Origin: an uncultured Agathobaculum sp.
Lineage (GTDB): Bacteria > Bacillota > Clostridia > Oscillospirales > Butyricicoccaceae
DNA length: 64,000 bases
Reading direction: 5' to 3'
Assembly: GCA_944384725.1 (NCBI GenBank)
Contig: CALWUJ010000001.1
Location: 62,001-126,000 of the forward strand
Shown here piece after piece: positions 1 through 64,000 of this stretch (its first letter is position 1; each line of letters starts with the position of its first letter). The notes below the pieces were generated by a model. It saw nothing but the letters and a program-made list of their open reading frames with translations, did no database searches and was not told the DNA's origin. The position numbers and the translations under genes were made by a program.

Positions 1-338
1 GCACCACGGAACGTACCGTCGCCGCCGCAGCAAATCAGGCCGTCAATGCCGAGATATTTGCAGGTGTCCGCCGCCTTTTGCAGACCCTCTTCAGTCATCA
101 TTTCCTTGCAGCGTGCCGTATACAGCATCGTGCCGCCGCGGCGAATGATGCCGTCCACGCTGCGCGCACCCATCTCAATGATATCGCCATTGATCAGGCC
201 ACTGTAACCACGACGAATGCCAAGCACGGAAATATCATAAGCGGATGCGGTTCGAACGACCGCACGAATCAATGCGTTCATACCGGGCGCGTCGCCGCCG
301 CTGGTGAGTACGCCAATTCTACGAATCTGCTTGTCCAT
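1..338 (-). CDS. pfkA: 6-phosphofructokinase, N-terminal part (cut by window edge)
   Basis: ATP-dependent phosphorylation of fructose 6-phosphate in glycolysis. About 112 N-terminal residues are visible. They start with MDKQIRRIGVLTSGGDAPGM, the family's N-terminal glycine-rich ATP-binding loop, and reach CCGGDGTFRG, the second conserved GGDGT nucleotide/Mg-binding motif. The ATG at 338 follows a GGGAGG ribosome binding site. It lies 51 bp downstream of dnaE on the same strand, so it is probably the last visible gene of the murB-rapZ-whiA-dnaE-pfkA transcript. dnaE-pfkA adjacency is common in Firmicutes. The C-terminus is outside the window. Confidence 0.95.
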   Translation of the reverse strand, partial: MDKQIRRIGVLTSGGDAPGMNALIRAVVRTASAYDISVLGIRRGYSGLINGDIIEMGARSVDGIIRRGGTMLYTARCKEMMTEEGLQKAADTCKYLGIDGLICCGGDGTFRG

Positions 339-389
339 AATGAGCCTCCCTGTATCAAACCATAAAATAATTGGCCATAAAAATATGCT

Positions 390-3300
390 TTATTTTATTA
401 TAACATCCTCTTCTCCCAATAGGAAGCGTAATTTTTCCAGAAATGGTACATCCGGCTGGCACCAGTATCGCCGCGCCGCAAGGGTTTTCTTTTTGGTATC
501 CGTTGGGTACAGATAAACCGGCGTATCGCCCGGCTGTGTAACCAAAATCTCTTTGATCTGTGGCCATTCATCACTCTGCATACTGTCAATACGCAAATAA
601 AGCTTTTGCGGTGCAAGGCGGGCAGCCTGCGCATCGGTATAAACCGACTGCTGCGGATGCTCGCGCGACTGCATGCTGCTGACCGCCGCTTCGGTCAACG
701 GCTGCGCTTCGTTCAAAAGAATCTTTGGCGCTTCATCCTCACGCGCATCGATCTTACCGGTCAGCAATACCGCGCTGTCCTCGGTCAGATACGCGCCGCA
801 CTGCTGGAGGGAACGCGGGAACACCACCAGCTCGATGGCTGCCGACTCGTCCTCCACCGTGACATACGCCATCATCGAGCCGTTTTTCGTGGATTTCAGT
901 CGCACTGCCGTGATGACACATGCCAGATGCACGGTCATACCGTCCTTATACTGCGGCTGTGCGCTCTCGCCAGATAAATCATCGATAATCTGCCGCACCG
1001 AAGCCGCCTGTGCCTGCCGTGCCAGATCGCGGTATTCGTCCATCGGATGTCCGGACAAATAAAGACCGGTCGTTTCCTTTTCCATCGCAAGCAATTCCCG
1101 CTTGGAAACCTCCGGAATATTGGGCAAAGCGATCTGCGTATCCTGCACCTCGTCGTTGCCCATACCGAACAGATCCATCTGCCCTTCGATATTCTTTTTG
1201 CGGCTCTGCGCAATCGCATCCACCACCGCACCCACAATCTGAATCAACTGACTGCGGCGGTAGCCCATGGAATCGAATGCACCCGCTTTGATCAGACTTT
1301 CCAGTGCGCGGCGATTGAGCTCTCGATCATACATACGCTCACAGAACTCCTGAAATGAGGAAAACAGTCCGCCCGTCTCGCGTTCCGCCACCAGCTGTTT
1401 CATGAACGAACGGCCCACGCCTTTAACTGCGGCAAGACCAAAGCGAATATCCCGCCCGGAAACCGAAAATCCGTCATACGACTCGTTGACATCGGGCGGC
1501 AGCACGGAAATACCCATTTCGCGCGCCGCCTGAATATACTCGGAGATCTTGTCCGAAGAATCGAGAACGCTGGTCAGCAGCGCCGCCATATATTCGCGCG
1601 GATAATGGCATTTGAGATAAGCCGTTCGGAAAGAAACCACCGCATAGCATACCGCATGCGCTTTATTGAACGCGTAGTTGGCGAAATCCATGATCTCGTC
1701 AAACAAACTCGCCGCAACAGCTTCCGGCACACCGCGTTTCACCGCGCCGTCGATACCGAGTTCCTCGTTGCCGTGGATGAAGTTAACGCGCTCCTTTTCC
1801 AGCTCCTTCATCTTCTTTTTGCTCATCGCGCGGCGCACCATATCCGCCTTGCCGAGCGAATAGCCTGCCAACGACTGGAACACCTGCATGACCTGTTCCT
1901 GATAAATCATACAGCCATAGGTGACGCCCAAAATCGGCTCGAGCAGCGGATGCTTATAGGTCACCTTTTCCGGATGGTGACGGCACTCGATATAGCGCGG
2001 AATGGACTGCATCGGCCCCGGACGGTACAGTGCCACGACTGCGGTGATGTCCTCAATCGACTCCGGCTGCAGGCCGGTGACAACATTGGTAATGCCTGCG
2101 CTTTCGAGCTGGAACACCCCCATCGTTGAGCCGCGTCCCAGCATTTCATAAGTGGCCTTGTCGCTCATGTCCACCTTTTCGATATTGAAATCCGGCACAT
2201 GGCGACGGATCATCTTTTCCGCGTCCGCGATCACTGTCAGGTTGCGCAGACCGAGGAAGTCCATTTTGAGCAGGCCCAGTTCTTCGAGCGTGGTCATGGT
2301 GAACTGTGTGACCATCTGCTCATCGTTACGCGCCAGCGGCACATAGGTGTCGACCGGGTCTTTGGTGATGACTACGCCCGCAGCGTGCGTGGACGCATGG
2401 CGCGGCATGCCTTCCAGCGCGCGCGCCGTGTCGATCAGTTCACGCACCTGCGGCTTCTCATCATACATCTTTTTCAGCTCTGGATTGACCGCTAGTGCTT
2501 TGTCGATCGTAATATGCAGTTCGTTCGGCACCTGTTTGGCAACCACATCGACTTCATTATACGGGATATTAAGCGCGCGGCCGACATCACGGATTGCGCC
2601 GCGCGCCGCCATCGTACCAAAGGTGACGATCTGCGCGACGCGGTCCTTGCCGTATTTGTTGGTGACGTATTCGATCACCTCAGGACGACGCACATAGCAA
2701 AAATCCACGTCGATATCCGGCATGGATACGCGCTCCGGGTTCAGGAATCGTTCGAAGTAAAGCGAATAGTGGATCGGGTCAAGGTCGGTAATGCCCAAGC
2801 AGTAAGATACAATGGAACCTGCTGCCGAACCACGCCCCGGCCCGACCGGAATCCCCTGCCGCTTAGCGTACCCGATGAAATCGGAAACGATCAGGAAGTA
2901 ATCGACAAAGCCCATCTGGGTAATCATGTCGATCTCATACTGCAAGCGCGCCCGCACCGTACCGTCATCCTTCGGATAGCGCACAGCAAAGCCTTCATCA
3001 CATAGCTTTTGCAGATATTGCAGGGCGGTATACCCTTCCGGCACGTCAAATTCCGGCAGGTGATACTTACCGAACTCAAATTCGACCTGACACCGCTCGG
3101 CAATTTTGACCGTATTGGCAAGCGCTTCGGGGTGGTTTGGGAACAATGCGGCCATCTCGTCCGCATCCTTGATATAGAACTCCTCGGTCTCGAACTTCAT
3201 GCGCGTGGGATCGTCCACGGTCTTACCCATCTGGATGGACATGAGAACGTCCTGAATGCGTGCGTCCTTTCGAGTCAGATAATGCGCATCATTGGTCGCA

Positions 3301-3905
3301 ACCAGACCGATATTCAGCTCTTCCGCCAGCTGGAACAAGCCCTCATTGACCTTTTTCTGAATTTCAATTCCGTGATCCTGCACTTCCAGATAAAAATGGT
3401 CACGGTCGAAGATTTCCAAAAACTGCTCGCACAGCTCATAAGCGCCATCCATATCACCCTCTGCCAGCGCACGCGGAATCACGCCCGCGAGACACGCCGA
3501 CAGGCAAATCAGTCCCTCGCTATGCTGCCGCAGCAGATCCATGTCGATGCGCGGCTTCATGTAAAAGCCCTCGGCAAAGCCCAGTGACACCATATGAATG
3601 AGGTTGCGGTAACCGGTCATATTTTCGCACAGCAAAATCAGGTGGCTGTGCCACTCCCCATTTACATAGCTGCGGTCAAACCGCGAATGCGGCGCAAGAT
3701 AGACTTCGCATCCAATGACCGGATGCACACCCTTGGCCTTGCACGCGCGGTAAAAGTCGATCACGCCATACATTACTCCATGATCGGTCAGTGCGCACGC
3801 GGACTGTCCCAGCGCTGCCACGCGGTCGACCAGCCCCTCAATGCGGCATGCACCATCCAGCAGGCTGTATTCACTATGCACATGCAAATGCGCAAATGGT
3901 ACCAT
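390..3905 (-). CDS. dnaE: DNA polymerase III alpha subunit (DnaE type)
   Basis: Replicative C-family DNA polymerase, 1171 aa, a normal DnaE length. The N-terminus carries a PHP domain (FAHLHVHSEYSLLDG, residues 4-18). The palm holds the catalytic acidic pair in MPDIDVDFCYVRRPEV, about one third into the protein, and the conserved LLKMDFLGLRNLTV segment. Helix-hairpin-helix/tau-binding regions and a C-terminal OB-fold (PQYKDGMTVHLACVI onwards) follow. The start codon abuts the whiA stop with no gap, indicating translational coupling. There is no embedded DEDD exonuclease, so this is DnaE rather than PolC. Confidence 0.97.
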   Translation of the reverse strand: MVPFAHLHVHSEYSLLDGACRIEGLVDRVAALGQSACALTDHGVMYGVIDFYRACKAKGVHPVIGCEVYLAPHSRFDRSYVNGEWHSHLILLCENMTGYRNLIHMVSLGFAEGFYMKPRIDMDLLRQHSEGLICLSACLAGVIPRALAEGDMDGAYELCEQFLEIFDRDHFYLEVQDHGIEIQKKVNEGLFQLAEELNIGLVATNDAHYLTRKDARIQDVLMSIQMGKTVDDPTRMKFETEEFYIKDADEMAALFPNHPEALANTVKIAERCQVEFEFGKYHLPEFDVPEGYTALQYLQKLCDEGFAVRYPKDDGTVRARLQYEIDMITQMGFVDYFLIVSDFIGYAKRQGIPVGPGRGSAAGSIVSYCLGITDLDPIHYSLYFERFLNPERVSMPDIDVDFCYVRRPEVIEYVTNKYGKDRVAQIVTFGTMAARGAIRDVGRALNIPYNEVDVVAKQVPNELHITIDKALAVNPELKKMYDEKPQVRELIDTARALEGMPRHASTHAAGVVITKDPVDTYVPLARNDEQMVTQFTMTTLEELGLLKMDFLGLRNLTVIADAEKMIRRHVPDFNIEKVDMSDKATYEMLGRGSTMGVFQLESAGITNVVTGLQPESIEDITAVVALYRPGPMQSIPRYIECRHHPEKVTYKHPLLEPILGVTYGCMIYQEQVMQVFQSLAGYSLGKADMVRRAMSKKKMKELEKERVNFIHGNEELGIDGAVKRGVPEAVAASLFDEIMDFANYAFNKAHAVCYAVVSFRTAYLKCHYPREYMAALLTSVLDSSDKISEYIQAAREMGISVLPPDVNESYDGFSVSGRDIRFGLAAVKGVGRSFMKQLVAERETGGLFSSFQEFCERMYDRELNRRALESLIKAGAFDSMGYRRSQLIQIVGAVVDAIAQSRKKNIEGQMDLFGMGNDEVQDTQIALPNIPEVSKRELLAMEKETTGLYLSGHPMDEYRDLARQAQAASVRQIIDDLSGESAQPQYKDGMTVHLACVITAVRLKSTKNGSMMAYVTVEDESAAIELVVFPRSLQQCGAYLTEDSAVLLTGKIDAREDEAPKILLNEAQPLTEAAVSSMQSREHPQQSVYTDAQAARLAPQKLYLRIDSMQSDEWPQIKEILVTQPGDTPVYLYPTDTKKKTLAARRYWCQPDVPFLEKLRFLLGEEDVIIK

Positions 3906-4799
3906 TTAGTCCTCCTTTGACGCAAATTCAGTGATCTTTTTCAAACGATGGCTCAAACCCGGCTTGGAGATCGGCGGATCGAACCGCTGCGCCAGCTCGG
4001 CCAGCGTATCGGTCGGATAGTCGAGCCTAAGGCGCACGGTCTCCCGCAGGTTTTCCGGAAATGCTTCTTCTCCGCGCGTATCGAGCACGGCCCGAATCGC
4101 CGCAATCTGCCGCGCCGCCGCATCCGCCGTCTTGACAAGGTTTGCCGTCTCGCAGTTGACCTGGCGGTTGATCGTATTGCGCAGATTTTTCTCCACCTTG
4201 GCCTCCATCAGCGCCATTGCCGCATGCGGCGCGCCAATGCGCGTGAGAAAGTCCTCCACACTTGCGCTGTCCTTGAAGTACAGCAGACAGCTGCCACTTC
4301 GATGTGCAAGCTTCGGGGACAGACCCAAATCCAGCAGCAGGCTGGTTTCCTCTCCGGCAAGGCTCTGGTGTCCGCTTTTCAGTTCCAGATGGCTTTTTTT
4401 GTCCGGCCCTGCCACCGTGCCCGCCATCAGGAACGCGCCCCGCAGAAAGGATGCCAAGCAGCAATCCTCCTCCAGTTCGTTCCGGTTCAGATGGTATGTC
4501 ACATGACTTTTCCGGTCATAGCCCAGCACATCGAAAATGCGTCCGATCTGTGCAGGCTGTTCGAGCACGATCTGGTATTTTCTGCCCTGATGCTGCGGCT
4601 CGCATACTACAAAAAACGCGCGCTGCAGCAAAGCCTGCAAGCGGCGCGCAACCACAGCGTTTTCTGTGGACAAACGGATCTCACGATGGGAGAAAACCGT
4701 TGCATGGAGCAATGCGCCGTAGGCCTCCGCCCGCGTGCAGCATGCACGCTGCATCGACACACGGCACAGCTCATTTTTTACCTCGGTTGAAAAGGACAT
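3906..4799 (-). CDS. whiA: Sporulation/cell division regulator WhiA
   Basis: 297 aa DNA-binding protein with a LAGLIDADG-like N-terminal fold (FLRGAFLMAGTVAGPDKKSH, around residues 115-135) and a C-terminal helix-turn-helix (TLAELAQRFDPPISKPGLSH). WhiA controls division and sporulation genes in actinobacteria and supports division in Firmicutes. It sits between rapZ and dnaE. The usual Firmicute order rapZ(yvcJ)-yvcK-whiA is incomplete: no yvcK-type gene is present between rapZ and whiA, which are only 23 bp apart. Confidence 0.96.
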   Translation of the reverse strand: MSFSTEVKNELCRVSMQRACCTRAEAYGALLHATVFSHREIRLSTENAVVARRLQALLQRAFFVVCEPQHQGRKYQIVLEQPAQIGRIFDVLGYDRKSHVTYHLNRNELEEDCCLASFLRGAFLMAGTVAGPDKKSHLELKSGHQSLAGEETSLLLDLGLSPKLAHRSGSCLLYFKDSASVEDFLTRIGAPHAAMALMEAKVEKNLRNTINRQVNCETANLVKTADAAARQIAAIRAVLDTRGEEAFPENLRETVRLRLDYPTDTLAELAQRFDPPISKPGLSHRLKKITEFASKED

Positions 4800-4822
4800 C
4801 TCTGCTCCTTGTTTTTCTCTGT

Positions 4823-5680
4823 TTATCTCTGATAATCGCGGTGCATGGTGACGACACCGTAATCATGTCCACGCAGATGCCCGCTGAGCGCTTCTGCAAT
4901 GGCGACAGAACGGTGTTTTCCGCCCGTGCAGCCGATGCCGATGATGACGTTGGACTTGCCTTCCGCCATATAGCGCGGCAGCAAAAAGTCGATCATACTG
5001 GTCAGATGGCCCATCAATGCATCGGCTGTGCCGCCTTGGAACACATAATCCCGTACATCCGGGTCGGTTCCGTTTTTCTCGCGCAGGCTCATCTCATAAT
5101 ACGGGTTGGGCAGAAAGCGCACGTCAAACACCAAATCGGACTCCGGCGGGATTCCATACTTAAATCCGAACGACTGCACGATCACCTCGAACGCACCGGT
5201 ACCTTCCGTGCCGGAAAACAAAGTCAGCAGGCGCTCACGCAAACCGGCAGCCGACAGGCCGGTCGTATCAACCACAAAATCCGCGCGGTTACGCAGCGCT
5301 GCCAGCATATTGCGCTCTTTTTCGATCGCCGCGGTCATGGGTACGCCCTTTTCCATCAGCGGATGCTTGCGGCGTGTCTCCTTAAAGCGGCGAATCAGCG
5401 TCGGCGTATCCGTATCCAGAAACAGGATACGATAATCACATCCCATGGTTTTGATCGAATCGAGCGAGTCAAACAGCTGCTGAAAATCACCACCTGCACG
5501 CACATCGGTCACCAGTGCGACCCGTTCATATCGTTCGGTTGCCGCAAGACAGATCTCCGCAAAGCGCGGAATCAGCGCGATCGGCAGATTATCCACGCAG
5601 TAATAGCCCAAATCCTCAAATGTGGCCACCGCGCGGCTCTTGCCCGCGCCAGACATACCCGAAACAATTAAAAAATACAT
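4823..5680 (-). CDS. rapZ: RNase adapter / nucleotide-binding protein RapZ (YvcJ)
   Basis: P-loop protein with Walker A GMSGAGKS near the N-terminus and the C-terminal GCTGGKHRSV signature of the RapZ family. E. coli RapZ guides RNase E to GlmZ; Firmicute YvcJ hydrolyses nucleotides and influences competence. An open frame extends upstream to 5767, overlapping murB, but the MYFLIVSGMSGAGKS start at 5680 has an AAGGGGG site about 9 nt upstream, so that start is used here (285 aa, normal length). It follows murB by 31 bp. Confidence 0.95.
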   Translation of the reverse strand: MYFLIVSGMSGAGKSRAVATFEDLGYYCVDNLPIALIPRFAEICLAATERYERVALVTDVRAGGDFQQLFDSLDSIKTMGCDYRILFLDTDTPTLIRRFKETRRKHPLMEKGVPMTAAIEKERNMLAALRNRADFVVDTTGLSAAGLRERLLTLFSGTEGTGAFEVIVQSFGFKYGIPPESDLVFDVRFLPNPYYEMSLREKNGTDPDVRDYVFQGGTADALMGHLTSMIDFLLPRYMAEGKSNVIIGIGCTGGKHRSVAIAEALSGHLRGHDYGVVTMHRDYQR

Positions 5681-5711
5681 TGATGCCATCCCCCTTGTCC
5701 GGCAAAGCGCT

Positions 5712-6626
5712 TTAGCGAACGATGCGAACCTCGCATTCCAGATCCACACCGAACCGTTCACGCACACGCTGCTGCACCAGCTCGATCAGACGCAGCATTT
5801 CATCGCAGGTCGCGCCGCCGCGGTTGATAAGAAAGCCGGCGTGCTTTTCCGAAACCTGTGCCGCACCAACCGAGACACCCTTCAGACCTGCGTCCTCGAT
5901 CAGTCTTCCGGCGAAATACCCCTCCGGCCGTTTGAAGGTCGAGCCGGCAGACGGGAAATTCAGCGGCTGCTTATCCCGCCGGCGCTGTGCAAAATCATTC
6001 ATCTTATCCAAAATTGCCGCCGGATCGCCCGGCTGCAGCCGCATGGTTGTGCGGACAACCGTCCAATCCGGATGTGCGCGGAACGCGCTGTTACGGTAGC
6101 CGAAGCAATGTTCGTCACCCGTCAATGTGTGCAGATTTCCCTCGCCGTCCAGATACTCGGTTTTCTCTACAATGCCAGCCATCTGACCGTCATATGCACC
6201 GGCGTTCATGAACACTGCGCCGCCCACGCTGCCCGGAATACCGCCTGAAAACTCCGCGCCAGTCAATCCGGCACGCTGCGCACGCCGCGCTACGCGGGCC
6301 AGCAAAGCGCCCGCCTGCGCCACCAATGTACAATCGTCACCCGCGCGCACATCATCCATCTCGGTCGTGCAAATCACCGCGCCGCGATAGCCCGCATCCG
6401 AAACCAGCATATTCGAACCGTTACCCAGCAACAACAGCGGTATACCGCAGTTCCGAAGCACTTTGAGCGCCCCTGCCAACTGCTCCAATGTTTTCGGTAT
6501 AACAAACAGATCGGCAGGACCGCCGATGGCAAAGGTTGTATGACGGCTCATCGGCTCATTCAATACCACTTCTATTTCAGGAACGGCAGCGCGCAGCGCC
6601 TCCATGCATGCATTGCTATTTTCCAT
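5712..6626 (-). CDS. murB: UDP-N-acetylenolpyruvoylglucosamine reductase
   Basis: FAD enzyme reducing UDP-GlcNAc-enolpyruvate to UDP-MurNAc in peptidoglycan synthesis. HTTFAIGGPADLF is the FAD-binding entry motif. The catalytic Ser lies in NFPSAGSTFKRP, and the C-terminal Glu region ends in LECEVRIVR. The chosen ATG at 6626 has GGAGG 5 nt upstream; the longer frame to 6740 begins with atypical sequence. First gene of the murB-rapZ-whiA-dnaE-pfkA cluster, behind a promoter at 6743-6771. Confidence 0.96.
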   Translation of the reverse strand: MENSNACMEALRAAVPEIEVVLNEPMSRHTTFAIGGPADLFVIPKTLEQLAGALKVLRNCGIPLLLLGNGSNMLVSDAGYRGAVICTTEMDDVRAGDDCTLVAQAGALLARVARRAQRAGLTGAEFSGGIPGSVGGAVFMNAGAYDGQMAGIVEKTEYLDGEGNLHTLTGDEHCFGYRNSAFRAHPDWTVVRTTMRLQPGDPAAILDKMNDFAQRRRDKQPLNFPSAGSTFKRPEGYFAGRLIEDAGLKGVSVGAAQVSEKHAGFLINRGGATCDEMLRLIELVQQRVRERFGVDLECEVRIVR

Positions 6627-6742
6627 GTTATCCTCCATTATTCTGACCAATATGTCTACACAGTATGATGCCGCAGCGGCTGGCCGATGCCTTTTTCTGC
6701 ATCCGCGCCGCACAGCAGCAGTATTGTTTCTTGTTCGCAAGT

Positions 6743-6771
6743 ATTATACCAAATACAGACGCAAAGTGCAA
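6743..6771 (-). promoter_or_regulatory. Sigma-A promoter for murB cluster
   Basis: On the minus strand TTGCAC (6771-6766) is followed after exactly 17 nt by TATAAT (6748-6743). Predicted transcription start is near 6736, giving a 5' UTR of about 110 nt before murB. It directly abuts the terminator of the upstream lipoprotein gene. Confidence 0.75.
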
Positions 6772-6775
6772 ATCA

Positions 6776-6801
6776 AAGGCACCCCGAAGGGTGCCTTTTT
6801 T
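6776..6801 (-). terminator. Intrinsic terminator after lipoprotein gene
   Basis: Perfect 10-bp stem AAAGGCACCC / GGGTGCCTTT around a CGAA loop, about 20 bp after the lipoprotein stop codon. The better T-run lies on the plus strand; on the minus strand the tail is TTTGATTTGC. It probably works in both directions. Confidence 0.75.
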
Positions 6802-6820
6802 GCTCTGCTATTGGATAATT

Positions 6821-7321
6821 TTACGATGCGCTTGCCGACTGCAGCAGGCTTGCGCCTTCCGCCATATCGGTCATAGCCGATTCCAGCTGCTCGCTCATCT
6901 TGGTGGTCAGGTCAGCGATCTTGGTCTGGTCGGTCTCTTCCGTCATTGCAGCAACGGTATCAATAAACTCGATCAGAGACTGGCAGCCGGACTGCAGCTT
7001 TTCATGCGCATCCGCGTACGCTTCCGGCGGAGTAATGGCAATGAAATCATTCAGCGAAGTCTTCATCGCCTCGAGCACTTCCTTTGCTGCTTCCGGATCG
7101 GTACCTACCGTGCTTGCGCTTTCCTGGATCTCGCTCATCTCAGTGCTCAGATCCTCAACCGCCTTCTGATACTCTTCCTCAGTCAGGGCAGCAGAAGCCG
7201 TTTCACCGGTCTCGCCACCGCCATTAGCCGCGTCCTTTCCGCCGCCGCAAGCCGCCAAGGACAATGCCATTGCCGCTGCGAGCAATGCCGCCAACAAACG
7301 CTTGGTCATATTCTTCTTCAT
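6821..7321 (-). CDS. Small secreted lipoprotein of unknown function
   Basis: 166 aa. It has a lipoprotein signal peptide (KKNMTKRLLAALLAAAMALS) with lipobox LAAC, so Cys25 would be lipidated and the protein anchored on the outer face of the membrane. After a Gly/Glu-rich linker the rest is acidic and predicted mostly helical, rich in Glu, Ala, Thr and Met, with heptad-like spacing suggesting a helical bundle. No enzymatic motif is visible. Start supported by AAGGAG 9 nt upstream. Monocistronic: it has its own promoter (7366-7394) and a terminator at 6776-6801. Confidence 0.85.
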   Translation of the reverse strand: MKKNMTKRLLAALLAAAMALSLAACGGGKDAANGGGETGETASAALTEEEYQKAVEDLSTEMSEIQESASTVGTDPEAAKEVLEAMKTSLNDFIAITPPEAYADAHEKLQSGCQSLIEFIDTVAAMTEETDQTKIADLTTKMSEQLESAMTDMAEGASLLQSASAS

Positions 7322-7365
7322 ACTGTGTCTCTCCTTACCTTTGTTTTTTCAAGACTGTATAAAGC

Positions 7366-7394
7366 ATTATAGCGGAAAGGCACTAAAAAGTAAA
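7366..7394 (-). promoter_or_regulatory. Sigma-A promoter for lipoprotein gene
   Basis: Minus strand TTTACT (7394-7389), 17-nt spacer, TATAAT (7371-7366). It lies about 45 bp upstream of the lipoprotein start codon. Confidence 0.75.
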
Positions 7395-7458
7395 GACATA
7401 TCCGAACAGTAGGAAACGAAATTACCAGAAATTTCTTATACAGTTTACGTATTAAGTT

Positions 7459-8472
7459 TCAGCGCACCCAGACTTCCTCATGCTCGCCACGCCGCGGACG
7501 GCCCAGCAGCAAACGGCTTGCCTCAGTGGCGGGCAGACCCTTGTACAGCACCTCATACATCGCCTCCGTGATCGGCATGGAGACACCCTGCTGCTGAGCC
7601 AGATGATAGCCCGCCTCGGTTGCATAATAGCCCTCAACGGTTGCGCCAACCTCCTGCATAGCCTGTTGTACGCTCTTACCCTGACCGATCAGGATACCTG
7701 CGCGGCGGTTGCGTGAATGCATCGAGCAGCAGGTAACGATCAGGTCTCCCACGCCGGACAGGCCCGCAAACGTCTCCTGCCGTGCGCCCAGCTGAACGCC
7801 CAGACGCGCGATCTCAGTCAAGCCACGGGTCATAAAAGCTGCCTTGGAGTTATCACCCAGGCCAAGGCCGTCCGCAATGCCCGCACCCAGCGCGATGATA
7901 TTCTTGAACGCGCCACCTAATTCGCAGCCGATGATATCCGCAGAGGTATAAACGCGGAAATAGCTCTCGTTCATAAAGGCCGCCTGTGTCAGTTCCGCTG
8001 CAGCACGGCTTTCCGACGCCGCAACAATCGCGGTCGGTACACGGCGCGCAACTTCCTCGGCATGCGTCGGGCCAGTCAATGCAACGACAGGATTGTTCCC
8101 GTTCATGATACGGTCAATGGTCTGCGAAAAGCGGCAATAACCGTTTTTCGCGTCCAATCCCTTACCGACATTGACGATTACCGTTCCGGCCGGCACGATA
8201 GCCGCAAGCTTTTCCGCCGTAGACGCAACCGCAAACGACGGCACCGCCATCACGATCAGATCTGCTTTCGACGCGCCCGCCATATCGGTGGTAATGGCAA
8301 TCCTTTCCGGTATCTTGACCCCCGGCAGCAGCTTTTCATTGCCGCGCTCGCGCAGAAGCAAATCACACTCTTCCTGCAAATACGTCCATGAGGTCACCTC
8401 ATGGCCGTTGTCGTGCAGCAGCATCGCCAGCGCAATGCCCCAGCCGCCGGTTCCCAGTACAAAAACCTTCAT
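7459..8472 (-). CDS. gpsA: Glycerol-3-phosphate dehydrogenase [NAD(P)+]
   Basis: Makes sn-glycerol 3-phosphate from dihydroxyacetone phosphate for phospholipid synthesis. 337 aa with the Rossmann motif VLGTGGWGIALAMLL at the N-terminus. GPTHAEEVARRVPTAIV and the catalytic Lys in CELGGAFKNIIALGAGIADGL are typical of GpsA. It overlaps plsY by 4 nt, so the product and the acyltransferase that uses it are translationally coupled. Last gene of the DUF177-rpmF-DUF512-der-plsY-gpsA run. Confidence 0.97.
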   Translation of the reverse strand: MKVFVLGTGGWGIALAMLLHDNGHEVTSWTYLQEECDLLLRERGNEKLLPGVKIPERIAITTDMAGASKADLIVMAVPSFAVASTAEKLAAIVPAGTVIVNVGKGLDAKNGYCRFSQTIDRIMNGNNPVVALTGPTHAEEVARRVPTAIVAASESRAAAELTQAAFMNESYFRVYTSADIIGCELGGAFKNIIALGAGIADGLGLGDNSKAAFMTRGLTEIARLGVQLGARQETFAGLSGVGDLIVTCCSMHSRNRRAGILIGQGKSVQQAMQEVGATVEGYYATEAGYHLAQQQGVSMPITEAMYEVLYKGLPATEASRLLLGRPRRGEHEEVWVR

Positions 8473-9113
8473 TTTTTGTTCTCCTCTCCGTTACGGTCGG
8501 ATTGTTCAATGGTTTTCTTGCTCTTGAAGGAAAACTTGTTTTCTTCGCCGCGCAAGATGCGGGCGATATTCGAGCGGTGCATGAAAATGACCGCCACCGC
8601 CATACCAAACGCCATTGCAGTCAATACCGGATCGTTATAGAACACCAGCGTGGTAATAGGAAAGCTGATCGCGCCCAGAATCGAGCCGAGCGAAATCCAA
8701 CGTGTCAGCGCCACAGCAACAAAAAACAGCACAAATGCGATCAGGAAAATACGCCAGTCAAATAACAGCAGCATCACCGCGCCGACCAACACGCCCTTAC
8801 CGCCGCGGAAACCGAAATACAGCGGGAACATATGCCCCAGAATGACAAAGATGCCCGCAACCAGCTTGCCCACCGGGCCAGCCAGCAGCGCGCCGATCGA
8901 GACTGCCGCCGCGCCTTTGGCAATGTCCCCCAGCAGCACAAACAGCGTTTTGCCCGCACCCATCGTGCGGTATGAGTTCGTCAATCCTGCGTTGCCGCTG
9001 CCATATTCACGGATATCCTTTCCCAGCGTGACCTTACTGACAATGATGGCAAAGCTCAGCGAACCGAGCAGATAGGCGCACACCGCGATAATGGCAAAAT
9101 GCGTTAGTGTCAT
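8469..9113 (-). CDS. plsY: Acyl-phosphate:glycerol-3-phosphate acyltransferase
   Basis: Integral membrane enzyme using acyl phosphate to acylate G3P at position 1. 214 aa with multiple hydrophobic segments and the PlsY signatures GSLSFAIIVSKV, EYGSGNAGLTNSYRTMG and FRGGKGVLVG. The C-terminus has a longer basic/charged tail (NKFSFKSKKTIEQ...) than many homologues. It lies 36 bp after der and overlaps gpsA. Confidence 0.96.
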   Translation of the reverse strand: MTLTHFAIIAVCAYLLGSLSFAIIVSKVTLGKDIREYGSGNAGLTNSYRTMGAGKTLFVLLGDIAKGAAAVSIGALLAGPVGKLVAGIFVILGHMFPLYFGFRGGKGVLVGAVMLLLFDWRIFLIAFVLFFVAVALTRWISLGSILGAISFPITTLVFYNDPVLTAMAFGMAVAVIFMHRSNIARILRGEENKFSFKSKKTIEQSDRNGEENKK

Positions 9114-9149
9114 ATGGTTTTCCCCCAGTTTCAGAAATATCAGCCGCGT

Positions 9150-10481
9150 TTACCGTTCCTTTTTCTCGCTGCGTTCCCGGATGACCATGCGCACCGGTGT
9201 GCCGGTCAGCCCAAATACCTCGCGGATCTGGTTTTCCAGATAGCGCTGATAGGAAAAATGGAACAGCCGTGCATCGTTGCAGAAGCAAACGAAGGTCGGC
9301 GGGCAGGTAGATGCCTGCGTCATATAGAAAATGCGGAGCCGGCGGCCCTTGTCAGTCGGCGGCTGCACGCGCGCGGTCGCCTCAGCCAGAATCGAGTTGA
9401 GCCGGCCGGTCGGGATGCGCATGTGGTTCTGCTCGTATACCTCATGAATCAGGCCGAACAGCTTGTCAACACGCTGGCCGGTCTGCGCAGAAATGAACAG
9501 CACAGGTGCATACGGCATATAAGCCAGTCCCTCACGCACGCGGAGGGTATATTCCTTCATGGTCGAACCATCTTTTTCGACCAAATCCCACTTGTTGACA
9601 ACAATAATGCACGCCTTGCCCGCGTTATGCGCCTCACCGGCAACCTTGGTGTCCTGCTCAGTCACGCCCTCGGTCGCGTCAATCATAATGACGCACACAT
9701 CCGCGCGCTCGACTGCAAGCAGCGAACGCATGACCGAGTATTTCTCAATTTTTTCATCTACCTTGCTCTTTTTGCGGATACCTGCGGTGTCGATAAAGGT
9801 AAACTTGCCGTGCGCATTATCCACATCGGCATTCACGCTGTCGCGCGTCGTACCCGCCATGTTGGACACGATCACGCGCTCCTCGCCCAGCACGCGGTTG
9901 AGCAGGCTGGACTTACCGACGTTCGGCTTGCCAATGAGCGCAACACGGATGCGTTCCTCGTCCTCGCCGCCCTCGTCTTCGGGCGGGAAATACTCATAGG
10001 CGGCATCCAACAGCTCACCCATGCCGTAACCGTGCAGCGCGGAAATGCCATAAGGCTCACCCAGTCCGAGGTTATAAAATTCATAAAACTCCGGCTCGGG
10101 CTGACCGGGCTTGTCACACTTGTTGACCGCCAGCACGATCGGCTTGCCCGAACGCAGCAGCATTGCCGCCACATCCTGATCGGCGGCGGTGATACCGGTG
10201 CGCAGATCGGTGATAAAGATGATCACATCCGCGTGCGAGATCGCTGTTTCCGCCTGAAAACGCATAAACTGCAAAATCTCGTTGTCGTTATTCGGCTCGA
10301 TACCGCCGGTGTCAATGATGGTAAAATCACGGCCGCGCCAGTCACTTTCCGCGTACAAACGGTCGCGCGTTACGCCGGGCGTATCCTCGACGATCGACAG
10401 GCGCTTGCCCGCCAGACGGTTGAACAGCTGGCTCTTGCCGACGTTCGGTCGGCCTACGATCGCTACAATCGGTTTTGGCAT
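9150..10481 (-). CDS. der: Ribosome-assembly GTPase Der (EngA)
   Basis: 443 aa with two tandem GTPase domains: the first P-loop is GRPNVGKSQLF near residue 10, the second GKPNVGKSSLL near residue 185. NKCD and NKWD are the guanine-specificity motifs of each. A C-terminal KH-like domain carries the RIFYMTQASTCPPTF segment. Der is needed for 50S subunit maturation. The der-plsY-gpsA order is common in Firmicutes. Confidence 0.97.
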   Translation of the reverse strand: MPKPIVAIVGRPNVGKSQLFNRLAGKRLSIVEDTPGVTRDRLYAESDWRGRDFTIIDTGGIEPNNDNEILQFMRFQAETAISHADVIIFITDLRTGITAADQDVAAMLLRSGKPIVLAVNKCDKPGQPEPEFYEFYNLGLGEPYGISALHGYGMGELLDAAYEYFPPEDEGGEDEERIRVALIGKPNVGKSSLLNRVLGEERVIVSNMAGTTRDSVNADVDNAHGKFTFIDTAGIRKKSKVDEKIEKYSVMRSLLAVERADVCVIMIDATEGVTEQDTKVAGEAHNAGKACIIVVNKWDLVEKDGSTMKEYTLRVREGLAYMPYAPVLFISAQTGQRVDKLFGLIHEVYEQNHMRIPTGRLNSILAEATARVQPPTDKGRRLRIFYMTQASTCPPTFVCFCNDARLFHFSYQRYLENQIREVFGLTGTPVRMVIRERSEKKER

Positions 10482-10511
10482 ATTGGTTCCCTCCTCTTTG
10501 CTCCGGGGGTG

Positions 10512-11816
10512 TTAGTCTTCAAAAATTTTGGCGAGCAGGTCTGCGCCGTCGATTTCGACCGGCACAAGCGGCACACCGATCGCTTCCGCGACCTGCTGCG
10601 GGGTGTAATCATCAAGGAATACATCGCCGCCGTCGCGCAGCATATTGGCAGAGATCAGCACGCGCTCGCCCAGCTCGCGGCCTTTCAGCTGTGCGATCAA
10701 ATCCTGTCCGGTAATCAGACCCGCAACCGAAACGCGGTGTCCAAAAAAATCATTGCGGATTTCCACAACTTTTCCATTCAAATTATCGCATTTCGCGGCC
10801 GCTTCGTCAAGCAGAACCGCCATAGACGGCGCTGCCGCCGCACCGGTGGCAATGGTAAACGGACGCGCTGTGCGACCCTCGTAATCGGGCAGCGCCAGCC
10901 GAAACTCCTCCATGAACAGCGGCAGCATGCCAATGCCGTTTTCAAACTGCGTAAAATCCTCGTAATATTCGGTGTTCGGCAGTGGACGCTCGGCTTTGAG
11001 ATACAGCTCATCCCCGCACCAGACCAACCGTGTGCCCAGCTCGCGCAGGCACTCGTCCGCAAACGGCTCAACAATATCCAGAATCGCCTCAGCCGCTGCC
11101 TTATCGGTCGGCTCAAGCGGATACAAGCCCTCACGGTGACGCGTCATACCAAACGGCACCACCGAGATCGTATTGACCGCAGGATACAGCGCCTTGAGAT
11201 CACACAGCGAGCGCTTGAGTTCCTCACCATCGTTGAGTCCCTTGCACACCACGAGCTGGCAGTTCATCTGAATGCCGCCCTCAGCAAAGCGGTCCATAAT
11301 TTTCAGTGCTTCACCCGCGCGCGGATTGCGCAGCATCTTCACGCGCAGCTCCGGATTGGTCGTCTGCACCGAAATATTGACCGGCGAAATATGCATCCGC
11401 AGAATGCGGTCGACATCCGCCTCGGACAGATTGGTCATGGAAATATAATTGCCCATCAGGAAGGACATGCGCGCGTCATCGTCCTTGACATAGAGCGTTT
11501 TGCGCATGCCGCGCGGCAGTTGGTCGATAAAGCAGAACACGCACTTGTTAGAACACTGCTTCATCCCGTCCATCAGGTAATGCTCAAAGTTCAGGCCAAG
11601 CGGCTCTCCCTCGCGCTTACGCACGCGCACCTCGCGCAGCGTTTTTCCGTCCGCTTCCATCACCTGCAAGGTGAGTGCAGCGTCATAACTGTAAAATTTG
11701 TAATCCAATACATCGCGGATCGCGGTGCCGTCAATTTGCAGCAGGGTTTCGCCTGCTTTCAGACCGGCGCGCTCCGCGGGACTGCCTGCGTCCACGCTGA
11801 CGATCAAAGATGCCAC
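10512..11816 (-). CDS. DUF512 protein: PDZ-like domain plus radical SAM-type domain
   Basis: 434 aa from a GTG start at 11816 with AGGAGG 7 nt upstream; the open frame continues to 11930 but overlaps terminator-like sequence there. N-terminal PDZ-like segment (VSVDAGSPAERAGLKAGE) is followed by a compact SAM-type cysteine cluster (CSNKCVFCFIDQLP) and the DUF512 domain. This family is conserved in Clostridia next to der and was noted in cyanobacteria; its reaction is not established. Position between rpmF and der suggests a housekeeping, perhaps ribosome- or tRNA-related, role (inference). Confidence 0.88.
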   Translation of the reverse strand: MASLIVSVDAGSPAERAGLKAGETLLQIDGTAIRDVLDYKFYSYDAALTLQVMEADGKTLREVRVRKREGEPLGLNFEHYLMDGMKQCSNKCVFCFIDQLPRGMRKTLYVKDDDARMSFLMGNYISMTNLSEADVDRILRMHISPVNISVQTTNPELRVKMLRNPRAGEALKIMDRFAEGGIQMNCQLVVCKGLNDGEELKRSLCDLKALYPAVNTISVVPFGMTRHREGLYPLEPTDKAAAEAILDIVEPFADECLRELGTRLVWCGDELYLKAERPLPNTEYYEDFTQFENGIGMLPLFMEEFRLALPDYEGRTARPFTIATGAAAAPSMAVLLDEAAAKCDNLNGKVVEIRNDFFGHRVSVAGLITGQDLIAQLKGRELGERVLISANMLRDGGDVFLDDYTPQQVAEAIGVPLVPVEIDGADLLAKIFED

Positions 11817-11895
11817 TTTGCGCCCTCCTTCTGTTTTTTCATAAAAAAATGGAGAAGTCGTTGCCGCCTTCTCCATCTTCTGTTCTGTTTTCGCC

Positions 11896-12081
11896 TTACG
11901 CTTCCTTAACGGCGACAACCTCACGGCCATTGTAATAACCGCAAGCCTTGCACATTCTGTGAGCCAGCTTCATCTCGCCGCAGTGCGGGCACTTGGTCAT
12001 GCCGGGCAGAGAGAGCTTCCAGTGGGAATTACGACGCTTGTCACGACGGGCTTTCGATACCTTTCTCTTCGGTACTGCCAT
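11896..12081 (-). CDS. rpmF: 50S ribosomal protein L32
   Basis: 61 aa, beginning [17 protein letters not shown], the invariant L32 basic start. It is the zinc-binding form, with [20 protein letters not shown] giving two CxxC pairs. It follows the DUF177 gene, the near-universal bacterial pairing, and precedes DUF512 and der. Confidence 0.98.
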
Positions 12082-12129
12082 GGTGGATACACCTCCTACT
12101 CTATCTTCTTTATTTTTTATTCACGAACT

Positions 12130-12645
12130 TCAGTTGTGCTCTTCCTCGTTGGAATCGAGCAGAGCGCGCAGCGCGGCAAAACGCGAATCGATCTGCTTGC
12201 TTTCGCAATCGCAATCGACCTCATTGCGGTCGGCGCCACAGTGCGGACACAGACCCTTGCAATCCTCCCGACACAGATAAGTCATCTGCACCTGAAGAAT
12301 CAATGCGGGTACCATCACATCCGCCGGATCCACGCTGTCACCGGTCAGCACGAAAAGATCATCCTCTTCCTCTGCATCGGGGTCGTCCGACAAAACCGTG
12401 TCGACCTCAGCTGTCAGCAGAATTTGAAGAGGCTTGAGACAGCGCGCGCAGACGGTGGAGTAAATCGTTTTGATCGTTCCCTTGAGCCGCAGTACGCCGC
12501 TATCACCGGAAACCTCGCCGCTGATCTGGACCGGACTTTGGAACGGCTTTGCACCGTACAAAGTCTCTTCCCGCAGGTCGATCGTTTCGGAAAACGGAAC
12601 CGATGCATGCTGGGATGCGGTCAGTTTTTTTAAATCAATCTTCAT
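12130..12645 (-). CDS. DUF177 (YceD) family protein
   Basis: 171 aa. The YceD/DUF177 family is almost always encoded directly upstream of rpmF and is implicated in 23S rRNA/50S metabolism. Visible features are CARCLKPL in the middle and a Cys-rich C-terminal patch (CREDCKGLCPHCGADRNEVD) resembling a zinc knuckle. An acidic loop (DDPDAEEEDDLF) is typical. First gene of the operon, with a promoter at 12670-12699. Confidence 0.92.
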   Translation of the reverse strand: MKIDLKKLTASQHASVPFSETIDLREETLYGAKPFQSPVQISGEVSGDSGVLRLKGTIKTIYSTVCARCLKPLQILLTAEVDTVLSDDPDAEEEDDLFVLTGDSVDPADVMVPALILQVQMTYLCREDCKGLCPHCGADRNEVDCDCESKQIDSRFAALRALLDSNEEEHN

Positions 12646-12669
12646 GTCAACCTCACATGGTACTAAGAT

Positions 12670-12699
12670 AGTATACTACACCCAATCCCGCTTTGTCAA
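12670..12699 (-). promoter_or_regulatory. Sigma-A promoter for DUF177-rpmF operon
   Basis: Minus strand consensus TTGACA (12699-12694), 18-nt spacer, TATACT (12675-12670), about 25 bp upstream of the DUF177 start codon. Confidence 0.8.
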
Positions 12700-12815
12700 C
12701 CAAAAAATGCGGCAAAAAACGCATTTCTCTATCCGGTGCGGGCACTTCCCTTTTCTTTCGAAATGCGGTATACTTAAATGCGTTCCATTATTTTTTCAGA
12801 AAAGGATACCGCATC

Positions 12816-13793
12816 TTGAGAGAGTATTATATCACAAAAAACGACAGCGGGCAACGCCTGAACAAATTTCTTGAAAAAGCAGTGCCGCTGCTGTCCGGCG
12901 GCATGATGCACAAATATCTCCGGCTCAAGCGCATCAAGGTCAACGGCAAGCGCACGGAAGCCGCTTACCGCCTGTGTGAGGGCGACGCCGTGCAGCTCTA
13001 CCTCAACGACGAATACTTCGACGCACCGCACGAAGAAGAGGCCTTTCGCCGCATCACACAGCCGCAGGTACGCATCGTCTATGAGGACGAGAACATCCTG
13101 CTGGCCGACAAAGCGCCCGGCATGGTGGTGCATGCAGACGAAAACGGCGACAACAACACACTGATCGCGCATATTCAGGCGTATCTATTCCAGTCGGGCG
13201 CGTGGAACCCTGAGGATGCCGCTTCATTTGCACCCGCGCTGTGCAACCGCATCGACCGCAACACCGGCGGCATCGTGATTTGCGCAAAAACCGCCGAAGC
13301 GCTGCGCATCCTCAACGAGCGCATCAAGGAGCGCGAACTGGAAAAGCGCTATCTGTGCGTTGTGCATAGCAAGCCCAAGCCAGCCGAGGGGTTGATCGAA
13401 AACTTTCTGCGGCGGGACGAAAAGCGCAAACAGGTCACGCTGCATAAAACGCGCGTCCCCGGTGCGAAAACCGCAAAAACACGCTATCGCACGCTCGCCA
13501 GCAGCGGAAAACTATCTCTGGTTGAATGCGAGCTGCTCACCGGACGCACCCACCAGATTCGCGCGCACATGGCATCCATCGGCTGCCCGCTGCTTGGAGA
13601 CGGCAAATACGGTACGAACGAATTAAACCGTCCCTATCGTGAGAACGGACAGCTGCTGTATGCCTATTCGCTGACGTTCCATTTTGAAGAGGATGCAGGA
13701 GCGCTCGCTTATCTCAACGGCCGCACATTCTATGTCCAGCACATCCCCTTTGTGGAAAAGTATTTTCCGAACTACCATATCCCGTTAAAATAA
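12816..13793 (+). CDS. RluA-family rRNA pseudouridine synthase
   Basis: 325 aa from a TTG start at 12816 preceded by AAAGGA; residues upstream in the same frame do not fit the family. An S4-like N-terminal region (GQRLNKFLEKAVPLLSGGMM) precedes the catalytic domain with CNRIDRNTGGIVICAK, where Asp is the uridine nucleophile, and GRTHQIRAHMASIGCPLLGD. Converts specific uridines of rRNA (substrate not determined, RluC/RluD-like) to pseudouridine. Convergent with rodA, sharing a bidirectional terminator. Confidence 0.93.
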   Translation: MREYYITKNDSGQRLNKFLEKAVPLLSGGMMHKYLRLKRIKVNGKRTEAAYRLCEGDAVQLYLNDEYFDAPHEEEAFRRITQPQVRIVYEDENILLADKAPGMVVHADENGDNNTLIAHIQAYLFQSGAWNPEDAASFAPALCNRIDRNTGGIVICAKTAEALRILNERIKERELEKRYLCVVHSKPKPAEGLIENFLRRDEKRKQVTLHKTRVPGAKTAKTRYRTLASSGKLSLVECELLTGRTHQIRAHMASIGCPLLGDGKYGTNELNRPYRENGQLLYAYSLTFHFEEDAGALAYLNGRTFYVQHIPFVEKYFPNYHIPLK

Positions 13794-13794
13794 A

Positions 13795-13827
13795 AAGGTA
13801 GGCACGCAAGCGTGCCTACCTTTTTTA
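13795..13827. terminator. Bidirectional terminator between pseudouridine synthase and rodA
   Basis: Perfect hairpin GGTAGGCACG-CAAG-CGTGCCTACC flanked by A5 on the left and T6 on the right, so both convergent genes end here. Confidence 0.93.
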
Positions 13828-13830
13828 ACA

Positions 13831-14961
13831 TCATTGCAGCCAAGATGGCTTTTCGCGCATTCGCACGCCAGCCGCAATGCCGAGCGCGGAATACATCGTC
13901 ACCACCGAAGTGCCGCCGTAAGAGAAAAACGGCAGTGTCAGACCCATAACAGGCAGCAGACCGATATTCATAAAAATATTCATAAAGGTCTGGAACAGGA
14001 ACATGCCGCCAACGCCAACCGCCAACAGAGAGGAAAACGTAGTGGAGGCACGATACGAAACATAGAACAAGCGCAGAATAAGCAAGCCCAGCAGGCAGAT
14101 AATCAGCATGCAGCCAATGAAGCCAAGCTCCTCACCTGCGACCGAAAAGATATAGTCGGTCTGGTTTTCCGATACGAGCTGCATCTGCGTCATCGTGCCG
14201 TGCGTCAGTCCTTGTCCGGAAATCTGACCGGAACCGATGGCAATTTTGCCGTAGGTCGCCTGCATGGAGGCATCCGGGTCAATAGAAGGATCGAACAGCA
14301 CCAGAATACGGGTTTTCTGATAACCCTTCAAAATAAAATTCCAGATGATCGGAATGCTGACGATGCCGAGACCGAAGCCTGCACCCAGCCACTTGAGCGA
14401 AAGTCCAGCAGCAAACAGCATAATAAGCGCAATCATAAAATACTGGATCGCCATACCGGTGTCCCCCGAAGCGATGACCACCGCGCCCATCATAATCAGC
14501 GTATGCAGGCCGATGACAAACAATCCGCGCCACTCGCTGATATGGTCTCTGATTTCCGAAATGTGTGCGGCAAGCGTGAAAATAAAAATCAGCTTGCCAA
14601 GCTCACCCGGCTGCAAGCTGGTAACACCCAAATCAAGCCATGCGCGCTGGCCATTTACCTCGGTGCCCAGCGGTGTGAACAGCAAAAACTGCAAGCCAAT
14701 GTTAACCAGCACAAAAATCTTCCACCAGCCGCTCATGCCCTCCAAATCGATCAGGCTCATCACCACAAACGCGCCCAGGCCGATGATGATTGCTGCGCCT
14801 TGAATGAACAGGTTGCGCGTGCTGCCGTCAAACACGGTTGCCGGATTGAGCGTTGCCGAATAGATCAGCACCATGCCATACCCCGAGCAAACCAGCGCCA
14901 ATATTGCCAAATACAGGTCGGTGTTTTTGATATAATGCGTGATCGTTTTGAAAACGTCCAT
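13831..14961 (-). CDS. rodA: Peptidoglycan polymerase RodA (SEDS family)
   Basis: 376 aa, about ten membrane segments. SEDS signatures include NGQRAWLDLGVTSLQPGELGK, VSENQTDYIFSVAGEELGFIG and the C-terminal LPFFSYGGTSVV. SEDS proteins polymerise lipid II in partnership with a class B PBP; RodA serves the elongasome. No ftsW-type division cluster surrounds it, so RodA is preferred over FtsW. RBS AAGGAGG upstream of the ATG. Confidence 0.9.
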   Translation of the reverse strand: MDVFKTITHYIKNTDLYLAILALVCSGYGMVLIYSATLNPATVFDGSTRNLFIQGAAIIIGLGAFVVMSLIDLEGMSGWWKIFVLVNIGLQFLLFTPLGTEVNGQRAWLDLGVTSLQPGELGKLIFIFTLAAHISEIRDHISEWRGLFVIGLHTLIMMGAVVIASGDTGMAIQYFMIALIMLFAAGLSLKWLGAGFGLGIVSIPIIWNFILKGYQKTRILVLFDPSIDPDASMQATYGKIAIGSGQISGQGLTHGTMTQMQLVSENQTDYIFSVAGEELGFIGCMLIICLLGLLILRLFYVSYRASTTFSSLLAVGVGGMFLFQTFMNIFMNIGLLPVMGLTLPFFSYGGTSVVTMYSALGIAAGVRMREKPSWLQ

Positions 14962-15062
14962 GCCGACCCTCCTTTTGCCGAAATTTATATACGCTTTATA
15001 TCATACCACAACACCGCCGCTTTTTCGAGTCACAAATTCGGCAAATTTTTCGCTCTATCTGC

Positions 15063-15091
15063 TGGAAAACTGTGCAGAACATTGTTATAAT
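15063..15091 (+). promoter_or_regulatory. Promoter for fhs
   Basis: TGGAAA (15063-15068), 17-nt spacer, consensus TATAAT (15086-15091); the fhs ATG lies about 36 bp downstream behind GGGAGGAA. Confidence 0.75.
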
Positions 15092-15126
15092 AATGTCACT
15101 GTGTAAAACATACGGGAGGAACTGCT

Positions 15127-16797
15127 ATGCTATCCGATATTGAAATTGCTCAGGGCTGCCAGATGCGCCCGATCACCGAAGTCGCTGCATCCGCCGGTCT
15201 GGATGCGGAGGACTTGGAATTATACGGAAAATACAAAGCCAAGCTGTCTGCCGACGTCTGGAAAAAGACGGCCGGCCAGCCAGACGGCAAGCTCGTGCTC
15301 GTCACGGCCATCAACCCGACCCCGGCCGGAGAGGGCAAGACCACCACGACCGTCGGCCTTGGTCAAGCAATGGCAAAGCTCGGCAAAAAAGCTATGATTG
15401 CACTGCGCGAGCCGTCCCTCGGCCCGGTATTCGGCATCAAGGGCGGTGCTGCCGGCGGCGGCTATGCACAGGTCGTGCCGATGGAAGACATCAACCTGCA
15501 CTTCACCGGCGATATGCATGCCATCACCGCGGCCAACAACCTGCTGTGCGCTATGCTGGATAACCACCTGCAGCAGGGCAACGCACTGGGCATTGATCCG
15601 CGCCGCATCATCTTCACCCGCGTTATGGACATGAACGACCGCTCCCTGCGCAACATCACCATCGGCCTTGGCGGCAAGGTCAACGGTGTGCCGCGCGAGG
15701 ATCACTTCATGATTACGGTTGCCTCCGAAATCATGGCCATCCTGTGCCTTGCTTCCGATCTGGAGGATCTGAAAAAGCGCTTCGGTGACATTCTGGTTGC
15801 CTATAACTACGAAGGCAAGCCGGTCTACGCGCGCGACCTGAAGGCAGAAGGCGCCATGACGGCACTGATGAAGGATGCCATCAAGCCCAATCTGGTGCAG
15901 ACGCTGGAAGGTACGCCCGCACTGATGCACGGCGGCCCGTTTGCCAACATTGCGCATGGCTGCAACAGCGTGCAGGCTACCAAACTCGCATTGCGGCTTG
16001 CAGATATCGCTATCACCGAAGCCGGTTTCGGCGCAGACCTCGGTGCAGAAAAATTCATGGACATCAAATGCCGCAAGGCCGGTCTGTCGCCCGACTGCAT
16101 TGTTATCGTTGCGACTGTGCGCGCCCTGAAATACAACGGCGGTGTGCCCAAGGCCGAGCTGAATACACCTGATCTCACAGCACTTGAGCGCGGCATCTGT
16201 AATCTGGACGCCCATCTGGACAACATGAAGAAGTTTGGTGTACCGACCGTCGTAGCGATCAACGCTTTCCCGACCGACACCGAAGAGGAAGTAGAATTCA
16301 TCCGCAAACACTGTGCTGCGCGCGGCGTACGGGTCGCTTTGTCCGAAGTATTCGCCAAGGGCGGCGAAGGCGGCAAGGCGCTGGCCGAAGAAGTCCTCTC
16401 TGTGCTGGAGGCAGGCAAGGCGGATTTCCATATGCTGTACGAAGACGAGCTCCCGCTCGAGGACAAAATCCGCAAGATTGCCAAGGAGATTTACGGCGCA
16501 CTGGGTGTGACCATCGCCCCGGCAGCGCATAAGGAACTGGCGAATATCACCGAAATGGGTTATGGCAATCTGCCTGTTTGCGTTGCCAAGACCCAGTATT
16601 CCCTGTCCGACGACCCGGCGCTGCTGGGCCGTCCGACCGAATTCGTCGTGAACGTCCGCTCTGCCCGTTTGGCTGCGGGTGCAGGCTTTGTCGTGGTCGA
16701 GACCGGTGCGATCATGACCATGCCGGGTCTGCCCAAGGTACCGGCCGCTGAAAAGATCGACGTGGATGCTGATGGCAAGATCACCGGTTTGTTCTGA
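15127..16797 (+). CDS. fhs: Formate--tetrahydrofolate ligase
   Basis: 556 aa cytoplasmic enzyme making 10-formyl-THF from formate, THF and ATP. The P-loop-like [20 protein letters not shown] lies near residue 60, followed by [20 protein letters not shown] and [20 protein letters not shown], all diagnostic. The C1 product feeds PurN and PurH of the purine operon in this window, and the acetogenic/serine C1 pathways. It stands alone with its own promoter and terminator. Confidence 0.98.
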
Positions 16798-16816
16798 TCC
16801 CATTTTCAAATCCATA

Positions 16817-16856
16817 AACAGAAGCCGCCGACAGGCGGCTTCTGTTTTGTTTTTGG
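16817..16856 (+). terminator. fhs terminator
   Basis: AACAGAAGCCGCC-GACA-GGCGGCTTCTGTT stem followed by TTGTTTTT, 20 bp after the fhs stop. Confidence 0.93.
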
Positions 16857-16865
16857 ACACGCCAG

Positions 16866-16895
16866 TGGACAACATAACATGCTCTGGTGTATAAT
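16866..16895 (+). promoter_or_regulatory. Promoter for Lrp-aminotransferase operon
   Basis: TGGACA (16866-16871), 18-nt spacer, TATAAT (16890-16895), about 65 bp upstream of the regulator gene. Confidence 0.75.
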
Positions 16896-16959
16896 AGCCA
16901 TACGGCAGTGAACAGCACTGTCCGATGTTGCAAACTGACTTAAACAGGAGGTTGTTACC

Positions 16960-17451
16960 ATGGAAAATCCTGAAAAGCTGCTGGATTTGCTCAGCCAGGA
17001 CGCGCGCCTGACCCCCGCCCAGCTTGCCGCCATGACCGGCGCAAGCGAAGAGGAGGTCACGGATGCCCTCCGGACTTTTGAAAAGAATTCCACCATTCTT
17101 GGCTACAAGACCGTGATCGACTGGGATAAAACCGCAAAAGAAAGCGTCACTGCACTGATCGAGGTCAAAATCACCCCGCAGAAAGGCATGGGCTTTGATG
17201 AAATCGCGCGCCAGATCTATTCCCACCATCAGGTAGAAAGCGTTTATCTGATGAGCGGAGGCTTTGACCTGACGGTTATCATCAAGGATCGCTCCATGCG
17301 TGAGGTCGCGCGCTTTGTTTCCGAACAGCTTGCGCCGATGGAAAATGTCCTTTCGACCGGCACACATTTCATTTTGAAAAAGTATAAGGATTACGGCGTG
17401 GAATTCGACCCCTCAGATAACGATAAGAGAGAGGTCATGATCGCATGGTAG
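16960..17451 (+). CDS. Lrp/AsnC-family transcriptional regulator
   Basis: 163 aa. N-terminal winged helix-turn-helix (LLDLLSQDARLTPAQLAAMT to about residue 50) followed by a RAM/ligand-binding alpha-beta domain (ALIEVKITPQKGMGFDEIAR, SGGFDLTVIIKDRSMREVAR). Members respond to amino acids. It overlaps the following aminotransferase gene by 7 nt, so the two are translationally coupled and the regulator probably senses that enzyme's amino-acid substrate (inference). Confidence 0.93.
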   Translation: MENPEKLLDLLSQDARLTPAQLAAMTGASEEEVTDALRTFEKNSTILGYKTVIDWDKTAKESVTALIEVKITPQKGMGFDEIARQIYSHHQVESVYLMSGGFDLTVIIKDRSMREVARFVSEQLAPMENVLSTGTHFILKKYKDYGVEFDPSDNDKREVMIAW

Positions 17452-18617
17452 ATTACGAACAGCTGCTTTCCGACCGAGTCAAGGAGGTCAAGCCCTCCGG
17501 TATCCGCAAATTCTTCGACGTAGTTGCGACCATGCCCGATGCGATTTCGCTCGGTGTAGGCGAGCCGGACTTTGAAACCCCGTGGCAGATCCGCCGCGCA
17601 GGTATTCAGTCGCTGGAAAAGGGCCAAACCTTCTATACCTCTAACTGGGGTCTCGCCGAGCTGCGCCGCCAGATTGCGGCACTGACCCGCCGTAAATATC
17701 AGCTCTGCTATGATGCAGATAAGGAAATTCTGGTCACGGTAGGCGGCTCGGAAGCGATCGACAACACCATTCGTGCGCTGGTCAATCCCGGTGAGGAAGT
17801 GCTCATCCCGGAGCCGAGTTTTGTCTGCTATACCCCGCTCACCCAGATGGCGGGCGGCGTACCCGTTCCGCTGCCGACGCGTGTAGAAGACCAGTTCAAG
17901 CTGACTGCCGACGCGCTGCGCGCAGCCATCACGCCGCGCACTAAACTGCTCATCCTTCCCTATCCCAACAACCCGACCGGCGCTATTATGACGCGGGACG
18001 AGCTGGAAGCGATTGCTGCTGTCCTGCGCGATACCAACATCATCGTACTGTCGGACGAGATTTATTGCAGCCTGACCTATGGCAAGGACCCGCATGTCTG
18101 CTTTGCTGAATTACCCGGCATGCAGGAGCGCACCATCGTTGTAGACGGCTTCTCCAAATCCTATGCGATGACCGGCTGGCGTCTCGGCTGGGCAATGGGT
18201 CCCAAGGAGCTGATGCGCCACATTTGCAAAGTGCACCAGTTCGGCATCATGTCCGCGCCGACCACCGCACAATTTGCAGGCATCGAAGCCATCCGCTCCG
18301 GCGAGGACGATATCGAACGGATGCGCACACAATACGACATCCGCCGACGCTATCTGCTCGGTGAATTGCGTTCCATGGGTCTGGCATGCTTTGAGCCGCA
18401 GGGTGCATTCTATATGTTCCCCTCCATCACCTCCACTGGGCTGTCGTGCGAGGAATTCTGCGAGCGGCTGCTCAAGGAACAGAAGGTCGCAGTCGTACCG
18501 GGCAGCGCCTTTGGCGCAAGCGGCGAGGGTCATGTACGCATTTCCTACTCCTATTCCATGAGTCATCTGCGCGAAGCCTGCTTCCGCATGCGTAAATTCC
18601 TGCAATCTTTATCCTAA
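17445..18617 (+). CDS. PLP-dependent aminotransferase, class I/II (aspartate aminotransferase fold)
   Basis: 390 aa. The PLP lysine is in VVDGFSKSYAMTGWRLGW; LPYPNNPTGAIM and ISLGVGEPDFETP are fold type I aminotransferase motifs, and the conserved Arg near the C-terminus is in GHVRISYSYS. This subgroup commonly follows an Lrp regulator in Clostridia; candidates are aromatic, alanine or N-acetyl-diaminopimelate-type aminotransfer. Exact substrate not determinable here. Confidence 0.92.
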   Translation: MVDYEQLLSDRVKEVKPSGIRKFFDVVATMPDAISLGVGEPDFETPWQIRRAGIQSLEKGQTFYTSNWGLAELRRQIAALTRRKYQLCYDADKEILVTVGGSEAIDNTIRALVNPGEEVLIPEPSFVCYTPLTQMAGGVPVPLPTRVEDQFKLTADALRAAITPRTKLLILPYPNNPTGAIMTRDELEAIAAVLRDTNIIVLSDEIYCSLTYGKDPHVCFAELPGMQERTIVVDGFSKSYAMTGWRLGWAMGPKELMRHICKVHQFGIMSAPTTAQFAGIEAIRSGEDDIERMRTQYDIRRRYLLGELRSMGLACFEPQGAFYMFPSITSTGLSCEEFCERLLKEQKVAVVPGSAFGASGEGHVRISYSYSMSHLREACFRMRKFLQSLS

Positions 18618-18645
18618 AATCAAAACTACTTGTTCCCATAAATTT

Positions 18646-18698
18646 CACCCCATTTGTTAGACAGTATGACATACTGAACAACAAATGGGGTGTTTTTT
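18646..18698 (+). terminator. Terminator of Lrp-aminotransferase operon
   Basis: Long inverted repeat CACCCCATTTGTT ... AACAAATGGGGTG followed by TTTTTT; loop about 20 nt. Confidence 0.9.
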
Positions 18699-18769
18699 AT
18701 ACCAAGCTGTAATTTTAGAATTTGATTACTGCTTTGAAAGTGCAGTTTCGGATAGTTTTCCGCGTTTAA

Positions 18770-20161
18770 TCAACTGTTTTTTAAGTATTTTTTCTCAAAT
18801 TCAGCTGCTGGAATTGGTTTACTGTAAAGGTAGCCCTGTCCCAGATCGCAGCAGATACTCTTCAAAAATTCCTCTTGCTCAAGTGTCTCCACACCTTCTG
18901 CCACAGTGCGAATACCAAAAGACTTTGCCGTGGCGATCAGATTTCCCATCATGGTTTTCTGTTTGGTTTTCTGCGCAGTGCCAATGGCCTGAAGAAATGT
19001 GCGATCCAGCTTGAGTTCGTCCAGATCCATGCTGGTAAAGGTGTTCAAGGAAGTGTATCCACTTCCAAAATCATCCATAGAAACCTGGAACCCCGCTGCC
19101 CGCAGCTTTTGAATCGTCTGGTTAAAGGCGGGGATATCCGTAATCATCAGTCCTTCCAAAATCTCCAGAATCAAGGATTCGTTTGGAACATTATATTTTG
19201 CTGTGATGTCACACAGGGTTTCCACATAGTCCTGCTGGCAAAAAAGCAGCTTAGATTGGTTGACTGAAATGGGAAATGATTTGTACCCCAAATCCATCCA
19301 TCTTCGCTGAAGCAGGCACGCCTGTTCCACCATATATAAGTCCATTTTTACGCAAAATCCGTTGCTCTCAAAAAGAGGGATAAACTGATCTGGGAAAATC
19401 ATGGTTCCGTCTGGTCTGACCCAGCGCACCAATGTCTCTGCGCCAAAAATTTCTCCCGTAGCCAAATTCTTTTTAGGTTGTAGATAAACCTTAAATTGCT
19501 TCTGTGTGATGGCTTCTTCCATACCATTTTCAAGCTGTCTCTGCAGCGATTCTTCTTGGTGAATGGCATGGTTGTAGAATGCAATTTCATTGTCATATCC
19601 AGATTTTACGGTTTTCAACGCCTGTTCTGCCTGATTCAGCATAATACCTATCTGAGAGGTGCTGAACTTACCGTCTTGACAAATTGCCACACCGCAATAT
19701 AGGTGCAGGGTGTAGTTGATATGAGCCTTTGCAGGCAGGTCTGAGACAGCATTCATTATCTCCTCCAGCCGCTGGGAAATCACCTGCGTATCAGCGGTAC
19801 GGAACAACAGACAGAACTCATCGCTTTTATAGCGGCAGATACACTCATTCATCTGGAGTGAGATACGCATCTGGACGGTAGCATCACAGAGCAGCTGATC
19901 CGCTGTGGCACGGCCCAGCAATGTGTTCACATAGTGAAAGTGGCGAAAATTTAAAATTACCAGACAATAAGGCTCACCGTTCTCTCCTGCCGCTGGCAAT
20001 ACTCCAAAAAGAGGATACTGCGTCCATAATTTCCTTAAATCGGTCAATTTGCAACGTTGCAGTAATAGCGCCTTCAATCTCTCCATCTTTATACAAAGGG
20101 ATAGCATAGCAGACATAGGACTCGCCATCCTCGTGATAGACCTGAGAGACACCCGCCTCAC
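18770..20161 (-). pseudogene. GGDEF(degenerate)-EAL output half of a disrupted c-di-GMP phosphodiesterase
   Basis: The frame from about 20,020 down encodes a degenerate GGDEF domain (signature replaced by YKSDEF) and a complete EAL domain with FGAETLVRW, ISVNQSKLL, LILEILEGL, MDDFGSGYTSLN, DELKLDRTF and VAEGVET, i.e. the c-di-GMP-hydrolysing residues appear intact. Homologous to the intact 757-aa protein at 36245-38518. Relative to that protein the second half of the sensor, the second membrane helix and the start of GGDEF (about 150 residues) are missing, and the sensor lies in another frame. The first ~45 codons of this frame shadow the sensor frame. A soluble EAL protein could still arise from an internal start. 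Confidence 0.75.
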
Positions 20162-20597
20162 CTGTCCACGCCTGTTGGATGACCGCCTGCTCCTCTGGTG
20201 AGCGATGGCTGTACTCGTATTTTACATTGCTCCCCGGCAATGTGATGAAGGTGTCAGCGGCAGAAATATGATAATATCCGATTTTTACATATTGACCATA
20301 TTCGGGGAAAGATGTAACAATATCACGGATCAAATCCTCTGTGGAGAGATACCCTTGTTCCAGCATAGACGCCATCGTGCCCACAATGGACAGATCAGAG
20401 AAGATCCGTTCTCTGAACCGCAGGCGGTATTCCCCTATCAATGCATTGACATAGGCTACATGGGACTGCCGTTCTGCTTGATAGGCAATTCCGATAATAC
20501 TCCCCATACAGCAAAGAAGCACGAAAAAGGCAGCAACCGTAATCACTACATAATGCTTCAGTTTTTTCTTCAGAGCCTCCTGATTACTCTTTTTCAT
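19974..20597 (-). pseudogene. Sensor half of the disrupted GGDEF-EAL protein
   Basis: From ATG 20597 (AGGTGG upstream) this frame encodes one membrane helix (YVVITVAAFFVLLCCMGSII) and a Cache-like extracytoplasmic domain (FPEYGQYVKIGYYHISAADT, GEIEGAITATLQIDRFKEIM). It then runs into a stop at 19974, overlapping the output-half frame by about 190 nt. The domain has no second membrane helix, so its ligand could not be signalled across the membrane. It aligns with the first ~200 residues of the 36245-38518 protein, which supports one ancestral gene broken by an internal deletion plus frameshift. Confidence 0.75.
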
Positions 20598-20845
20598 AAG
20601 CAACCACCTGCTTGATACAAAAATTGTTTCATCACAGGTCAACCCCCTCTTTAAGCAGGATTAACGCATACAAATCCGAAAGTTCCAGGGGACAATATAG
20701 TCTCCCTGTATGTAATCGTATCCATATCCTGAAGACAGCGCTCCTAAACCCTTTATATCCCAAAAAGTGTTTTTTTATTATACAGTTTTTGGAGGGTGAA
20801 ATCAATCATTTCCACCAAACTATACCAGTCCCCAGAAAGTAGACC

Positions 20846-21007
20846 ATGGTTTTCAAAATAATCATGAACATGGTGAGCCAAAAACAAAGAAACGCAACAC
20901 TGCATATTACGGTTGCCGCTCGGCTGGGTCATACCAACACAACCACCAGCAAAATCTATGCACATGCAATCAAATCAGCCGATCAAGCCGCCGCCGAAGC
21001 ATTTTAA
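20846..21007 (+). pseudogene. C-terminal remnant of a phage-type tyrosine integrase
   Basis: 53 in-frame codons. The last ~34 read like the end of an integrase catalytic domain: VAARLGHTNTTTSKIYAHA contains the conserved GH and the nucleophilic Tyr, then the common ADQAAAEAF tail and a stop. The core-binding domain and catalytic arginines are absent. The stop codon lies only 7 bp from the 3' end of the convergent serine recombinase gene. It is a fossil of an earlier integrated element. Confidence 0.75.
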
Positions 21008-21014
21008 CCAGAAA

Positions 21015-22514
21015 TTAACTGCAAAAAAGCCGCCTGTTCTTACGAACAAGCGGCTTTTCTGGTACAGCGTCGATATTCAAATCCGAACTTTCTACATCTG
21101 CAAGACTGATTGTTTTTGTCCCGTCCTTATAGTTGAAGGTCAGCACAAGATGATCGTCATAGAGGAATATCTGGTTGACAAAGCAGTCTATCAAATGCTG
21201 CTTCTGGTTTTCGTCGGTGATATCTGTCTTTTGGAACTGACACAGGAAGAACAGTATCTGTTCCTCTGAAAGAACCGTATGGTGGATTTCTTCCACCGCA
21301 ATATGTTCCTCCAACCGAGCTTTTTCTTGCTCCAGCTCCTGCAATCGCTCTTTTGTAGTTGGCGTTATAATGCCTTGTTCGATTGCATTCATCAGGTTAT
21401 GCAGCCTTTTTTTCGTTTCCTGAAGTTCTGTTTTCAGCAATGCCGCTGCATGGCTTTCCTGCTCCTGCATCAAATACAGCCGATGTGCCAACCGTTCCAG
21501 CAGTTCTTCATTTTGTATCAGCTGCATGGTCGCTTTTAGCACGATATCCTCAATCCAATCTTTTTTGACCGCCTTTTTATCGCAGGTTTTGTGCCGCTTG
21601 GTATTAACGCAGCGATAGTACCGATAGATTGCTCCCGTGCTGCTTGTCCCGCTCTCACCAACCATAAATGCACCACATTTGCCGCAACAGAGTTTTGTGG
21701 TCAGCAGATAATTCTCCGTCGCCTTCGTCCGCGCTGGAGCATGCTGGTTTTTACCTTTACGCGCCTGCACCCGGTCAAACAGATCCTTCGGCACAAGTGC
21801 AGGGATGCCGTCCGGCACAACTGTATCTCCGAATCGGTATTCTCCGATATATTTCCGATTGCTTAATATTTGTGCAATCCTCGCTATGTTAAATGAATTT
21901 CCTCTCGCCGAGCGCAAACCACAGCGATTCAATTCCTCGGCAATCTCCTTCATGGAAATGCCCTGATCATACTTCTCAAAGATATCCAACACAATAGGTG
22001 CGGTATCCGGATCGGCATGATAGTGCAGTGCTTTGTCCACGGCAAATCCAAATGCAGGAACGCCGCCGTTATGTCGGCAGGTTAACGCGTTTTCCTTCAT
22101 GCCGCGCTTCACTTTTTTCGCCAAGTCTGCGGAAAAATATTCCGCATACCCTTCCAGCGTGGATTCCAGCAGGATTCCTTCACTGCCCTCGGAGATATTC
22201 TCGCATGCAGACAACACTTTCACGCCGTTTTGCTTCAGCTTGTGTTTATACCGTACACTATCGTATCGACTACGCGCAAAACGGTCCAGCTTCCACACAA
22301 GCACGACCTCAAACCGGCCCTTTGCGCTATCCCGGATCATACGCTGAAAGTCCGGCCGGTTATCCGTTCTGGCTGACCGTGCGCGGTCAATGTAGCACTC
22401 GATAATTGTCAGTCCTTTCCGCGTGGCATATTCCTTACACTCGCGGATCTGGCCGTCGATGCTTTCTTCGCGCTGGTTGTCTGAGGAATAGCGGGCGTAG
22501 ATTACGGCATTCAA
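21015..22514 (-). CDS. Large serine recombinase (site-specific integrase/transposase)
   Basis: 499 aa. The resolvase-type catalytic domain starts AVIYARYSSDNQREESIDGQ, with Ser10/Ser11 in the nucleophile position and Arg cluster LVWKLDRFARSRYDSV. The recombinase domain (NGGVPAFGFAVDK ... GISMKEIAEELNR) and a zinc-ribbon (CGKCGAFMVG ... YYRCVNTKRHKTCDKK) follow, then a coiled coil (QELEQEKARLEEHIAVEEIH). TTG start with AGGAGGGG upstream; an ATG closer to the RBS is out of frame. It belongs to the integrase class of mobile elements. No clear att sites or cargo boundary could be identified. Confidence 0.93.
   Translation of the reverse strand: MNAVIYARYSSDNQREESIDGQIRECKEYATRKGLTIIECYIDRARSARTDNRPDFQRMIRDSAKGRFEVVLVWKLDRFARSRYDSVRYKHKLKQNGVKVLSACENISEGSEGILLESTLEGYAEYFSADLAKKVKRGMKENALTCRHNGGVPAFGFAVDKALHYHADPDTAPIVLDIFEKYDQGISMKEIAEELNRCGLRSARGNSFNIARIAQILSNRKYIGEYRFGDTVVPDGIPALVPKDLFDRVQARKGKNQHAPARTKATENYLLTTKLCCGKCGAFMVGESGTSSTGAIYRYYRCVNTKRHKTCDKKAVKKDWIEDIVLKATMQLIQNEELLERLAHRLYLMQEQESHAAALLKTELQETKKRLHNLMNAIEQGIITPTTKERLQELEQEKARLEEHIAVEEIHHTVLSEEQILFFLCQFQKTDITDENQKQHLIDCFVNQIFLYDDHLVLTFNYKDGTKTISLADVESSDLNIDAVPEKPLVRKNRRLFCS
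21022..21060 (-). terminator. Terminator overlapping the serine recombinase stop region
   Basis: Minus strand AAAAGCCGCTTGTTC-GTAA-GAACAGGCGGCTTTTTT: the hairpin is embedded in the last codons of the recombinase and its T-run spans the gene end. Confidence 0.75.
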
Positions 22515-22624
22515 ATCGGTTCATCCCCTCCTAAAATCGAAAATTTGTTCGATAAAATTATACAGAATCTTACTCGAATTGTCAAAAACTTTCTGCTGGT
22601 CTGCTATAACACCCACAGAAATTT

Positions 22625-22660
22625 ACAGGAGTCAGCCTGCAGGCTGACTCCTGTTTTTTC
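22625..22660. terminator. Terminator after SLH gene
   Basis: Perfect stem ACAGGAGTCAGCC-TGCA-GGCTGACTCCTGT followed by T6 on the plus strand; minus-strand tail TGTAAATTTC. Lies 9 bp after the SLH stop codon. Confidence 0.8.
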
Positions 22661-22668
22661 AGATAATG

Positions 22669-24441
22669 CTATGCAATATTCTCGACAAACCGCATCAAAA
22701 TAGTTGCAACCTCCGCGCGGGTCGCATTGCCCAGCGGGTTAATTGTCGTAGCGGTATCGCCAGTGATCAGGCCTTCTGCGTTTGCCCACTGCATCGCGGT
22801 AGTTGCATAAGCGCTGATCTGGGACACATCCGTATAGCTGCTTAGATCGTTGCTTGCCGTTACATCGTAGCCCTTATACTGCGCATAACGGTACAGGATT
22901 GCCGCCATCTGCTCACGGGTGATCGCCTGATCGGGAGCGAAAGTGGTCACACCGGTGCCATTGACGATGTTATTCGCCGCAGCCCAAGATACTGCGTCGG
23001 TGTACCACTGCCCAGCAGGGACGTCCGCAAAACCGGATACCGCCGCGTTCGGCTCGTTCTCCAAGCGGTTCAGCATGGTGACGATCATCGCACGGGTGGT
23101 CGTCGCATTCGGGGCGAACGTCGCCGCGCCGGTGCCGTTCATCATACCGTTTTGCAAGACAAACTGTACGGCGTCATAATACCAGTCGTCTGTACTTACA
23201 TCATCAAATGGAGATAAGGGCTGTTCTACCGACGGATCTTCCGGTTCCACCAGCGGATTTTCTGGTTCCAAAGTCGGCAGGGAGCCCTTAAACGTGAATA
23301 CTATCTCGTTTTCCTCCAAATTGGTTTCAGGTGTACGATATACATAATATCGTTTGCCGTCGATAACTGTCGATATAACAGGGTTAAGATACATTTGGCT
23401 CCCGTTTAGCGTTATGGTATAATCGCTATTTGTTCCGTCGAGAGACATGACGAAGAAATCTAAGGAATTTAATACTGCAATCGTTTTCTGTGCATCAAAT
23501 TGTCCCTCAAGTTGAACTGTCGGCAGATAACCCTCCGCAACATCTGTGTTGTCGGTATTCATAGAATACGCATCGATCACTTTCAACAGCCAGTCCTTAT
23601 TGTGTCCATTCTCAATGGAGATCTTATACATGGAGCCTGCAACATATGTGCTGTAACTTGTTGTCTCTACATTTCCGTAAACAGAAGCGTGGTCGCCTAT
23701 TTTGATCGTACCCTCACCTCTAAGGCTATCAAAAATGGTCGGCTGTCTAACAGAAACCGTGCCGCCTTCCTCAACAAAAATATCAATAGGCATCTCCTTA
23801 TATACATGATCGCTATCAGTTTCAATATATAAATTTGCTCCGCTTTTCACGATAATCGACGCATTTTCACCGAATTGCGCGGTGTCATCAAGGCTGAGGG
23901 TGACATTCTCCTCCAGTGTGATCGGCGCATTGATGGTACCGCGGCAAGTTAAGAGGCCGATATCTGCAACGCCATCATCCAACGAAAATTGCTTGTCGGT
24001 TGGTATTGCTTGAACGGTTACCGGGCTGTTGATGGCGACATCTTCCTCAATTACAAGCGTAGAGTGTATTGTTATCTGTATGTCGATTGGGTCTCCCGAG
24101 ATGCTTGTAATAATACCATTCCCCTCGCCGTCCTTGTCTCCATATGTAATGAATCTGACGCCGTCCCGAACCCTGATCGTATCCACGCTCAAAGTATGTG
24201 ATGCTAAATCAAAACAGTATCCATTTGCTATAGTATCGTATGCATCAGTTTCGATTTGCGGCACATTGGTATCCTCAGTCAGAGTGCTGATTTGACCCCA
24301 GTTTTCATCAGGCATCCACTCCAGCGTATCCATAGTAACAGCTCGGCTGATTACGCTGTCATCGTTTCCTGCAAACGCCGTCGAAGGCATGGTCAACATT
24401 ATGCAGAGCGATAATAATGCTGATAATCTTCGTTTTTTCAT
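22669..24441 (-). CDS. Secreted surface protein with three SLH domains
   Basis: 590 aa. Signal peptide KKRRLSALLSLCIMLTMPSTAFA, a central region rich in beta-strand-like repeats (residues ~90-370, no known domain recognised), an acidic Pro/Glu linker (LVEPEDPSVEQP), then three SLH repeats: DVSTDDWYYDAVQFVLQNGM, DVPAGQWYTDAVSWAAANNI and a shorter third (ISAYATTAMQWANAEGLITG). SLH domains bind pyruvylated secondary cell-wall polymer, so the protein should sit on the cell wall; the CsaB domain at 56162-58411 would supply that modification. Adhesin or structural roles are possible but unproven. Located between mobile-element genes. Confidence 0.9.
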   Translation of the reverse strand: MKKRRLSALLSLCIMLTMPSTAFAGNDDSVISRAVTMDTLEWMPDENWGQISTLTEDTNVPQIETDAYDTIANGYCFDLASHTLSVDTIRVRDGVRFITYGDKDGEGNGIITSISGDPIDIQITIHSTLVIEEDVAINSPVTVQAIPTDKQFSLDDGVADIGLLTCRGTINAPITLEENVTLSLDDTAQFGENASIIVKSGANLYIETDSDHVYKEMPIDIFVEEGGTVSVRQPTIFDSLRGEGTIKIGDHASVYGNVETTSYSTYVAGSMYKISIENGHNKDWLLKVIDAYSMNTDNTDVAEGYLPTVQLEGQFDAQKTIAVLNSLDFFVMSLDGTNSDYTITLNGSQMYLNPVISTVIDGKRYYVYRTPETNLEENEIVFTFKGSLPTLEPENPLVEPEDPSVEQPLSPFDDVSTDDWYYDAVQFVLQNGMMNGTGAATFAPNATTTRAMIVTMLNRLENEPNAAVSGFADVPAGQWYTDAVSWAAANNIVNGTGVTTFAPDQAITREQMAAILYRYAQYKGYDVTASNDLSSYTDVSQISAYATTAMQWANAEGLITGDTATTINPLGNATRAEVATILMRFVENIA

Positions 24442-24617
24442 TATACTTCCTCCCTTTGACTAAACATAAAATAGATTTATATTCTCCACCACCTTTAATC
24501 AAGATCATCAAGATGGTTCTTCACTAATGATATTAGAACAAAAGCAGCATAAACCATACTAAATTTTCAAAATACCTTCCATTAAAGTACATATTATAGG
24601 AAATAAATTCTATTTCT

Positions 24618-24646
24618 ATTATACCCGATATGTCGGCAATATTCAA
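24618..24646 (-). promoter_or_regulatory. Promoter for SLH gene
   Basis: Minus strand TTGAAT (24646-24641), 17-nt spacer, TATAAT (24623-24618), giving a ~170-nt leader before the SLH start. It lies head-to-head with the putative -10 (TATAAT 24663-24668) of the divergent XRE gene, so that regulator could control both (inference). Confidence 0.65.
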
Positions 24647-24693
24647 CTATAAATCTGCAAAATATAATAGGAATCATAGAGGGGGCTGGCCTT

Positions 24694-24900
24694 GTGATTT
24701 CTTATGATCCTCTTTGGAAAACAATGAAGCGAAAAGGGATCACTTCCTATAAGCTGATCAAGAACTATTCGTTTAGCCGCGGCACTTTAGATTCGCTCAA
24801 GCAAAACCGTAATATTTCCACAGCCACCTTGAACGACCTGTGCAGGATATTATCTTGTAGAGTTGAAGATGTTCTCCTGTATATTCCTGATGATGAATAA
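24694..24900 (+). CDS. Small XRE-family (YozG-like) transcriptional regulator
   Basis: 68 aa, GTG start behind AGAGGGGG. It is a Cro/CI-type helix-turn-helix: GITSYKLIKNYSFSRGTLDS and ISTATLNDLCRILSCRVEDV are the usual recognition and capping helices of short Cro-like regulators. It is divergent from the SLH gene and convergent with tyrosine recombinase A, with which it shares a terminator. Target unknown. Confidence 0.85.
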   Translation: MISYDPLWKTMKRKGITSYKLIKNYSFSRGTLDSLKQNRNISTATLNDLCRILSCRVEDVLLYIPDDE

Positions 24901-24932
24901 AGCCCGTCCGAATTCGGATGGGCTTTATTTTT
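24899..24932. terminator. Terminator between XRE regulator and recombinase A
   Basis: AAAGCCCGTCCGAATTCGGATGGGCTTTATTTTT: hairpin overlapping both convergent stop regions, T-run on the plus strand. Confidence 0.85.
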
Positions 24933-25930
24933 CAGCGCAGCCTCCACAGATAACTTGCAACCACAACCGACGACCGGCTATGCCCCAGCGACGCCGATAC
25001 CCGCAGCAGCGCCCGGCGGTCCCACACCATCCCCTGTGCGTCCCGATACCGGGAGGGGCGGGATTTCCCGTACTCTACCGTCCTTTCCTTTACCGGAATC
25101 TCCTCGACCGGGCGAGCATACGCCTGATACAACTCGCAGGCATACATGCTCCGGATACCGTGGACATCAATCCGGTCCGGAATCTTACTGCAAATCTTTT
25201 CGTCCGGTTGATAGCTTGACAGGATTTCACGCAACTGCCCGGTGTATTTCGGCAAAATTTCGATCGTGCGCGTGCGTCCCCCTTTGGTCCAAACCGTCTG
25301 CTCTCCCTGCCCGATGTTTTTGCTGTCGTTATTTCCCGACAAATGACACACTGTCTTTTCTCCCTCAAATCGAAAATTTGATGGACGCACCTGTTCCGCT
25401 TCATCCTCGCGTAAGCCCGTCATACGACAGATCTGCATGATATCCGCAACCCGGTTCTCTCCATGATTGCGGCGGTTGCGCAGCTGATTATTATACGTTG
25501 CCTCAGAATACGAACGGCTGCGGGTTGCGTCCTGCGTCCGTACCATTGGCCTGTCGGCATGAACTTCATTCATCGTACAGCTGTGAAGGAATGCAAGCGC
25601 AGCCGTATAAGACTTGATCGTCGCTGCTTTACCCCCGGCATCGATTTGCGTTTGAATATATTCGCGGTCATAGTGGCGTTTATGCGCTACAATGAGCTTT
25701 CTACAGTCCGGATGCACTTCTGCCATCCACTGCGCATACCGCTTGACTTTACCGGCATAACCATCGATCGTCCGGTCTGCATGCAGCATGCCGCTGGATT
25801 TTCGCTTGCTCCCGGCCTTTATCTTTTCTTCACGAGCCTTATGCTTACTGACCCCCTTGGCAATACTCGATGACAACTTATCCTGACATGCCTTCGCAAA
25901 CGGCGTCCTGATTTCATCATAAATTTTCAT
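24932..25930 (-). CDS. Tyrosine recombinase paralogue A
   Basis: 332 aa from ATG 25930 (GGAGGG 6 nt upstream). The catalytic set of the phage-integrase family is visible: Arg174 in TGLREDEA, Lys216 in the beta-hairpin TKGGRTRTI, His257/Arg260 in DVHGIRSMYA, His317 in SLGHSRSS and the nucleophile Tyr327 in VASYLW. The N-terminal ~110 residues contain a core-binding-like region (TIDGYAGKVKRYAQWM, TIKSYTAALAFLHSC). Paralogue B at 28412-29410 has the same length and every catalytic residue at the same number. The two flank the TnpB module in the same orientation. Function (excision/integration or a domesticated role) not determinable. Confidence 0.85.
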   Translation of the reverse strand: MKIYDEIRTPFAKACQDKLSSSIAKGVSKHKAREEKIKAGSKRKSSGMLHADRTIDGYAGKVKRYAQWMAEVHPDCRKLIVAHKRHYDREYIQTQIDAGGKAATIKSYTAALAFLHSCTMNEVHADRPMVRTQDATRSRSYSEATYNNQLRNRRNHGENRVADIMQICRMTGLREDEAEQVRPSNFRFEGEKTVCHLSGNNDSKNIGQGEQTVWTKGGRTRTIEILPKYTGQLREILSSYQPDEKICSKIPDRIDVHGIRSMYACELYQAYARPVEEIPVKERTVEYGKSRPSRYRDAQGMVWDRRALLRVSASLGHSRSSVVVASYLWRLR

Positions 25931-25979
25931 ATACGACCCTCCCACTACTGAAATTGATGCGGCATTTCATGCGTTAGCG

Positions 25980-26075
25980 TGCCAGCAAACAGCCGTCATA
26001 CGATCAGAACCGTATGGTGTGGGCCGTCAATGCCTTGCTGTTGAAACAAACTACCGGCATGTACGCTGCTGCTGC
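25980..26075. repeat. Conserved element upstream of recombinase A (copy A)
   Basis: About 50-145 bp upstream of the recombinase A start. Shares GCCAGCAAACAG, TGCCTTGCTGTT and CTACCGGCATGTACGCTG with copy B (29537-29632), which reads GCCGGCAAACAG, TGCCTTGCCGTT, CTACCGACATGTACACTG. Conservation outside the gene suggests an att-like recombination site, an operator, or a decayed 3' end of an older gene. Confidence 0.65.
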
Positions 26076-26329
26076 AGTGATGCCGATTGCGGGGATAAAA
26101 CGGCGTGGGCGTCAGTCCGGATCCCGTTCAAGTGATTGCATAACCACTTGGTGTGATCTTTCCTGCTCCATCCCACTGGGTGGAGACCGTTACAACAACG
26201 GTCGTGCTGGTTATATGACGCTGCCCAAAGGTCAGCAATCATATAACCATCACTCTTTCCGACGCATCGTTTCACGCCGGTTGCCCGGATTTCCGGACCA
26301 TATACAGCAGGGTACGCTGCTGCATACAA
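26076..26329. other. Intergenic sequence, no gene recognised
   Basis: No convincing gene. A minus-strand open frame (26051-26329) lacks a family match and a good RBS. The stretch has inverted words such as GTGGTTATGCAATCACTTG and repeats of GTACGCTGCTG (near 26058 and 26312), consistent with remnants of mobile DNA. Confidence 0.4.
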
Positions 26330-26437
26330 TCATATTTTCCATACGAGACACTTTGTGCTGGCGTCTCTGTTTTTGTGTCTTTCAAAAAATTTTGCGTTCC
26401 TCTTAAATTTTTTTGCTGAGCCGTACCGCTCAAACAC
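26330..26437 (-). CDS. Possible 35-aa basic small protein
   Basis: GTG start at 26437 with GAAAGGAGAGAAGCAGGAAA upstream, the best RBS in this gap. Product is lysine/arginine-rich (ERYGSAKKFKRNAKFFERHK) and ends at TGA 26330-26332. No homologue recognised. It lies downstream of the small-RNA unit at 26488-26600 and 400 bp upstream of recombinase A on the same strand. It could be a chance frame; the RBS is the only support. Confidence 0.3.
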   Translation of the reverse strand: MFERYGSAKKFKRNAKFFERHKNRDASTKCLVWKI

Positions 26438-26484
26438 TTTCCTGCTTCTCTCCTTTCAAACGTATAATTCGTTCTTATATATGC

Positions 26485-26524
26485 AAAAATCCGCACAATA
26501 ACGTCGTTAGTGTGCGGATAAAAA
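26485..26524 (-). terminator. Terminator of the small-RNA unit
   Basis: ATCCGCACA stem with inner TAACG/CGTTA pairing; minus-strand tail GGATTTTTGC. Symmetric A-run makes it usable from the plus strand too. Confidence 0.8.
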
Positions 26525-26565
26525 TTTCAGTTCTTGCTCCAGATTGTTTCGTTCGTTTTCATTAT
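26488..26565 (-). ncRNA. Candidate ~75-80 nt small RNA or leader downstream of tnpB
   Basis: A self-contained transcription unit: near-consensus promoter at 26600-26572, predicted start near 26565, and a strong terminator at 26524-26485. The predicted transcript also contains an 11-codon frame (ATGAAAACGAACG..., stop TGA) without an obvious RBS, so it could be a leader peptide rather than an RNA gene. It is located 195 bp after the tnpB stop on the same strand. Not matched to a known RNA family. Confidence 0.5.
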
Positions 26566-26571
26566 GGTGCC

Positions 26572-26600
26572 ATTGTAATATCGTTTTTTACGCCCGTCAA
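26572..26600 (-). promoter_or_regulatory. Strong promoter of the small-RNA unit
   Basis: Minus strand TTGACG (26600-26595), exactly 17 nt, TACAAT (26577-26572); 5/6 matches in each hexamer. Confidence 0.75.
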
Positions 26601-26629
26601 GTTTCGTGTATTTCATAAAAATAAACCGT

Positions 26630-26672
26630 CACAAATAAAAATGGATGCAGCAGTGCGTCCACTGCTGCATCC
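26630..26672 (-). terminator. tnpB 3' hairpin (terminator or right-end structure)
   Basis: Perfect 13-bp stem GGATGCAGCAGTG-GACG-CACTGCTGCATCC, minus-strand tail ATTTTTATTT, about 90 bp after the tnpB stop. In IS200/IS605 elements the tnpB 3' end plus right end is also the source of the guide (omega) RNA, so this hairpin may be both terminator and part of that RNA. Confidence 0.75.
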
Positions 26673-26758
26673 AACGGGCAAAGATAAGACTGTGCCGCCA
26701 TTCACGCAGCCCGTAAGCGTGCGTTCACACCCAGACGGCCGGGGGCGATAGAAACAGA

Positions 26759-27874
26759 TTATTGCTCCATCTGACGAAGACCTTCCTCACGGATATTGCG
26801 GGCGGCGTTATGGTTGCGGTCCAGAGAAAGCCCGCAGTATGGACAAGTGAATGCTGAATCCATCGGAAGTTTGCCCACCTTGCGGCCGCAGGCCGAGCAG
26901 ATCTGCGAACTGGGATAGTAGCGATCCACACGGATGAGGCGCTTTCCCTGCGCGTTCAGGACCTGTTCCAACCGCTTATAAAACGCAGCCGGTGCATTGT
27001 CGCATAGCTTGCCGGATAAAGCCGGTTCATTCTGCATCATACCGGCAAGATCCAGCGTTTCCACACAGACGGCATCGTACTGCTGTGCGAGTGCATGAGC
27101 CTGTTTATACTGCCAGTCCTTGCGCTGGTTAACCACATGGCGTTCAATCTTGGCCGCACGCTGCCGGAACTTCCGCCAACGCCGGCTGCCGGTTTTGAAA
27201 CGGTTGGCCGCACGATGACAGCGGTTGAGTTTGTCCTGTGCCTGATGCCGGAATGCCGGATAGCCCGCGCAGTGACCAGATGAATCGACGTACAGGCCAT
27301 CCTGCGCGTAGTCCAGGCCGACAACCTTGCTGTAATGAATAGGCACTGGATCAACCGGCTGCTGGGGAACAATCAAGTGCAGCGCAACATGATAAAATGC
27401 ATGATAGCAGTCCGCATAGACCGTGGCGCCATAAATACGCGCGCCCTTGGGCAGGTCACGGTGCTGCTCCATCGCGATCGAGCCGATCACAGGCAAAACC
27501 AGATGGTAGTCGCTGATCCCGACATAGTGGTAACGTGCGCTGCGCTGGCTGCGATCCGTTCGACGAAGTTTAATACATGTTATCTTGCCGCTGCACAGGC
27601 GAGGCAGCAGGGAAATGATCCGCTTGCGGACTTGAGTGATTGCAAAGTGGTCTACCTCATTCTCGGTCGGGATCGGGTGGTTCTGGACGAGTGCCTTCAG
27701 TTCTTCGAGACCGGCCCCTTGGCTGTACGACTGATTCACATGGCCTGCCAAAGTATTGTAGGCGCTGTCTTCCTGATCGAAGCGCGCGGCAAGCAAGTTC
27801 TGCTGTACATTTGTGGGATAAATGGGGTATTCGTGGATGCGGAAGTCGTTTTTTTCGTATTTAGTAGTCATCAT
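26759..27874 (-). CDS. tnpB: TnpB-like RNA-guided nuclease (IS200/IS605 OrfB family)
   Basis: 371 aa from ATG 27874 (AGGAGG 8 nt upstream). RuvC-like nuclease residues are all present: Asp188 in VVGLDYAQ, Glu272 in VCVETLDLAG and Asp352 in SLDRNHNAARNI. A zinc finger CSACG ... CPYCG (Cys326/329/344/347) lies between RuvC II and III. The N-terminal half is typical in length but less conserved. TnpB proteins are RNA-guided DNA nucleases that favour retention of their transposon. No tnpA (Y1 transposase) is nearby, as in IS1341-type elements. Flanked by recombinase paralogues and divergent from an XRE gene, which is not standard for this family. Confidence 0.92.
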   Translation of the reverse strand: MMTTKYEKNDFRIHEYPIYPTNVQQNLLAARFDQEDSAYNTLAGHVNQSYSQGAGLEELKALVQNHPIPTENEVDHFAITQVRKRIISLLPRLCSGKITCIKLRRTDRSQRSARYHYVGISDYHLVLPVIGSIAMEQHRDLPKGARIYGATVYADCYHAFYHVALHLIVPQQPVDPVPIHYSKVVGLDYAQDGLYVDSSGHCAGYPAFRHQAQDKLNRCHRAANRFKTGSRRWRKFRQRAAKIERHVVNQRKDWQYKQAHALAQQYDAVCVETLDLAGMMQNEPALSGKLCDNAPAAFYKRLEQVLNAQGKRLIRVDRYYPSSQICSACGRKVGKLPMDSAFTCPYCGLSLDRNHNAARNIREEGLRQMEQ

Positions 27875-27951
27875 ATAGTAATCCTCCTGTCCAATCACAG
27901 TTTTGTTACTCCGTCTGAGACTCTGATGCATCAGCTTTTCTTTATGTTGTC

Positions 27952-27980
27952 ATTATACACTTTTAAGTGTCGTATGTCAA
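27952..27980 (-). promoter_or_regulatory. Consensus sigma-A promoter of tnpB
   Basis: Minus strand TTGACA (27980-27975), 17 nt, TATAAT (27957-27952): both hexamers match consensus perfectly. About 78 bp upstream of the tnpB start codon. Confidence 0.85.
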
Positions 27981-27991
27981 CATCTAAGTGT
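27957..27991. promoter_or_regulatory. Palindromic operator candidate over the tnpB promoter
   Basis: ACACTTTTAAGTGT (27957-27970), a perfect 14-bp palindrome, lies in the spacer of the tnpB promoter. A second related site CAACATCTAAGTGT (27978-27991; 10 of 14 identical, right half perfect) covers the -35 box. Spacing of 21 bp puts them two helical turns apart. The divergent XRE protein at 28079-28297 is the obvious candidate binder. Confidence 0.65.
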
Positions 27992-28022
27992 AAATTATTT
28001 TATTTCTTTCGACGCATAGTAT

Positions 28023-28051
28023 TTGACTTTAGACATTATTTCGTTTATACT
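28023..28051 (+). promoter_or_regulatory. Promoter of XRE regulator next to tnpB
   Basis: TTGACT (28023-28028), 17 nt, TATACT (28046-28051), followed by an AAGGAAAGGGGG RBS and the ATG at 28079. Confidence 0.8.
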
Positions 28052-28078
28052 GAGCTTACAAGGAAAGGGGGCTGCAAA

Positions 28079-28297
28079 ATGGCGTTAAGTATGGGTGAAA
28101 AAATCAAGGTGATCCTGAATCGCCGCAATCTGACGATTACGCAGTTAGCCTCAGCGCTGGATACCTCACGTCAAAACCTGAGTAACAAATTTGCACGCGA
28201 TAATTTTTCAGAGCAGGAATTACGGCAGATTGCAAAGGCACTGAACTGCGAATTTATTGGCAGTTTTAAGATGCTGGATACGGATGAAATCGTTTAA
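28079..28297 (+). CDS. Small XRE-family regulator divergent from tnpB
   Basis: 72 aa Cro/CI-type helix-turn-helix: MGEKIKVILNRRNLTITQLA, SALDTSRQNLSNKFARDNFS, then EQELRQIAKALNCEF, with a short C-terminal extension. It is likely a repressor of tnpB and/or of itself through the palindromes at 27957-27991. It differs from the XRE protein at 24694-24900. The open frame extends upstream to 27335 antisense to tnpB, but the promoter and RBS fix the start at 28079. Confidence 0.88.
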   Translation: MALSMGEKIKVILNRRNLTITQLASALDTSRQNLSNKFARDNFSEQELRQIAKALNCEFIGSFKMLDTDEIV

Positions 28298-28315
28298 ATT
28301 GTTCTGGACGCAGCG

Positions 28316-28359
28316 AAAGCCCCGTTATATCCAACCAAGGATATAACGGGGCTTTTTGC
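28316..28359 (+). terminator. Terminator of XRE regulator
   Basis: AAAGCCCCGTTATATCC-AACCAA-GGATATAACGGGGCTTT followed by TTGC; 17-bp perfect stem. Confidence 0.92.
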
Positions 28360-28411
28360 TATAGAAATCTATCATCACAATAGCTGCTAACGAAGTATCA
28401 TCCGCTGCTTC

Positions 28412-29410
28412 CTACCGCAACACCCACAGATAGTTCTGCACCACAACTTCCGAGCGGTTATGTCCAAGCGAAGCCGAAACCCGCAGCAGTGCGCGCCGAT
28501 CCCAAACCTTACCCTGATGATCCACATAACGGGACGGACGATCCTTTCCATTTTCTCGCGTCCTCTCATTCGGCGGAATCTGCTCAATCTGACGAGCATA
28601 CAACAGATATAATTCCGCCGCATATAGGGCACGGATGCCATGAATGTTAACACGATCAGGAATTTGGGAGCAAATCGGCGTGCCCGGCTCTGCGCGTGCA
28701 AGAATTTCCTGCAAAATGTTTTCGTAGCGGGGTACAATTTCGATCGTCCGCTCACGGCCGCCTTTCGTGTGGACAACTGATTCATCCTGCCGCAGCCTGT
28801 GACTTTTATTGCTCCCGGTCACATGGCAGACCCAACCATCCTGTGTATGCAAAAAATTTTCCCTGCGGATCTGCTGCGCCTCGTCCTTGCGCAGACCTGC
28901 CATCCGACAAATCTGCATGATATCAGCGATGGCAGACTGTCCTTTACTGGTACGGCGCGCAAGCTGCCTGTTATACTCGTCCTCTGAAAAAGTACGGCAG
29001 CGCGTCGCATCCTGAGCGCATACCACCGGACGCTCACTGTGTACCTCCCGCATCGTGCAATTGTGCAGGAATGCAACATCTGCGGTGTACGTTTTGATCG
29101 TAGCTGGCTTTCTTCCTTCATCAATAATCGACTGAACGAATTCACGGTCGTAGTGGCGTTTATGGGCGATCAGCAGCCGACGGCAATCTGGATGATTCTC
29201 CTTCATCCAAACCGCATATTTCTGTGCGATCTTCGCATAGTTATCGATTGTCGTATCTGCGTGCAGTAACCCGCTAGACTGGCGTTTACTGCCGTTCTGT
29301 ACTGCTTCTGCACGCGCACGGTGCTTGCTGACGTTTTTTCCAATCGAAGAGAGCAGACGATCCTCGCAGGCTTTTGCAAATGGTGTGTGTACGTTGTTGT
29401 AGATATTCAT
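28412..29410 (-). CDS. Tyrosine recombinase paralogue B
   Basis: 332 aa, AGGAGG upstream of ATG 29410. Same catalytic layout and numbering as paralogue A: Arg174 (AGLRKDEA), Lys216 (HTKGGRERTI), His257/Arg260 (NIHGIRALYA), His317 (LGHNRSEV), Tyr327 (VQNYLW). Sequences are alike along the full length but clearly diverged, so the duplication is not recent. Both carry the shared upstream element. The conserved C-terminus RRALLRVSASLGH is unusual for integrases in placing the His/Tyr motifs only 15 residues from the end. Confidence 0.85.
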   Translation of the reverse strand: MNIYNNVHTPFAKACEDRLLSSIGKNVSKHRARAEAVQNGSKRQSSGLLHADTTIDNYAKIAQKYAVWMKENHPDCRRLLIAHKRHYDREFVQSIIDEGRKPATIKTYTADVAFLHNCTMREVHSERPVVCAQDATRCRTFSEDEYNRQLARRTSKGQSAIADIMQICRMAGLRKDEAQQIRRENFLHTQDGWVCHVTGSNKSHRLRQDESVVHTKGGRERTIEIVPRYENILQEILARAEPGTPICSQIPDRVNIHGIRALYAAELYLLYARQIEQIPPNERTRENGKDRPSRYVDHQGKVWDRRALLRVSASLGHNRSEVVVQNYLWVLR

Positions 29411-29536
29411 AAAAGCCTCCTGACCCAGCCATGCTTACAGATGAGTATATAAGCATAGCAAAACAGACGCCTGTTTCAAAACAGGAAGCAAGGGGAGGCG
29501 CCACCCCCAATCTTCCAAATGGCATCCACCTTACGG

Positions 29537-29632
29537 TGCCGGCAAACAGTCCTCGCATGAACCTGTCCATGCGGTCAACTGCCGATGCCTTGCCGTTCAA
29601 ACAACTACCGACATGTACACTGGTTATCCCAG
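29537..29632. repeat. Conserved element upstream of recombinase B (copy B)
   Basis: Counterpart of 25980-26075. Words shared with copy A include GGCAAACAG, TGCCTTGCCGTT and CTACCGACATGTACACTG. It continues in the plus direction into an open frame reading VQTTTDMYTGYPSDVDF, so a decayed coding 3' end is one explanation. Confidence 0.65.
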
Positions 29633-30333
29633 CGATGTCGATTTCAAACAAAAAACGCGGAAAGCAGCCGTCAAAATCGCTTCAGAAGAGGCATCCCTAC
29701 TGGTATGCGATCTCTACCGTCCTGCTTAACAGGTAATGATTTCAAGTTTCCCGGCTTTATTTATCTCCAGAATCTTTTCATAATCTGGCGTTTTCATCCG
29801 GGTTTCATTTTACATTTGTTATCGGTACAACAACGTCCTGCCCGGTTATTTTGCGTTTGGCCTCAAAATAACCGGACATTTTGCCTGATATGATACCTAT
29901 GATTTTGTACTTAGGTAATCATGCACTACGCAGCTCTTTCATCTTCAAGGCGAAAAGGGACGGAATTGCAGCAGCCTGCATTTCCGTCCCCTTTCAGAAA
30001 ACGCCGTTTCCGCGACCTCGGCATTTTCCCTCAATACCCGACATTACATCCCGTCGGGTCTGCTCTTTTTTATTGCATTGCAGATGGCAGTCCTCCTTTT
30101 TAGATTTTATAATTATATATGAAAGAAAGCATACCTATCCTTTAATAGGTATGCTTTCTATTTTTCTTATTATTTTTACAGGCTAAACCTATTCTCCAGG
30201 CTACACCTTCGTACTTCTTAATGCTTAAGCTTAGTATATCCCAACAGCAAGAATTTGTCAACAGATCACCGCCGCAGAAATGTTACAGAAGTATTACATT
30301 TCTTAAGCCTACTGCTCCTCTCTATGAGAAAGA
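29633..30333. other. AT-rich non-coding stretch with three strong hairpins
   Basis: No gene recognised. It contains three near-perfect inverted repeats: CCGGTTATTTTG/CAAAATAACCGG (29842-29875), GGGACGGAA...TTCCGTCCC (29957-29990) and AGAAAGCATACCTAT/ATAGGTATGCTTTCT followed by ATTTTTC (30123-30167). The last two resemble intrinsic terminators. Likely remains of several element ends. Confidence 0.6.
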
Positions 30334-30362
30334 TTGACAATTCCCTCGCATAATGATATAAA
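30334..30362 (+). promoter_or_regulatory. Promoter ahead of a decayed ORF and the 51-aa gene
   Basis: Consensus TTGACA (30334-30339), 17 nt, TATAAA (30357-30362), then AAAGGAGA (30373-30380). No ATG/GTG/TTG occurs at a sensible distance after that RBS, suggesting that the original first gene of this transcript has decayed. Confidence 0.6.
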
Positions 30363-30610
30363 TAAGATACTTAAAGGAGATTATTATTTTCCTGCTCTCA
30401 GTAGGAAAGCAATCCGGCGCAGCATCGACTGCGCCCACACAACGGAGACTATTTTTCTCAACCTCAAGGAGAACATTCACGACCTTGGGTACAGGTGCGG
30501 ACAGGTCATTATTTACCTGATGGAGAACAGCCTGTAGTTATCACAGCAAACGAAACAAGAATTGTATTGGTCATTTTCCCGCACCTCGCTTTGAATCGAG
30601 GTTTCTCCTG

Positions 30611-30766
30611 ATGATGGCTGAACAGTTCCCGGACAATGTGCCGGATCATGTGCTGGACGAATTGGCGCGTGCGTTATATCCTGCGCTGCTCGCTTTTTAC
30701 GAAGATGAAGCAAACCAGCAGGCATTTGCCGCATGGCAGGCACAGCGCCAGTCTAAAGCTACATAA
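30611..30766 (+). CDS. Small acidic protein (51 aa), mobile-element associated type
   Basis: ATG 30611 (a second ATG follows directly) to TAA 30764-30766. The product has a helical acidic pattern: FPDNVPDHVLDELARALYPA, then a C-terminal AAWQAQRQ segment. Short proteins of this kind (a PDxVxDxLARxLxPxL helix) accompany recombinase genes in clostridial elements, from recollection rather than a search. It is followed at once by a strong terminator, supporting a transcribed unit. Confidence 0.6.
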   Translation: MMAEQFPDNVPDHVLDELARALYPALLAFYEDEANQQAFAAWQAQRQSKAT

Positions 30767-30768
30767 GC

Positions 30769-30816
30769 AAAAGAGGGACGATATCCAAATCCGGATATCG
30801 TCCCTCTTTCATTTTC
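30769..30816 (+). terminator. Terminator after 51-aa gene
   Basis: GAGGGACGATATCC-AAATCC-GGATATCGTCCCTC, 14-bp perfect stem, tail TTTCATTTTC. Confidence 0.9.
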
Positions 30817-30844
30817 TTCCACTGTACATTCTTAGAAGAAAAGC

Positions 30845-30889
30845 AAAAATCCGAACCCGTCCCCAATGGGAACAACGTTCGGATTTTTC
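30845..30889 (-). terminator. Terminator of tRNA-Arg
   Basis: AAAAATCCGAAC ... GTTCGGATTTTT inverted repeat 6 bp beyond the CCA end of the tRNA; minus-strand tail of five T. Confidence 0.85.
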
Positions 30890-30894
30890 ATCTT

Positions 30895-30971
30895 TGGTAC
30901 GCCCGATGCGATTCGAACGCACGGCCTTTGGAGTCGGAGTCCAACGCTCTATCCAGCTGAGCTACGGGCGC
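30895..30971 (-). tRNA. tRNA-Arg (anticodon CCG)
   Basis: 77 nt including encoded CCA. Acceptor GCGCCCG pairs with CGGGCGT (G1-U72 wobble). The D arm is in GTAGCTCAGCTGGATAGAGC; the anticodon arm TTGGA-CTCCGAC-TCCAA gives anticodon CCG; the T arm is GTGCG-TTCGAAT-CGCAT. Reads CGG codons. It marks the right edge of the accessory island, but no duplicate of its 3' end was found near the left edge, so use as an attachment site is unproven. Confidence 0.95.
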
Positions 30972-30984
30972 GGGTACAAAAGGT

Positions 30985-31013
30985 ATTATACCATTTACTG
31001 CCCCGTTTGTAAA
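30985..31013 (-). promoter_or_regulatory. Promoter of tRNA-Arg
   Basis: Minus strand TTTACA (31013-31008), 17 nt, TATAAT (30990-30985). The -35 box lies inside the 3' end of queH. Confidence 0.8.
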
Positions 31014-31570
31014 GTATTCTCGTCTGTCTTTTTCTTTTTCGGCCGTTTCTTATACCGATCCTCCTCAGAAAAGATACAACCACAATATTTCTGCATATAC
31101 AGTCCCAACTCACGCGCCTTGTCCTGTCCTTCGCGGAATCGCGGCGAAAAGTCACGGTGCAAATACGCAACACCATGCTTTTCCGCTGCGCGCTCAGCAA
31201 CCTCGCGCATCAGGGCATGATTTTGATAGGGGCTGACGAACAGCGTCGACGTAAACTGATCAAACCCGTGTTCCGCAGCATAACGTGCCGTCTCTTCAAA
31301 ACGCAGTGTATAGCAAAATGTGCAGCGATTATCAAAATTCGGATATACTCCCTCGATAAACCGACGCAAACCATACTCATTTTCAATCTCAAGCTTAAGA
31401 TCAATGCTTTTGGCGTACTCAACCAGCGTATTTTTGCGCATCTTATATTCGGTAAATGGATGGATGTTCGGATTGTACCAAAATCCCACCGGTTCGATGC
31501 CTTCCTGCCGCAAGGTGTCGATGCAAGCAATGGAACACGGCGCGCAGCAGATATGCAGCAGCGTTTTCAT
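30995..31570 (-). CDS. queH: Epoxyqueuosine reductase QueH
   Basis: 191 aa from ATG 31570 (AGGAGA upstream). DUF208/QueH converts epoxyqueuosine to queuosine in tRNA wobble positions, replacing QueG. Cysteine pairs coordinating the Fe-S cluster and metal are visible: LHICCAPCSIACID at the N-terminus, RCTFCYTLRFEETA, and YMQKYCGCIFSEEDRY. Basic C-terminal tail KKRPKKKK. No other queuosine genes are in the window. Confidence 0.94.
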   Translation of the reverse strand: MKTLLHICCAPCSIACIDTLRQEGIEPVGFWYNPNIHPFTEYKMRKNTLVEYAKSIDLKLEIENEYGLRRFIEGVYPNFDNRCTFCYTLRFEETARYAAEHGFDQFTSTLFVSPYQNHALMREVAERAAEKHGVAYLHRDFSPRFREGQDKARELGLYMQKYCGCIFSEEDRYKKRPKKKKTDENTLQTGQ

Positions 31571-31616
31571 CAAAAATCACTCTCCTGATTTGTTATTTTA
31601 TCACATTTCCCAGCTC

Positions 31617-31645
31617 TTGCAAAGCCCAACTGAAACCGTTATACT
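31617..31645 (+). promoter_or_regulatory. Promoter of aminotransferase/flavoprotein pair
   Basis: TTGCAA (31617-31622), 17 nt, TATACT (31640-31645), then AAGGAGG and ATG 31682. Confidence 0.75.
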
Positions 31646-31681
31646 GAAACCAAGTTATAGATATAAGGAGGCATCTACCTT

Positions 31682-32527
31682 ATGAGGGATATTGCATATT
31701 ATAACGGTATCATCGGCCCGATCGACGAGGTCAAAGCTCCGATCACCGACCGCGGTTTCTATTTCGGTGACGGCGTATACGACGCGGCCATGGTGCATAA
31801 CAAGAAAATCTTTGCGCTTTCCGACCATCTTGACCGCTTTTACAACAGTCTGAAGCTGCTGCGCATTGATCCGCCGATGGAGCGCGATGCCCTCGCAGCT
31901 GTGCTGAACGATCTGGTCAGCCGTCTGGATTCTGACGATCCGCATATGCTCTACTGGCAATCGACCCGCGCAGTTGCACACCGTATGCACGCCTTCCCTA
32001 AGAACGCAAAGGCCAGCTTAATGGCGTTCTCCGAACCGTGCGGCCTTGACCGACAAGATAAGCCTTACAAGCTCATCACGGTTGAAGATACGCGCTTTTT
32101 GCACTGCAACATCAAAACGCTCAACCTGATCCCCAACTGCATGGCGATGCAGCGCGCAGTAGAAGCAGGCTGCGACGAAGTCGTTTTCCATCGCGGAGAC
32201 CGCGTGACCGAGGGCGCACACTCCGGCCTTGCAATTCTGAAAGACGGCGTGTTCTGCACGCCCCCGGCAGATGAACTCATCCTGCCCAGCATCACACGGA
32301 TGCACTTTTTGCAATTATGCGATAAACTCGGCATCCCGTCGCGCATCGCACCGTTCACGGTAGACGAACTCATGCAGGCCGATGAAATCATGATCCTGTC
32401 CACCGGCTCGCACTGTATCTCGGTCAGCCATGTGGATGAAAAACCGGTCGGCGGCAAGGCCACCGCCTTACTGGATCGGTTGCAGCAGGCTTATCAAGAC
32501 TGGTTCATGCAAGAAACCGAGAAATAA
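31682..32527 (+). CDS. Class IV aminotransferase (D-amino acid aminotransferase-like)
   Basis: 281 aa, fold type IV PLP enzyme. TDRGFYFGDGVYDAAMVHN is the N-terminal class IV motif. The PLP lysine is in HCNIKTLNLIPN, and the phosphate-binding end is in LMQADEIMILSTGSHCISV. D-alanine aminotransferase (supplying D-Glu/D-Ala), branched-chain aminotransferase and aminodeoxychorismate lyase share these motifs; the HCNIKTLNLIPN type and length favour the D-amino-acid group. It is 16 bp upstream of the flavoprotein gene. Confidence 0.88.
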   Translation: MRDIAYYNGIIGPIDEVKAPITDRGFYFGDGVYDAAMVHNKKIFALSDHLDRFYNSLKLLRIDPPMERDALAAVLNDLVSRLDSDDPHMLYWQSTRAVAHRMHAFPKNAKASLMAFSEPCGLDRQDKPYKLITVEDTRFLHCNIKTLNLIPNCMAMQRAVEAGCDEVVFHRGDRVTEGAHSGLAILKDGVFCTPPADELILPSITRMHFLQLCDKLGIPSRIAPFTVDELMQADEIMILSTGSHCISVSHVDEKPVGGKATALLDRLQQAYQDWFMQETEK

Positions 32528-32543
32528 CGAAAGGAAGCAAGCC

Positions 32544-33404
32544 ATGCCATCTATTCTTATCATCGGCGGCGGTCCTGCCGGACTCAGCGCCGCCATTTAC
32601 GCCGCACGCGCTGGCATCCAGACCATTGTTGCTTATAAAGACGGCGGTGCACTGGAAAAAACCGATAAAATCGAAAACTACTTCGGCTTTGTCGACGTGA
32701 TTTCCGGTCCCGAACTGCTTGTGCGCGGACGCGCACAGGCGGAGCGTTTGGGCACACAGCTGATCCAGACCGAGGTCACCGGCGTGGAATACGCAGAAAA
32801 GGGCTTTACCGTCAAAACGACCCAAGGTGCGTTCGCCGCGGACGCAGTTATTCTCGCCACCGGCGCGCCACGCGCTACGCCTCCTATCCCGGGTGTGCAG
32901 GAATTAGAAGGGCGCGGTGTCAGCTACTGCGCAATTTGTGACGCATTTTTCTACCGCGGCAAGGCAGTTGCAGTGTTAGGCGAAGGCGAATACGCACTCG
33001 AAGAAGCGCGCACCTTGCTACCGGTCGCAGCGTCGGTCACACTGCTGACAAGCGGCGCTCCCGCCCCCAGTGATTTGCCGGATGGACTGCTTGTGGACGA
33101 ACGTCCGGTCACCGCGATCGAGGGTGAGGACAAGGTCGCGCGCGTAGCATTCCAGTCCGGTGACCCACTTGCTGTCGACGGTGTATTCATTGCCTACGGA
33201 ACCGCAGGCAGCAGCGATTTTGCCCGTAAATTAGGCGCACAATTGGACGGAAATAAAATTCAGGCCACACAGGACGGCGCGACCGCCGTTCCCGGCCTAT
33301 TTGCCGCAGGCGACTGCACCGGCGGGCTGCTGCAAGTAGCCAAAGCCGTCTCAGATGGCGCGCAGGCAGCGTTAAGCGCCATCAAATACGTTCGCAAAGC
33401 GTAA
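32544..33404 (+). CDS. Thioredoxin reductase-like flavoprotein, possibly ferredoxin-dependent
   Basis: 286 aa. FAD motif IIGGGPAGLSAAIYAARAG at residues 6-24, redox CAIC (Cys129/Cys132) in SYCAICDAFF, and the second FAD motif LFAAGDCTGGLLQVAKAV. The NADPH site of classical TrxR is not recognisable: GxGxxA is replaced by LGEGEYALEEA and the HRRxxFRA arginine motif is missing, with a shortened second domain. Ferredoxin-dependent flavin thioredoxin reductases of clostridia have this combination. Convergent with trxA, its likely partner. Confidence 0.88.
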   Translation: MPSILIIGGGPAGLSAAIYAARAGIQTIVAYKDGGALEKTDKIENYFGFVDVISGPELLVRGRAQAERLGTQLIQTEVTGVEYAEKGFTVKTTQGAFAADAVILATGAPRATPPIPGVQELEGRGVSYCAICDAFFYRGKAVAVLGEGEYALEEARTLLPVAASVTLLTSGAPAPSDLPDGLLVDERPVTAIEGEDKVARVAFQSGDPLAVDGVFIAYGTAGSSDFARKLGAQLDGNKIQATQDGATAVPGLFAAGDCTGGLLQVAKAVSDGAQAALSAIKYVRKA

Positions 33405-33412
33405 ATCATCAA

Positions 33413-33448
33413 AAAAAACGGAAGCGAAAACCGCTTCCGTTTTTATTT
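33413..33448. terminator. Bidirectional terminator, flavoprotein/trxA
   Basis: AAAAACGGAAGCG-AAAA-CCGCTTCCGTTTTT between two convergent stops. Confidence 0.92.
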
Positions 33449-33452
33449 TGCT

Positions 33453-33758
33453 TTACAGCAGCGCAAGGATGTTCTCCTTAGGCATAGCACCAACCGCCTT
33501 ATTCGCGATCTGGCCATTCTTCATCACGACCAGCGTCGGAATGCTCATCACGCCAAACTGCTGCGCCAACTCGCCCTGCTCGTCGACATTGATTTTACCA
33601 ACCTTAATATCGGTTCGCTCTTCTGCAATCTCGTCCACGATCGGCGAAACCATACGGCAGGGGCCGCACCAGCTTGCCCAAAAATCGAGCAGCACCGGCT
33701 GATCCGAATTCAGCACTTCATTTGTAAAATTTTCTTTGGTAATCGTTAAAACTGCCAT
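33453..33758 (-). CDS. trxA: Thioredoxin
   Basis: 101 aa from ATG 33758 (AAGGAG upstream); the longer frame to 33833 has no RBS. Active site FWASWCGPCRM and cis-Pro in MSIPTLVVMKNG. General protein disulfide reductase; the flavoprotein at 32544-33404 encoded opposite is its probable reductase. Confidence 0.97.
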   Translation of the reverse strand: MAVLTITKENFTNEVLNSDQPVLLDFWASWCGPCRMVSPIVDEIAEERTDIKVGKINVDEQGELAQQFGVMSIPTLVVMKNGQIANKAVGAMPKENILALL

Positions 33759-33907
33759 TATTAGACACTCCTTTTTCTCTATTTTCTTCGCGCGTGCATG
33801 TGGCTGTATCTGAGCGCAGGCTATACACGGCATCCTCCGGTATCATCTTTTGTCAAACGTGCACCGGATCACTCTTATTATAACAGGTTTCTGCAAAAAG
33901 AAAACAT

Positions 33908-34291
33908 TTATTTTGCTTGCTGCATAGCTTTGTGCTCCTCAGCCAGTTCATCATAGAGTTGATGGAACAACCAGCCCAGATTGGTTTCGGTCACAATCGC
34001 CTTGTACGGTATGGAAACGCTGCTTTTTTTCATCTCTCGCAGCAAAATTTCCAGCCGTTTATCGGTAAATCCATCCATCACCAGCACCGGTTCCGCCAGC
34101 GCAGGTGCCTCCGGATTTTCCCGTGCGTCAAATCCTTTTCGTCCCAACAGACAACCAATCGTCTGCCCCACCGCTTCCGACGAAACATTTTTGATGCGTA
34201 CGCCCATACGCACCAGAATGGATTTGAGCAGCGCACCCTGTGCTCCACCTTCTGGTTCATAAAACAGCACAGTTTCTCGAGATACTGCCAT
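33908..34291 (-). CDS. DUF3783 domain protein
   Basis: 127 aa from ATG 34291 (AAGGAG upstream). The FYEPEGGAQGALLKSIL start and VLVMDGFTDKRLEILLREMK centre are characteristic of the DUF3783 family, found in Firmicutes next to redox or regulatory genes. No catalytic residues are recognised; function unknown. 71 bp after the LysR gene on the same strand. Confidence 0.85.
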   Translation of the reverse strand: MAVSRETVLFYEPEGGAQGALLKSILVRMGVRIKNVSSEAVGQTIGCLLGRKGFDARENPEAPALAEPVLVMDGFTDKRLEILLREMKKSSVSIPYKAIVTETNLGWLFHQLYDELAEEHKAMQQAK

Positions 34292-34362
34292 AATAGATCT
34301 CTCCTTTTTATCAAATATTTCCGTCAACGAATTCTCATCAAGAGCCATCGCCATAACTCCAA

Positions 34363-35262
34363 TCACTGATAATGCCGCAGTGTCTCACGATAGGATTTGA
34401 CGATATCGTGCAACACATCCATCTGTGTGAAATCGCTTTGGTAGGCAATATTGATCTCGCGCACCATACTGAGATTCTCGACCGGCAACACGACGATTTT
34501 TTTCTTTTTCAGCTCGTCCAGACATACACTTTTGGGCAGGATGGACACACCCAGATCGCGTCGGATCAAATCCTTGATGGTTGCGATATTGTCCAGTTCC
34601 AGAATGACATTGAACTCGCTCAGGCTCATGTTGTTGCTTTCCAGATGCGCCGTGAATAGATTGCGTGTACCGGAGTTGGGCAAGCGCAAAATCATGCGCT
34701 CCTTTTTCAGTTCGGATAGCGTAATCATGCCTCGCTTTGCGTAAGGGTGGTTGACCGACACTGCAAGCACCAGATAGTCGGTATCCATCAGCAGATAACG
34801 AATGCTCGGATCAGCAATGCGTCCCTCGACAATGGCCAGATCAATTTCGTATGTTTTGAGTTTGCTATAAAGATTTTTTATAGTACCTGTAATCATTTTA
34901 ATCATGATATGATCGTTTTGCGCGCCATAGTTTGCCAACGCCTCTGCAATCGGATTGCTTTCCGCTGTGTGCGTTACGCCGATGGTCAGATGGGAAACCA
35001 GTTTTTTGCTGTCCCGCAGATCCTGACGCAAATTCTGATATAGGCCCTGCATTTTCTTCGCGCATTTGATGACTTCTTCACCTTCGCGCGTCAAAACCAC
35101 CTTTCCATTGCGCCGATCAAAGATTGTAATATGTAGTTCCTGCTCCAGCGCTTTAATATGATGGCTGACCGCAGGCTGGGTAATCGACAGTTTTTTGGCA
35201 GCCGCCATGAAGCTTCCGCATTCATAGACTTGCAAAAGAGAGTAAATCTTGGGATCAAGCAT
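34363..35262 (-). CDS. LysR-family transcriptional regulator
   Basis: 299 aa. N-terminal winged HTH (SLLQVYECGSFMAAAKKLSI, TQPAVSHHIKALEQELHITI) and a periplasmic-binding-like effector domain (HLTIGVTHTAESNPIAEALA onwards). Divergent from mgtC, with which it shares a 180-bp intergenic region containing a palindrome (35271-35295) near its own start codon, consistent with autoregulation and control of mgtC (inference). Confidence 0.93.
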   Translation of the reverse strand: MLDPKIYSLLQVYECGSFMAAAKKLSITQPAVSHHIKALEQELHITIFDRRNGKVVLTREGEEVIKCAKKMQGLYQNLRQDLRDSKKLVSHLTIGVTHTAESNPIAEALANYGAQNDHIMIKMITGTIKNLYSKLKTYEIDLAIVEGRIADPSIRYLLMDTDYLVLAVSVNHPYAKRGMITLSELKKERMILRLPNSGTRNLFTAHLESNNMSLSEFNVILELDNIATIKDLIRRDLGVSILPKSVCLDELKKKKIVVLPVENLSMVREINIAYQSDFTQMDVLHDIVKSYRETLRHYQ

Positions 35263-35270
35263 AGCGACCT

Positions 35271-35295
35271 CCTATAATATAATTTTATATATAGG
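35271..35295. promoter_or_regulatory. Palindrome upstream of LysR gene
   Basis: CCTATA-N13-TATAGG within a wholly A/T-rich core, arms symmetric over 25 bp, 9 bp from the LysR start codon and overlapping its RBS. Fits the T-N11-A style of LysR sites. Confidence 0.5.
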
Positions 35296-35310
35296 CAAGA
35301 TAATTCTAAT

Positions 35311-35339
35311 TTTACATTATATCTTTTCTTGCGTATAAT
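35311..35339 (+). promoter_or_regulatory. Promoter of mgtC
   Basis: TTTACA (35311-35316), 17 nt, TATAAT (35334-35339). It leaves a ~100-nt 5' UTR before the mgtC ATG. Confidence 0.75.
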
Positions 35340-35445
35340 TACTATACAAAATTCGGTGCAAAAAATCAAGAGCAATAGAAGCGCCACTCCGTCCGCTTTC
35401 TGTATGCAAACAAACACCATGTCTTGAATAAGGAGATACATATCA

Positions 35446-36171
35446 ATGACACTATCCGCATACCTCAACAGTCAATTCTCTGCCATGCAGGAACTCGACT
35501 TCTTCATCCGCATTTTGATCGCCTGCCTGTGCGGCGCCTGCATTGGATTTGAACGAAGCCGCCGCCTCAAAGAGGCAGGTATCCGTACACATGTAATTGT
35601 CTGCTGTGCTGCCGCACTGTTGATGATTGTCTCCAAATACGGCTTTGCCGACCTGACCAGTGCCACCGGCGAGGTATTCAACGGCACACGCGGTGCCGAC
35701 CCCGCCCGCGTTGCCGCACAGGTAGTCAGTGGTATCAGCTTTCTGGGGGCAGGCGTCATTTTCAAGCACGGAAACACGATCAAAGGCTTGACGACTGCCG
35801 CCGGCATCTGGGCCACTGCAGGAATCGGTCTGGCAATTGGCTCCGGTATGTTCATCGTCGGTATTTTCACCACGATTATTGTGGCTGTGCTGCAAATCGT
35901 CATGCATCATATCGTCATCAACGCGGAACCAAGTCAAACCAGCCATCTGCAATTCACCGTTACCGATAAGGGGGAATTTCCAACCCGCTTTGCTGACTTT
36001 ATTGCCGAACACAAAATCCAGCTTGTGCAAAGCACCGTTACCCGCCAAGACGACGGCATCACCTGCTATGATGTGATTCTGCGCGCATCGCATGATATGA
36101 TTCTGCGCAGCATGAAGTATCTTCTGGAAGACCGTGAAGTGTCCAGTGTCAATTGTCTGCCAGAACACTGA
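35446..36171 (+). CDS. MgtC/SapB family membrane protein
   Basis: 241 aa. About five N-terminal membrane segments with the family core CGACIGFERSRRLKEAGIRTH, the polar NGTRGADPARVAAQVVSGISFLG split by GAGVIFKHG, and a C-terminal ACT-like cytoplasmic domain (FTVTDKGEFPTRFADF). MgtC proteins modulate magnesium and ATP-synthase physiology. AAGGAGA RBS. Probably under the divergent LysR protein. Confidence 0.92.
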   Translation: MTLSAYLNSQFSAMQELDFFIRILIACLCGACIGFERSRRLKEAGIRTHVIVCCAAALLMIVSKYGFADLTSATGEVFNGTRGADPARVAAQVVSGISFLGAGVIFKHGNTIKGLTTAAGIWATAGIGLAIGSGMFIVGIFTTIIVAVLQIVMHHIVINAEPSQTSHLQFTVTDKGEFPTRFADFIAEHKIQLVQSTVTRQDDGITCYDVILRASHDMILRSMKYLLEDREVSSVNCLPEH

Positions 36172-36196
36172 CAGGTAAACATTTAAGTTCATATGC

Positions 36197-36236
36197 AATC
36201 GGCCGACAGCACATGCTGTCGGCCGATTATCTTTTT
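36197..36236. terminator. Terminator between mgtC and GGDEF-EAL gene
   Basis: AATCGGCCGACAGCA/TGCTGTCGGCCGATT, 15-bp stem, tail ATCTTTTTG; serves convergent genes. Confidence 0.92.
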
Positions 36237-36244
36237 GATTTGTA

Positions 36245-38518
36245 TTAGGTATTTTTTTTACTTAAATACAACTGCTGGAACTCCGCAGCCGGGATCGGCT
36301 TGCTATAATAGTAGCCTTGTCCAAAATCACAGGAAAGCTCTTTGAGCATCTGTTCGCTATCCGCCGTTTCAACACCTTCCGCGACGATGTCCATATTCAT
36401 ATTTTTGGACATAGTAATGATTGCGGCCAGAATTTTTCTGTGATTTCCTTCTTTGTTTTTCTTTGCCTGCACCATAAAGGAACGATCCAGCTTTAGTTCA
36501 TCGATATGGAGCGAACCGAGGGTGTTCAAAGAAGAATAGCCGGTTCCGAAGTCATCCATGGAAATGCGGAAGCCATAGCTGTGCAGTTCCGCCATAGACT
36601 GCTTAACCAGCTCCACATCTTCCATTGTCAGTCCCTCCAGAATCTCCAATGTGATCCAATTCGGAGACACCTCATACTTTTCTGCGATCTCACGCAACCG
36701 CTGGGGATATCCAACCTGATGGAACAACAATCTGGTCTGGTTGACCGAAATGGGAACCAACGGAAGCCCTTCATCCAACCAAGCCCTGATCTGTCGACAA
36801 GCCTGCTCCACCATATAGTAATCCAGCTGGATGCAAAAACCATTATGTTCAAAGAGCGGGATGAATTGATCCGGGAAGAAGGTCTGGATGCCGTTTGTAA
36901 TCCAGCGCACCAGCGCCTCCGCACCTCCCAAAGTTCCATCTTTCAAACAGATTTTAGGCTGTAGGAACAGTTTGAACGCACCATCTTCCAGCGCCTGTTC
37001 CATGTGATTTTCAATATAATTCTGTAATTTTTCCTGCTTATGCAGCTGAGCATCATAAAAGGAAATGGTCGTCCGCTGTCCCTGCTTGGCTGCCGCCAAA
37101 GCCATCATCACATGGCTCATCAACTCTTCCTGCGGGTCTTCTCCGGTACACGCTTCACTGGACGCGCATCCGCAGTAAAGATACAGTGGGTGATTAGGGT
37201 GCATCGCGTCTGCCATCTGGCTCATCCGTGTGAACAGAGGCTGCAAACGGCACTCCACTGCTTTTTCCTCCGACTTATGAAGGCAAAGCAGGAATCGATC
37301 TGCCGTATCCCGGCACAAAAACTCGCCGTCTTGAATATCTCCTTGCAAAATCGTGCACATATGCTGCAACAATACATCAGAGTCCGAGGTGCCGAACAAT
37401 TCATTGCGGAATTTGAATTTCCGAATATTGATTGCTACCACAGTGCATGGCTCTTCCTGCTCTAATCGTTCCCCTAACAGCTGAAGAAACTTATTTTTGT
37501 TATAAGCACCTGTTAGTTTGTCGTGATATGCAATATAGGACAAACTGCTGCGGTATCTCTGGAGCAGCCACAACGCTACCAGCATGAAGCAGACGGAAAC
37601 TATCGCAAACAGGATTACCACCATGTAAGCGAGATGCGCAATATCGCTTACAGAATTACTAATTCCATGGTCCGTATCAGTAATAACAATACTTGCTCCC
37701 GATAAAGCATCCATAGGCAGAACACAACTGTAATACTCTACCCCACCATAATCAAATTGGAAAAAGCTTGTATTCGAGCTTGTCAAGGCCGTTTCGTACT
37801 GAGCTTTGATGTCCTCATTGATATAAGGTGAATCAAACAGATTATAAAATCCGTTCGTACGATAGGTTCTGGTGGAAGCCACTACGTTACCGTTTTGGTA
37901 AATGATTGCAGCAGTATCTGATGAACTAACAGCCTTAATAGAAGACAAAATTTCCGCATATACGTCGCCGTCTACGGTCGAGACAAGCACCCCACAGATT
38001 TGTCCATTCGCATAAACTGGCGTTGCGCTTGCGAGCACTTTGCTGCGCAAATGGGCATCATAAAATGCTTGCGAATAAGCACTGGTGCCCGACCAAGCCA
38101 GCGCCACCACATCCTGCAATTCTTGCGGAAGCTTGGAGAGCGAAACCGCTACAACGCCCTCTGATTCCGGAGAAATACGGAATCCGCTGCCATCCTCTTC
38201 AAAATATCCCAAACGTACAAACTGGGAGGCATTATTTGCCTCCTGCAATCCCATGAGCAAAGTCTGGGCATCCTGTTCCGGGTGATCTTTCAGCATACCA
38301 GCCATGGCACGCAAGGTTAGCATGTCTGCATCCAGCTTGAAATAAAAAGAATTTTCATACTGAATGGCCTGCTCTTCAAGCCTGTCATGGATGGAAGTTA
38401 GATACAACTCACCAACTTCATGAGATATATAGCGCAATACCCCATAAATTGCAATACACATTACCAAGAAGATAATAATCAGCCTGCGTAATCGTGCATG
38501 AATCTTTTTTTCACCCAT
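36245..38518 (-). CDS. Cache-GGDEF-EAL protein, c-di-GMP phosphodiesterase (intact)
   Basis: 757 aa. Membrane helix 1 (LIIIFLVMCIAIYGVLRYI), extracytoplasmic Cache-like sensor (~35-290), helix 2 (YMVVILFAIVSVCFMLVALW), GGDEF domain starting YIAYHDKLTGAYNKNKF but with the signature degraded to DTADRF, then EAL domain: GGAEALVRW, PISVNQTRLLF, TLEILEGL, MDDFGTGYSSLN, DELKLDRSF, VAEGVET, all catalytic positions present. It should therefore hydrolyse c-di-GMP rather than make it, under control of an external ligand. Single gene; paralogous to the broken locus at 18770-20597. Confidence 0.92.
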   Translation of the reverse strand: MGEKKIHARLRRLIIIFLVMCIAIYGVLRYISHEVGELYLTSIHDRLEEQAIQYENSFYFKLDADMLTLRAMAGMLKDHPEQDAQTLLMGLQEANNASQFVRLGYFEEDGSGFRISPESEGVVAVSLSKLPQELQDVVALAWSGTSAYSQAFYDAHLRSKVLASATPVYANGQICGVLVSTVDGDVYAEILSSIKAVSSSDTAAIIYQNGNVVASTRTYRTNGFYNLFDSPYINEDIKAQYETALTSSNTSFFQFDYGGVEYYSCVLPMDALSGASIVITDTDHGISNSVSDIAHLAYMVVILFAIVSVCFMLVALWLLQRYRSSLSYIAYHDKLTGAYNKNKFLQLLGERLEQEEPCTVVAINIRKFKFRNELFGTSDSDVLLQHMCTILQGDIQDGEFLCRDTADRFLLCLHKSEEKAVECRLQPLFTRMSQMADAMHPNHPLYLYCGCASSEACTGEDPQEELMSHVMMALAAAKQGQRTTISFYDAQLHKQEKLQNYIENHMEQALEDGAFKLFLQPKICLKDGTLGGAEALVRWITNGIQTFFPDQFIPLFEHNGFCIQLDYYMVEQACRQIRAWLDEGLPLVPISVNQTRLLFHQVGYPQRLREIAEKYEVSPNWITLEILEGLTMEDVELVKQSMAELHSYGFRISMDDFGTGYSSLNTLGSLHIDELKLDRSFMVQAKKNKEGNHRKILAAIITMSKNMNMDIVAEGVETADSEQMLKELSCDFGQGYYYSKPIPAAEFQQLYLSKKNT

Positions 38519-38762
38519 AAAATCATCTGCTTATCTGTTTGGAATAGTTGCTTTGACGTGTGCATGCCTCCAAAACGAACGAAACAAGGATCAAAAGATA
38601 TCCTCTGATTTGGCAGACTAGGGTTTTCTCCCAGATCAAGATTTCTTTTTATCAGTATAGCATATAAAAACAGAATTTTATATACAAATTAAGAAAATAT
38701 ATATTTTTTTGTAAATCTTTGGGGAACATCCAAAATCGGCTCTATTTTTCCAGGTCGATTTT

Positions 38763-40121
38763 TTACCTGCAAAGCAACGCAACCGTCTCCACATGTCCGG
38801 TTCTCGGAAACAGGTCAAACGCCTGCGCGCGCATCATCCGATATCCTGCACCGGTCAGCTCGCGCACGTCACGCGCCAGCGTAGCCGGATCGCATGACAC
38901 ATAGACCACACGTGGCGGTTGCATCTTCAAAATCGCATCACGCGTCTGTTCGTCCAGACCTTTGCGCGGCGGATCGACCACCAGTACATCCGGCGAAACG
39001 CCGCGTGCGGCGAACTCCCGCGCTGCCTGTCCTGCATCTGCACACAGGAATTCCACATTGTTCATGCCGTTGCGAGTCGCATTCTGCCGCGCGTTTTCCA
39101 CCGCCTCGGGCACGATTTCTACACCGATCACAGTCTTTGCCCGCTCCGCAAGCGTCAGCGTGATCGTTCCTGCACCGCAGTACAAGTCGATCACAGTCTC
39201 TTCGCCCGTTAGCTCTGCAAACTCTACCGCGCAGGCATACAGTCTTTCAGCCTGCGCATGATTGACCTGATAAAACGCTTCAGGCGAGAGCAGAAAAGAA
39301 TGTCCGCACAGCCGATCCTCCAGCATAGGCTCACCCCACAGTACGTCCGTGCGGTCGCCCAAAATGACATTGTCTCCGCGCTGATTATGGTTGAGCAAAA
39401 TACCGGTCAATGTCGGCTCGACCTCTCGCAAGCGGTGCACCAATTCATCCAGTGCAGGCATTTTGCGCGTCGCAGCGATCAATGTCAACTGGCTTTCGCC
39501 GCTTTTTTCACCCACACGGACGTAAATATGCCGCATCGCACCGCGTTTGGCGACGTAATCATATGCTGGCACATCAAACTCCTGCATCCACTGCCGCACC
39601 GCAGCTGCAATGCGGTCAGCGGTCTCAGACTGGATCAGGCACCGATCAACAGGCACGATATCGTGGCTGCGCGGCCGGTAAAAACCGGTGACAACACAGC
39701 CGTCCGCATCCCGCCCGACCGGATACTGCGCCTTATTGCGGTAATGCTCGGTCGTGGGCGCGCCTGTGATGCCCGCCAGCACCGTGCCGTCTTGCCCACC
39801 GATGCGGGTGAGTGCATCGCGCACCTTTTTCTCCTTAGCGCGCAGCTCCTCCTCATAGGTGATATGCTGATAGCAACAGCCGCCGCACTTATCCGCAACC
39901 GGACAAGCTGGCTGGATCCGCGCACGCGACGGCACGACCAGCTTTTCCAGCCGTCCATACGCGACGTTTTTGGTCACTTTCACAATGCGCACGTCGCACT
40001 GGTCTCCTACTGCCGTGCGCGGCACAAACACTGCGCGGCCATCAATTTTGGCAAGGCCAGTCCCGTCCGCAGTGTAATCCACGATTTGGCAGCGATAAAT
40101 TTTATTTTTGACAAGCTCCAT
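38763..40121 (-). CDS. rlmD: 23S rRNA (uracil-5-)-methyltransferase, RlmD family
   Basis: 452 aa. N-terminal TRAM domain (KIYRCQIVDYTADGTGLAKI), an Fe-S cysteine set (CPVADKCGGCCYQHI), a SAM Rossmann core (VIDLYCGAGTITLTLA) and the catalytic nucleophile in VVYVSCDPATLARD. VVDPPRKGLDEQ is the uracil-binding motif. The family includes RlmD (U1939), RlmCD (U747/U1939) and TrmA-like enzymes; target site not determinable from sequence. Confidence 0.93.
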   Translation of the reverse strand: MELVKNKIYRCQIVDYTADGTGLAKIDGRAVFVPRTAVGDQCDVRIVKVTKNVAYGRLEKLVVPSRARIQPACPVADKCGGCCYQHITYEEELRAKEKKVRDALTRIGGQDGTVLAGITGAPTTEHYRNKAQYPVGRDADGCVVTGFYRPRSHDIVPVDRCLIQSETADRIAAAVRQWMQEFDVPAYDYVAKRGAMRHIYVRVGEKSGESQLTLIAATRKMPALDELVHRLREVEPTLTGILLNHNQRGDNVILGDRTDVLWGEPMLEDRLCGHSFLLSPEAFYQVNHAQAERLYACAVEFAELTGEETVIDLYCGAGTITLTLAERAKTVIGVEIVPEAVENARQNATRNGMNNVEFLCADAGQAAREFAARGVSPDVLVVDPPRKGLDEQTRDAILKMQPPRVVYVSCDPATLARDVRELTGAGYRMMRAQAFDLFPRTGHVETVALLCR

Positions 40122-40202
40122 TTTGTGGCGCTCCTTTTTACTTTAATACCCGTATTATATCATGCACACGGCACATACTGCAATCGGAAAGGAGCGGTCA
40201 AG

Positions 40203-40427
40203 ATGGAACAGGACAAGCACAAGCACGTATCAGCCGATGTGCCTTTTTCCTTCCTCAACGCCATGGGACACGATACGCGTGCGATGGAGCGGTTCTTTGA
40301 ACTGCCGCACGAGACCCGCGAAACACTGACCGATGCGGTCTGCGTCTCAGACGATCCGGACACCCGCACTGAGCAAGCACTCAAGTCTCTGGCAAACGGC
40401 GGCGAGGGTTACTGTGAGCGATACTGA
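40203..40427 (+). CDS. Small conserved-looking hypothetical protein
   Basis: 74 aa from ATG 40203 with GGAAAGGAG upstream. Hydrophilic, His/Glu-rich start (EQDKHKHVSADVPFSFL), then MGHDTRAMERFFELPHETRE, which resembles YpzD-like helical small proteins but matches no family I can name. Divergent from rlmD, followed by a terminator. Confidence 0.7.
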   Translation: MEQDKHKHVSADVPFSFLNAMGHDTRAMERFFELPHETRETLTDAVCVSDDPDTRTEQALKSLANGGEGYCERY

Positions 40428-40468
40428 AAAGAAGAAAAGCGTCCAGTCGGACGCTTTTCTTCTTTTTG
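40428..40468. terminator. Terminator between small gene and anti-sigma gene
   Basis: AAGAAGAAAAGCGTCC-AGTC-GGACGCTTTTCTTCTTTTTG, long near-perfect stem for two convergent genes. Confidence 0.92.
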
Positions 40469-40504
40469 TTCTGTTTTTACCTCATATCCTACTTTTTTCG
40501 CATC

Positions 40505-41284
40505 TTAAGACTCGATAATCTCCCGTGCCATTTGGAAAAAATCATCCTCTGTCAAACCGCATGGTTCCATCGTATAGATCGAATATGAGATATCATTCTC
40601 GATCCATGACACGCTGTAGAACGTGTACTCCTCACGCGCTGACGAGCCATACGCAATATTGATTTCGCCTCGTTCAAATGCTGCCTGCTCCTCTGCTGTT
40701 GGCTGGATGCTGCCGTCCGGCGGCAAGGTGATACCCTTCATGGCCCGGTAATGTACCTCAGTCTCGCCCACTGTGCGCACTGTATCATACGGCGAAGTGT
40801 ACTGCCCCTCTTCCTGCACCGGTGACGCATCCAGTGTCACCTGCGCTCCGTCTTTTTCATAGTCCAACAGTATCCCGGTAAAGCTGCCCAGTGTATTGCC
40901 GCTTTCATCCCGTTTCGCCACCGTGTCCTCATAGCCCTTGTCAAACGTATAGCCGTTCGAGAAAGACTCCACATATTTTGCACCCGGAACATGCTCCTGC
41001 ACATAGGCCGCCGTCTGCGAAAAGTCCTTCCAATTCTGATCCAGCCAAGTGCTGGAATACCACCCCTTTACTCCGCTGCCCGCTACCGCGCCGGTAACAG
41101 CCACCGCCGCAACCAGAGCAACCGCGGCCAGCCGTTTGGCAAACGGACGGCGCACCTTGCGGGTTTGTCCCCCATTTTTCAGTGCAAAGTCAATACGGGT
41201 TTTGAGAGTATCCGGAGCCTCCAGTCCCTCTGCGCACCGGTGCAGCATCTCCTTCATTTCTCGTTCCATCTTCATTTCATCCAT
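40505..41284 (-). CDS. Membrane anti-sigma factor-like protein (DUF4367-like)
   Basis: 259 aa. Cytoplasmic N-terminus (~60 aa), one membrane helix (LAAVALVAAVAVTGAVAGSG), and an extracytoplasmic domain of about 180 aa ending EDDFFQMAREII, the usual end of DUF4367 domains. It overlaps the ECF sigma gene by 8 nt, the standard sigma/anti-sigma arrangement. No classical zinc-binding HxxxCxxC motif is seen in the N-terminus. Confidence 0.85.
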   Translation of the reverse strand: MDEMKMEREMKEMLHRCAEGLEAPDTLKTRIDFALKNGGQTRKVRRPFAKRLAAVALVAAVAVTGAVAGSGVKGWYSSTWLDQNWKDFSQTAAYVQEHVPGAKYVESFSNGYTFDKGYEDTVAKRDESGNTLGSFTGILLDYEKDGAQVTLDASPVQEEGQYTSPYDTVRTVGETEVHYRAMKGITLPPDGSIQPTAEEQAAFERGEINIAYGSSAREEYTFYSVSWIENDISYSIYTMEPCGLTEDDFFQMAREIIES

Positions 41285-41834
41285 GTGTCACAGCCTCCTC
41301 TGGCTTTCCCTCTTTTTCGGTCAGCGCCTGCCGCAGATGGCGGCGGGCGGAAAACAGGCGGGATTTGACCGTCCCCTCGGTCACGCCGAGAGTACGCGCG
41401 ATCTCTTTGACCGGACGGTTGTCAAAATAGTATAGCACCAGTACGGTACGGCGTTTTTCATCCAGCGCATACATGGCTTGATATAGCCGCCGCTGCTCAT
41501 CTGTCCGCAGTACCGCGGACAGCGCGCTCTCGCCCTCGCCGGTCTCGAAAAACTCGGCAACCGGTGTTTCGCGTTTTGACTTCCGGCAATACTTCCACGC
41601 TGCGCGTGTCAGTGTCCGGAGCAGCCACGGTCGAAACTTAGATCCGTCCCGCAGTGACCCGATTGACTGCACACAGGTGACAAACGCCTCCTGCGTCAAA
41701 TCCTCGCCGTCCGCACGGCTGCCAGTGATCAGGCAAGCCACGCGGTAAGCGTCATTCTTATATCGCGCATACAGCTCGTCGAACGCCTGCATATCGCCTT
41801 GCTGCATCCGGCGGACGAGTTCTTCATCAGTCAT
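41277..41834 (-). CDS. ECF-type RNA polymerase sigma factor
   Basis: 185 aa. Region 2 (MQAFDELYARYKNDAYRVAC, GSRADGEDLTQEAFVT) and region 4 (LYYFDNRPVKEIARTLGVTE, GTVKSRLFSARRHLRQAL) are intact. Translationally coupled to the anti-sigma gene. Its upstream region contains two copies of a 60-bp-spaced motif (41869-41966) that may be its own promoter. Confidence 0.95.
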   Translation of the reverse strand: MTDEELVRRMQQGDMQAFDELYARYKNDAYRVACLITGSRADGEDLTQEAFVTCVQSIGSLRDGSKFRPWLLRTLTRAAWKYCRKSKRETPVAEFFETGEGESALSAVLRTDEQRRLYQAMYALDEKRRTVLVLYYFDNRPVKEIARTLGVTEGTVKSRLFSARRHLRQALTEKEGKPEEAVTHG

Positions 41835-41868
41835 AGCTTTGCTCCTTTGCGTTTTTGGTGCACCTGTC

Positions 41869-41966
41869 TATAAGAGCATCCGAACGGCAATTTGGTTCAA
41901 AAAAATTTTTGTTTGGAAGGCTTCCGCATATAGGAGCCTGCACAGCCGCATTTGGTTCAAAAAATA
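41869..41966 (-). repeat. Two direct repeats upstream of ECF sigma gene (candidate ECF promoters)
   Basis: Read on the minus strand each copy has TTTTTTGAACCAAAT, GC, a variable stretch, then GCTCYTATA. The distance from TGAACC to TATA is 21 nt in both and the copies are exactly 60 bp apart (TGAACC at 41959-41954 and 41899-41894). The GAACC -35-like core suits ECF sigma factors, so this may be tandem autoregulated promoters. Confidence 0.6.
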
Positions 41967-41993
41967 TTGAACAAATTCCCCCTACTTTGGCGG

Positions 41994-42022
41994 TTGTGTT
42001 TTACAAAGCCGTCCCCTATACT
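41994..42022 (+). promoter_or_regulatory. Promoter of glgB
   Basis: TTGTGT (41994-41999), 17 nt, TATACT (42017-42022); glgB ATG 38 bp downstream with AAGGAGGG. Confidence 0.65.
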
Positions 42023-42060
42023 GTTACTATACTCCAATCGGTACAAGGAGGGAAGCCTCG

Positions 42061-43833
42061 ATGGACAAGCAGGCATTTTTTTCCGGTCAGGTGTTTGACG
42101 CTTGGCGCTGGTTTGGCGCGCACATAAAAGATCACTCGGTCATTTTTCGTGTTTTTGCGCCAAATTCTGCGAGAATAACCGTTACTGGTGCATTTAACGA
42201 CTGGAAAGAGGACGAGCTGATACAGGACGGCCGAACCGGTTTCTGGTCGGTTTCCGTACCGGATGCGCAGCCGGGGCAGTTCTACAAATACCGCATTTAC
42301 ACCCACAACGGCACAGTTGTTGAGCACTGCGATCCTTATGGCTTCGCCATGGAACTGCGTCCAGGCTGCTGCTCGGTCATTACTGACCCGGACGAATATA
42401 CGTTCACCGACGCAGAGTGGATGTCCGCGCGCGCAGCTGCGCCTGACGCGCCGCTCAATATCTATGAACTGCACCTCGGCTCGTGGAAACGAAATTCCTC
42501 AGACGAAAACGGCTGGTATCGTTATGACGAAATTGCCGATTTGCTGATCCCCTATCTGCTGGACAACGGTTTTACTCATGTCGAGTTTTTGCCGCTGTCT
42601 GAGCATCCGTTTGACGGCTCATGGGGCTATCAGAATACTGGCTTTTTTGCGCCGACCTCGCGCTACGGCACATCCGCGCAACTCAAAATGCTGATCGACC
42701 GATTGCATCACGCGGGCATTGGGGCAATCATGGACTTTGTGCCTGTCCATTTTGCAATAGACAGCTACGGCCTTGCCCTGTTCGACAGCACGCCACTTTA
42801 CGAATATCCTCACCCCGATGTAGGTGAAAGCGAATGGGGCAGCTGCAATTTCATCCACTCTCGCCGCGAAGTACGCTGCTTTTTGCAGTCCGCCGCGGAC
42901 TATTGGCTGGATCAATTTCATTTTGACGGCCTGCGTATGGACGCGGTCAGCCGTCTGATTTACTGGCAGGGAGATCCTGCGCGCGGCGTCAACGGCGACA
43001 CGCTGGATTTCCTGAGAAATATGAATGCAGGTCTAAAAGCGCGCCACCCCTCCGCCCTATTGATTGCAGAGGACTCGACCGCGTTTCCGGGTGTGACTCG
43101 CCCAGTATCCGAAGGTGGGCTGGGCTTTGACTATAAGTGGGACTTAGGCTGGATGCACGACACGCTCACCTATATGCAGACCCCGCCAAACGAACGCGCT
43201 GAGCGGCGCGGTCAACTTCTGTTTTCTATGGAATACTTTCCGAATGAACAGTATCTTTTGCCCCTCTCACACGACGAAGTCGTGCACGGTAAAGCTGCCA
43301 TCGTCCAGAAGATGTGGGGCGCGGACCTGACCGATAAATATGCGCAGGCACGGGCGTTCTATCTCTACATGTTTGCACATCCCGGCAAAAAGCTGAACTT
43401 TATGGGCAACGAACTCGGCTTGCGCGTCGAATGGAGCGAGGCCGCTGAATTAGACTGGTCGTATGCCGACGGTCCATTCCACACGTTCTTCCGTGCGCTT
43501 TGCAAAACATACTGCGAACACCCTGCCCTGCATGCAGACTATGCACCGGACAGCTTTCGCTGGCTGCCAGTTGATCCAGACGCCCCCTCCGTGTTTGCAT
43601 GGGAGCGGCGCAGTGCAAACGAACGACTGATCGCCGTCTGCAATTTCTCAGACGAGCCTTACGACTTTCCCCTGCCCTCACCAAATTTCACTGTTCTGCT
43701 GCATACTGACTGGGATCATTTCGGCGGCAGTTCAAAAAAGAACACTCGGTCATTTAATGGCAATTCAGACCATTTCTTTTTGAAACTCGCAAAATTCAGT
43801 GCTGTTTTGCTGCAAATAGTTGATACGGAATAA
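42061..43833 (+). CDS. glgB: 1,4-alpha-glucan branching enzyme
   Basis: 590 aa GH13 enzyme forming alpha-1,6 branches in glycogen. N-terminal CBM48 (IFRVFAPNSARITVTGAFND), then the GH13 barrel with nucleophile Asp in FDGLRMDAVSRL, acid/base Glu in LLIAEDST and the third acid in LPLSHDEVVHG. GFTHVEFLPLSEHPFDGSWG is the GlgB-specific motif. Shorter than E. coli GlgB (no extra N-domain). No other glycogen genes adjoin; it is divergent from the ECF sigma gene. Confidence 0.95.
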   Translation: MDKQAFFSGQVFDAWRWFGAHIKDHSVIFRVFAPNSARITVTGAFNDWKEDELIQDGRTGFWSVSVPDAQPGQFYKYRIYTHNGTVVEHCDPYGFAMELRPGCCSVITDPDEYTFTDAEWMSARAAAPDAPLNIYELHLGSWKRNSSDENGWYRYDEIADLLIPYLLDNGFTHVEFLPLSEHPFDGSWGYQNTGFFAPTSRYGTSAQLKMLIDRLHHAGIGAIMDFVPVHFAIDSYGLALFDSTPLYEYPHPDVGESEWGSCNFIHSRREVRCFLQSAADYWLDQFHFDGLRMDAVSRLIYWQGDPARGVNGDTLDFLRNMNAGLKARHPSALLIAEDSTAFPGVTRPVSEGGLGFDYKWDLGWMHDTLTYMQTPPNERAERRGQLLFSMEYFPNEQYLLPLSHDEVVHGKAAIVQKMWGADLTDKYAQARAFYLYMFAHPGKKLNFMGNELGLRVEWSEAAELDWSYADGPFHTFFRALCKTYCEHPALHADYAPDSFRWLPVDPDAPSVFAWERRSANERLIAVCNFSDEPYDFPLPSPNFTVLLHTDWDHFGGSSKKNTRSFNGNSDHFFLKLAKFSAVLLQIVDTE

Positions 43834-43865
43834 TGCATCCAACAGCCTACCAGAAGTGTACAAAA

Positions 43866-43905
43866 AAGAAAAGAACCGTCCAAAATGGACGGTTCTTTTC
43901 TTTTT
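43866..43905. terminator. glgB terminator
   Basis: AAGAAAAGAACCGTCCA/TGGACGGTTCTTTTCTT, 17-bp stem, T5 tail. Confidence 0.93.
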
Positions 43906-43958
43906 ATTAACCAAATTCAAATAGCCTTTATTGGGCCTATACGGCTCAATGAAAGGTC

Positions 43959-44483
43959 TTATCCGATTTTCGGGAAAAGTTCCTGATCGATGACCGCATC
44001 CAGCGTCATGCTCGCGTAAGCAATTTGTGCCAAGCCGTCGATAAAACGGCTGACTGCTGCCAGCAGCACCGAGATATTGTCCGCCACAAAGGGGATGAGC
44101 TTTTCGAGTTCCAGAGAGCCATCAAGCAGCGTATTATGCTTGATGTAAATCTGCCCCGCCTGCTCGTAGTACCCAAATGCACCCAGCGCACAGAAGTCGT
44201 TGCAATAGGTGCACGCACGACGCAGCTGATTTGCATTGGTATCCGGTGCACCCTGAAACAGGGTGACAAAAAATTGCAGCAAGCCGCTGTCCTCGCTCGG
44301 CAGCTGAAGCGGAATAAAGCACACCTCGATCACCACATCCTTGGCAACCTTGCCCTGCCGCATTGCCTCGCAGCGCAGCAGTGTAGGCGCGCCTTCTTTA
44401 CGCATCACTTCTGCACGAAAGCCATTCTGGTTCAGCACCTCTGCCATGCAGCCGAGGATCTGCTCTTGTTGTTCGATCTTCAT
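43959..44483 (-). CDS. Hypothetical protein at end of purine operon
   Basis: 174 aa, soluble, no signal peptide. Start overlaps the purD stop by 4 nt (coupled translation), so it belongs to the purine operon transcript. It begins with a helix (EQQEQILGCMAEVLNQNGFR) followed by alternating strands (VVIEVCFIPLQLP), and has CTYCNDFCALGAFGYYEQ in the middle. The fold pattern recalls YbjN/type III chaperone-like domains, but I do not recognise a family. Confidence 0.75.
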   Translation of the reverse strand: MKIEQQEQILGCMAEVLNQNGFRAEVMRKEGAPTLLRCEAMRQGKVAKDVVIEVCFIPLQLPSEDSGLLQFFVTLFQGAPDTNANQLRRACTYCNDFCALGAFGYYEQAGQIYIKHNTLLDGSLELEKLIPFVADNISVLLAAVSRFIDGLAQIAYASMTLDAVIDQELFPKIG

Positions 44484-45736
44484 CCCTTTTTCACTCCAAT
44501 ATCTGTACGGTAATGTGCTTTGTCAAAATGAATCTTCTTGACGTCCGCATAAGCTTTGAGGATTGCCTCATCAAGCGTGGCGGCAGTCGCGGTCACGCCA
44601 AGCACACGGCCGCCACTGGTAACAAACGCGCCATCCTTGACCGCTGTGCCCGCATGGAACACAAACGAATCGGCCACATCATCCAAACCGGTGATGACCT
44701 TGCCCTTTTCGTATGCCTTTGGATAGCCACCCGACGCCATGCATACGCAGCAAGCCGCATTATCCGCCCACTGGATGTCGATTTCGTCCAACTTCTCGTC
44801 AATAACCGCATTGAAAATATCAAACAGGTCACTTTCCAAACGGGACAGTACCGCCTGTGTCTCCGGATCACCAAAGCGCGCATTGTACTCAATCACCTTG
44901 GGTCCCTTGGGTGTCAGCATCAAACCAAAGTACAGTACGCCCTTGAACGGACGGCCTTCTTTCGCCATTGCCGCGACTGTGGGCTGAAAAATTGTCTCCA
45001 TGCAGGTCTGTGCAATCTCGTCAGTATAGAACCGCGACGGTGAGAATGCACCCATACCGCCTGTATTCGGTCCTTCATCGTGGTCGTAGGCGCGCTTATG
45101 ATCCTGCGCCGACGGCATGGTCTTGAGGTGCTTGCTGTCGACAAACGCCAGCACGGACACTTCAGGTCCGGTCAGGTATTCCTCAATGACAACGCGCGCG
45201 CCAGCGCCGCCGAACGCACCGCCATCGATCGCATCCTTGACCGCGGCGATTGCCTCTTCCTCGGTCATAGCGACCGTCACGCCCTTGCCAAGTGCCAAAC
45301 CATCCGCTTTGACAACAATCGGCGCACCCTGCTCTTTGATATAAGCGATTGCCGCCGCAGAATCCTCAAAAACAGCATAGCCCGCGGTCGGGATACCGTA
45401 CTTTTTCATCAATTCCTTAGCAAAAGACTTAGATCCCTCGATCACCGCCGCGTTTTTGCGCGGGCCAAATGCACGAATGCCCGCTTCTTCCAGCGCATCC
45501 ACCATACCAAGCGCCAACGGATCATCCGGTGCGACCATCACAAGGTCGGGCTTATGCTCTTTCGCAAAGGCTACCACACCATCGATATCGGTCGCTTTGA
45601 TATCAACGCATTCCGCTTCCTGTGCGATACCGCCGTTGCCCGGCGCGCACCAGATATGGTCGACCTTGGGGCTTTTCTTCAATGTATGCACGATGGCGTG
45701 CTCTCGCCCGCCGCCGCCGATCACCATTACTTTCAT
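44480..45736 (-). CDS. purD: Phosphoribosylamine--glycine ligase (GAR synthetase)
   Basis: 418 aa ATP-grasp enzyme, second purine step. MKVMVIGGGGREHAI at the N-terminus, ATP-grasp loop PIVVKADGLALGKGVTVA, and PNTGGMGAFSPSRF plus VIEYNARFGDPETQ. It overlaps its operon neighbours on both sides by 4 nt. Confidence 0.98.
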   Translation of the reverse strand: MKVMVIGGGGREHAIVHTLKKSPKVDHIWCAPGNGGIAQEAECVDIKATDIDGVVAFAKEHKPDLVMVAPDDPLALGMVDALEEAGIRAFGPRKNAAVIEGSKSFAKELMKKYGIPTAGYAVFEDSAAAIAYIKEQGAPIVVKADGLALGKGVTVAMTEEEAIAAVKDAIDGGAFGGAGARVVIEEYLTGPEVSVLAFVDSKHLKTMPSAQDHKRAYDHDEGPNTGGMGAFSPSRFYTDEIAQTCMETIFQPTVAAMAKEGRPFKGVLYFGLMLTPKGPKVIEYNARFGDPETQAVLSRLESDLFDIFNAVIDEKLDEIDIQWADNAACCVCMASGGYPKAYEKGKVITGLDDVADSFVFHAGTAVKDGAFVTSGGRVLGVTATAATLDEAILKAYADVKKIHFDKAHYRTDIGVKKG

Positions 45737-46272
45737 GGTTTTTCTCCCTCCGTACGGATGTATTCTTTCTGCGCGCGGAACGTATCTACCAGCAGCGCAA
45801 TGTACCCAATCACCGTCAACGTATTGACCGCCGTAACAGTCAGCGACAGCGCCATATCATTCAGCCAGCCGGGCGCCATGAGCAGCGTCAGGATAAATCC
45901 TGCGCTCCACACGGCGAAAATCATCCATTCGATGATAATGCTGCGTTCTGCTTCGCGCATTTGTGCCTGATACGCCATCAGCAGCATGCAGCCGGTCAAT
46001 AGCAGCGGCACGAGTGACGCATATTCCAGCACCATGCGAATAAGTCCCGGCGGCAGCACCGCCGGCCCGCAGACAACCTCAAAACCGATGCACACATCTG
46101 CCGCAATGCTCGCGCGCAAAAACCAGCGCGATACCTGCTGCAAGGACAGCGCGCCCGCCGAAATGAGCGCATAGCCCACGATTTGCAGCATCCAATTGTC
46201 CTGCAACGCCAGCCGAAGCAATAGCCCGCCCGCAATCGCAAGATAGGCATAATAGCCGCGGATCAGTTTCAT
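45733..46272 (-). CDS. Membrane protein of unknown function (purine operon, 2nd of pair)
   Basis: 179 aa from ATG 46272, which overlaps the stop of the preceding membrane gene (ATGA). Five to six hydrophobic segments (LAIAGGLLLRLALQD, LEYASLVPLLLTGCMLLMAY, WMIFAVWSAGFILTLLMAP, TVTAVNTLTVIGYIALLVDT). Its stop overlaps the purD start (ATGA). No family recognised. Confidence 0.8.
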   Translation of the reverse strand: MKLIRGYYAYLAIAGGLLLRLALQDNWMLQIVGYALISAGALSLQQVSRWFLRASIAADVCIGFEVVCGPAVLPPGLIRMVLEYASLVPLLLTGCMLLMAYQAQMREAERSIIIEWMIFAVWSAGFILTLLMAPGWLNDMALSLTVTAVNTLTVIGYIALLVDTFRAQKEYIRTEGEKP

Positions 46273-46853
46273 TCCTCCACCTGCTCTTTCAGCAGCGTTC
46301 TGGCACGCCACAGATACCGTACCATCCAGACATAAGACACAATCGCCGCGAGCAGTGCAATGATCTCAAACACCATCTGTACCCGGAACAGCAGCGTATA
46401 TTGGCCTTGTACGGCCGACAGTTTAGCCTGTCCCTCGAACAGCGGCAGAAAGCCCATCATCGACGCGCCGCGCTGAATGAGTGTCACAAGCGCCCACGTC
46501 CGCCCGATGCGCAGCGTCTGCTCAGACGCATCCAACGCACGGAACTTTTGGTCAAAACCGCGCTGCATGGGCAAGTAAATCAGCAGAAACAGCAGATTCA
46601 CCAGCATATTACCGACCCATGTCGGGCCTGTGCCGTTCGGCACCAGCAACGTCAGCGCACAGCCGATGAGCGCCGCGCCCAGCGCGACAGGACAGCGCAG
46701 CCGCCATGCAGCCCAACCGTTCATCAGATAGCTAACCGCCAACAAAACCAGTTCAGCTGTCTCACCGAGCAGCATTGGGCTGAACGCCGCGGCAACTTGC
46801 ACCACGAACGCGAGCAGCACCCAATTCGCCGCTGATGCAGCATTTTGCCGCAT
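46269..46853 (-). CDS. Membrane protein of unknown function (purine operon, 1st of pair)
   Basis: 194 aa from ATG 46853, overlapping the purH stop by 1 base (TGATG). Five to six membrane segments (WVLLAFVVQVAAAFSPMLLG, LVLLAVSYLMNGWAAWRL, MVFEIIALLAAIVSYVWMVR). It precedes a second, similarly sized membrane protein. The two share a 4-bp overlap and may form a heteromer; tight coupling inside a pur operon hints at a nucleobase or metabolite role, but that is inference. Confidence 0.8.
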   Translation of the reverse strand: MRQNAASAANWVLLAFVVQVAAAFSPMLLGETAELVLLAVSYLMNGWAAWRLRCPVALGAALIGCALTLLVPNGTGPTWVGNMLVNLLFLLIYLPMQRGFDQKFRALDASEQTLRIGRTWALVTLIQRGASMMGFLPLFEGQAKLSAVQGQYTLLFRVQMVFEIIALLAAIVSYVWMVRYLWRARTLLKEQVEE

Positions 46854-48028
46854 CAATGGTGGAACAGGCGCATGCCGGTGAACGCCATCACGATGCCATA
46901 TTTATTGGCGGTTTCGATTACATTATCGTCCCGGATCGAGCCGCCCGGCTGCACAATATACTGCACGCCCGACTTACGCGCGCGCTCGACGTTGTCGCCA
47001 AACGGGAAGAACGCGTCCGAGCCAACCGTTACGCCCGTGTTCTTTGCAATCCATGCCTTCTTTTCCTCGGCGGTGAGCACTTCCGGCTTGACCTTGAAGG
47101 TGTTCTGCCATACGCCGTCCGCCAGCACATCCTCGTACTCGTCCGAGATATACACGTCGATCGCATTGTCGCGATCGGGTCGGCGGATGCCGTCTACAAA
47201 CTGCAAACCCAGCACCTTGGGATGCTGCCGCAGGAACCAGTTATCCGCCTTATTGCCCGCCAAACGCGTGCAGTGGATACGGCTCTGCTGACCCGCGCCC
47301 ACACCGATGGTCATGCCATTCTTGACGTAGCAGACCGAGTTGGACTGCGTATACTTAAGCGTAATGAGCGACAGGATCATGTCGTGCTTTGCGCTCTCAG
47401 GCAATTCCTTGTTGTCAGTCACGATGTTGTTCAGCAGGCTCTCATTGATCTCATAGTCGTTGTAGCCCTGCTCAAAACGGATGCCGAAAATATCACGCTG
47501 TTCGATCGGCTTCGGCTCATAATCCGGGTCGATCTTAACGACATTATAGCTGCCCTTACGCTTGGTTTTAAGAATTTCGAGCGCCTCGTCCGTGTAACCC
47601 GGCGCAATGATGCCGTCAGACACCTCATGCGCGAGATAGGCCGCGGTGTCTGCATCGCACACGTCGGAGAGCGCCGCCCAGTCGCCATAGGAGCACAGGC
47701 GGTCTGCGCCGCGCGCGCGGATATAGGCGCACGCGATGGGCGACAGCTCGTGATCGGTCTCGACGAAGTACATCTGCTTTTCAACCTCGGTCAGCGGCTT
47801 GCCAAGCGCTGCGCCCGCTGGGGACACATGCTTAAAAGACGCTGCCGCCGGCATACCGGTCGCCTTTTTCAAGGCTTTTACCAACTGCCATGAGTTGAAT
47901 GCGTCGCAGAAGTTGATATAACCCGGCTTGCCGTTCAAAACCTCGATCGGCAGTTCGCCCTCGGTCATAAAAATGCGCGCGGGTTTCTGGTTGGGGTTGC
48001 AGCCATATTTGAGCGCGAGTTCGTTCAT
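46853..48028 (-). CDS. purH: AICAR transformylase, stand-alone (PurH formyltransferase domain)
   Basis: 391 aa: the PurH C-terminal formyltransferase domain without the N-terminal MGS-like IMP cyclohydrolase domain. Motifs AASFKHVSPAGAALGKPLTE (catalytic Lys-His), SNSVCYVKNGMTIGVGAGQQ and GSDAFFPFGDNVERA are intact. Uses 10-formyl-THF to make FAICAR. Ring closure to IMP is supplied by the adjacent PurO-type gene, which overlaps by 4 nt. Confidence 0.95.
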   Translation of the reverse strand: MNELALKYGCNPNQKPARIFMTEGELPIEVLNGKPGYINFCDAFNSWQLVKALKKATGMPAAASFKHVSPAGAALGKPLTEVEKQMYFVETDHELSPIACAYIRARGADRLCSYGDWAALSDVCDADTAAYLAHEVSDGIIAPGYTDEALEILKTKRKGSYNVVKIDPDYEPKPIEQRDIFGIRFEQGYNDYEINESLLNNIVTDNKELPESAKHDMILSLITLKYTQSNSVCYVKNGMTIGVGAGQQSRIHCTRLAGNKADNWFLRQHPKVLGLQFVDGIRRPDRDNAIDVYISDEYEDVLADGVWQNTFKVKPEVLTAEEKKAWIAKNTGVTVGSDAFFPFGDNVERARKSGVQYIVQPGGSIRDDNVIETANKYGIVMAFTGMRLFHH

Positions 48029-48750
48029 GCGTCCTTGCCCTCCTCATGCTTGTTGCGGATCTCCTGCCAGTATGCGCCGGTTTCAAGGTCGATATAGCGC
48101 ACAAACAGAGCGACCTTGTTCTGCTCGTTCATGCTCGACCAGAGCATTTCGGTGAACTGCTTGATCGGTTTTTCAATGCGAATGCACTTGGGTTCTCCAC
48201 GGAACGGAGGCAGCGGGTCGCCGTCGCACTGATAGGTGTGAATAAAATGTCCCAGACCCGGCACCGGCTTATCATATTCATAGAAAAAGCGCTTGTTAGA
48301 GGTGCGGTCGGACGTAAAGTTCTTGAGGATCGACAGGCTGTAAGAGCCGTCCTCATTGATGACGCCCGAAATGCGCGAAGTGTAGTTCGGCGGGTCAGGC
48401 TCAAACTGACGGGTACGCAGCGCGTCGATATAGCTCTTGCCCTCGCGCAGATACTCGCAGATCGTGTCGGTCTGGTCGCCGTTGGTCACGACCAGCTTAC
48501 CGCCGCACTGACGAACCGGATGGTAGATGATGAGCGACGGGTCGGTCATCTTGGACGGGTCGTACGCCTGCGTGCAGATACCGTCCTCGGTCTCCACAAA
48601 CACGCGGTTACGGCTGTTCTCAGAACGGCCCATGATAAAATAAGCCACCACGTTCTGCTTGTTATCCAGCGTGCGGCCAAAGATGATGCCGCGGCCCGGA
48701 TACGCATTGCTCATCAGCTCGTTGCTGATATTGAACACATTCTTGCTCAT
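48025..48750 (-). CDS. purO: IMP cyclohydrolase, archaeal PurO type
   Basis: 241 aa from ATG 48750 (AAGGAAGG upstream; the frame to 48786 starts in the purN stop region). NISNELMSNAYPGRGIIFGR, NSRNRVFVETEDG and LSIFKN-like SLSILKNFTSDRTSNK are PurO/IMPCH features of the Ntn-type fold. Closes FAICAR to IMP. This archaeal-style enzyme with a separate transformylase replaces bifunctional PurH, as known in several Clostridia. Confidence 0.9.
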   Translation of the reverse strand: MSKNVFNISNELMSNAYPGRGIIFGRTLDNKQNVVAYFIMGRSENSRNRVFVETEDGICTQAYDPSKMTDPSLIIYHPVRQCGGKLVVTNGDQTDTICEYLREGKSYIDALRTRQFEPDPPNYTSRISGVINEDGSYSLSILKNFTSDRTSNKRFFYEYDKPVPGLGHFIHTYQCDGDPLPPFRGEPKCIRIEKPIKQFTEMLWSSMNEQNKVALFVRYIDLETGAYWQEIRNKHEEGKDA

Positions 48751-48767
48751 AACGCTTTCCTTCCTTC

Positions 48768-49391
48768 TTACTTTTTGGCAACCCATGCGCCGTGAACGCT
48801 GAGCCGTCCTGCGCAGAAGTCACTGACCGCCTGCGGCAGCAAAAGCCACTCCGCCTCACGCATGACACGCTTCTGAAGCGTCTCCGGTGTATCGCCTTCT
48901 ACCACTTCGACCGCCTTTTGCGCAATGATTGCGCCGCCATCCACCACTTCGGATACAAAATGCACGGTAGCACCGGTCACCTTCACCCCTTTGGCAAGGG
49001 CTGCCTCATGCACGCGCAGTCCATAGAAGCCTTCCCCGCAAAAAGACGGGATGAGCGACGGATGCACATTGATGATGCGGTTTTCGTACTGGCGGCAGAA
49101 GCTGTCCGGCAGCACGGTCATAAAGCCCGCCAGCACAATCAGCCCGATCTCATATTCCTCAAGCAGCGCGGTCAGTGCCGCGCCGTAATCGTCCGCACTG
49201 TCAAAATCGCGGCGGCGCAGCACAGCAGACGGAATGGACGCCTTTGCCGCGCGCTCGAGCGCGAACGCCTCTGGATTAGAGGAAACCACCAGCCGGATGC
49301 GGCCGTTTTCGATCTTGTCTGCGGCTTGCGCGTCAATCAGCGCTTGCAGATTCGTGCCGCCGCCCGAAACCAAAACTGCGATGTTTGTCAT
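48768..49391 (-). CDS. purN: GAR transformylase
   Basis: 207 aa. NIAVLVSGGGTNLQALID at the N-terminus; catalytic Asn/His in NVHPSLIPSFCGEGFYG; the Asp loop GVKVTGATVHFVSEVVDGG. Third purine step using 10-formyl-THF. 15 bp after purM. Confidence 0.97.
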   Translation of the reverse strand: MTNIAVLVSGGGTNLQALIDAQAADKIENGRIRLVVSSNPEAFALERAAKASIPSAVLRRRDFDSADDYGAALTALLEEYEIGLIVLAGFMTVLPDSFCRQYENRIINVHPSLIPSFCGEGFYGLRVHEAALAKGVKVTGATVHFVSEVVDGGAIIAQKAVEVVEGDTPETLQKRVMREAEWLLLPQAVSDFCAGRLSVHGAWVAKK

Positions 49392-49406
49392 ATCGCTTCT
49401 CCCTTT

Positions 49407-50444
49407 TTATTCGAGCACAACGCCCTTTTCGCCGCTGACGCACTCACCGATGATATAAGCCTTTTCACCCGCGGCCGAAATCGCAGCCACCGCACGGGAT
49501 GCATCCTCCGCCGCAACTGCGAGCACCAGACCTGCGCCCATGTTGAAGGTGTTGTACATATCGCGCTCCGGAATTTTGCCGGTCTTGGCGATCAGGTCAA
49601 ATACCGGCGGCACCGGCATCGCGCTTTTTTCAATTTTCGCACAAATGCCGTCCGGCAGCATGCGCGGTACATTCTCATAGAAGCCGCCGCCTGTGATATG
49701 GCTGATGCCCTTGACTTCCACCGTACCCATCAGGCCCTGAATCGCCTTGACATAGATCTTGGTCGGGGTCAGCAGCTCTTCACCGAGCGTCTTGCCAAAT
49801 TCATCAATGTAACGGCGCACAGACTTTTCGTTGATACCCAGCGTCTTGCGTACCAGAGAATAGCCGTTGGAATGCACACCCGAGGATGCCACACCAATTA
49901 ACACATCGCCCGGACGAATGCTCGTGCCGTCGATCATCTTCTCCTTGTCGACCATGCCAACCGAAAAGCCCGCCATATCATACTCGTCCTCCGGATAGAA
50001 GCCGGGCATTTCAGCGGTCTCGCCGCCGATCAGCGCGCAGCCTGCCTGACGGCAGCCCTCTGCAATGCCGGAAACCATCTGCGCGATCTTCGCCGGGTGG
50101 TTCTTGCCGACCGCAATGTAATCCAGGAAGAACAGCGGCTGTGCACCGCAGCAGGCAATGTCGTTGACGCACATCGCCACGCAGTCAATGCCGACGGTAT
50201 CGTGCTTATCCATCAAAAAGGCCAGCTTGAGCTTAGTGCCCACGCCGTCCGTACCGGAAACCAGAATGGGATCAGCCATGCCCTTGAAGTCCGGACGGAA
50301 CAGGCCGCCGAAGCCGCCGAGCGTACCCATGACGCCCTTGGTGAAGGTCGATTCGACCATCGGCTTCATCAGCTTGACCGCCTCATAACCAGCGGTTACA
50401 TCTACGCCGGCTGCCTTATAGCTTTCAGAACGGCTCTCACTCAT
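49407..50444 (-). CDS. purM: AIR synthetase
   Basis: 345 aa. [40 protein letters not shown] and [19 protein letters not shown] are PurM motifs; C-terminal [20 protein letters not shown]-dependent cyclisation of FGAM to AIR. purL/Q/S, needed for the preceding step, are not in the window. Confidence 0.98.
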
Positions 50445-50480
50445 AATAATACTCCTTCGTCGTTATTTCGGCGGAACAGC

Positions 50481-51902
50481 TTATTCCTTGCCGTTCCAGC
50501 AGTAGGTGCAGACCTTGTCGCGATCCAGTCCGATAGCCTCCAGCAGACCGTCGAGCGACTGATAGCCCAGAGAACTGAAACCGAACTTCTCGCAAATGGT
50601 TTTCAGCATGCACTGGCCGCGTTCGGTATTGGCATCCGCGTATTCTTCCAGATGCTTTTGTCCCTCGTCGCCCTCCAGCTCCTGCACAATGCGGCGGGCA
50701 AGCAGTTCCATCTCGGAATTGCTTGAAGAGAAATTCAGGTACTTGCAGCCGTACATGATCGGCGGACAGGCAGAGCGCATGTGCACTTCCTTTGCGCCCG
50801 ATTCATATAGGAATTCCACCGTTTCGCGCAGCTGCGTGCCGCGCACGATCGAATCGTCCACAAACAGCAGCTTTTTGCCCTCAATCAGTTCAGGTACCGG
50901 GATCTGCTTCATCTTGGCAACCTGATTGCGCACCTTTTGGTTGGCCGGCATAAACGAGCGCGGCCATGTCGGCGTGTACTTGACAAACGGACGAGCAAAC
51001 GGCTTGCCGCATTCGTTGGCATAACCGATCGCGTGCGGCACGCCGGAATCCGGCACACCTGCGATATAATCCACATCTTCCGCCAGACCGCGCTTTTTAT
51101 CGTCTCGCGCCATGACCGCACCGTTGCGATAGCGCATAACCTCGACGTTGACGCCCTCATAGTTGGAATTGGGATAGCCGTAATAGGTCCACAGGAAGGA
51201 GCAGATCTTCATCTCCTTGCCCGCAGGCGAGAGCGTTTCAAATCCGTTTTCCGTCACCTTGACAATCTCACGCGGCCCTAATTCGTAAGCGTCCTCATAG
51301 CCCAGCTTGTGATAAGCGAACGACTCAAACGAAATGCAGCAGCCGTCCTCATTCTGTCCGATCAGCACAGGCAGACGGCCGACCTTGTCGCGCGCAGCGA
51401 TGATGCCGTCCGGCGTCAGGATCAGCACGGTCAACGAACCGTCGATCAGCTCCTGCGCATGCAGAATACCGGAAACCAGATCGTCCTTCTGGTTAATGAG
51501 CGCCGCCGCTAGTTCGGTAGAGTTGACCTTGCCCGAGCTCATGGCCATAAACTGATGTCCATGATCGGAAAAATAGCGGGATACCAGTTCCTCTGCGTTG
51601 TTGATAATACCGACCGTTGTCAGCGCATACAGGCCGAGGTGCGAGCGCACGAGCAGCGGCTGCGGATCGGTGTCGCTGATGCAGCCGATGCCGCTGCAGC
51701 CGGAAAAGTCCGGCAGATCTTTTTCAAATTTCGTGCGGAACGGGGTGTTTTCAATGCTGTGGATCTGACGCTGAAATCCGCGCTCCTTATCATACAGGAT
51801 CATACCGCCGCGGCGCGTGCCCAGATGCGAATGATAGTCCACACCGAAGAAAATATCCAGCACGCAGTCCTGCTTGGAGACTACGCCGAAAAATCCTCCC
51901 AT
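50481..51902 (-). CDS. PurF paralogue lacking the N-terminal catalytic cysteine
   Basis: 473 aa, start fixed by AAGGAG 6 nt upstream. Begins MGGFFGVVSKQD: the position of the essential N-terminal Cys (CGVFGI in true PurF) is Gly. The phosphoribosyltransferase half is intact, with the PRPP loop LLFVDDSIVRGTQLRE and VDYIAGVPDSGVPHAIGYA. The glutaminase half keeps YHSHLGTRRGG. It therefore cannot use glutamine in the normal way; an ammonia-dependent, regulatory or heteromer role with the following-strand neighbour purF is possible. Paired purF genes of this type recur in Clostridia. Confidence 0.88.
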   Translation of the reverse strand: MGGFFGVVSKQDCVLDIFFGVDYHSHLGTRRGGMILYDKERGFQRQIHSIENTPFRTKFEKDLPDFSGCSGIGCISDTDPQPLLVRSHLGLYALTTVGIINNAEELVSRYFSDHGHQFMAMSSGKVNSTELAAALINQKDDLVSGILHAQELIDGSLTVLILTPDGIIAARDKVGRLPVLIGQNEDGCCISFESFAYHKLGYEDAYELGPREIVKVTENGFETLSPAGKEMKICSFLWTYYGYPNSNYEGVNVEVMRYRNGAVMARDDKKRGLAEDVDYIAGVPDSGVPHAIGYANECGKPFARPFVKYTPTWPRSFMPANQKVRNQVAKMKQIPVPELIEGKKLLFVDDSIVRGTQLRETVEFLYESGAKEVHMRSACPPIMYGCKYLNFSSSNSEMELLARRIVQELEGDEGQKHLEEYADANTERGQCMLKTICEKFGFSSLGYQSLDGLLEAIGLDRDKVCTYCWNGKE

Positions 51903-51905
51903 TTG

Positions 51906-53381
51906 TTACTCCTTGTCTTTCTTCCCGTCGAGCGGGATCTCATTTTCAAACATATTCTTTTCCGCCTGCTCGGGCACCGGGATCGGATACTCGCCCGAGA
52001 AACAGGCGTCACAAAAGCCCAGCTTGCAGCCCACGGCGATCTTACGCGCCGCTTCCAGAGACAGGAACCCTAAGCTATCTACGCCGATGATCTGGCGCAT
52101 TTCCTCCACCGTGCGGCCGTGCGCCAAAAGCTGGCTGCGCTCCGGGATATCCGTGCCGAAAAAGCAGGGATGACGGAACGGCGGCGCGGAGATGCGCATG
52201 TGCACCTCCGCTGCGCCTGCGTCGCGCAGCAGTTTGACCAAACGCGCGCAGGTCGTGCCGCGCACGATCGAATCGTCAACCATAATCACGCGTTTGCCCT
52301 CGACCGCTGTGCGCAATGCGTTCAACTTTAAGCGTACCGAGCGCTCGCGCTTATCCTGTCCCGGCTGAATAAACGTGCGGGCGATATAGCGGTTTTTGAT
52401 GAGTCCCACGCCGTAGGGAATGCCGGAAAACTTGGCATAACCGATTGCGGCGGGAATGCCGGAATCCGGCACACCGATGACAACATCCGCGCCGACCGGA
52501 TGCTCGATGGACAGGTACTTGCCGGCCTCCTGCCGGGCAAGTTCCACACTTGCGCCGTCGATGATCGAGTCGGGACGGGCAAAATAAATATACTCGAACA
52601 CGCAGGCCGTGCTTTTGCACTGCACACCGCAATGCATCGAACGCAGCTCGCCGTCCTCCACCACGCAGACCTCGCCCGGCTCTACGTCGCGGACGAACGC
52701 CGCGCCCAGCGCATCCAGCGCGCAGGTCTCGGAGGCGAAGATATACGCCCCATCCAGCAGGCCGATGCACAGCGGGCGGAACCCGTGCGGGTCACGCGCG
52801 GCAATCAGCTTGCGCGGGCTCATCACGACGAGTGAATACGCACCCTCGATGATGCCCATGGTGTTTTTCACGGCCTCTTCAATACTGCCGCATTTGAGAC
52901 GTTCGTTGACGATGGTATACACCAGCACCTCGGTATCATTCGAGGAGCGGAAAATGCCGCCACTGAGCTCAATCCGGCGGCGCAGCTCGCCCGCGTTGAC
53001 CAGATTGCCGTTATGCGCGACGGCAAGATTACCCTTGACGTGCGTAATCGCGATCGGCTGCGCGTTTTCGCGCGACTGCTTGCCGGTGGTCGAATAACGG
53101 ACGTGGCCGACAGCCATCGAACCAGGCATATTGTCAAGAATCTGCTGGTTAAATACCTGACTGACCAACCCGACATCCTTATGGCAATGGATCACACCGC
53201 GGTTATTGACTGCGATGCCCGCCGCCTCCTGTCCACGGTGCTGCAAGGCAAAAAGCGCAACATACGCTTCGTGTGCCGCTGCGATCTCTTTGCCCGGAGG
53301 TGCGGCGATACCGAACACGCCGCACTCCTCATGCACCTTATCAAACGGGGTTTTGCTTTGCTTGAGAATACGATATTTCAT
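51906..53381 (-). CDS. purF: Amidophosphoribosyltransferase (active PurF)
   Basis: 491 aa from ATG 53381 (AAAAAAGG upstream; an in-frame TTG at 53399 is less likely). A short propeptide precedes EECGVFGIAAPP, giving the N-terminal Cys after cleavage. QHRGQEAAGIAV, PRT loop IMVDDSIVRGTTCARLVKLL. C-terminal Cys residues (GCKLGFCDACFSG) resemble the Fe-S ligands of the B. subtilis-type enzyme. First committed purine step. Confidence 0.97.
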   Translation of the reverse strand: MKYRILKQSKTPFDKVHEECGVFGIAAPPGKEIAAAHEAYVALFALQHRGQEAAGIAVNNRGVIHCHKDVGLVSQVFNQQILDNMPGSMAVGHVRYSTTGKQSRENAQPIAITHVKGNLAVAHNGNLVNAGELRRRIELSGGIFRSSNDTEVLVYTIVNERLKCGSIEEAVKNTMGIIEGAYSLVVMSPRKLIAARDPHGFRPLCIGLLDGAYIFASETCALDALGAAFVRDVEPGEVCVVEDGELRSMHCGVQCKSTACVFEYIYFARPDSIIDGASVELARQEAGKYLSIEHPVGADVVIGVPDSGIPAAIGYAKFSGIPYGVGLIKNRYIARTFIQPGQDKRERSVRLKLNALRTAVEGKRVIMVDDSIVRGTTCARLVKLLRDAGAAEVHMRISAPPFRHPCFFGTDIPERSQLLAHGRTVEEMRQIIGVDSLGFLSLEAARKIAVGCKLGFCDACFSGEYPIPVPEQAEKNMFENEIPLDGKKDKE

Positions 53382-53408
53382 GGATTTGCCTTTTTTCAAC
53401 CTGGAGAT

Positions 53409-54119
53409 TTACTTGCCCATTACACGCTTCATGATTTCCTGATAAGCTTCCTCAACACCACCGAGATCACGGCGGAAGCGGTCCTTATCAAGCTTTTCAC
53501 CTGTGGTCTTGTCCCACAGACGGCAGGTGTCCGGGCTGATCTCGTCCGCCAGCACAATGGTACCGTCTGCGGTCTTGCCGAACTCCAGCTTAAAGTCGAC
53601 CAGAGTGACATTAAGCGTATCGAAATACTGCTTCATAACCTCGTTGACCTTGAAAGCCATGCCCTTGATCTGCTCAATTTCCTCGCGGGTGGCGAGTTTG
53701 AGCGCAATTGCATGATAAGCATTCATGAGCGGGTCGCCCAGATCGTCGTTTTTGTAGGAGAATTCAATGGTCGGCTCGTCAAATACGATGCCTTCGTTTA
53801 CGCCATAACGCTTGGCAAACGAACCGGCCGAAATATTGCGGATGATAACTTCCAGCGGTACGATGGACACTTTCTTAACCACGGTTTCGCGGTCAGAAAG
53901 CTGCTCGACGAAGTGCGTCGGCACGCCCTGCTGCTCGAGCAGCTGGAACATATGGTTGCTCATCACATTGTTGATGACGCCCTTGCCTGCGATCGTGCCT
54001 TTTTTCTCGCCGTTGAAGGCAGTCGCATCATCCTTGTAATCTACGATGACCAGATTTGCGTCATCCGTTGCAAAAACCTTCTTGGCCTTGCCTTCGTAGA
54101 GCTGTTCTTTCTTTTCCAT
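53409..54119 (-). CDS. purC: SAICAR synthetase
   Basis: 236 aa; ATG 54119 is preferred over the ATG 6 nt earlier because GGAGG sits 9 nt upstream of it. [20 protein letters not shown], then [17 protein letters not shown] and the [20 protein letters not shown] core, all PurC. Joins CAIR and aspartate. 92 bp after purE; a small A/T palindrome (AAAACAAA-CTGT-TTTGTTTT, 54152-54171) lies in the gap. Confidence 0.97.
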
Positions 54120-54220
54120 GTCCATATTCCTCCATTTATGTGTGTAATTTAAAACAAACTGTTTTGTTTTGGGTTTTACCCAGCCGGCGCAATGGTCACG
54201 CCCGCCGCGCCTTTACCCTT

Positions 54221-54712
54221 TTATGCAAACTGTGCCTTGATCTTTTCGTCCTTGGCCATGACCTCGTTTGCCATGTCTGCCTTGAACTGCGCAAGCTTGT
54301 CCGCGAGCGTGTCATCCGACAGTGCGATCATCTGCGCGGCAAGGATAGCCGCGTTGTCCGCGCCGTCGATTGCCACCGTTGCCACCGGGATGCCCTTGGG
54401 CATCTGCACGATGGACAGCAGACTGTCCATGCCGCCCATCACGCTCGTGCCCATCGGCACACCGATGACCGGCAAGGTCGTATTCGCCGCCAGCACGCCG
54501 CCCAGATGGGCCGCCTTGCCCGCTGCGGCGATGATGACGCCGAAGCCGTCATCCTTGGCGTTTTTAGCCAGCTGCTCGGCAACCGCAGGCGTGCGGTGCG
54601 CAGAACAAATGCGCACTTCGGTCGGGATGTCAAACGATTTCAGGCGATCGATGCACTTTTCCATCACCTTCAGGTCGCTGTCCGATCCCATGATGACCAA
54701 AACTTTTTTCAT
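54221..54712 (-). CDS. purE: N5-CAIR mutase
   Basis: 163 aa from ATG 54712 (GAGGAGG 9 nt upstream). VLVIMGSDSDLKVMEKCIDR, the SAHRTP loop (RICSAHRTPAVAEQL) and GKAAHLGGVLAANTTLPVIG are diagnostic class I/II PurE motifs. First gene of the purine operon; the upstream leader carries an ORF and a terminator. purK is not visible nearby. Confidence 0.97.
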   Translation of the reverse strand: MKKVLVIMGSDSDLKVMEKCIDRLKSFDIPTEVRICSAHRTPAVAEQLAKNAKDDGFGVIIAAAGKAAHLGGVLAANTTLPVIGVPMGTSVMGGMDSLLSIVQMPKGIPVATVAIDGADNAAILAAQMIALSDDTLADKLAQFKADMANEVMAKDEKIKAQFA

Positions 54713-54727
54713 CAGCAATTCCTCCTC

Positions 54728-54762
54728 AAAAACAAATGAGGACACGGATAGACCCGTGTCCT
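54728..54762 (-). terminator. Attenuator-like terminator in the purE leader
   Basis: Minus strand AGGACACGG-GTCTAT-CCGTGTCCT followed by CATTTGTTTTTG, ending just before the purE RBS. Position between promoter and first gene makes it a premature-termination device rather than a gene-end terminator. Confidence 0.7.
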
Positions 54763-54770
54763 GTATGTGC

Positions 54771-54854
54771 TCAATTTGCTGCACCAATGCCCGAAAGCAT
54801 GCACGAATGCCCGAGCTTTTCCGATGTTTGCATCAAGAAAACACTGCCGGTCAT
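54771..54854 (-). CDS. Upstream ORF / leader peptide before purE
   Basis: 27-codon frame: ATG 54854, RBS-like AAAGAGGTG upstream, stop TGA at 54773-54771, 9 nt before the attenuator stem. The product begins MTGSVFLMQTSEKLG. If translated, ribosome position could influence the terminator; no run of one amino acid is present, so a classical amino-acid attenuator is not suggested. Confidence 0.45.
   Translation of the reverse strand: MTGSVFLMQTSEKLGHSCMLSGIGAAN
54780..54813. repeat. Tandem 14-bp repeat in purE leader
   Basis: TGCACCAATGCCCG (54780-54793) and TGCACGAATGCCCG (54800-54813): 13 of 14 identical, 20-bp period. On the minus (transcribed) strand each copy holds a mini-hairpin GCA-UUCG/UUGG-UGC. 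The period is not a multiple of three, so the repeat is not maintained for the upstream ORF's peptide. Confidence 0.65.
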
Positions 54855-54898
54855 ATGTGCACCTCTTTCTCACAGGCGGTCGGTGAAGATACACTATT

Positions 54899-54927
54899 AT
54901 TTTATCCAATGCGGCTGTGCATTGCAA
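54899..54927 (-). promoter_or_regulatory. Promoter of the purine operon
   Basis: Minus strand TTGCAA (54927-54922), 17 nt, TAAAAT (54904-54899). Predicted start near 54891 gives a ~180-nt leader to purE. Confidence 0.65.
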
Positions 54928-54986
54928 GCATTTTACATGGTTTTTTCGTCTTTCGTGCAAATGCCCAAAGATATCCGCGCCACGCG

Positions 54987-56165
54987 TCAGCTTTCGTGCA
55001 GAACGCCCCCCGCATACAGCACGGCCTCCATCTGATGCACACGCTCGGTCCACGAACACTGCGCACCGTACTCCAGCCGCTTTTGCACCTTTTCCGGGTC
55101 TTTTTCCGCCGCAGCTGCATCGCACAGCTTGAGGAATTCGTCCGCATCATGCGCGATATAAACCACGTCCTTGAAATCCTCCACTTGCAACGGCTCCCGC
55201 GTCGAAACGACCGGCTTTCCGGTGGCGAGATACTCATAAAACTTGAGCGGTGATACATCCTTGCTCAATGCCCCCGCGCGGAACACGTTCAGGCACACGT
55301 CCATCTGCGCGAGATACGCGGGCAGTTCAGGCTGCGGCACCAGACCGTGAAATACGATATTCGGGTGCTTCTGCAAGTGCGTCAGATCGACACCCGGCAG
55401 CGTGCGCCCGATGAGGAAAATGGTCGCGTCCGGACGCTCCTTTGCCAGTTTTTCAATCAGCGCATAGTCGATGCATTCCTGCAGCATGCCGACAAAGCCG
55501 AACACCGGATGTTTGAGATCTTTCATATCCGCCGGACACGGCAGGCTGTCTTTTTCCTGCTGCACACGCGAGAAAATCTCATAAGCCGCGCCATTCGGGA
55601 TCATCTTGGTGGTTGGGTTGATTTTCTCCAACGTTTCCGCAAGGCCAACCGCTGTCGCAAACACCTGATCGGCAGGCTTTGCCAGATCGCGCTCCATCTG
55701 ATCGACCACCGCCGGGTTGATATGTCCCTTATAAGCCGAGTGGCGATCCACACAGTCATACACCAGCGCGCGGTGCGGCACATGCTCAACAATGTCGCAC
55801 GAGGACGGCGAATAGCACCACAGCACGGTTTCGTCTCCAAAGCCATGCTCACGCATCTTTTTGCGCACGAATGCCGCCTGCCGCTTCTGGTTGATTTTGT
55901 TCACCCAGCGGAACTTGTTGAAGAACGGCAGCACGGGCGGCAGCGCGTACACCGTGATATTCTCATGCCCCTCGACCTTTTCGCCGGGCTGCTTATACTT
56001 ATTGATATATGCCGAGGCTTTTTTGTCTTTGAGCGGCGCAATCAGCGATACCGGCGGGTCAAAGTATAGCACCTCGCTGTTCCGCAAACGGCTCATTACG
56101 TTCTGCTTGCGCGTAGGCAGCGGGTGATAATTGGTGGTTGAAAGGCAAACGACATGGTTTTTCAT
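54987..56165 (-). CDS. Glycosyltransferase (GT4-like)
   Basis: 392 aa. N-terminal TNYHPLPTRKQNVMSRLRNS, middle VYDCVDRHSAYKGH, and a GT-B C-domain with HPVFGFVGMLQECIDYALIE, NIVFHGLVPQPELPAYLAQM and the nucleotide-sugar site ALSKDVSPLKFYEYLATGKP. Likely adds a sugar to a cell-wall or capsule polymer. Its start overlaps the upstream GT4-CsaB gene by 4 nt, so they act in one pathway. Confidence 0.88.
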   Translation of the reverse strand: MKNHVVCLSTTNYHPLPTRKQNVMSRLRNSEVLYFDPPVSLIAPLKDKKASAYINKYKQPGEKVEGHENITVYALPPVLPFFNKFRWVNKINQKRQAAFVRKKMREHGFGDETVLWCYSPSSCDIVEHVPHRALVYDCVDRHSAYKGHINPAVVDQMERDLAKPADQVFATAVGLAETLEKINPTTKMIPNGAAYEIFSRVQQEKDSLPCPADMKDLKHPVFGFVGMLQECIDYALIEKLAKERPDATIFLIGRTLPGVDLTHLQKHPNIVFHGLVPQPELPAYLAQMDVCLNVFRAGALSKDVSPLKFYEYLATGKPVVSTREPLQVEDFKDVVYIAHDADEFLKLCDAAAAEKDPEKVQKRLEYGAQCSWTERVHQMEAVLYAGGVLHES

Positions 56166-58411
56166 TCTGCTGCCTCCTCCTTTTCGTTTTCAATACCGAG
56201 CAAAACCGCCGCGCCGCGCACATTTTCGTGTTCACGCTGGCGCAGCAACTTGGCGTTGCGCCGCACTTCCTCATCGAGTGCACCGGACAGGCACTTGTCA
56301 ATCAGGCTGCACAGCTCGTCCGCTTTTACCTCGCGCAGCTGCAAGCAGGTGCTGCTGCCGATATACTTGAGGAAGCTGTCCACCTTGATATCATAGCTCA
56401 TGCCGACGACCGGCACCCCCTGCCCTGCTGAGAACATCAACGAGTGCAGCCGAATACCGACTACGGTTTTCATGCGCGCCAGAATACCGATGGTCACTTC
56501 GATCGGCTGGCGGGTGCGAACCGCATGCCACGGACAGTGCAGCAGCGCGCCCACCCGCTCGGCAGGCGTTAAGTCGCTCGGGAACTCGATCGGCACAAAG
56601 ACCGGTGTCAGGCCATGCTTTTCATACGCATAATCCGCTGCTGCCGCAATCGCAGGCAGCGCAGCGTCCAGCCCCTTCCAGTTGCGAAGTCCGAAGCCGA
56701 TATAGCGCCCGTTCGGGTCGATACCGCTCTGCTCCATTGCCAGCGACACCACCTCATACGGCGCAGCATCCAGAATGATAGTCGGGTCGGCGGAGACGCG
56801 GATATCCGGCCGTGTCACGCCCATGCGTGCCAACTCCTGCCGGGAGTTTTCATCGCGCAGCGTGATGCGATCGACTGACCCTTCAATGGTTTTAGCCGCC
56901 ATTTTGCGGTTGCCCGCCCGGTTGATCGGGCCGATGCCGCAGCCATACATCATTACCTTGCAGCCGCGCTTTTTCGCCGCGCGCAAGGTATAGCAGTAAT
57001 ACCAGATCGAACGGGTCGAGGTCACATCCTGCATCAATGTACCGCCGCCGTTGATATAAAGCGCCGCGTGGCGGAAGCGCCGCAGGATCGAGAAGATATT
57101 AAACGTATACACCGCGCCCGTGCGGTAAGTCAAGCGGGTTTCCTGCGGACGGCGGGACATGACGCAGATCGTGCGCTCTGGATCGAGCGCGCGCATCTCC
57201 TGCACGATCGCCTCCAAAATCGCATCGTCGCCCGCGTTGCCGCGCCCATATGCGCCACAGATCATGATGCTCTCGCGCTCGTTCTTTGGACGGTGAAAGC
57301 GCGCGAGCAGATGGCGATAATTGGCCTCCTGCCGCTCACACATCTTATCCTTGGAAAAGTCACGCGATGCTTTTTCATACAGCGCCTGTGCAAAGGTTTG
57401 ACGCAGTTCCGCATCGTTTGCCAGACGCACCATGTATTCGCTGAGCTTTTTGAAGTCCCCAATCGGGAAGATATAGCCATTTTCACCCGTATCAATCAGT
57501 TCCGGCATGCCGCCAACATCCGAGCAGATCGTCGCACAACCTGCACAGATGCCTTCCAGAATGGAATACGGAAAGGTCTCTGATACCGAGGACAGCAAAT
57601 TGATATCCATCGCGCGGAAAAACGGCTCCACAGGCGAAACCCAGCCGCAAAACGTCACGCGGTCGGAAACACCCAGCTGCGTGCACAGCTTTTTGAGCAT
57701 ATCCTCGTCCTCGCCCTCGCCCGCGATGAACAAGCGCAGCTGCGGCGCGTCGTGCAGCGCGGCAGCAAAAGCGCGCACGGTAGTCGCAATGTCCTTGACC
57801 GCCGTCAAACGCGCGGCGATGCCGCACAATACATCTCCCTCTTCGATTTCCGCGCCGTAGTTCTCTTTCAGGTACTGCGCGCGGTCGAAATCGCCCTCCG
57901 GGCGATGGAATTCCATGCCGTTATAGATTTTGACGATGCGCTCGGGGTCGAAGCCGCGCCCGATCAGCGTGCGCGCCATGCGGTCGGCCACCGGCTGGTA
58001 AAAGTCGAGGAAGCGCAGCGCGACCGCGTTGGCCGCGCCGAACGTGTGCTGCTTGAGCGGGTTGCCGAGGTAGTCGAGCTTATAATCCGAGTGAACGGTC
58101 GTCACGACCGGCACGCGGCGCGTACGGCGCACCAGCGCGCCCATCAGGTTGGCGCGGCCGCCGTGGCAGTGGATGATATCCGGTCGGAACCGGTCAACCA
58201 GATCGCGCATCGCGCGCGCCGCGCGCAGCGGGTTGTGCCGCTCGATGACGCGCACGTCGATGCCGCGCTCGCGCGCCTCATCCGCAAACGGACCGGCGCG
58301 GAAGGAAATCAGCATCACTTCATTGCGCTTGGCAAGTCCAGTGACGGTATTCATAATTTGGGTTTTGGCGCCGCCGACGTCGCCGCCGCCCATCACATGC
58401 ATCACACGCAA
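56162..58411 (-). CDS. csaB: Fusion: GT4 glycosyltransferase + CsaB polysaccharide pyruvyltransferase
   Basis: 749 aa. Residues ~1-375 form a GT-B glycosyltransferase (MHVMGGGDVGGAKTQIMNTV, FIAGEGEDEDMLKKL, and the donor-site SSVSETFPYSILEGICAG). Residues ~380-745 form a CsaB domain: ICGAYGRGNAGDDAILEAIV, ALYINGGGTLMQDVTSTRS, VVGIRLHSLMFSAGQGVPVV. CsaB transfers pyruvate from PEP to the secondary cell-wall polymer, the ligand of SLH domains. Fusion to the sugar transferase suggests coupled addition and pyruvylation of one residue. Partner for the SLH protein at 22669-24441. Confidence 0.92.
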   Translation of the reverse strand: MRVMHVMGGGDVGGAKTQIMNTVTGLAKRNEVMLISFRAGPFADEARERGIDVRVIERHNPLRAARAMRDLVDRFRPDIIHCHGGRANLMGALVRRTRRVPVVTTVHSDYKLDYLGNPLKQHTFGAANAVALRFLDFYQPVADRMARTLIGRGFDPERIVKIYNGMEFHRPEGDFDRAQYLKENYGAEIEEGDVLCGIAARLTAVKDIATTVRAFAAALHDAPQLRLFIAGEGEDEDMLKKLCTQLGVSDRVTFCGWVSPVEPFFRAMDINLLSSVSETFPYSILEGICAGCATICSDVGGMPELIDTGENGYIFPIGDFKKLSEYMVRLANDAELRQTFAQALYEKASRDFSKDKMCERQEANYRHLLARFHRPKNERESIMICGAYGRGNAGDDAILEAIVQEMRALDPERTICVMSRRPQETRLTYRTGAVYTFNIFSILRRFRHAALYINGGGTLMQDVTSTRSIWYYCYTLRAAKKRGCKVMMYGCGIGPINRAGNRKMAAKTIEGSVDRITLRDENSRQELARMGVTRPDIRVSADPTIILDAAPYEVVSLAMEQSGIDPNGRYIGFGLRNWKGLDAALPAIAAAADYAYEKHGLTPVFVPIEFPSDLTPAERVGALLHCPWHAVRTRQPIEVTIGILARMKTVVGIRLHSLMFSAGQGVPVVGMSYDIKVDSFLKYIGSSTCLQLREVKADELCSLIDKCLSGALDEEVRRNAKLLRQREHENVRGAAVLLGIENEKEEAAE

Positions 58412-58512
58412 GGTATTGTCCCTCCAACAGGCGTTTTCTCACAGATACAGACAGTATAGCACGGAAAGCGCGCAAATGCAAAACAGATATGCAGGCGTTT
58501 GCAAACCGTTAT

Positions 58513-58541
58513 TTGTGTTTGTCCACAAATCATGCTATACT
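58513..58541 (+). promoter_or_regulatory. Promoter of flippase gene
   Basis: TTGTGT (58513-58518), 17 nt, TATACT (58536-58541); divergent from csaB. Confidence 0.65.
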
Positions 58542-58574
58542 ATGACTATCTGACCGAAAGCGAGGGTTTTTCCT

Positions 58575-60029
58575 TTGTCCTCAAAAAACACCATGACGCG
58601 CGACGCAATGCTGTTCCTGCCGGCGAAGGTCATTGAAGGCCTGCTGGTCATTGCGTGCACATCGCTATATACCCACCTGTTTTACGAATCCACCGTCGGC
58701 ACGTTCAACTTCATCAACTTCAACGTGCAGATCGCCTATCTGATTCTGGCAGGCTGGATGGCAAACGCCGCCACCCGTTATGTCGGAGAAGAATTCGGCA
58801 AGGATCAGGGACGCGGCCTGTTCTCCACAGTTTCGACCGTGTATCTTATCATTTGTGCGGCGGTTGCTATTTTCTGCTGCGGCGCTGCCATCTTTCTGCA
58901 TGACCCGCTGTATCTGGGATTCATGACCATGTTTTTCAGTTACACGGTCTTTCAGATTCTCAACTCTGCGCTCATCCAGCTTGGCCGTATGCGCGCCTCT
59001 ATCTCTCTCAGCCTGACCTCTGCTGTACTCAAGCTGCTGGTGGCTTACGGACTGGTGTTCAGCATGCGCAACCCCGCCTCCCCTTTTCCGGCCATCTGCG
59101 CCAATACGGTGGCGGACGGCATTGCCGGCATCGGTGCGGTGATCGCACTCGGTCTGCCGTCCATTGCGCGGCTGCGCTGGTTCTCGCGTGAGCTGTTCGG
59201 CAAATTCCTGCGTTTCGGCGTGCCGCTGATGGGCGTTTCCATTTCGGTCACGCTGCTCAACCAGATTGACAAATATCTGGTCGTTGGCTTTTTCGATATG
59301 GATGCATACGGCATCTATTCCTCCAACAATTCGATCGCTTCCGGCCTATTTACCATGATTTCGGTCGGCATCATGCGCGGTGTCTATCCCGCCGTGCTGC
59401 GCGCATGGCGCGAGGGCGGACGGGATGCGGCCAAGCCCCTGCTCAACCAGGGTGTACGGCTGTATCTGCTGATCGCCGTGCCCGCCGTAGCCGGACTGAC
59501 GGCAGTCGCGCTGCCGATGTCCCGCGTGCTGTTCGCCAAGGGATACGAAGCAGGCGCGCCGGTCATCGCGTACACCGCGCTCGCCATGCTGTTCATGGGA
59601 CTGACGGAATACGCCAACAAGGCATATGAACTCGAACAGTCCACGGTTTCGGTGTTGCAGAACAGCGCAGCCGCAGCGATTATCAAGGTGATTTCCAGCG
59701 TCATCCTGCTGCGTGCTTTCGGCTTCACCGGCGGCGCCATGGGTTCGATCGTTGCCTTTGCGTCTTACTTTGTCATCACCTGCGTGCGTGTGCGTCGCCG
59801 CTTCCTGTTCCATGTTCCCGCCAAAAATCTTGCGCGCATCATCATCAGCGCTGTCTTGTGCGGCGCGGCAGCCTATGGCTGCACGCTGTTTCCGGTCAGC
59901 AATCTTGTGCGGCTTATCTGCGCTGTTCCGGCGGGCGCGATCACCTATGCCGTGTGCATCGTCGCCAGCGGCGAAGGCCGTGCAGAAATGCAGGCAGTAT
60001 TGCGGCGGATACAAAAAACCAATCAGTAA
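58575..60029 (+). CDS. Polysaccharide flippase/exporter (MATE/Wzx-like)
   Basis: 484 aa, 12-14 membrane segments, MOP superfamily. TTG start 8 nt after GAGGG; the ATG at 58593 is too far from any RBS. Features include LLNQIDKYLVVGFFDMDAYG and ALPMSRVLFAKGYEAGAPVI. Probably flips lipid-linked polymer units made by the neighbouring glycosyltransferases; MurJ-type lipid II flipping is the alternative. Confidence 0.87.
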   Translation: MSSKNTMTRDAMLFLPAKVIEGLLVIACTSLYTHLFYESTVGTFNFINFNVQIAYLILAGWMANAATRYVGEEFGKDQGRGLFSTVSTVYLIICAAVAIFCCGAAIFLHDPLYLGFMTMFFSYTVFQILNSALIQLGRMRASISLSLTSAVLKLLVAYGLVFSMRNPASPFPAICANTVADGIAGIGAVIALGLPSIARLRWFSRELFGKFLRFGVPLMGVSISVTLLNQIDKYLVVGFFDMDAYGIYSSNNSIASGLFTMISVGIMRGVYPAVLRAWREGGRDAAKPLLNQGVRLYLLIAVPAVAGLTAVALPMSRVLFAKGYEAGAPVIAYTALAMLFMGLTEYANKAYELEQSTVSVLQNSAAAAIIKVISSVILLRAFGFTGGAMGSIVAFASYFVITCVRVRRRFLFHVPAKNLARIIISAVLCGAAAYGCTLFPVSNLVRLICAVPAGAITYAVCIVASGEGRAEMQAVLRRIQKTNQ

Positions 60030-60041
60030 GGAGGGCCAGCT

Positions 60042-60125
60042 GTGAAGACCCGTATCTGGATCGAACTCGGACTGCTCATTGCCATCATCGTCGGCAACAT
60101 CGTCTATCGCGCCATGGGAAATTGA
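60042..60125 (+). CDS. 27-aa single-span membrane protein
   Basis: GTG start behind AAGGAGGGCCAGCT, the strongest kind of RBS, 12 bp after the flippase stop. Short basic/polar start (VKTRIW), one hydrophobic helix (LGLLIAIIVGNIVYRAM), stop at 60123-60125. A small helper subunit of the flippase is possible. No homologue claimed. Confidence 0.6.
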   Translation: MKTRIWIELGLLIAIIVGNIVYRAMGN

Positions 60126-60169
60126 TCCCTGCCTTGCAGGATGAAATATCTCTTTTTTGCTTAAAAAAC

Positions 60170-60198
60170 TTGTCTAAATCGCAAATCAATGGTATAAT
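60170..60198 (+). promoter_or_regulatory. Promoter of aspS
   Basis: TTGTCT (60170-60175), 17 nt, TATAAT (60193-60198), 45 bp upstream of the aspS ATG. Confidence 0.75.
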
Positions 60199-60242
60199 AT
60201 GACCCTGTATGAAAATGCTGAAATAGAGAGGCGTTAATAATT

Positions 60243-61568
60243 ATGGAAATGATTCACGAAGCGGGCCAGTATGTCGATACCGTAAAGCGCGTGTGCGATG
60301 CGGTCGGCGGCGAAGTCACCTTCCGCGGCACAGTGCACCGCGTGCGCGATATGTCGGACTTTGCGTTCGTCATCATGCGCGTCGAACGCGGCCTGATCCA
60401 GTGCACCTTCCAAGGGGATGAGATCGGTGGTGTCAAGCGTGCCGACATCAAGGATGCCATGGTGCTTGAAGTCACCGGCAAGGTGCAGGAAGAACCGCGT
60501 GCCGAGCATGGCGTTGAGGTTGTGCTGAGCGCAGTCAGCATTCTTGCCCGTCCGTATGACCAGCTGCCGGTACCGCTCGGCAAGAAATATATGGGCCTGT
60601 CGCTCGATGTCGACCTGCCGCTGCGTCCGATCACGCTGCGTCACCCGATCAAGCAGGCAGTATTCCGTGTGCAGGGTGCCATTGCGGACGGCTTTGCGCA
60701 GTATATGCAGTCGCAGGGCTTCACCCACATCCACACCCCCAAGATCGTTGTTGCAGGCGCAGAGGGCGGCGCCAACCTGTTCAAGCTGGACTATTTTGGT
60801 CAGCCGGCTTATCTGGCGCAGTCCCCCCAGTTCCACAAGCAGTATCTGGCCGGCGCGTTCGGCCGCGTGTATGAAGTCGGCAGCGTTTACCGTGCCGAGC
60901 GCCATAACACCTCGCGCCACCTGAATGAATATATCGGTCTGGACTTTGAGATGGCCTATATCGACTCGATGTACGACGTCATGGCGATGGAGACCGGCAT
61001 GCTCAAGGCAGTTATGGCTTATGTCAAGGAGCATTGCGCCGAGGAAATCGCGCTGCTCAAGGCCGATATCCCGGAGATCACTGAGATCCCGACCATCCGT
61101 TTCCATGAAGCCAAGCAGATCATGGAAGAAAAGTACGGTCACAAGTCTAAGAACCGCTACGACCTCAACCCGGACGAAGAAGTGCTGCTCTGCCAGTGGG
61201 CAAAGGAGGAGCACAACAGCGAGTTCGTGTTTGTCACCCACTTCCCGTCTGCCAAGCGTCCGTTCTATGCGATGGACGATCCCGAAGATCCCAAGCTTGC
61301 TCTGTCGTTCGACCTGCTGTTCCGCGGTCTGGAAATCACGACCGGCGGTCAGCGTATCCACGACTATCAGGAGCAGATCAACAAGCTGGAAGCACGCAAG
61401 ATGAACGTCGAGCTGTTCGAATCGTTCACCATGCTGCACAAGTATGGCATGCCGCCGCACGGTGGTCTGGGCATCGGCTTGGAACGCCTGACCATGCAGC
61501 TGCTTAAGCTGAATAATGTGCGCGATGCCTCCATGTTCCCGCGTGACATGAACCGCCTCGAGCCGTAA
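60243..61568 (+). CDS. aspS: Aspartate--tRNA(Asx) ligase, archaeal type
   Basis: 441 aa, class IIb. N-terminal OB-fold (VTFRGTVHRVRDMSDFAFVI), motif 2 VGSVYRAERHNTSRHLNEYI and motif 3 GGLGIGLERLTMQLL. It lacks the GAD insertion domain of bacterial AspRS and is archaeal/eukaryal-like. Such enzymes are often non-discriminating and charge tRNA-Asn with Asp, which GatCAB then amidates. AspRS versus AsnRS cannot be separated by length alone; the HNTSRHLNEY pattern and QSPQFHKQYLAG favour AspRS. Confidence 0.9.
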   Translation: MEMIHEAGQYVDTVKRVCDAVGGEVTFRGTVHRVRDMSDFAFVIMRVERGLIQCTFQGDEIGGVKRADIKDAMVLEVTGKVQEEPRAEHGVEVVLSAVSILARPYDQLPVPLGKKYMGLSLDVDLPLRPITLRHPIKQAVFRVQGAIADGFAQYMQSQGFTHIHTPKIVVAGAEGGANLFKLDYFGQPAYLAQSPQFHKQYLAGAFGRVYEVGSVYRAERHNTSRHLNEYIGLDFEMAYIDSMYDVMAMETGMLKAVMAYVKEHCAEEIALLKADIPEITEIPTIRFHEAKQIMEEKYGHKSKNRYDLNPDEEVLLCQWAKEEHNSEFVFVTHFPSAKRPFYAMDDPEDPKLALSFDLLFRGLEITTGGQRIHDYQEQINKLEARKMNVELFESFTMLHKYGMPPHGGLGIGLERLTMQLLKLNNVRDASMFPRDMNRLEP

Positions 61569-61582
61569 AATCAAAAAAACGC

Positions 61583-61622
61583 AAGCACTGTCGGAATTCA
61601 CAATTCTGACAGTGCTTTTTTG
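61583..61622 (+). terminator. aspS terminator
   Basis: GCACTGTC-G-GAATT/AATTC-T-GACAGTGC hairpin with one mismatch, tail TTTTTTG. Confidence 0.9.
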
Positions 61623-61769
61623 TATGTTATATCTCATCCCATCGCCCATATTCTGGAATTTAACTTGAGTTTGGTAACAAAACAGAAAAAAATCCGGTCA
61701 CGCTGTCACAAAATGCACCTGACTTCCGTTATAACGGGTGAACATGTTCCTAAGAAAGGGGGCGCAGTC

Positions 61770-62306
61770 ATGGACACCCGCCCACTGGATGAGCGCTTTG
61801 CCGAAGGCGGCGAAACCGCGCTCGCAGATGTCATTGCACTATACGGTCAGCCGCTTCTGCGATATTGCCATCACATCCTATGTGATTATCACGAAGCGCA
61901 GGACGCCGTGCAAACCACTTTCATCAAAGCCTATGACAACCATCATCGGTTCCGTCCGGGTACCAGCCTGAGCGCATGGCTGTATCGCCTTGCCTATACA
62001 ACCTGCGTTGACCTATTGCGCCATCGTAAACGCCAGCTGGTCACGCCGCCTCCCACGGCTGCCGATCCGGACTATATTGGAGAGGAATTGCGCAGCGCAC
62101 TCGAAACGCTGTCCCCTGAGCAGCGCGCATTGGTATATAGCCGCGTCATTGAGCAACGCAGCTTTGATGCGCTGGCCGTGATTTACGGTAAGCCAGCCGC
62201 GACCCTGCGCAAACGGTATGAACGCGCACGCAAAAAGCTGGCCCAAGCACTGCAAGGTACGTCGATAGAAAGGAGGAACAAGGAGTATGAAACTCACACC
62301 GGATGA
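61770..62306 (+). CDS. ECF-type RNA polymerase sigma factor
   Basis: 178 aa from ATG 61770 with AAAGGGGG upstream; residues of the longer frame are unlike the family. Region 2 is ALADVIALYGQPLLRYCHHI, DYHEAQDAVQTTFIKAYDN; region 4 is LSPEQRALVYSRVIEQRSFD, AVIYGKPAATLRKRYERARK. It overlaps the following membrane gene by 20 nt, as a sigma/anti-sigma pair would. Confidence 0.92.
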   Translation: MDTRPLDERFAEGGETALADVIALYGQPLLRYCHHILCDYHEAQDAVQTTFIKAYDNHHRFRPGTSLSAWLYRLAYTTCVDLLRHRKRQLVTPPPTAADPDYIGEELRSALETLSPEQRALVYSRVIEQRSFDALAVIYGKPAATLRKRYERARKKLAQALQGTSIERRNKEYETHTG

Positions 62307-63693
62307 TCTGCTAATCCGTCAGGCACTGGAACAGATCGAAACCCCAATGTATGACATTGCCGGTGCTGTGCGCGAACAACGTGCCCGCCGCAGCCGCCGT
62401 ATTCCACTGCGCAGCCCGCAGCGTATTCTGGCTGCCGTCATTGCTGCGGTTTTGCTGACCGCCACTGCAGCAGCTGCTGTGGTGCAGCTTTCCGGTGGCT
62501 GGAACGCACTTTTCGGTCGAAATGTGATGATACCGGATGGCCTTGCTACCCCTGTACGACAAACGCAGGACATCGATGGCTGCATCATCACACTGGAAGA
62601 CGCCATCATCAGCGAAAACGATGTTGCCGTACTCTACTCCTTTCGCTATGCGGACGGCTCTGTTGTCAATCACGATTCGCGTCTTACCCTTTTGGGCAAT
62701 TCCAACCTGCTGATGGACGGTTCGGACGAATACTGCATGTCCTCCAGCGGGATCGGCTCTATGGACAGTCAAGATCCCTCGGTGGAGTACTATTATGAAG
62801 CTTTTTCGCTGAGCGAAGATCCCGGCGACCGGCAGTTGACGCTGACCATTGATCCGGCATCCTGCATGGAGCAAACCGATGCATTGTCTGCCCCGATGGA
62901 TCTTGCCGCAATCTACCGTTCACATCCAGTATCCTATACGGAGGACGATGGCGGAACCCAGCGGCTCACTGCCTTGCAGCAGCAGGACTGCACAAGCGCC
63001 GTCCTGCCGCAGTCCGACCAATGGCCTGAAATCAAGTTTGCAGGCGTCGCCTTTCAGGGCGACATTTTGTGCGCTTCGCTCCGTATGCCCGCCTATGACT
63101 CCTATGACAGCACAGCAGCACAAATCGAAGCCCTGCGGGACATCCGCACCGGTCACCTGTACTATGGCTCGCTGCATAGCTACGGCACCGACGATGACAC
63201 CGAGCTTTGCGAAACCCAGTTTGAAGGTCTGACGGAAGCGGATCTGCCGTATCTGGAGCCGCAAATCTCCTATCGGCGCTATACGCCGCTGACAAATACA
63301 GGCTGGTCGTTTTCTTTCTGCGCACCAAGTGCAAACACGCTGACGCGTGAACTGAATCTGACCATGGCAGAGGGCCTGCAGCTCGATCAGCTGACCATCA
63401 CGCCTTTGGGCGTAGAACTTTCCGGCACCATGCCGATTGATCTCACTTCAGACGAGCCGCTGCAGTTTGATGACCGTCAGACACCGGTGGTTACGCTTGT
63501 TCTGCAAGATGGAACGACCGTGCGCACGGTTTCGCACAGCAAATCACTCGGCACGGATAGTGCAGATCCATCGACCGTAGAGTTTGGCATCGAATACCAA
63601 TACCAGAACGGTTCGGAAAGCCGCCGTTTCCTGCAAACCGAAACGATTTCAGCCATCCGAATCAATGATATTACCATTCCGATAGAAGAGTAG
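62287..63693 (+). CDS. Membrane anti-sigma factor with large extracytoplasmic domain (DUF4179-like)
   Basis: 468 aa, AGGAGG upstream. Cytoplasmic ~45 aa, one membrane helix (ILAAVIAAVLLTATAAAAVV), then LSGGWNALFGRNVMIPDG and a large beta-rich extracellular domain ending FLQTETISAIRINDITIP. This resembles DUF4179 anti-sigma factors of Firmicutes. It would hold the sigma factor at the membrane until an external signal arrives. Confidence 0.82.
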   Translation: MKLTPDDLLIRQALEQIETPMYDIAGAVREQRARRSRRIPLRSPQRILAAVIAAVLLTATAAAAVVQLSGGWNALFGRNVMIPDGLATPVRQTQDIDGCIITLEDAIISENDVAVLYSFRYADGSVVNHDSRLTLLGNSNLLMDGSDEYCMSSSGIGSMDSQDPSVEYYYEAFSLSEDPGDRQLTLTIDPASCMEQTDALSAPMDLAAIYRSHPVSYTEDDGGTQRLTALQQQDCTSAVLPQSDQWPEIKFAGVAFQGDILCASLRMPAYDSYDSTAAQIEALRDIRTGHLYYGSLHSYGTDDDTELCETQFEGLTEADLPYLEPQISYRRYTPLTNTGWSFSFCAPSANTLTRELNLTMAEGLQLDQLTITPLGVELSGTMPIDLTSDEPLQFDDRQTPVVTLVLQDGTTVRTVSHSKSLGTDSADPSTVEFGIEYQYQNGSESRRFLQTETISAIRINDITIPIEE

Positions 63694-63751
63694 AAAGCCC
63701 CGTGGGGGTAAATGAGGCCGGACAGTGTGGGGCTGCTCCGGCTCGGCATAT

Positions 63752-63786
63752 AACAGCCTGCTGATACGCAGGCTGTTCTTTTTTGG
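63752..63786 (+). terminator. Terminator of second sigma/anti-sigma operon
   Basis: AACAGCCTGC-TGATAC-GCAGGCTGTT followed by CTTTTTTGG. The 60 bp before it (GGCCGGACAGTGTGGGGCTGCT) hold nothing recognised. Confidence 0.9.
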
Positions 63787-63917
63787 TTATATTCTTGTGA
63801 AATTTGCACATTGCACAGTTTTTCTGTGTATTTTTTGTGCATGAAATACAAGAAACGGAAAACCCACACCGTTTCCCGCTTCAAAATGATGAAAAATACC
63901 GAATAACGCAAAAAACT

Positions 63918-63946
63918 CTTTCCTTTCTGTATTTTTATGCTATAAT
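63918..63946 (+). promoter_or_regulatory. Promoter of the gene running off the window end
   Basis: Extended -10: TGCTATAAT with TATAAT at 63941-63946; the -35 region is weak (CTTTCC). The following AUG has GGAGG upstream. Confidence 0.6.
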
Positions 63947-63992
63947 GATAGCAGAAAAAGTATTCAGTGCTTTTGAAATGGAGGTAATCATT

Positions 63993-64000
63993 ATGACCAG
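63993..64000 (+). CDS. Start of an unidentified gene (cut by window edge)
   Basis: ATG at 63993 with GGAGG 8 nt upstream; only MT is visible before the window ends. Identity unknown. Confidence 0.6.

What the first reader, a model, noticed from the sequence alone, without database searches (positions are those of the whole stretch)
26485..28359. TnpB locus with its own XRE regulator, consensus promoters and palindromic operator
The TnpB gene has all RuvC residues and a perfect TTGACA-17-TATAAT promoter, whose spacer and -35 are covered by two related palindromic sites (27957-27970 and 27978-27991). A small XRE protein with its own strong promoter is transcribed divergently. Stand-alone IS605 tnpB genes normally lack a dedicated repressor, so this resembles a regulated, perhaps retained or domesticated, nuclease module.
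Basis: partly seen in the sequence, partly recalled or inferred. Interest (0 to 1): 0.72.

Follow-up and report, generated by a model that had tools for sequence, protein, structure and literature searches.

The report
TnpB gene behind a borrowed switch
A gut bacterium carries an RNA-guided TnpB gene, with one cutting residue changed, behind a repressor switch that elsewhere controls other genes, so the pair looks borrowed rather than dedicated, while relatives of this TnpB sit behind different switches.

Summary
The promoter, operator and divergent XRE gene are real: a perfect TTGACA-17-TATAAT with a perfect ACACTNNNNAGTGT dyad in its spacer. Two claims fail. (1) The RuvC triad is not complete: the residue matching ISDra2 D361 is Asn354, as in G007, G011 and G009; G015 and G010 keep Asp. 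dN/dS is about 0.2, so the protein is still selected. (2) The XRE is not dedicated to TnpB. None of 7 genomes with close TnpB relatives has an XRE homologue at E<=1e-5, while 6 other genomes carry an XRE homologue with the same operator-promoter (at most 3 mismatches) and no close TnpB match. The operator belongs to the XRE; tnpB is the gene now downstream. Other copies sit behind other dyads: a LexA-like box in G010, G015, G006 and G022, an 18-bp palindrome in G011; G009 shows none. Best reading: a TnpB-omegaRNA unit repressed by a generic mobile-element XRE switch. Whether it still cleaves is open. Binding, derepression, guide and target are untested. In passing: a covarying four-helix 5'-leader RNA with no Rfam match, in 23 of 87 family genomes but not in the window.

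The parts
26759..27874 (-). tnpB, 371 aa; D188, E272, N354 at the RuvC positions
26813..26815 (-). codon of Asn354, aligned with ISDra2 D361
27952..27980 (-). tnpB promoter TTGACA-17-TATAAT
27957..27970 (.). dyad ACACTTTTAAGTGT, proposed XRE operator
27978..27991 (.). adjacent half-site, overlaps the -35 box
   Evidence: by eye
28023..28051 (+). XRE promoter TTGACT-17-TATACT
28079..28297 (+). XRE/HTH_26 protein, 72 aa
28316..28355 (.). hairpin, 17-nt arms, between the convergent XRE and recombinase genes
26674..26746 (-). conserved right-end block, candidate omegaRNA scaffold
26642..26673 (-). terminal hairpin, 14 pairs, loop GACG; stem varies but keeps pairing in six copies
24932..25930 (-). 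tyrosine-recombinase-like gene downstream of tnpB (neighbour)
   Evidence: Integrase_1 E 7.5e-5
28412..29410 (-). paralogue of it, 62% identical (neighbour)

Best explanation
A TnpB-omegaRNA unit has come to lie under a portable XRE switch of a kind found in front of various small genes in other genomes. The XRE binds the dyad in the tnpB promoter spacer (27957-27970, perhaps with the adjacent half-site) and blocks RNA polymerase; it may also restrain its own promoter. When the XRE is lost or inactivated, one transcript would run through tnpB, the right-end scaffold and the terminal hairpin and give TnpB plus its guide RNA. The third RuvC position is Asn, yet the gene is under purifying selection, so a working protein is expected: either an RNA-guided binder with weak or no cleavage, or a nuclease that uses another acid. 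Seen in the sequence: promoter, dyad, its co-occurrence with the XRE elsewhere, N354, selection, right-end hairpin. Inferred: XRE binding, derepression, guide RNA, cleavage state.
For: Perfect promoter with the only such dyad in the window. The same operator-promoter lies 89-109 nt from the XRE start in 7 of 31 XRE loci, window included, and the only printed sites with 0 or 1 mismatch among 394 genomes (G000, G062, G261) each lie beside an XRE homologue (the list was cut). The 7 genomes with close TnpB relatives lack the XRE. N354 in window, G007, G011, G009 with dN/dS 0.20 for both close pairs. Terminal hairpin: 13 innermost positions pair in 6 of 6 copies, 12 of 14 positions change pair type.
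Against: Ten of 31 XRE loci have 9 or more mismatches to the operator-promoter. No binding or expression data. Only one genome shows tnpB with this XRE, so capture by chance cannot be told from selected regulation. The long-range scaffold pairing was picked by eye and appears in the minimum-energy fold of 2 of 6 copies (G010, G015); the fold of the G007 copy is not better than shuffles (z -1.1). Guide and target adjacent motif were not found.
Confidence: 0.55

Rival explanations
1. Chance landing: an ordinary TnpB element inserted downstream of an existing XRE-controlled promoter, and the regulation plays no selected role for TnpB.
For: The XRE-operator unit occurs without this tnpB in 6 other genomes; left flanks of G011 and G009 differ up to the tnpB ribosome-binding site; single copy in the genome.
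Against: 6 of 7 copies with a visible upstream region, window included, have an operator-like dyad in a promoter, of three unrelated kinds; but the four LexA-like ones share descent, so this is about three events, and the seventh (G009) has none.
Confidence: 0.35
2. TnpB is a fully active nuclease: D352, two residues upstream, or another acid replaces the missing third Asp.
For: D352 is kept in the four DRN copies and is Arg in the two copies that keep Asp at 354. Among 16 more distant TnpBs of the family printed, 7 have Asp, 5 have Glu and 4 have neither (A or G) at this position, and 3 of those 4 keep the upstream Asp. TnpBs with a relocated catalytic Glu are described (PMC10711439, passages).
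Against: ISDra2 TnpB has Asp at both positions, so D352 may be just the ordinary first Asp of the motif. The fold model was too poor to judge geometry (pLDDT 66).
Confidence: 0.35
3. Dedicated, domesticated XRE-TnpB module.
For: Divergent layout and operator in the tnpB promoter.
Against: No XRE homologue in the 7 genomes with close TnpB relatives; XRE-operator unit without this tnpB elsewhere. The G007 copy is cut at its 5' end, and several genomes are incomplete.
Confidence: 0.07

Closest known systems
ISDra2 TnpB (PDB 8BF8, 8H1J), RNA-guided nuclease of an IS200/IS605 element
   Same: Aligns over positions 12-365 of the profile, E about 8e-33; RuvC I and II acids, zinc ribbon
   Different: Third RuvC Asp is Asn; repressor-controlled promoter; no Y1 transposase among the 9 window ORFs profiled
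TldR, TnpB-like nuclease-dead repressors (PMC13418256: passages and section 11 seen)
   Same: RuvC residue changed, guide-scaffold-like right end kept, purifying selection; csrA-linked TldRs also occur in Oscillibacter and Flavonifractor
   Different: Only one residue changed; no target, no repression shown; no fixed partner gene
Cas12m2, binding-only Cas12 with non-canonical HDD triad (PMC10442227, passages)
   Same: Natural change in the RuvC triad of a Cas12/TnpB-type protein
   Different: Different positions changed (first and second); CRISPR-associated
Small XRE/Cro-C1 repressors with divergent promoters
   Same: HTH_26 domain, divergent promoters, dyad between -35 and -10
   Different: The gene facing it in the window is tnpB

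Membership tests
TnpB RNA-guided nuclease | TnpB profile and TNB zinc ribbon | tested here: met
   (guided_TnpB 164 bits, cut-off 100)
TnpB RNA-guided nuclease | RuvC D-E-D triad | tested here: not met
   N at the third position; other TnpBs of the family also vary here
TnpB RNA-guided nuclease | right-end omegaRNA | tested here: inconclusive
   conserved block and covarying terminal hairpin; no RNA data
TnpB RNA-guided nuclease | guided DNA cleavage | not testable with these tools
   needs biochemistry
TldR | inactivated RuvC | tested here: inconclusive
   one residue changed, D352 could substitute
TldR | guide matching a regulated promoter | not tested
   guide start not established
TldR | stable link to a non-transposon gene | tested here: not met
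   no XRE with the relatives; downstream recombinase differs between window and G007/G011/G009
XRE repressor with divergent operator | HTH domain | tested here: met
XRE repressor with divergent operator | operator co-occurring with the gene in other genomes | tested here: met
   7 of 31 loci at <=3 mismatches, window included; 10 of 31 at >=9
XRE repressor with divergent operator | binding and repression | not testable with these tools
   needs gel shift and reporter
IS200/IS605 element | Y1 transposase next to tnpB | tested here: not met
   none among 9 profiled window ORFs; the whole genome was not searched for it
IS200/IS605 element | defined left and right ends | tested here: inconclusive
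   right-end hairpin conserved; left end not fixed

The most novel reading that the evidence does not exclude
A genus-restricted TnpB clade with a conserved Asp-to-Asn change at RuvC-III has become an RNA-guided DNA-binding factor that mobile-element repressors (XRE, and another dyad-binding repressor) hold silent, as a LexA-like switch does for its sister copies, and that is deployed when the element or host is stressed: an inducible TldR-like system.
Probability: 0.15. Interest if true: 0.72.

Novelty: new variant of a known kind. Interest (0 to 1): 0.45.

Why it matters
If TnpBs are often placed behind inducible repressors, their activity is conditional, and their role (transposon retention, competition between elements, gene control) must be studied under induction. 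A selected variant at the third RuvC position would also be a natural test of where TnpB nucleases turn into binders.

Tried and rejected
Dedicated XRE-TnpB pair: rejected by co-occurrence. Relatives elsewhere: no phage record at E<=1e-40; three plasmid records, best 33% identity; viral contigs none by single query or by alignment; 394 order genomes: only the window and G015 at E<=1e-60. Rfam near tnpB and in relatives at E<=1: nothing convincing at tnpB. AlphaFold model of TnpB from six sequences: pLDDT 66, RuvC part unreliable, not used. A likeness between the right-end hairpin and a site near 26312-26340 was considered as a guide target; that site is itself a hairpin and the guide start is unknown, so it was dropped. 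PADLOC gives Cas12f-type hits for TnpB, as expected for this superfamily, and only weak XRE hits. The genes facing the XRE homologues had no convincing Pfam match, and the two tried had no NCBIfam match; the queries were partly cut where the earlier print cut them. Calling the small ORF beside the G011 tnpB ribbon-helix-helix is by eye only (no hit).

Full report
What is there. The window is part of a 1.94-Mb draft genome, 78% complete. tnpB runs 26759-27874 on the minus strand behind a consensus promoter at 27952-27980. The dyad ACACTTTTAAGTGT (27957-27970) fills most of the spacer and is the only such dyad in 64 kb. The XRE gene (28079-28297) is divergent, has its own promoter and matches HTH_26. 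A hairpin with 17-nt perfect arms (28316-28355) lies between it and a convergent recombinase-like gene. tnpB and the XRE are single in the genome.

The protein. It scores as guided TnpB. Aligned to ISDra2 TnpB the third RuvC residue is Asn354; D188 and E272 are kept. DRN is also found in G007, G011 and G009; G015 and G010 keep Asp at that position, as does the 55%-identical C-terminal fragment L020. Of 16 more distant family TnpBs printed, 7 have Asp here, 5 Glu and 4 Ala or Gly (my reading of the motif by eye), so the position varies among TnpBs and loss of cleavage is not certain. dN/dS (Nei-Gojobori) is 0.20 for window-G007, 0.20 for G011-G009 and 0.08 for G010-G015.

The right end. About 105 nt after tnpB are conserved in six copies. 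The terminal hairpin pairs at its 13 innermost positions in all six, position 14 in five; 12 of 14 positions show more than one pair type; the loop is GACG in four copies and GATC in two. A long-range pairing (ACGGGC/GCCCGT, GCGAGC/GCTCGC; four of six pairs in G011 and G009) was picked by eye and is in the minimum-energy fold of G010 and G015 only. Folding is better than shuffles in five of six (z -2.9 to -3.9), not in G007 (z -1.1). This fits an omegaRNA with a right-end hairpin but was not proved; where the guide begins is unknown.

Does the XRE belong to tnpB? In 87 family genomes close TnpB relatives occur in seven besides the window: G006, G007, G009, G010, G011, G015, G022; G006 and G022 are truncated. 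None of the seven has an XRE homologue at E<=1e-5. The G007 contig ends inside tnpB, so its upstream region cannot be seen. XRE homologues occur in 7 of 87 family genomes at E<=1e-5 and in 16 of 394 order genomes at E<=1e-12, the window counted in both. I scored 31 XRE loci, the window included and some overlapping or near-duplicate, against the window's operator-promoter in the 250 bp upstream: 0, 0, 0, 1, 2, 3, 3 mismatches in the window, L007 (G062), L060 (G333), L059 (G261), L066 (G353), L063 (G233) and L064 (G239), always 89-109 nt from the XRE start; single-letter shuffles (200 per locus) never gave 3 or fewer. Ten of 31 had 9 or more mismatches. Those six other genomes show no close TnpB match: G062 none at E<=1e-20, the others none at E<=1e-60. 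A pattern scan of 394 genomes had at least one match with up to 3 mismatches in 129; the printed list was cut, its only 0- or 1-mismatch sites (G000, G062, G261) lie beside an XRE homologue, and most 2- and 3-mismatch sites were not checked for an XRE. In L059 and L064 the facing gene is a small protein with no convincing family; genes around L066 look like phage tail genes by eye only.

Other copies. G010, G015 and G006 have GAACATTTGTTC between the -35 and TATAAT boxes, G022 AAACATTTGTTC; G010 has a poor -35. That this resembles the Firmicutes LexA box is recalled. With one mismatch allowed, CGAACATTTGTTC occurs 11, 13, 9, 8 and 15 times in G000, G015, G010, G006 and G005, the reversed control 1, 4, 1, 1 and 7 times. 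Of 18 of the fetched sites that I looked at, one in G005 precedes an SOS-associated peptidase (SRAP) gene and one in G015 an MgsA/RarA gene; several others precede genes with no evident SOS role, and I did not identify lexA or recA. G011 has the 18-bp palindrome TATATGGTTAACCATATA overlapping the -35 end and spacer of a TTGATA-17-TATAAT promoter, with a small divergent ORF. G009 shows no operator. So 6 of 7 copies with a visible upstream region (window included) have an operator-like dyad in a promoter, of three unrelated kinds; the four LexA-like ones are related by descent.

Neighbours. In G007, G011 and G009 tnpB is followed on the same strand by an integrase (PF00589 tested on G011); G011 and G009 are 94.5% identical over 2.58 kb from the tnpB ribosome-binding site to the end of the integrase, with different left flanks, though the G009 left flank holds part of what looks like an IS110 transposase gene and may be secondary. 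In the window the downstream gene is a recombinase of another type (Integrase_1, E 7.5e-5) with a 62% paralogue on the other side.

Literature. PMC13418256 (TldR): passages and section 11. PMC10711439: passages. PMC10442227: passages. PMC11844463: passages, no value for Asn at the third site found. A search for TnpB with LexA and SOS response gave one paper, on phage therapy (listing only); one for TnpB with tyrosine recombinase, integrase and RuvC gave three (listing only). The library lacks many subscription papers, so these are weak evidence of absence.

Verdict. The regulation is probably real but borrowed; the triad is altered; whether the protein cuts is open; the repeated placement of this TnpB subfamily behind repressible promoters is the part worth following.

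Noticed in passing
L135-L164, e.g. L057:1240-1335, L054:10377-10465; not in the window: A four-helix junction RNA motif of about 90 nt just after the -10 box, as 5' leader of tnpB (G010, G015, G006, G022), of integrases (G007, G011, G009, G002) and of other genes, several looking secreted by eye. In 30 sequences 25 of 27 pairs change on both sides and 91.9% of cells pair (the alignment was fitted to the structure). Matches at E<=0.01 in 23 of 87 family genomes, the six training genomes included. No Rfam 15 match to the motif in the 13 loci scanned.
   Followed up: partly
25972-26100(-) and 29529-29655(-): Conserved leader upstream of the two Integrase_1-type recombinases; also in G010 and G006, and a weak match in G057 (4 of 87 genomes). 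A hairpin in it seems to change in step between copies, by eye.
   Followed up: partly
L055:578-3159, L056:643-3226, L057:6-2473: tnpB plus phage-type tyrosine integrase as one conserved stretch; possible tnpB-integrase mobile unit, ends not proved.
   Followed up: partly
26489-26600(-): Promoter-like TTGACG-17-TACAAT, a tiny ORF by eye, and a hairpin (26489-26519) between the tnpB right end and the downstream recombinase: a possible small transcript.
   Followed up: no
22557-22585(-): A second perfect TTGACA-17-TATAAT promoter, upstream of a serine recombinase gene at 21015-22514.
   Followed up: no
24694-24900(+): A second small XRE protein (HTH_26, E 2.5e-14; weak VanU-like match), convergent with the recombinase at 24932-25930.
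   Followed up: no
L019:2991-3062(+): Skipping-rope RNA (RF02924, 63.9 bits, E 2.5e-13) on the contig of the 87% TnpB relative.
   Followed up: no
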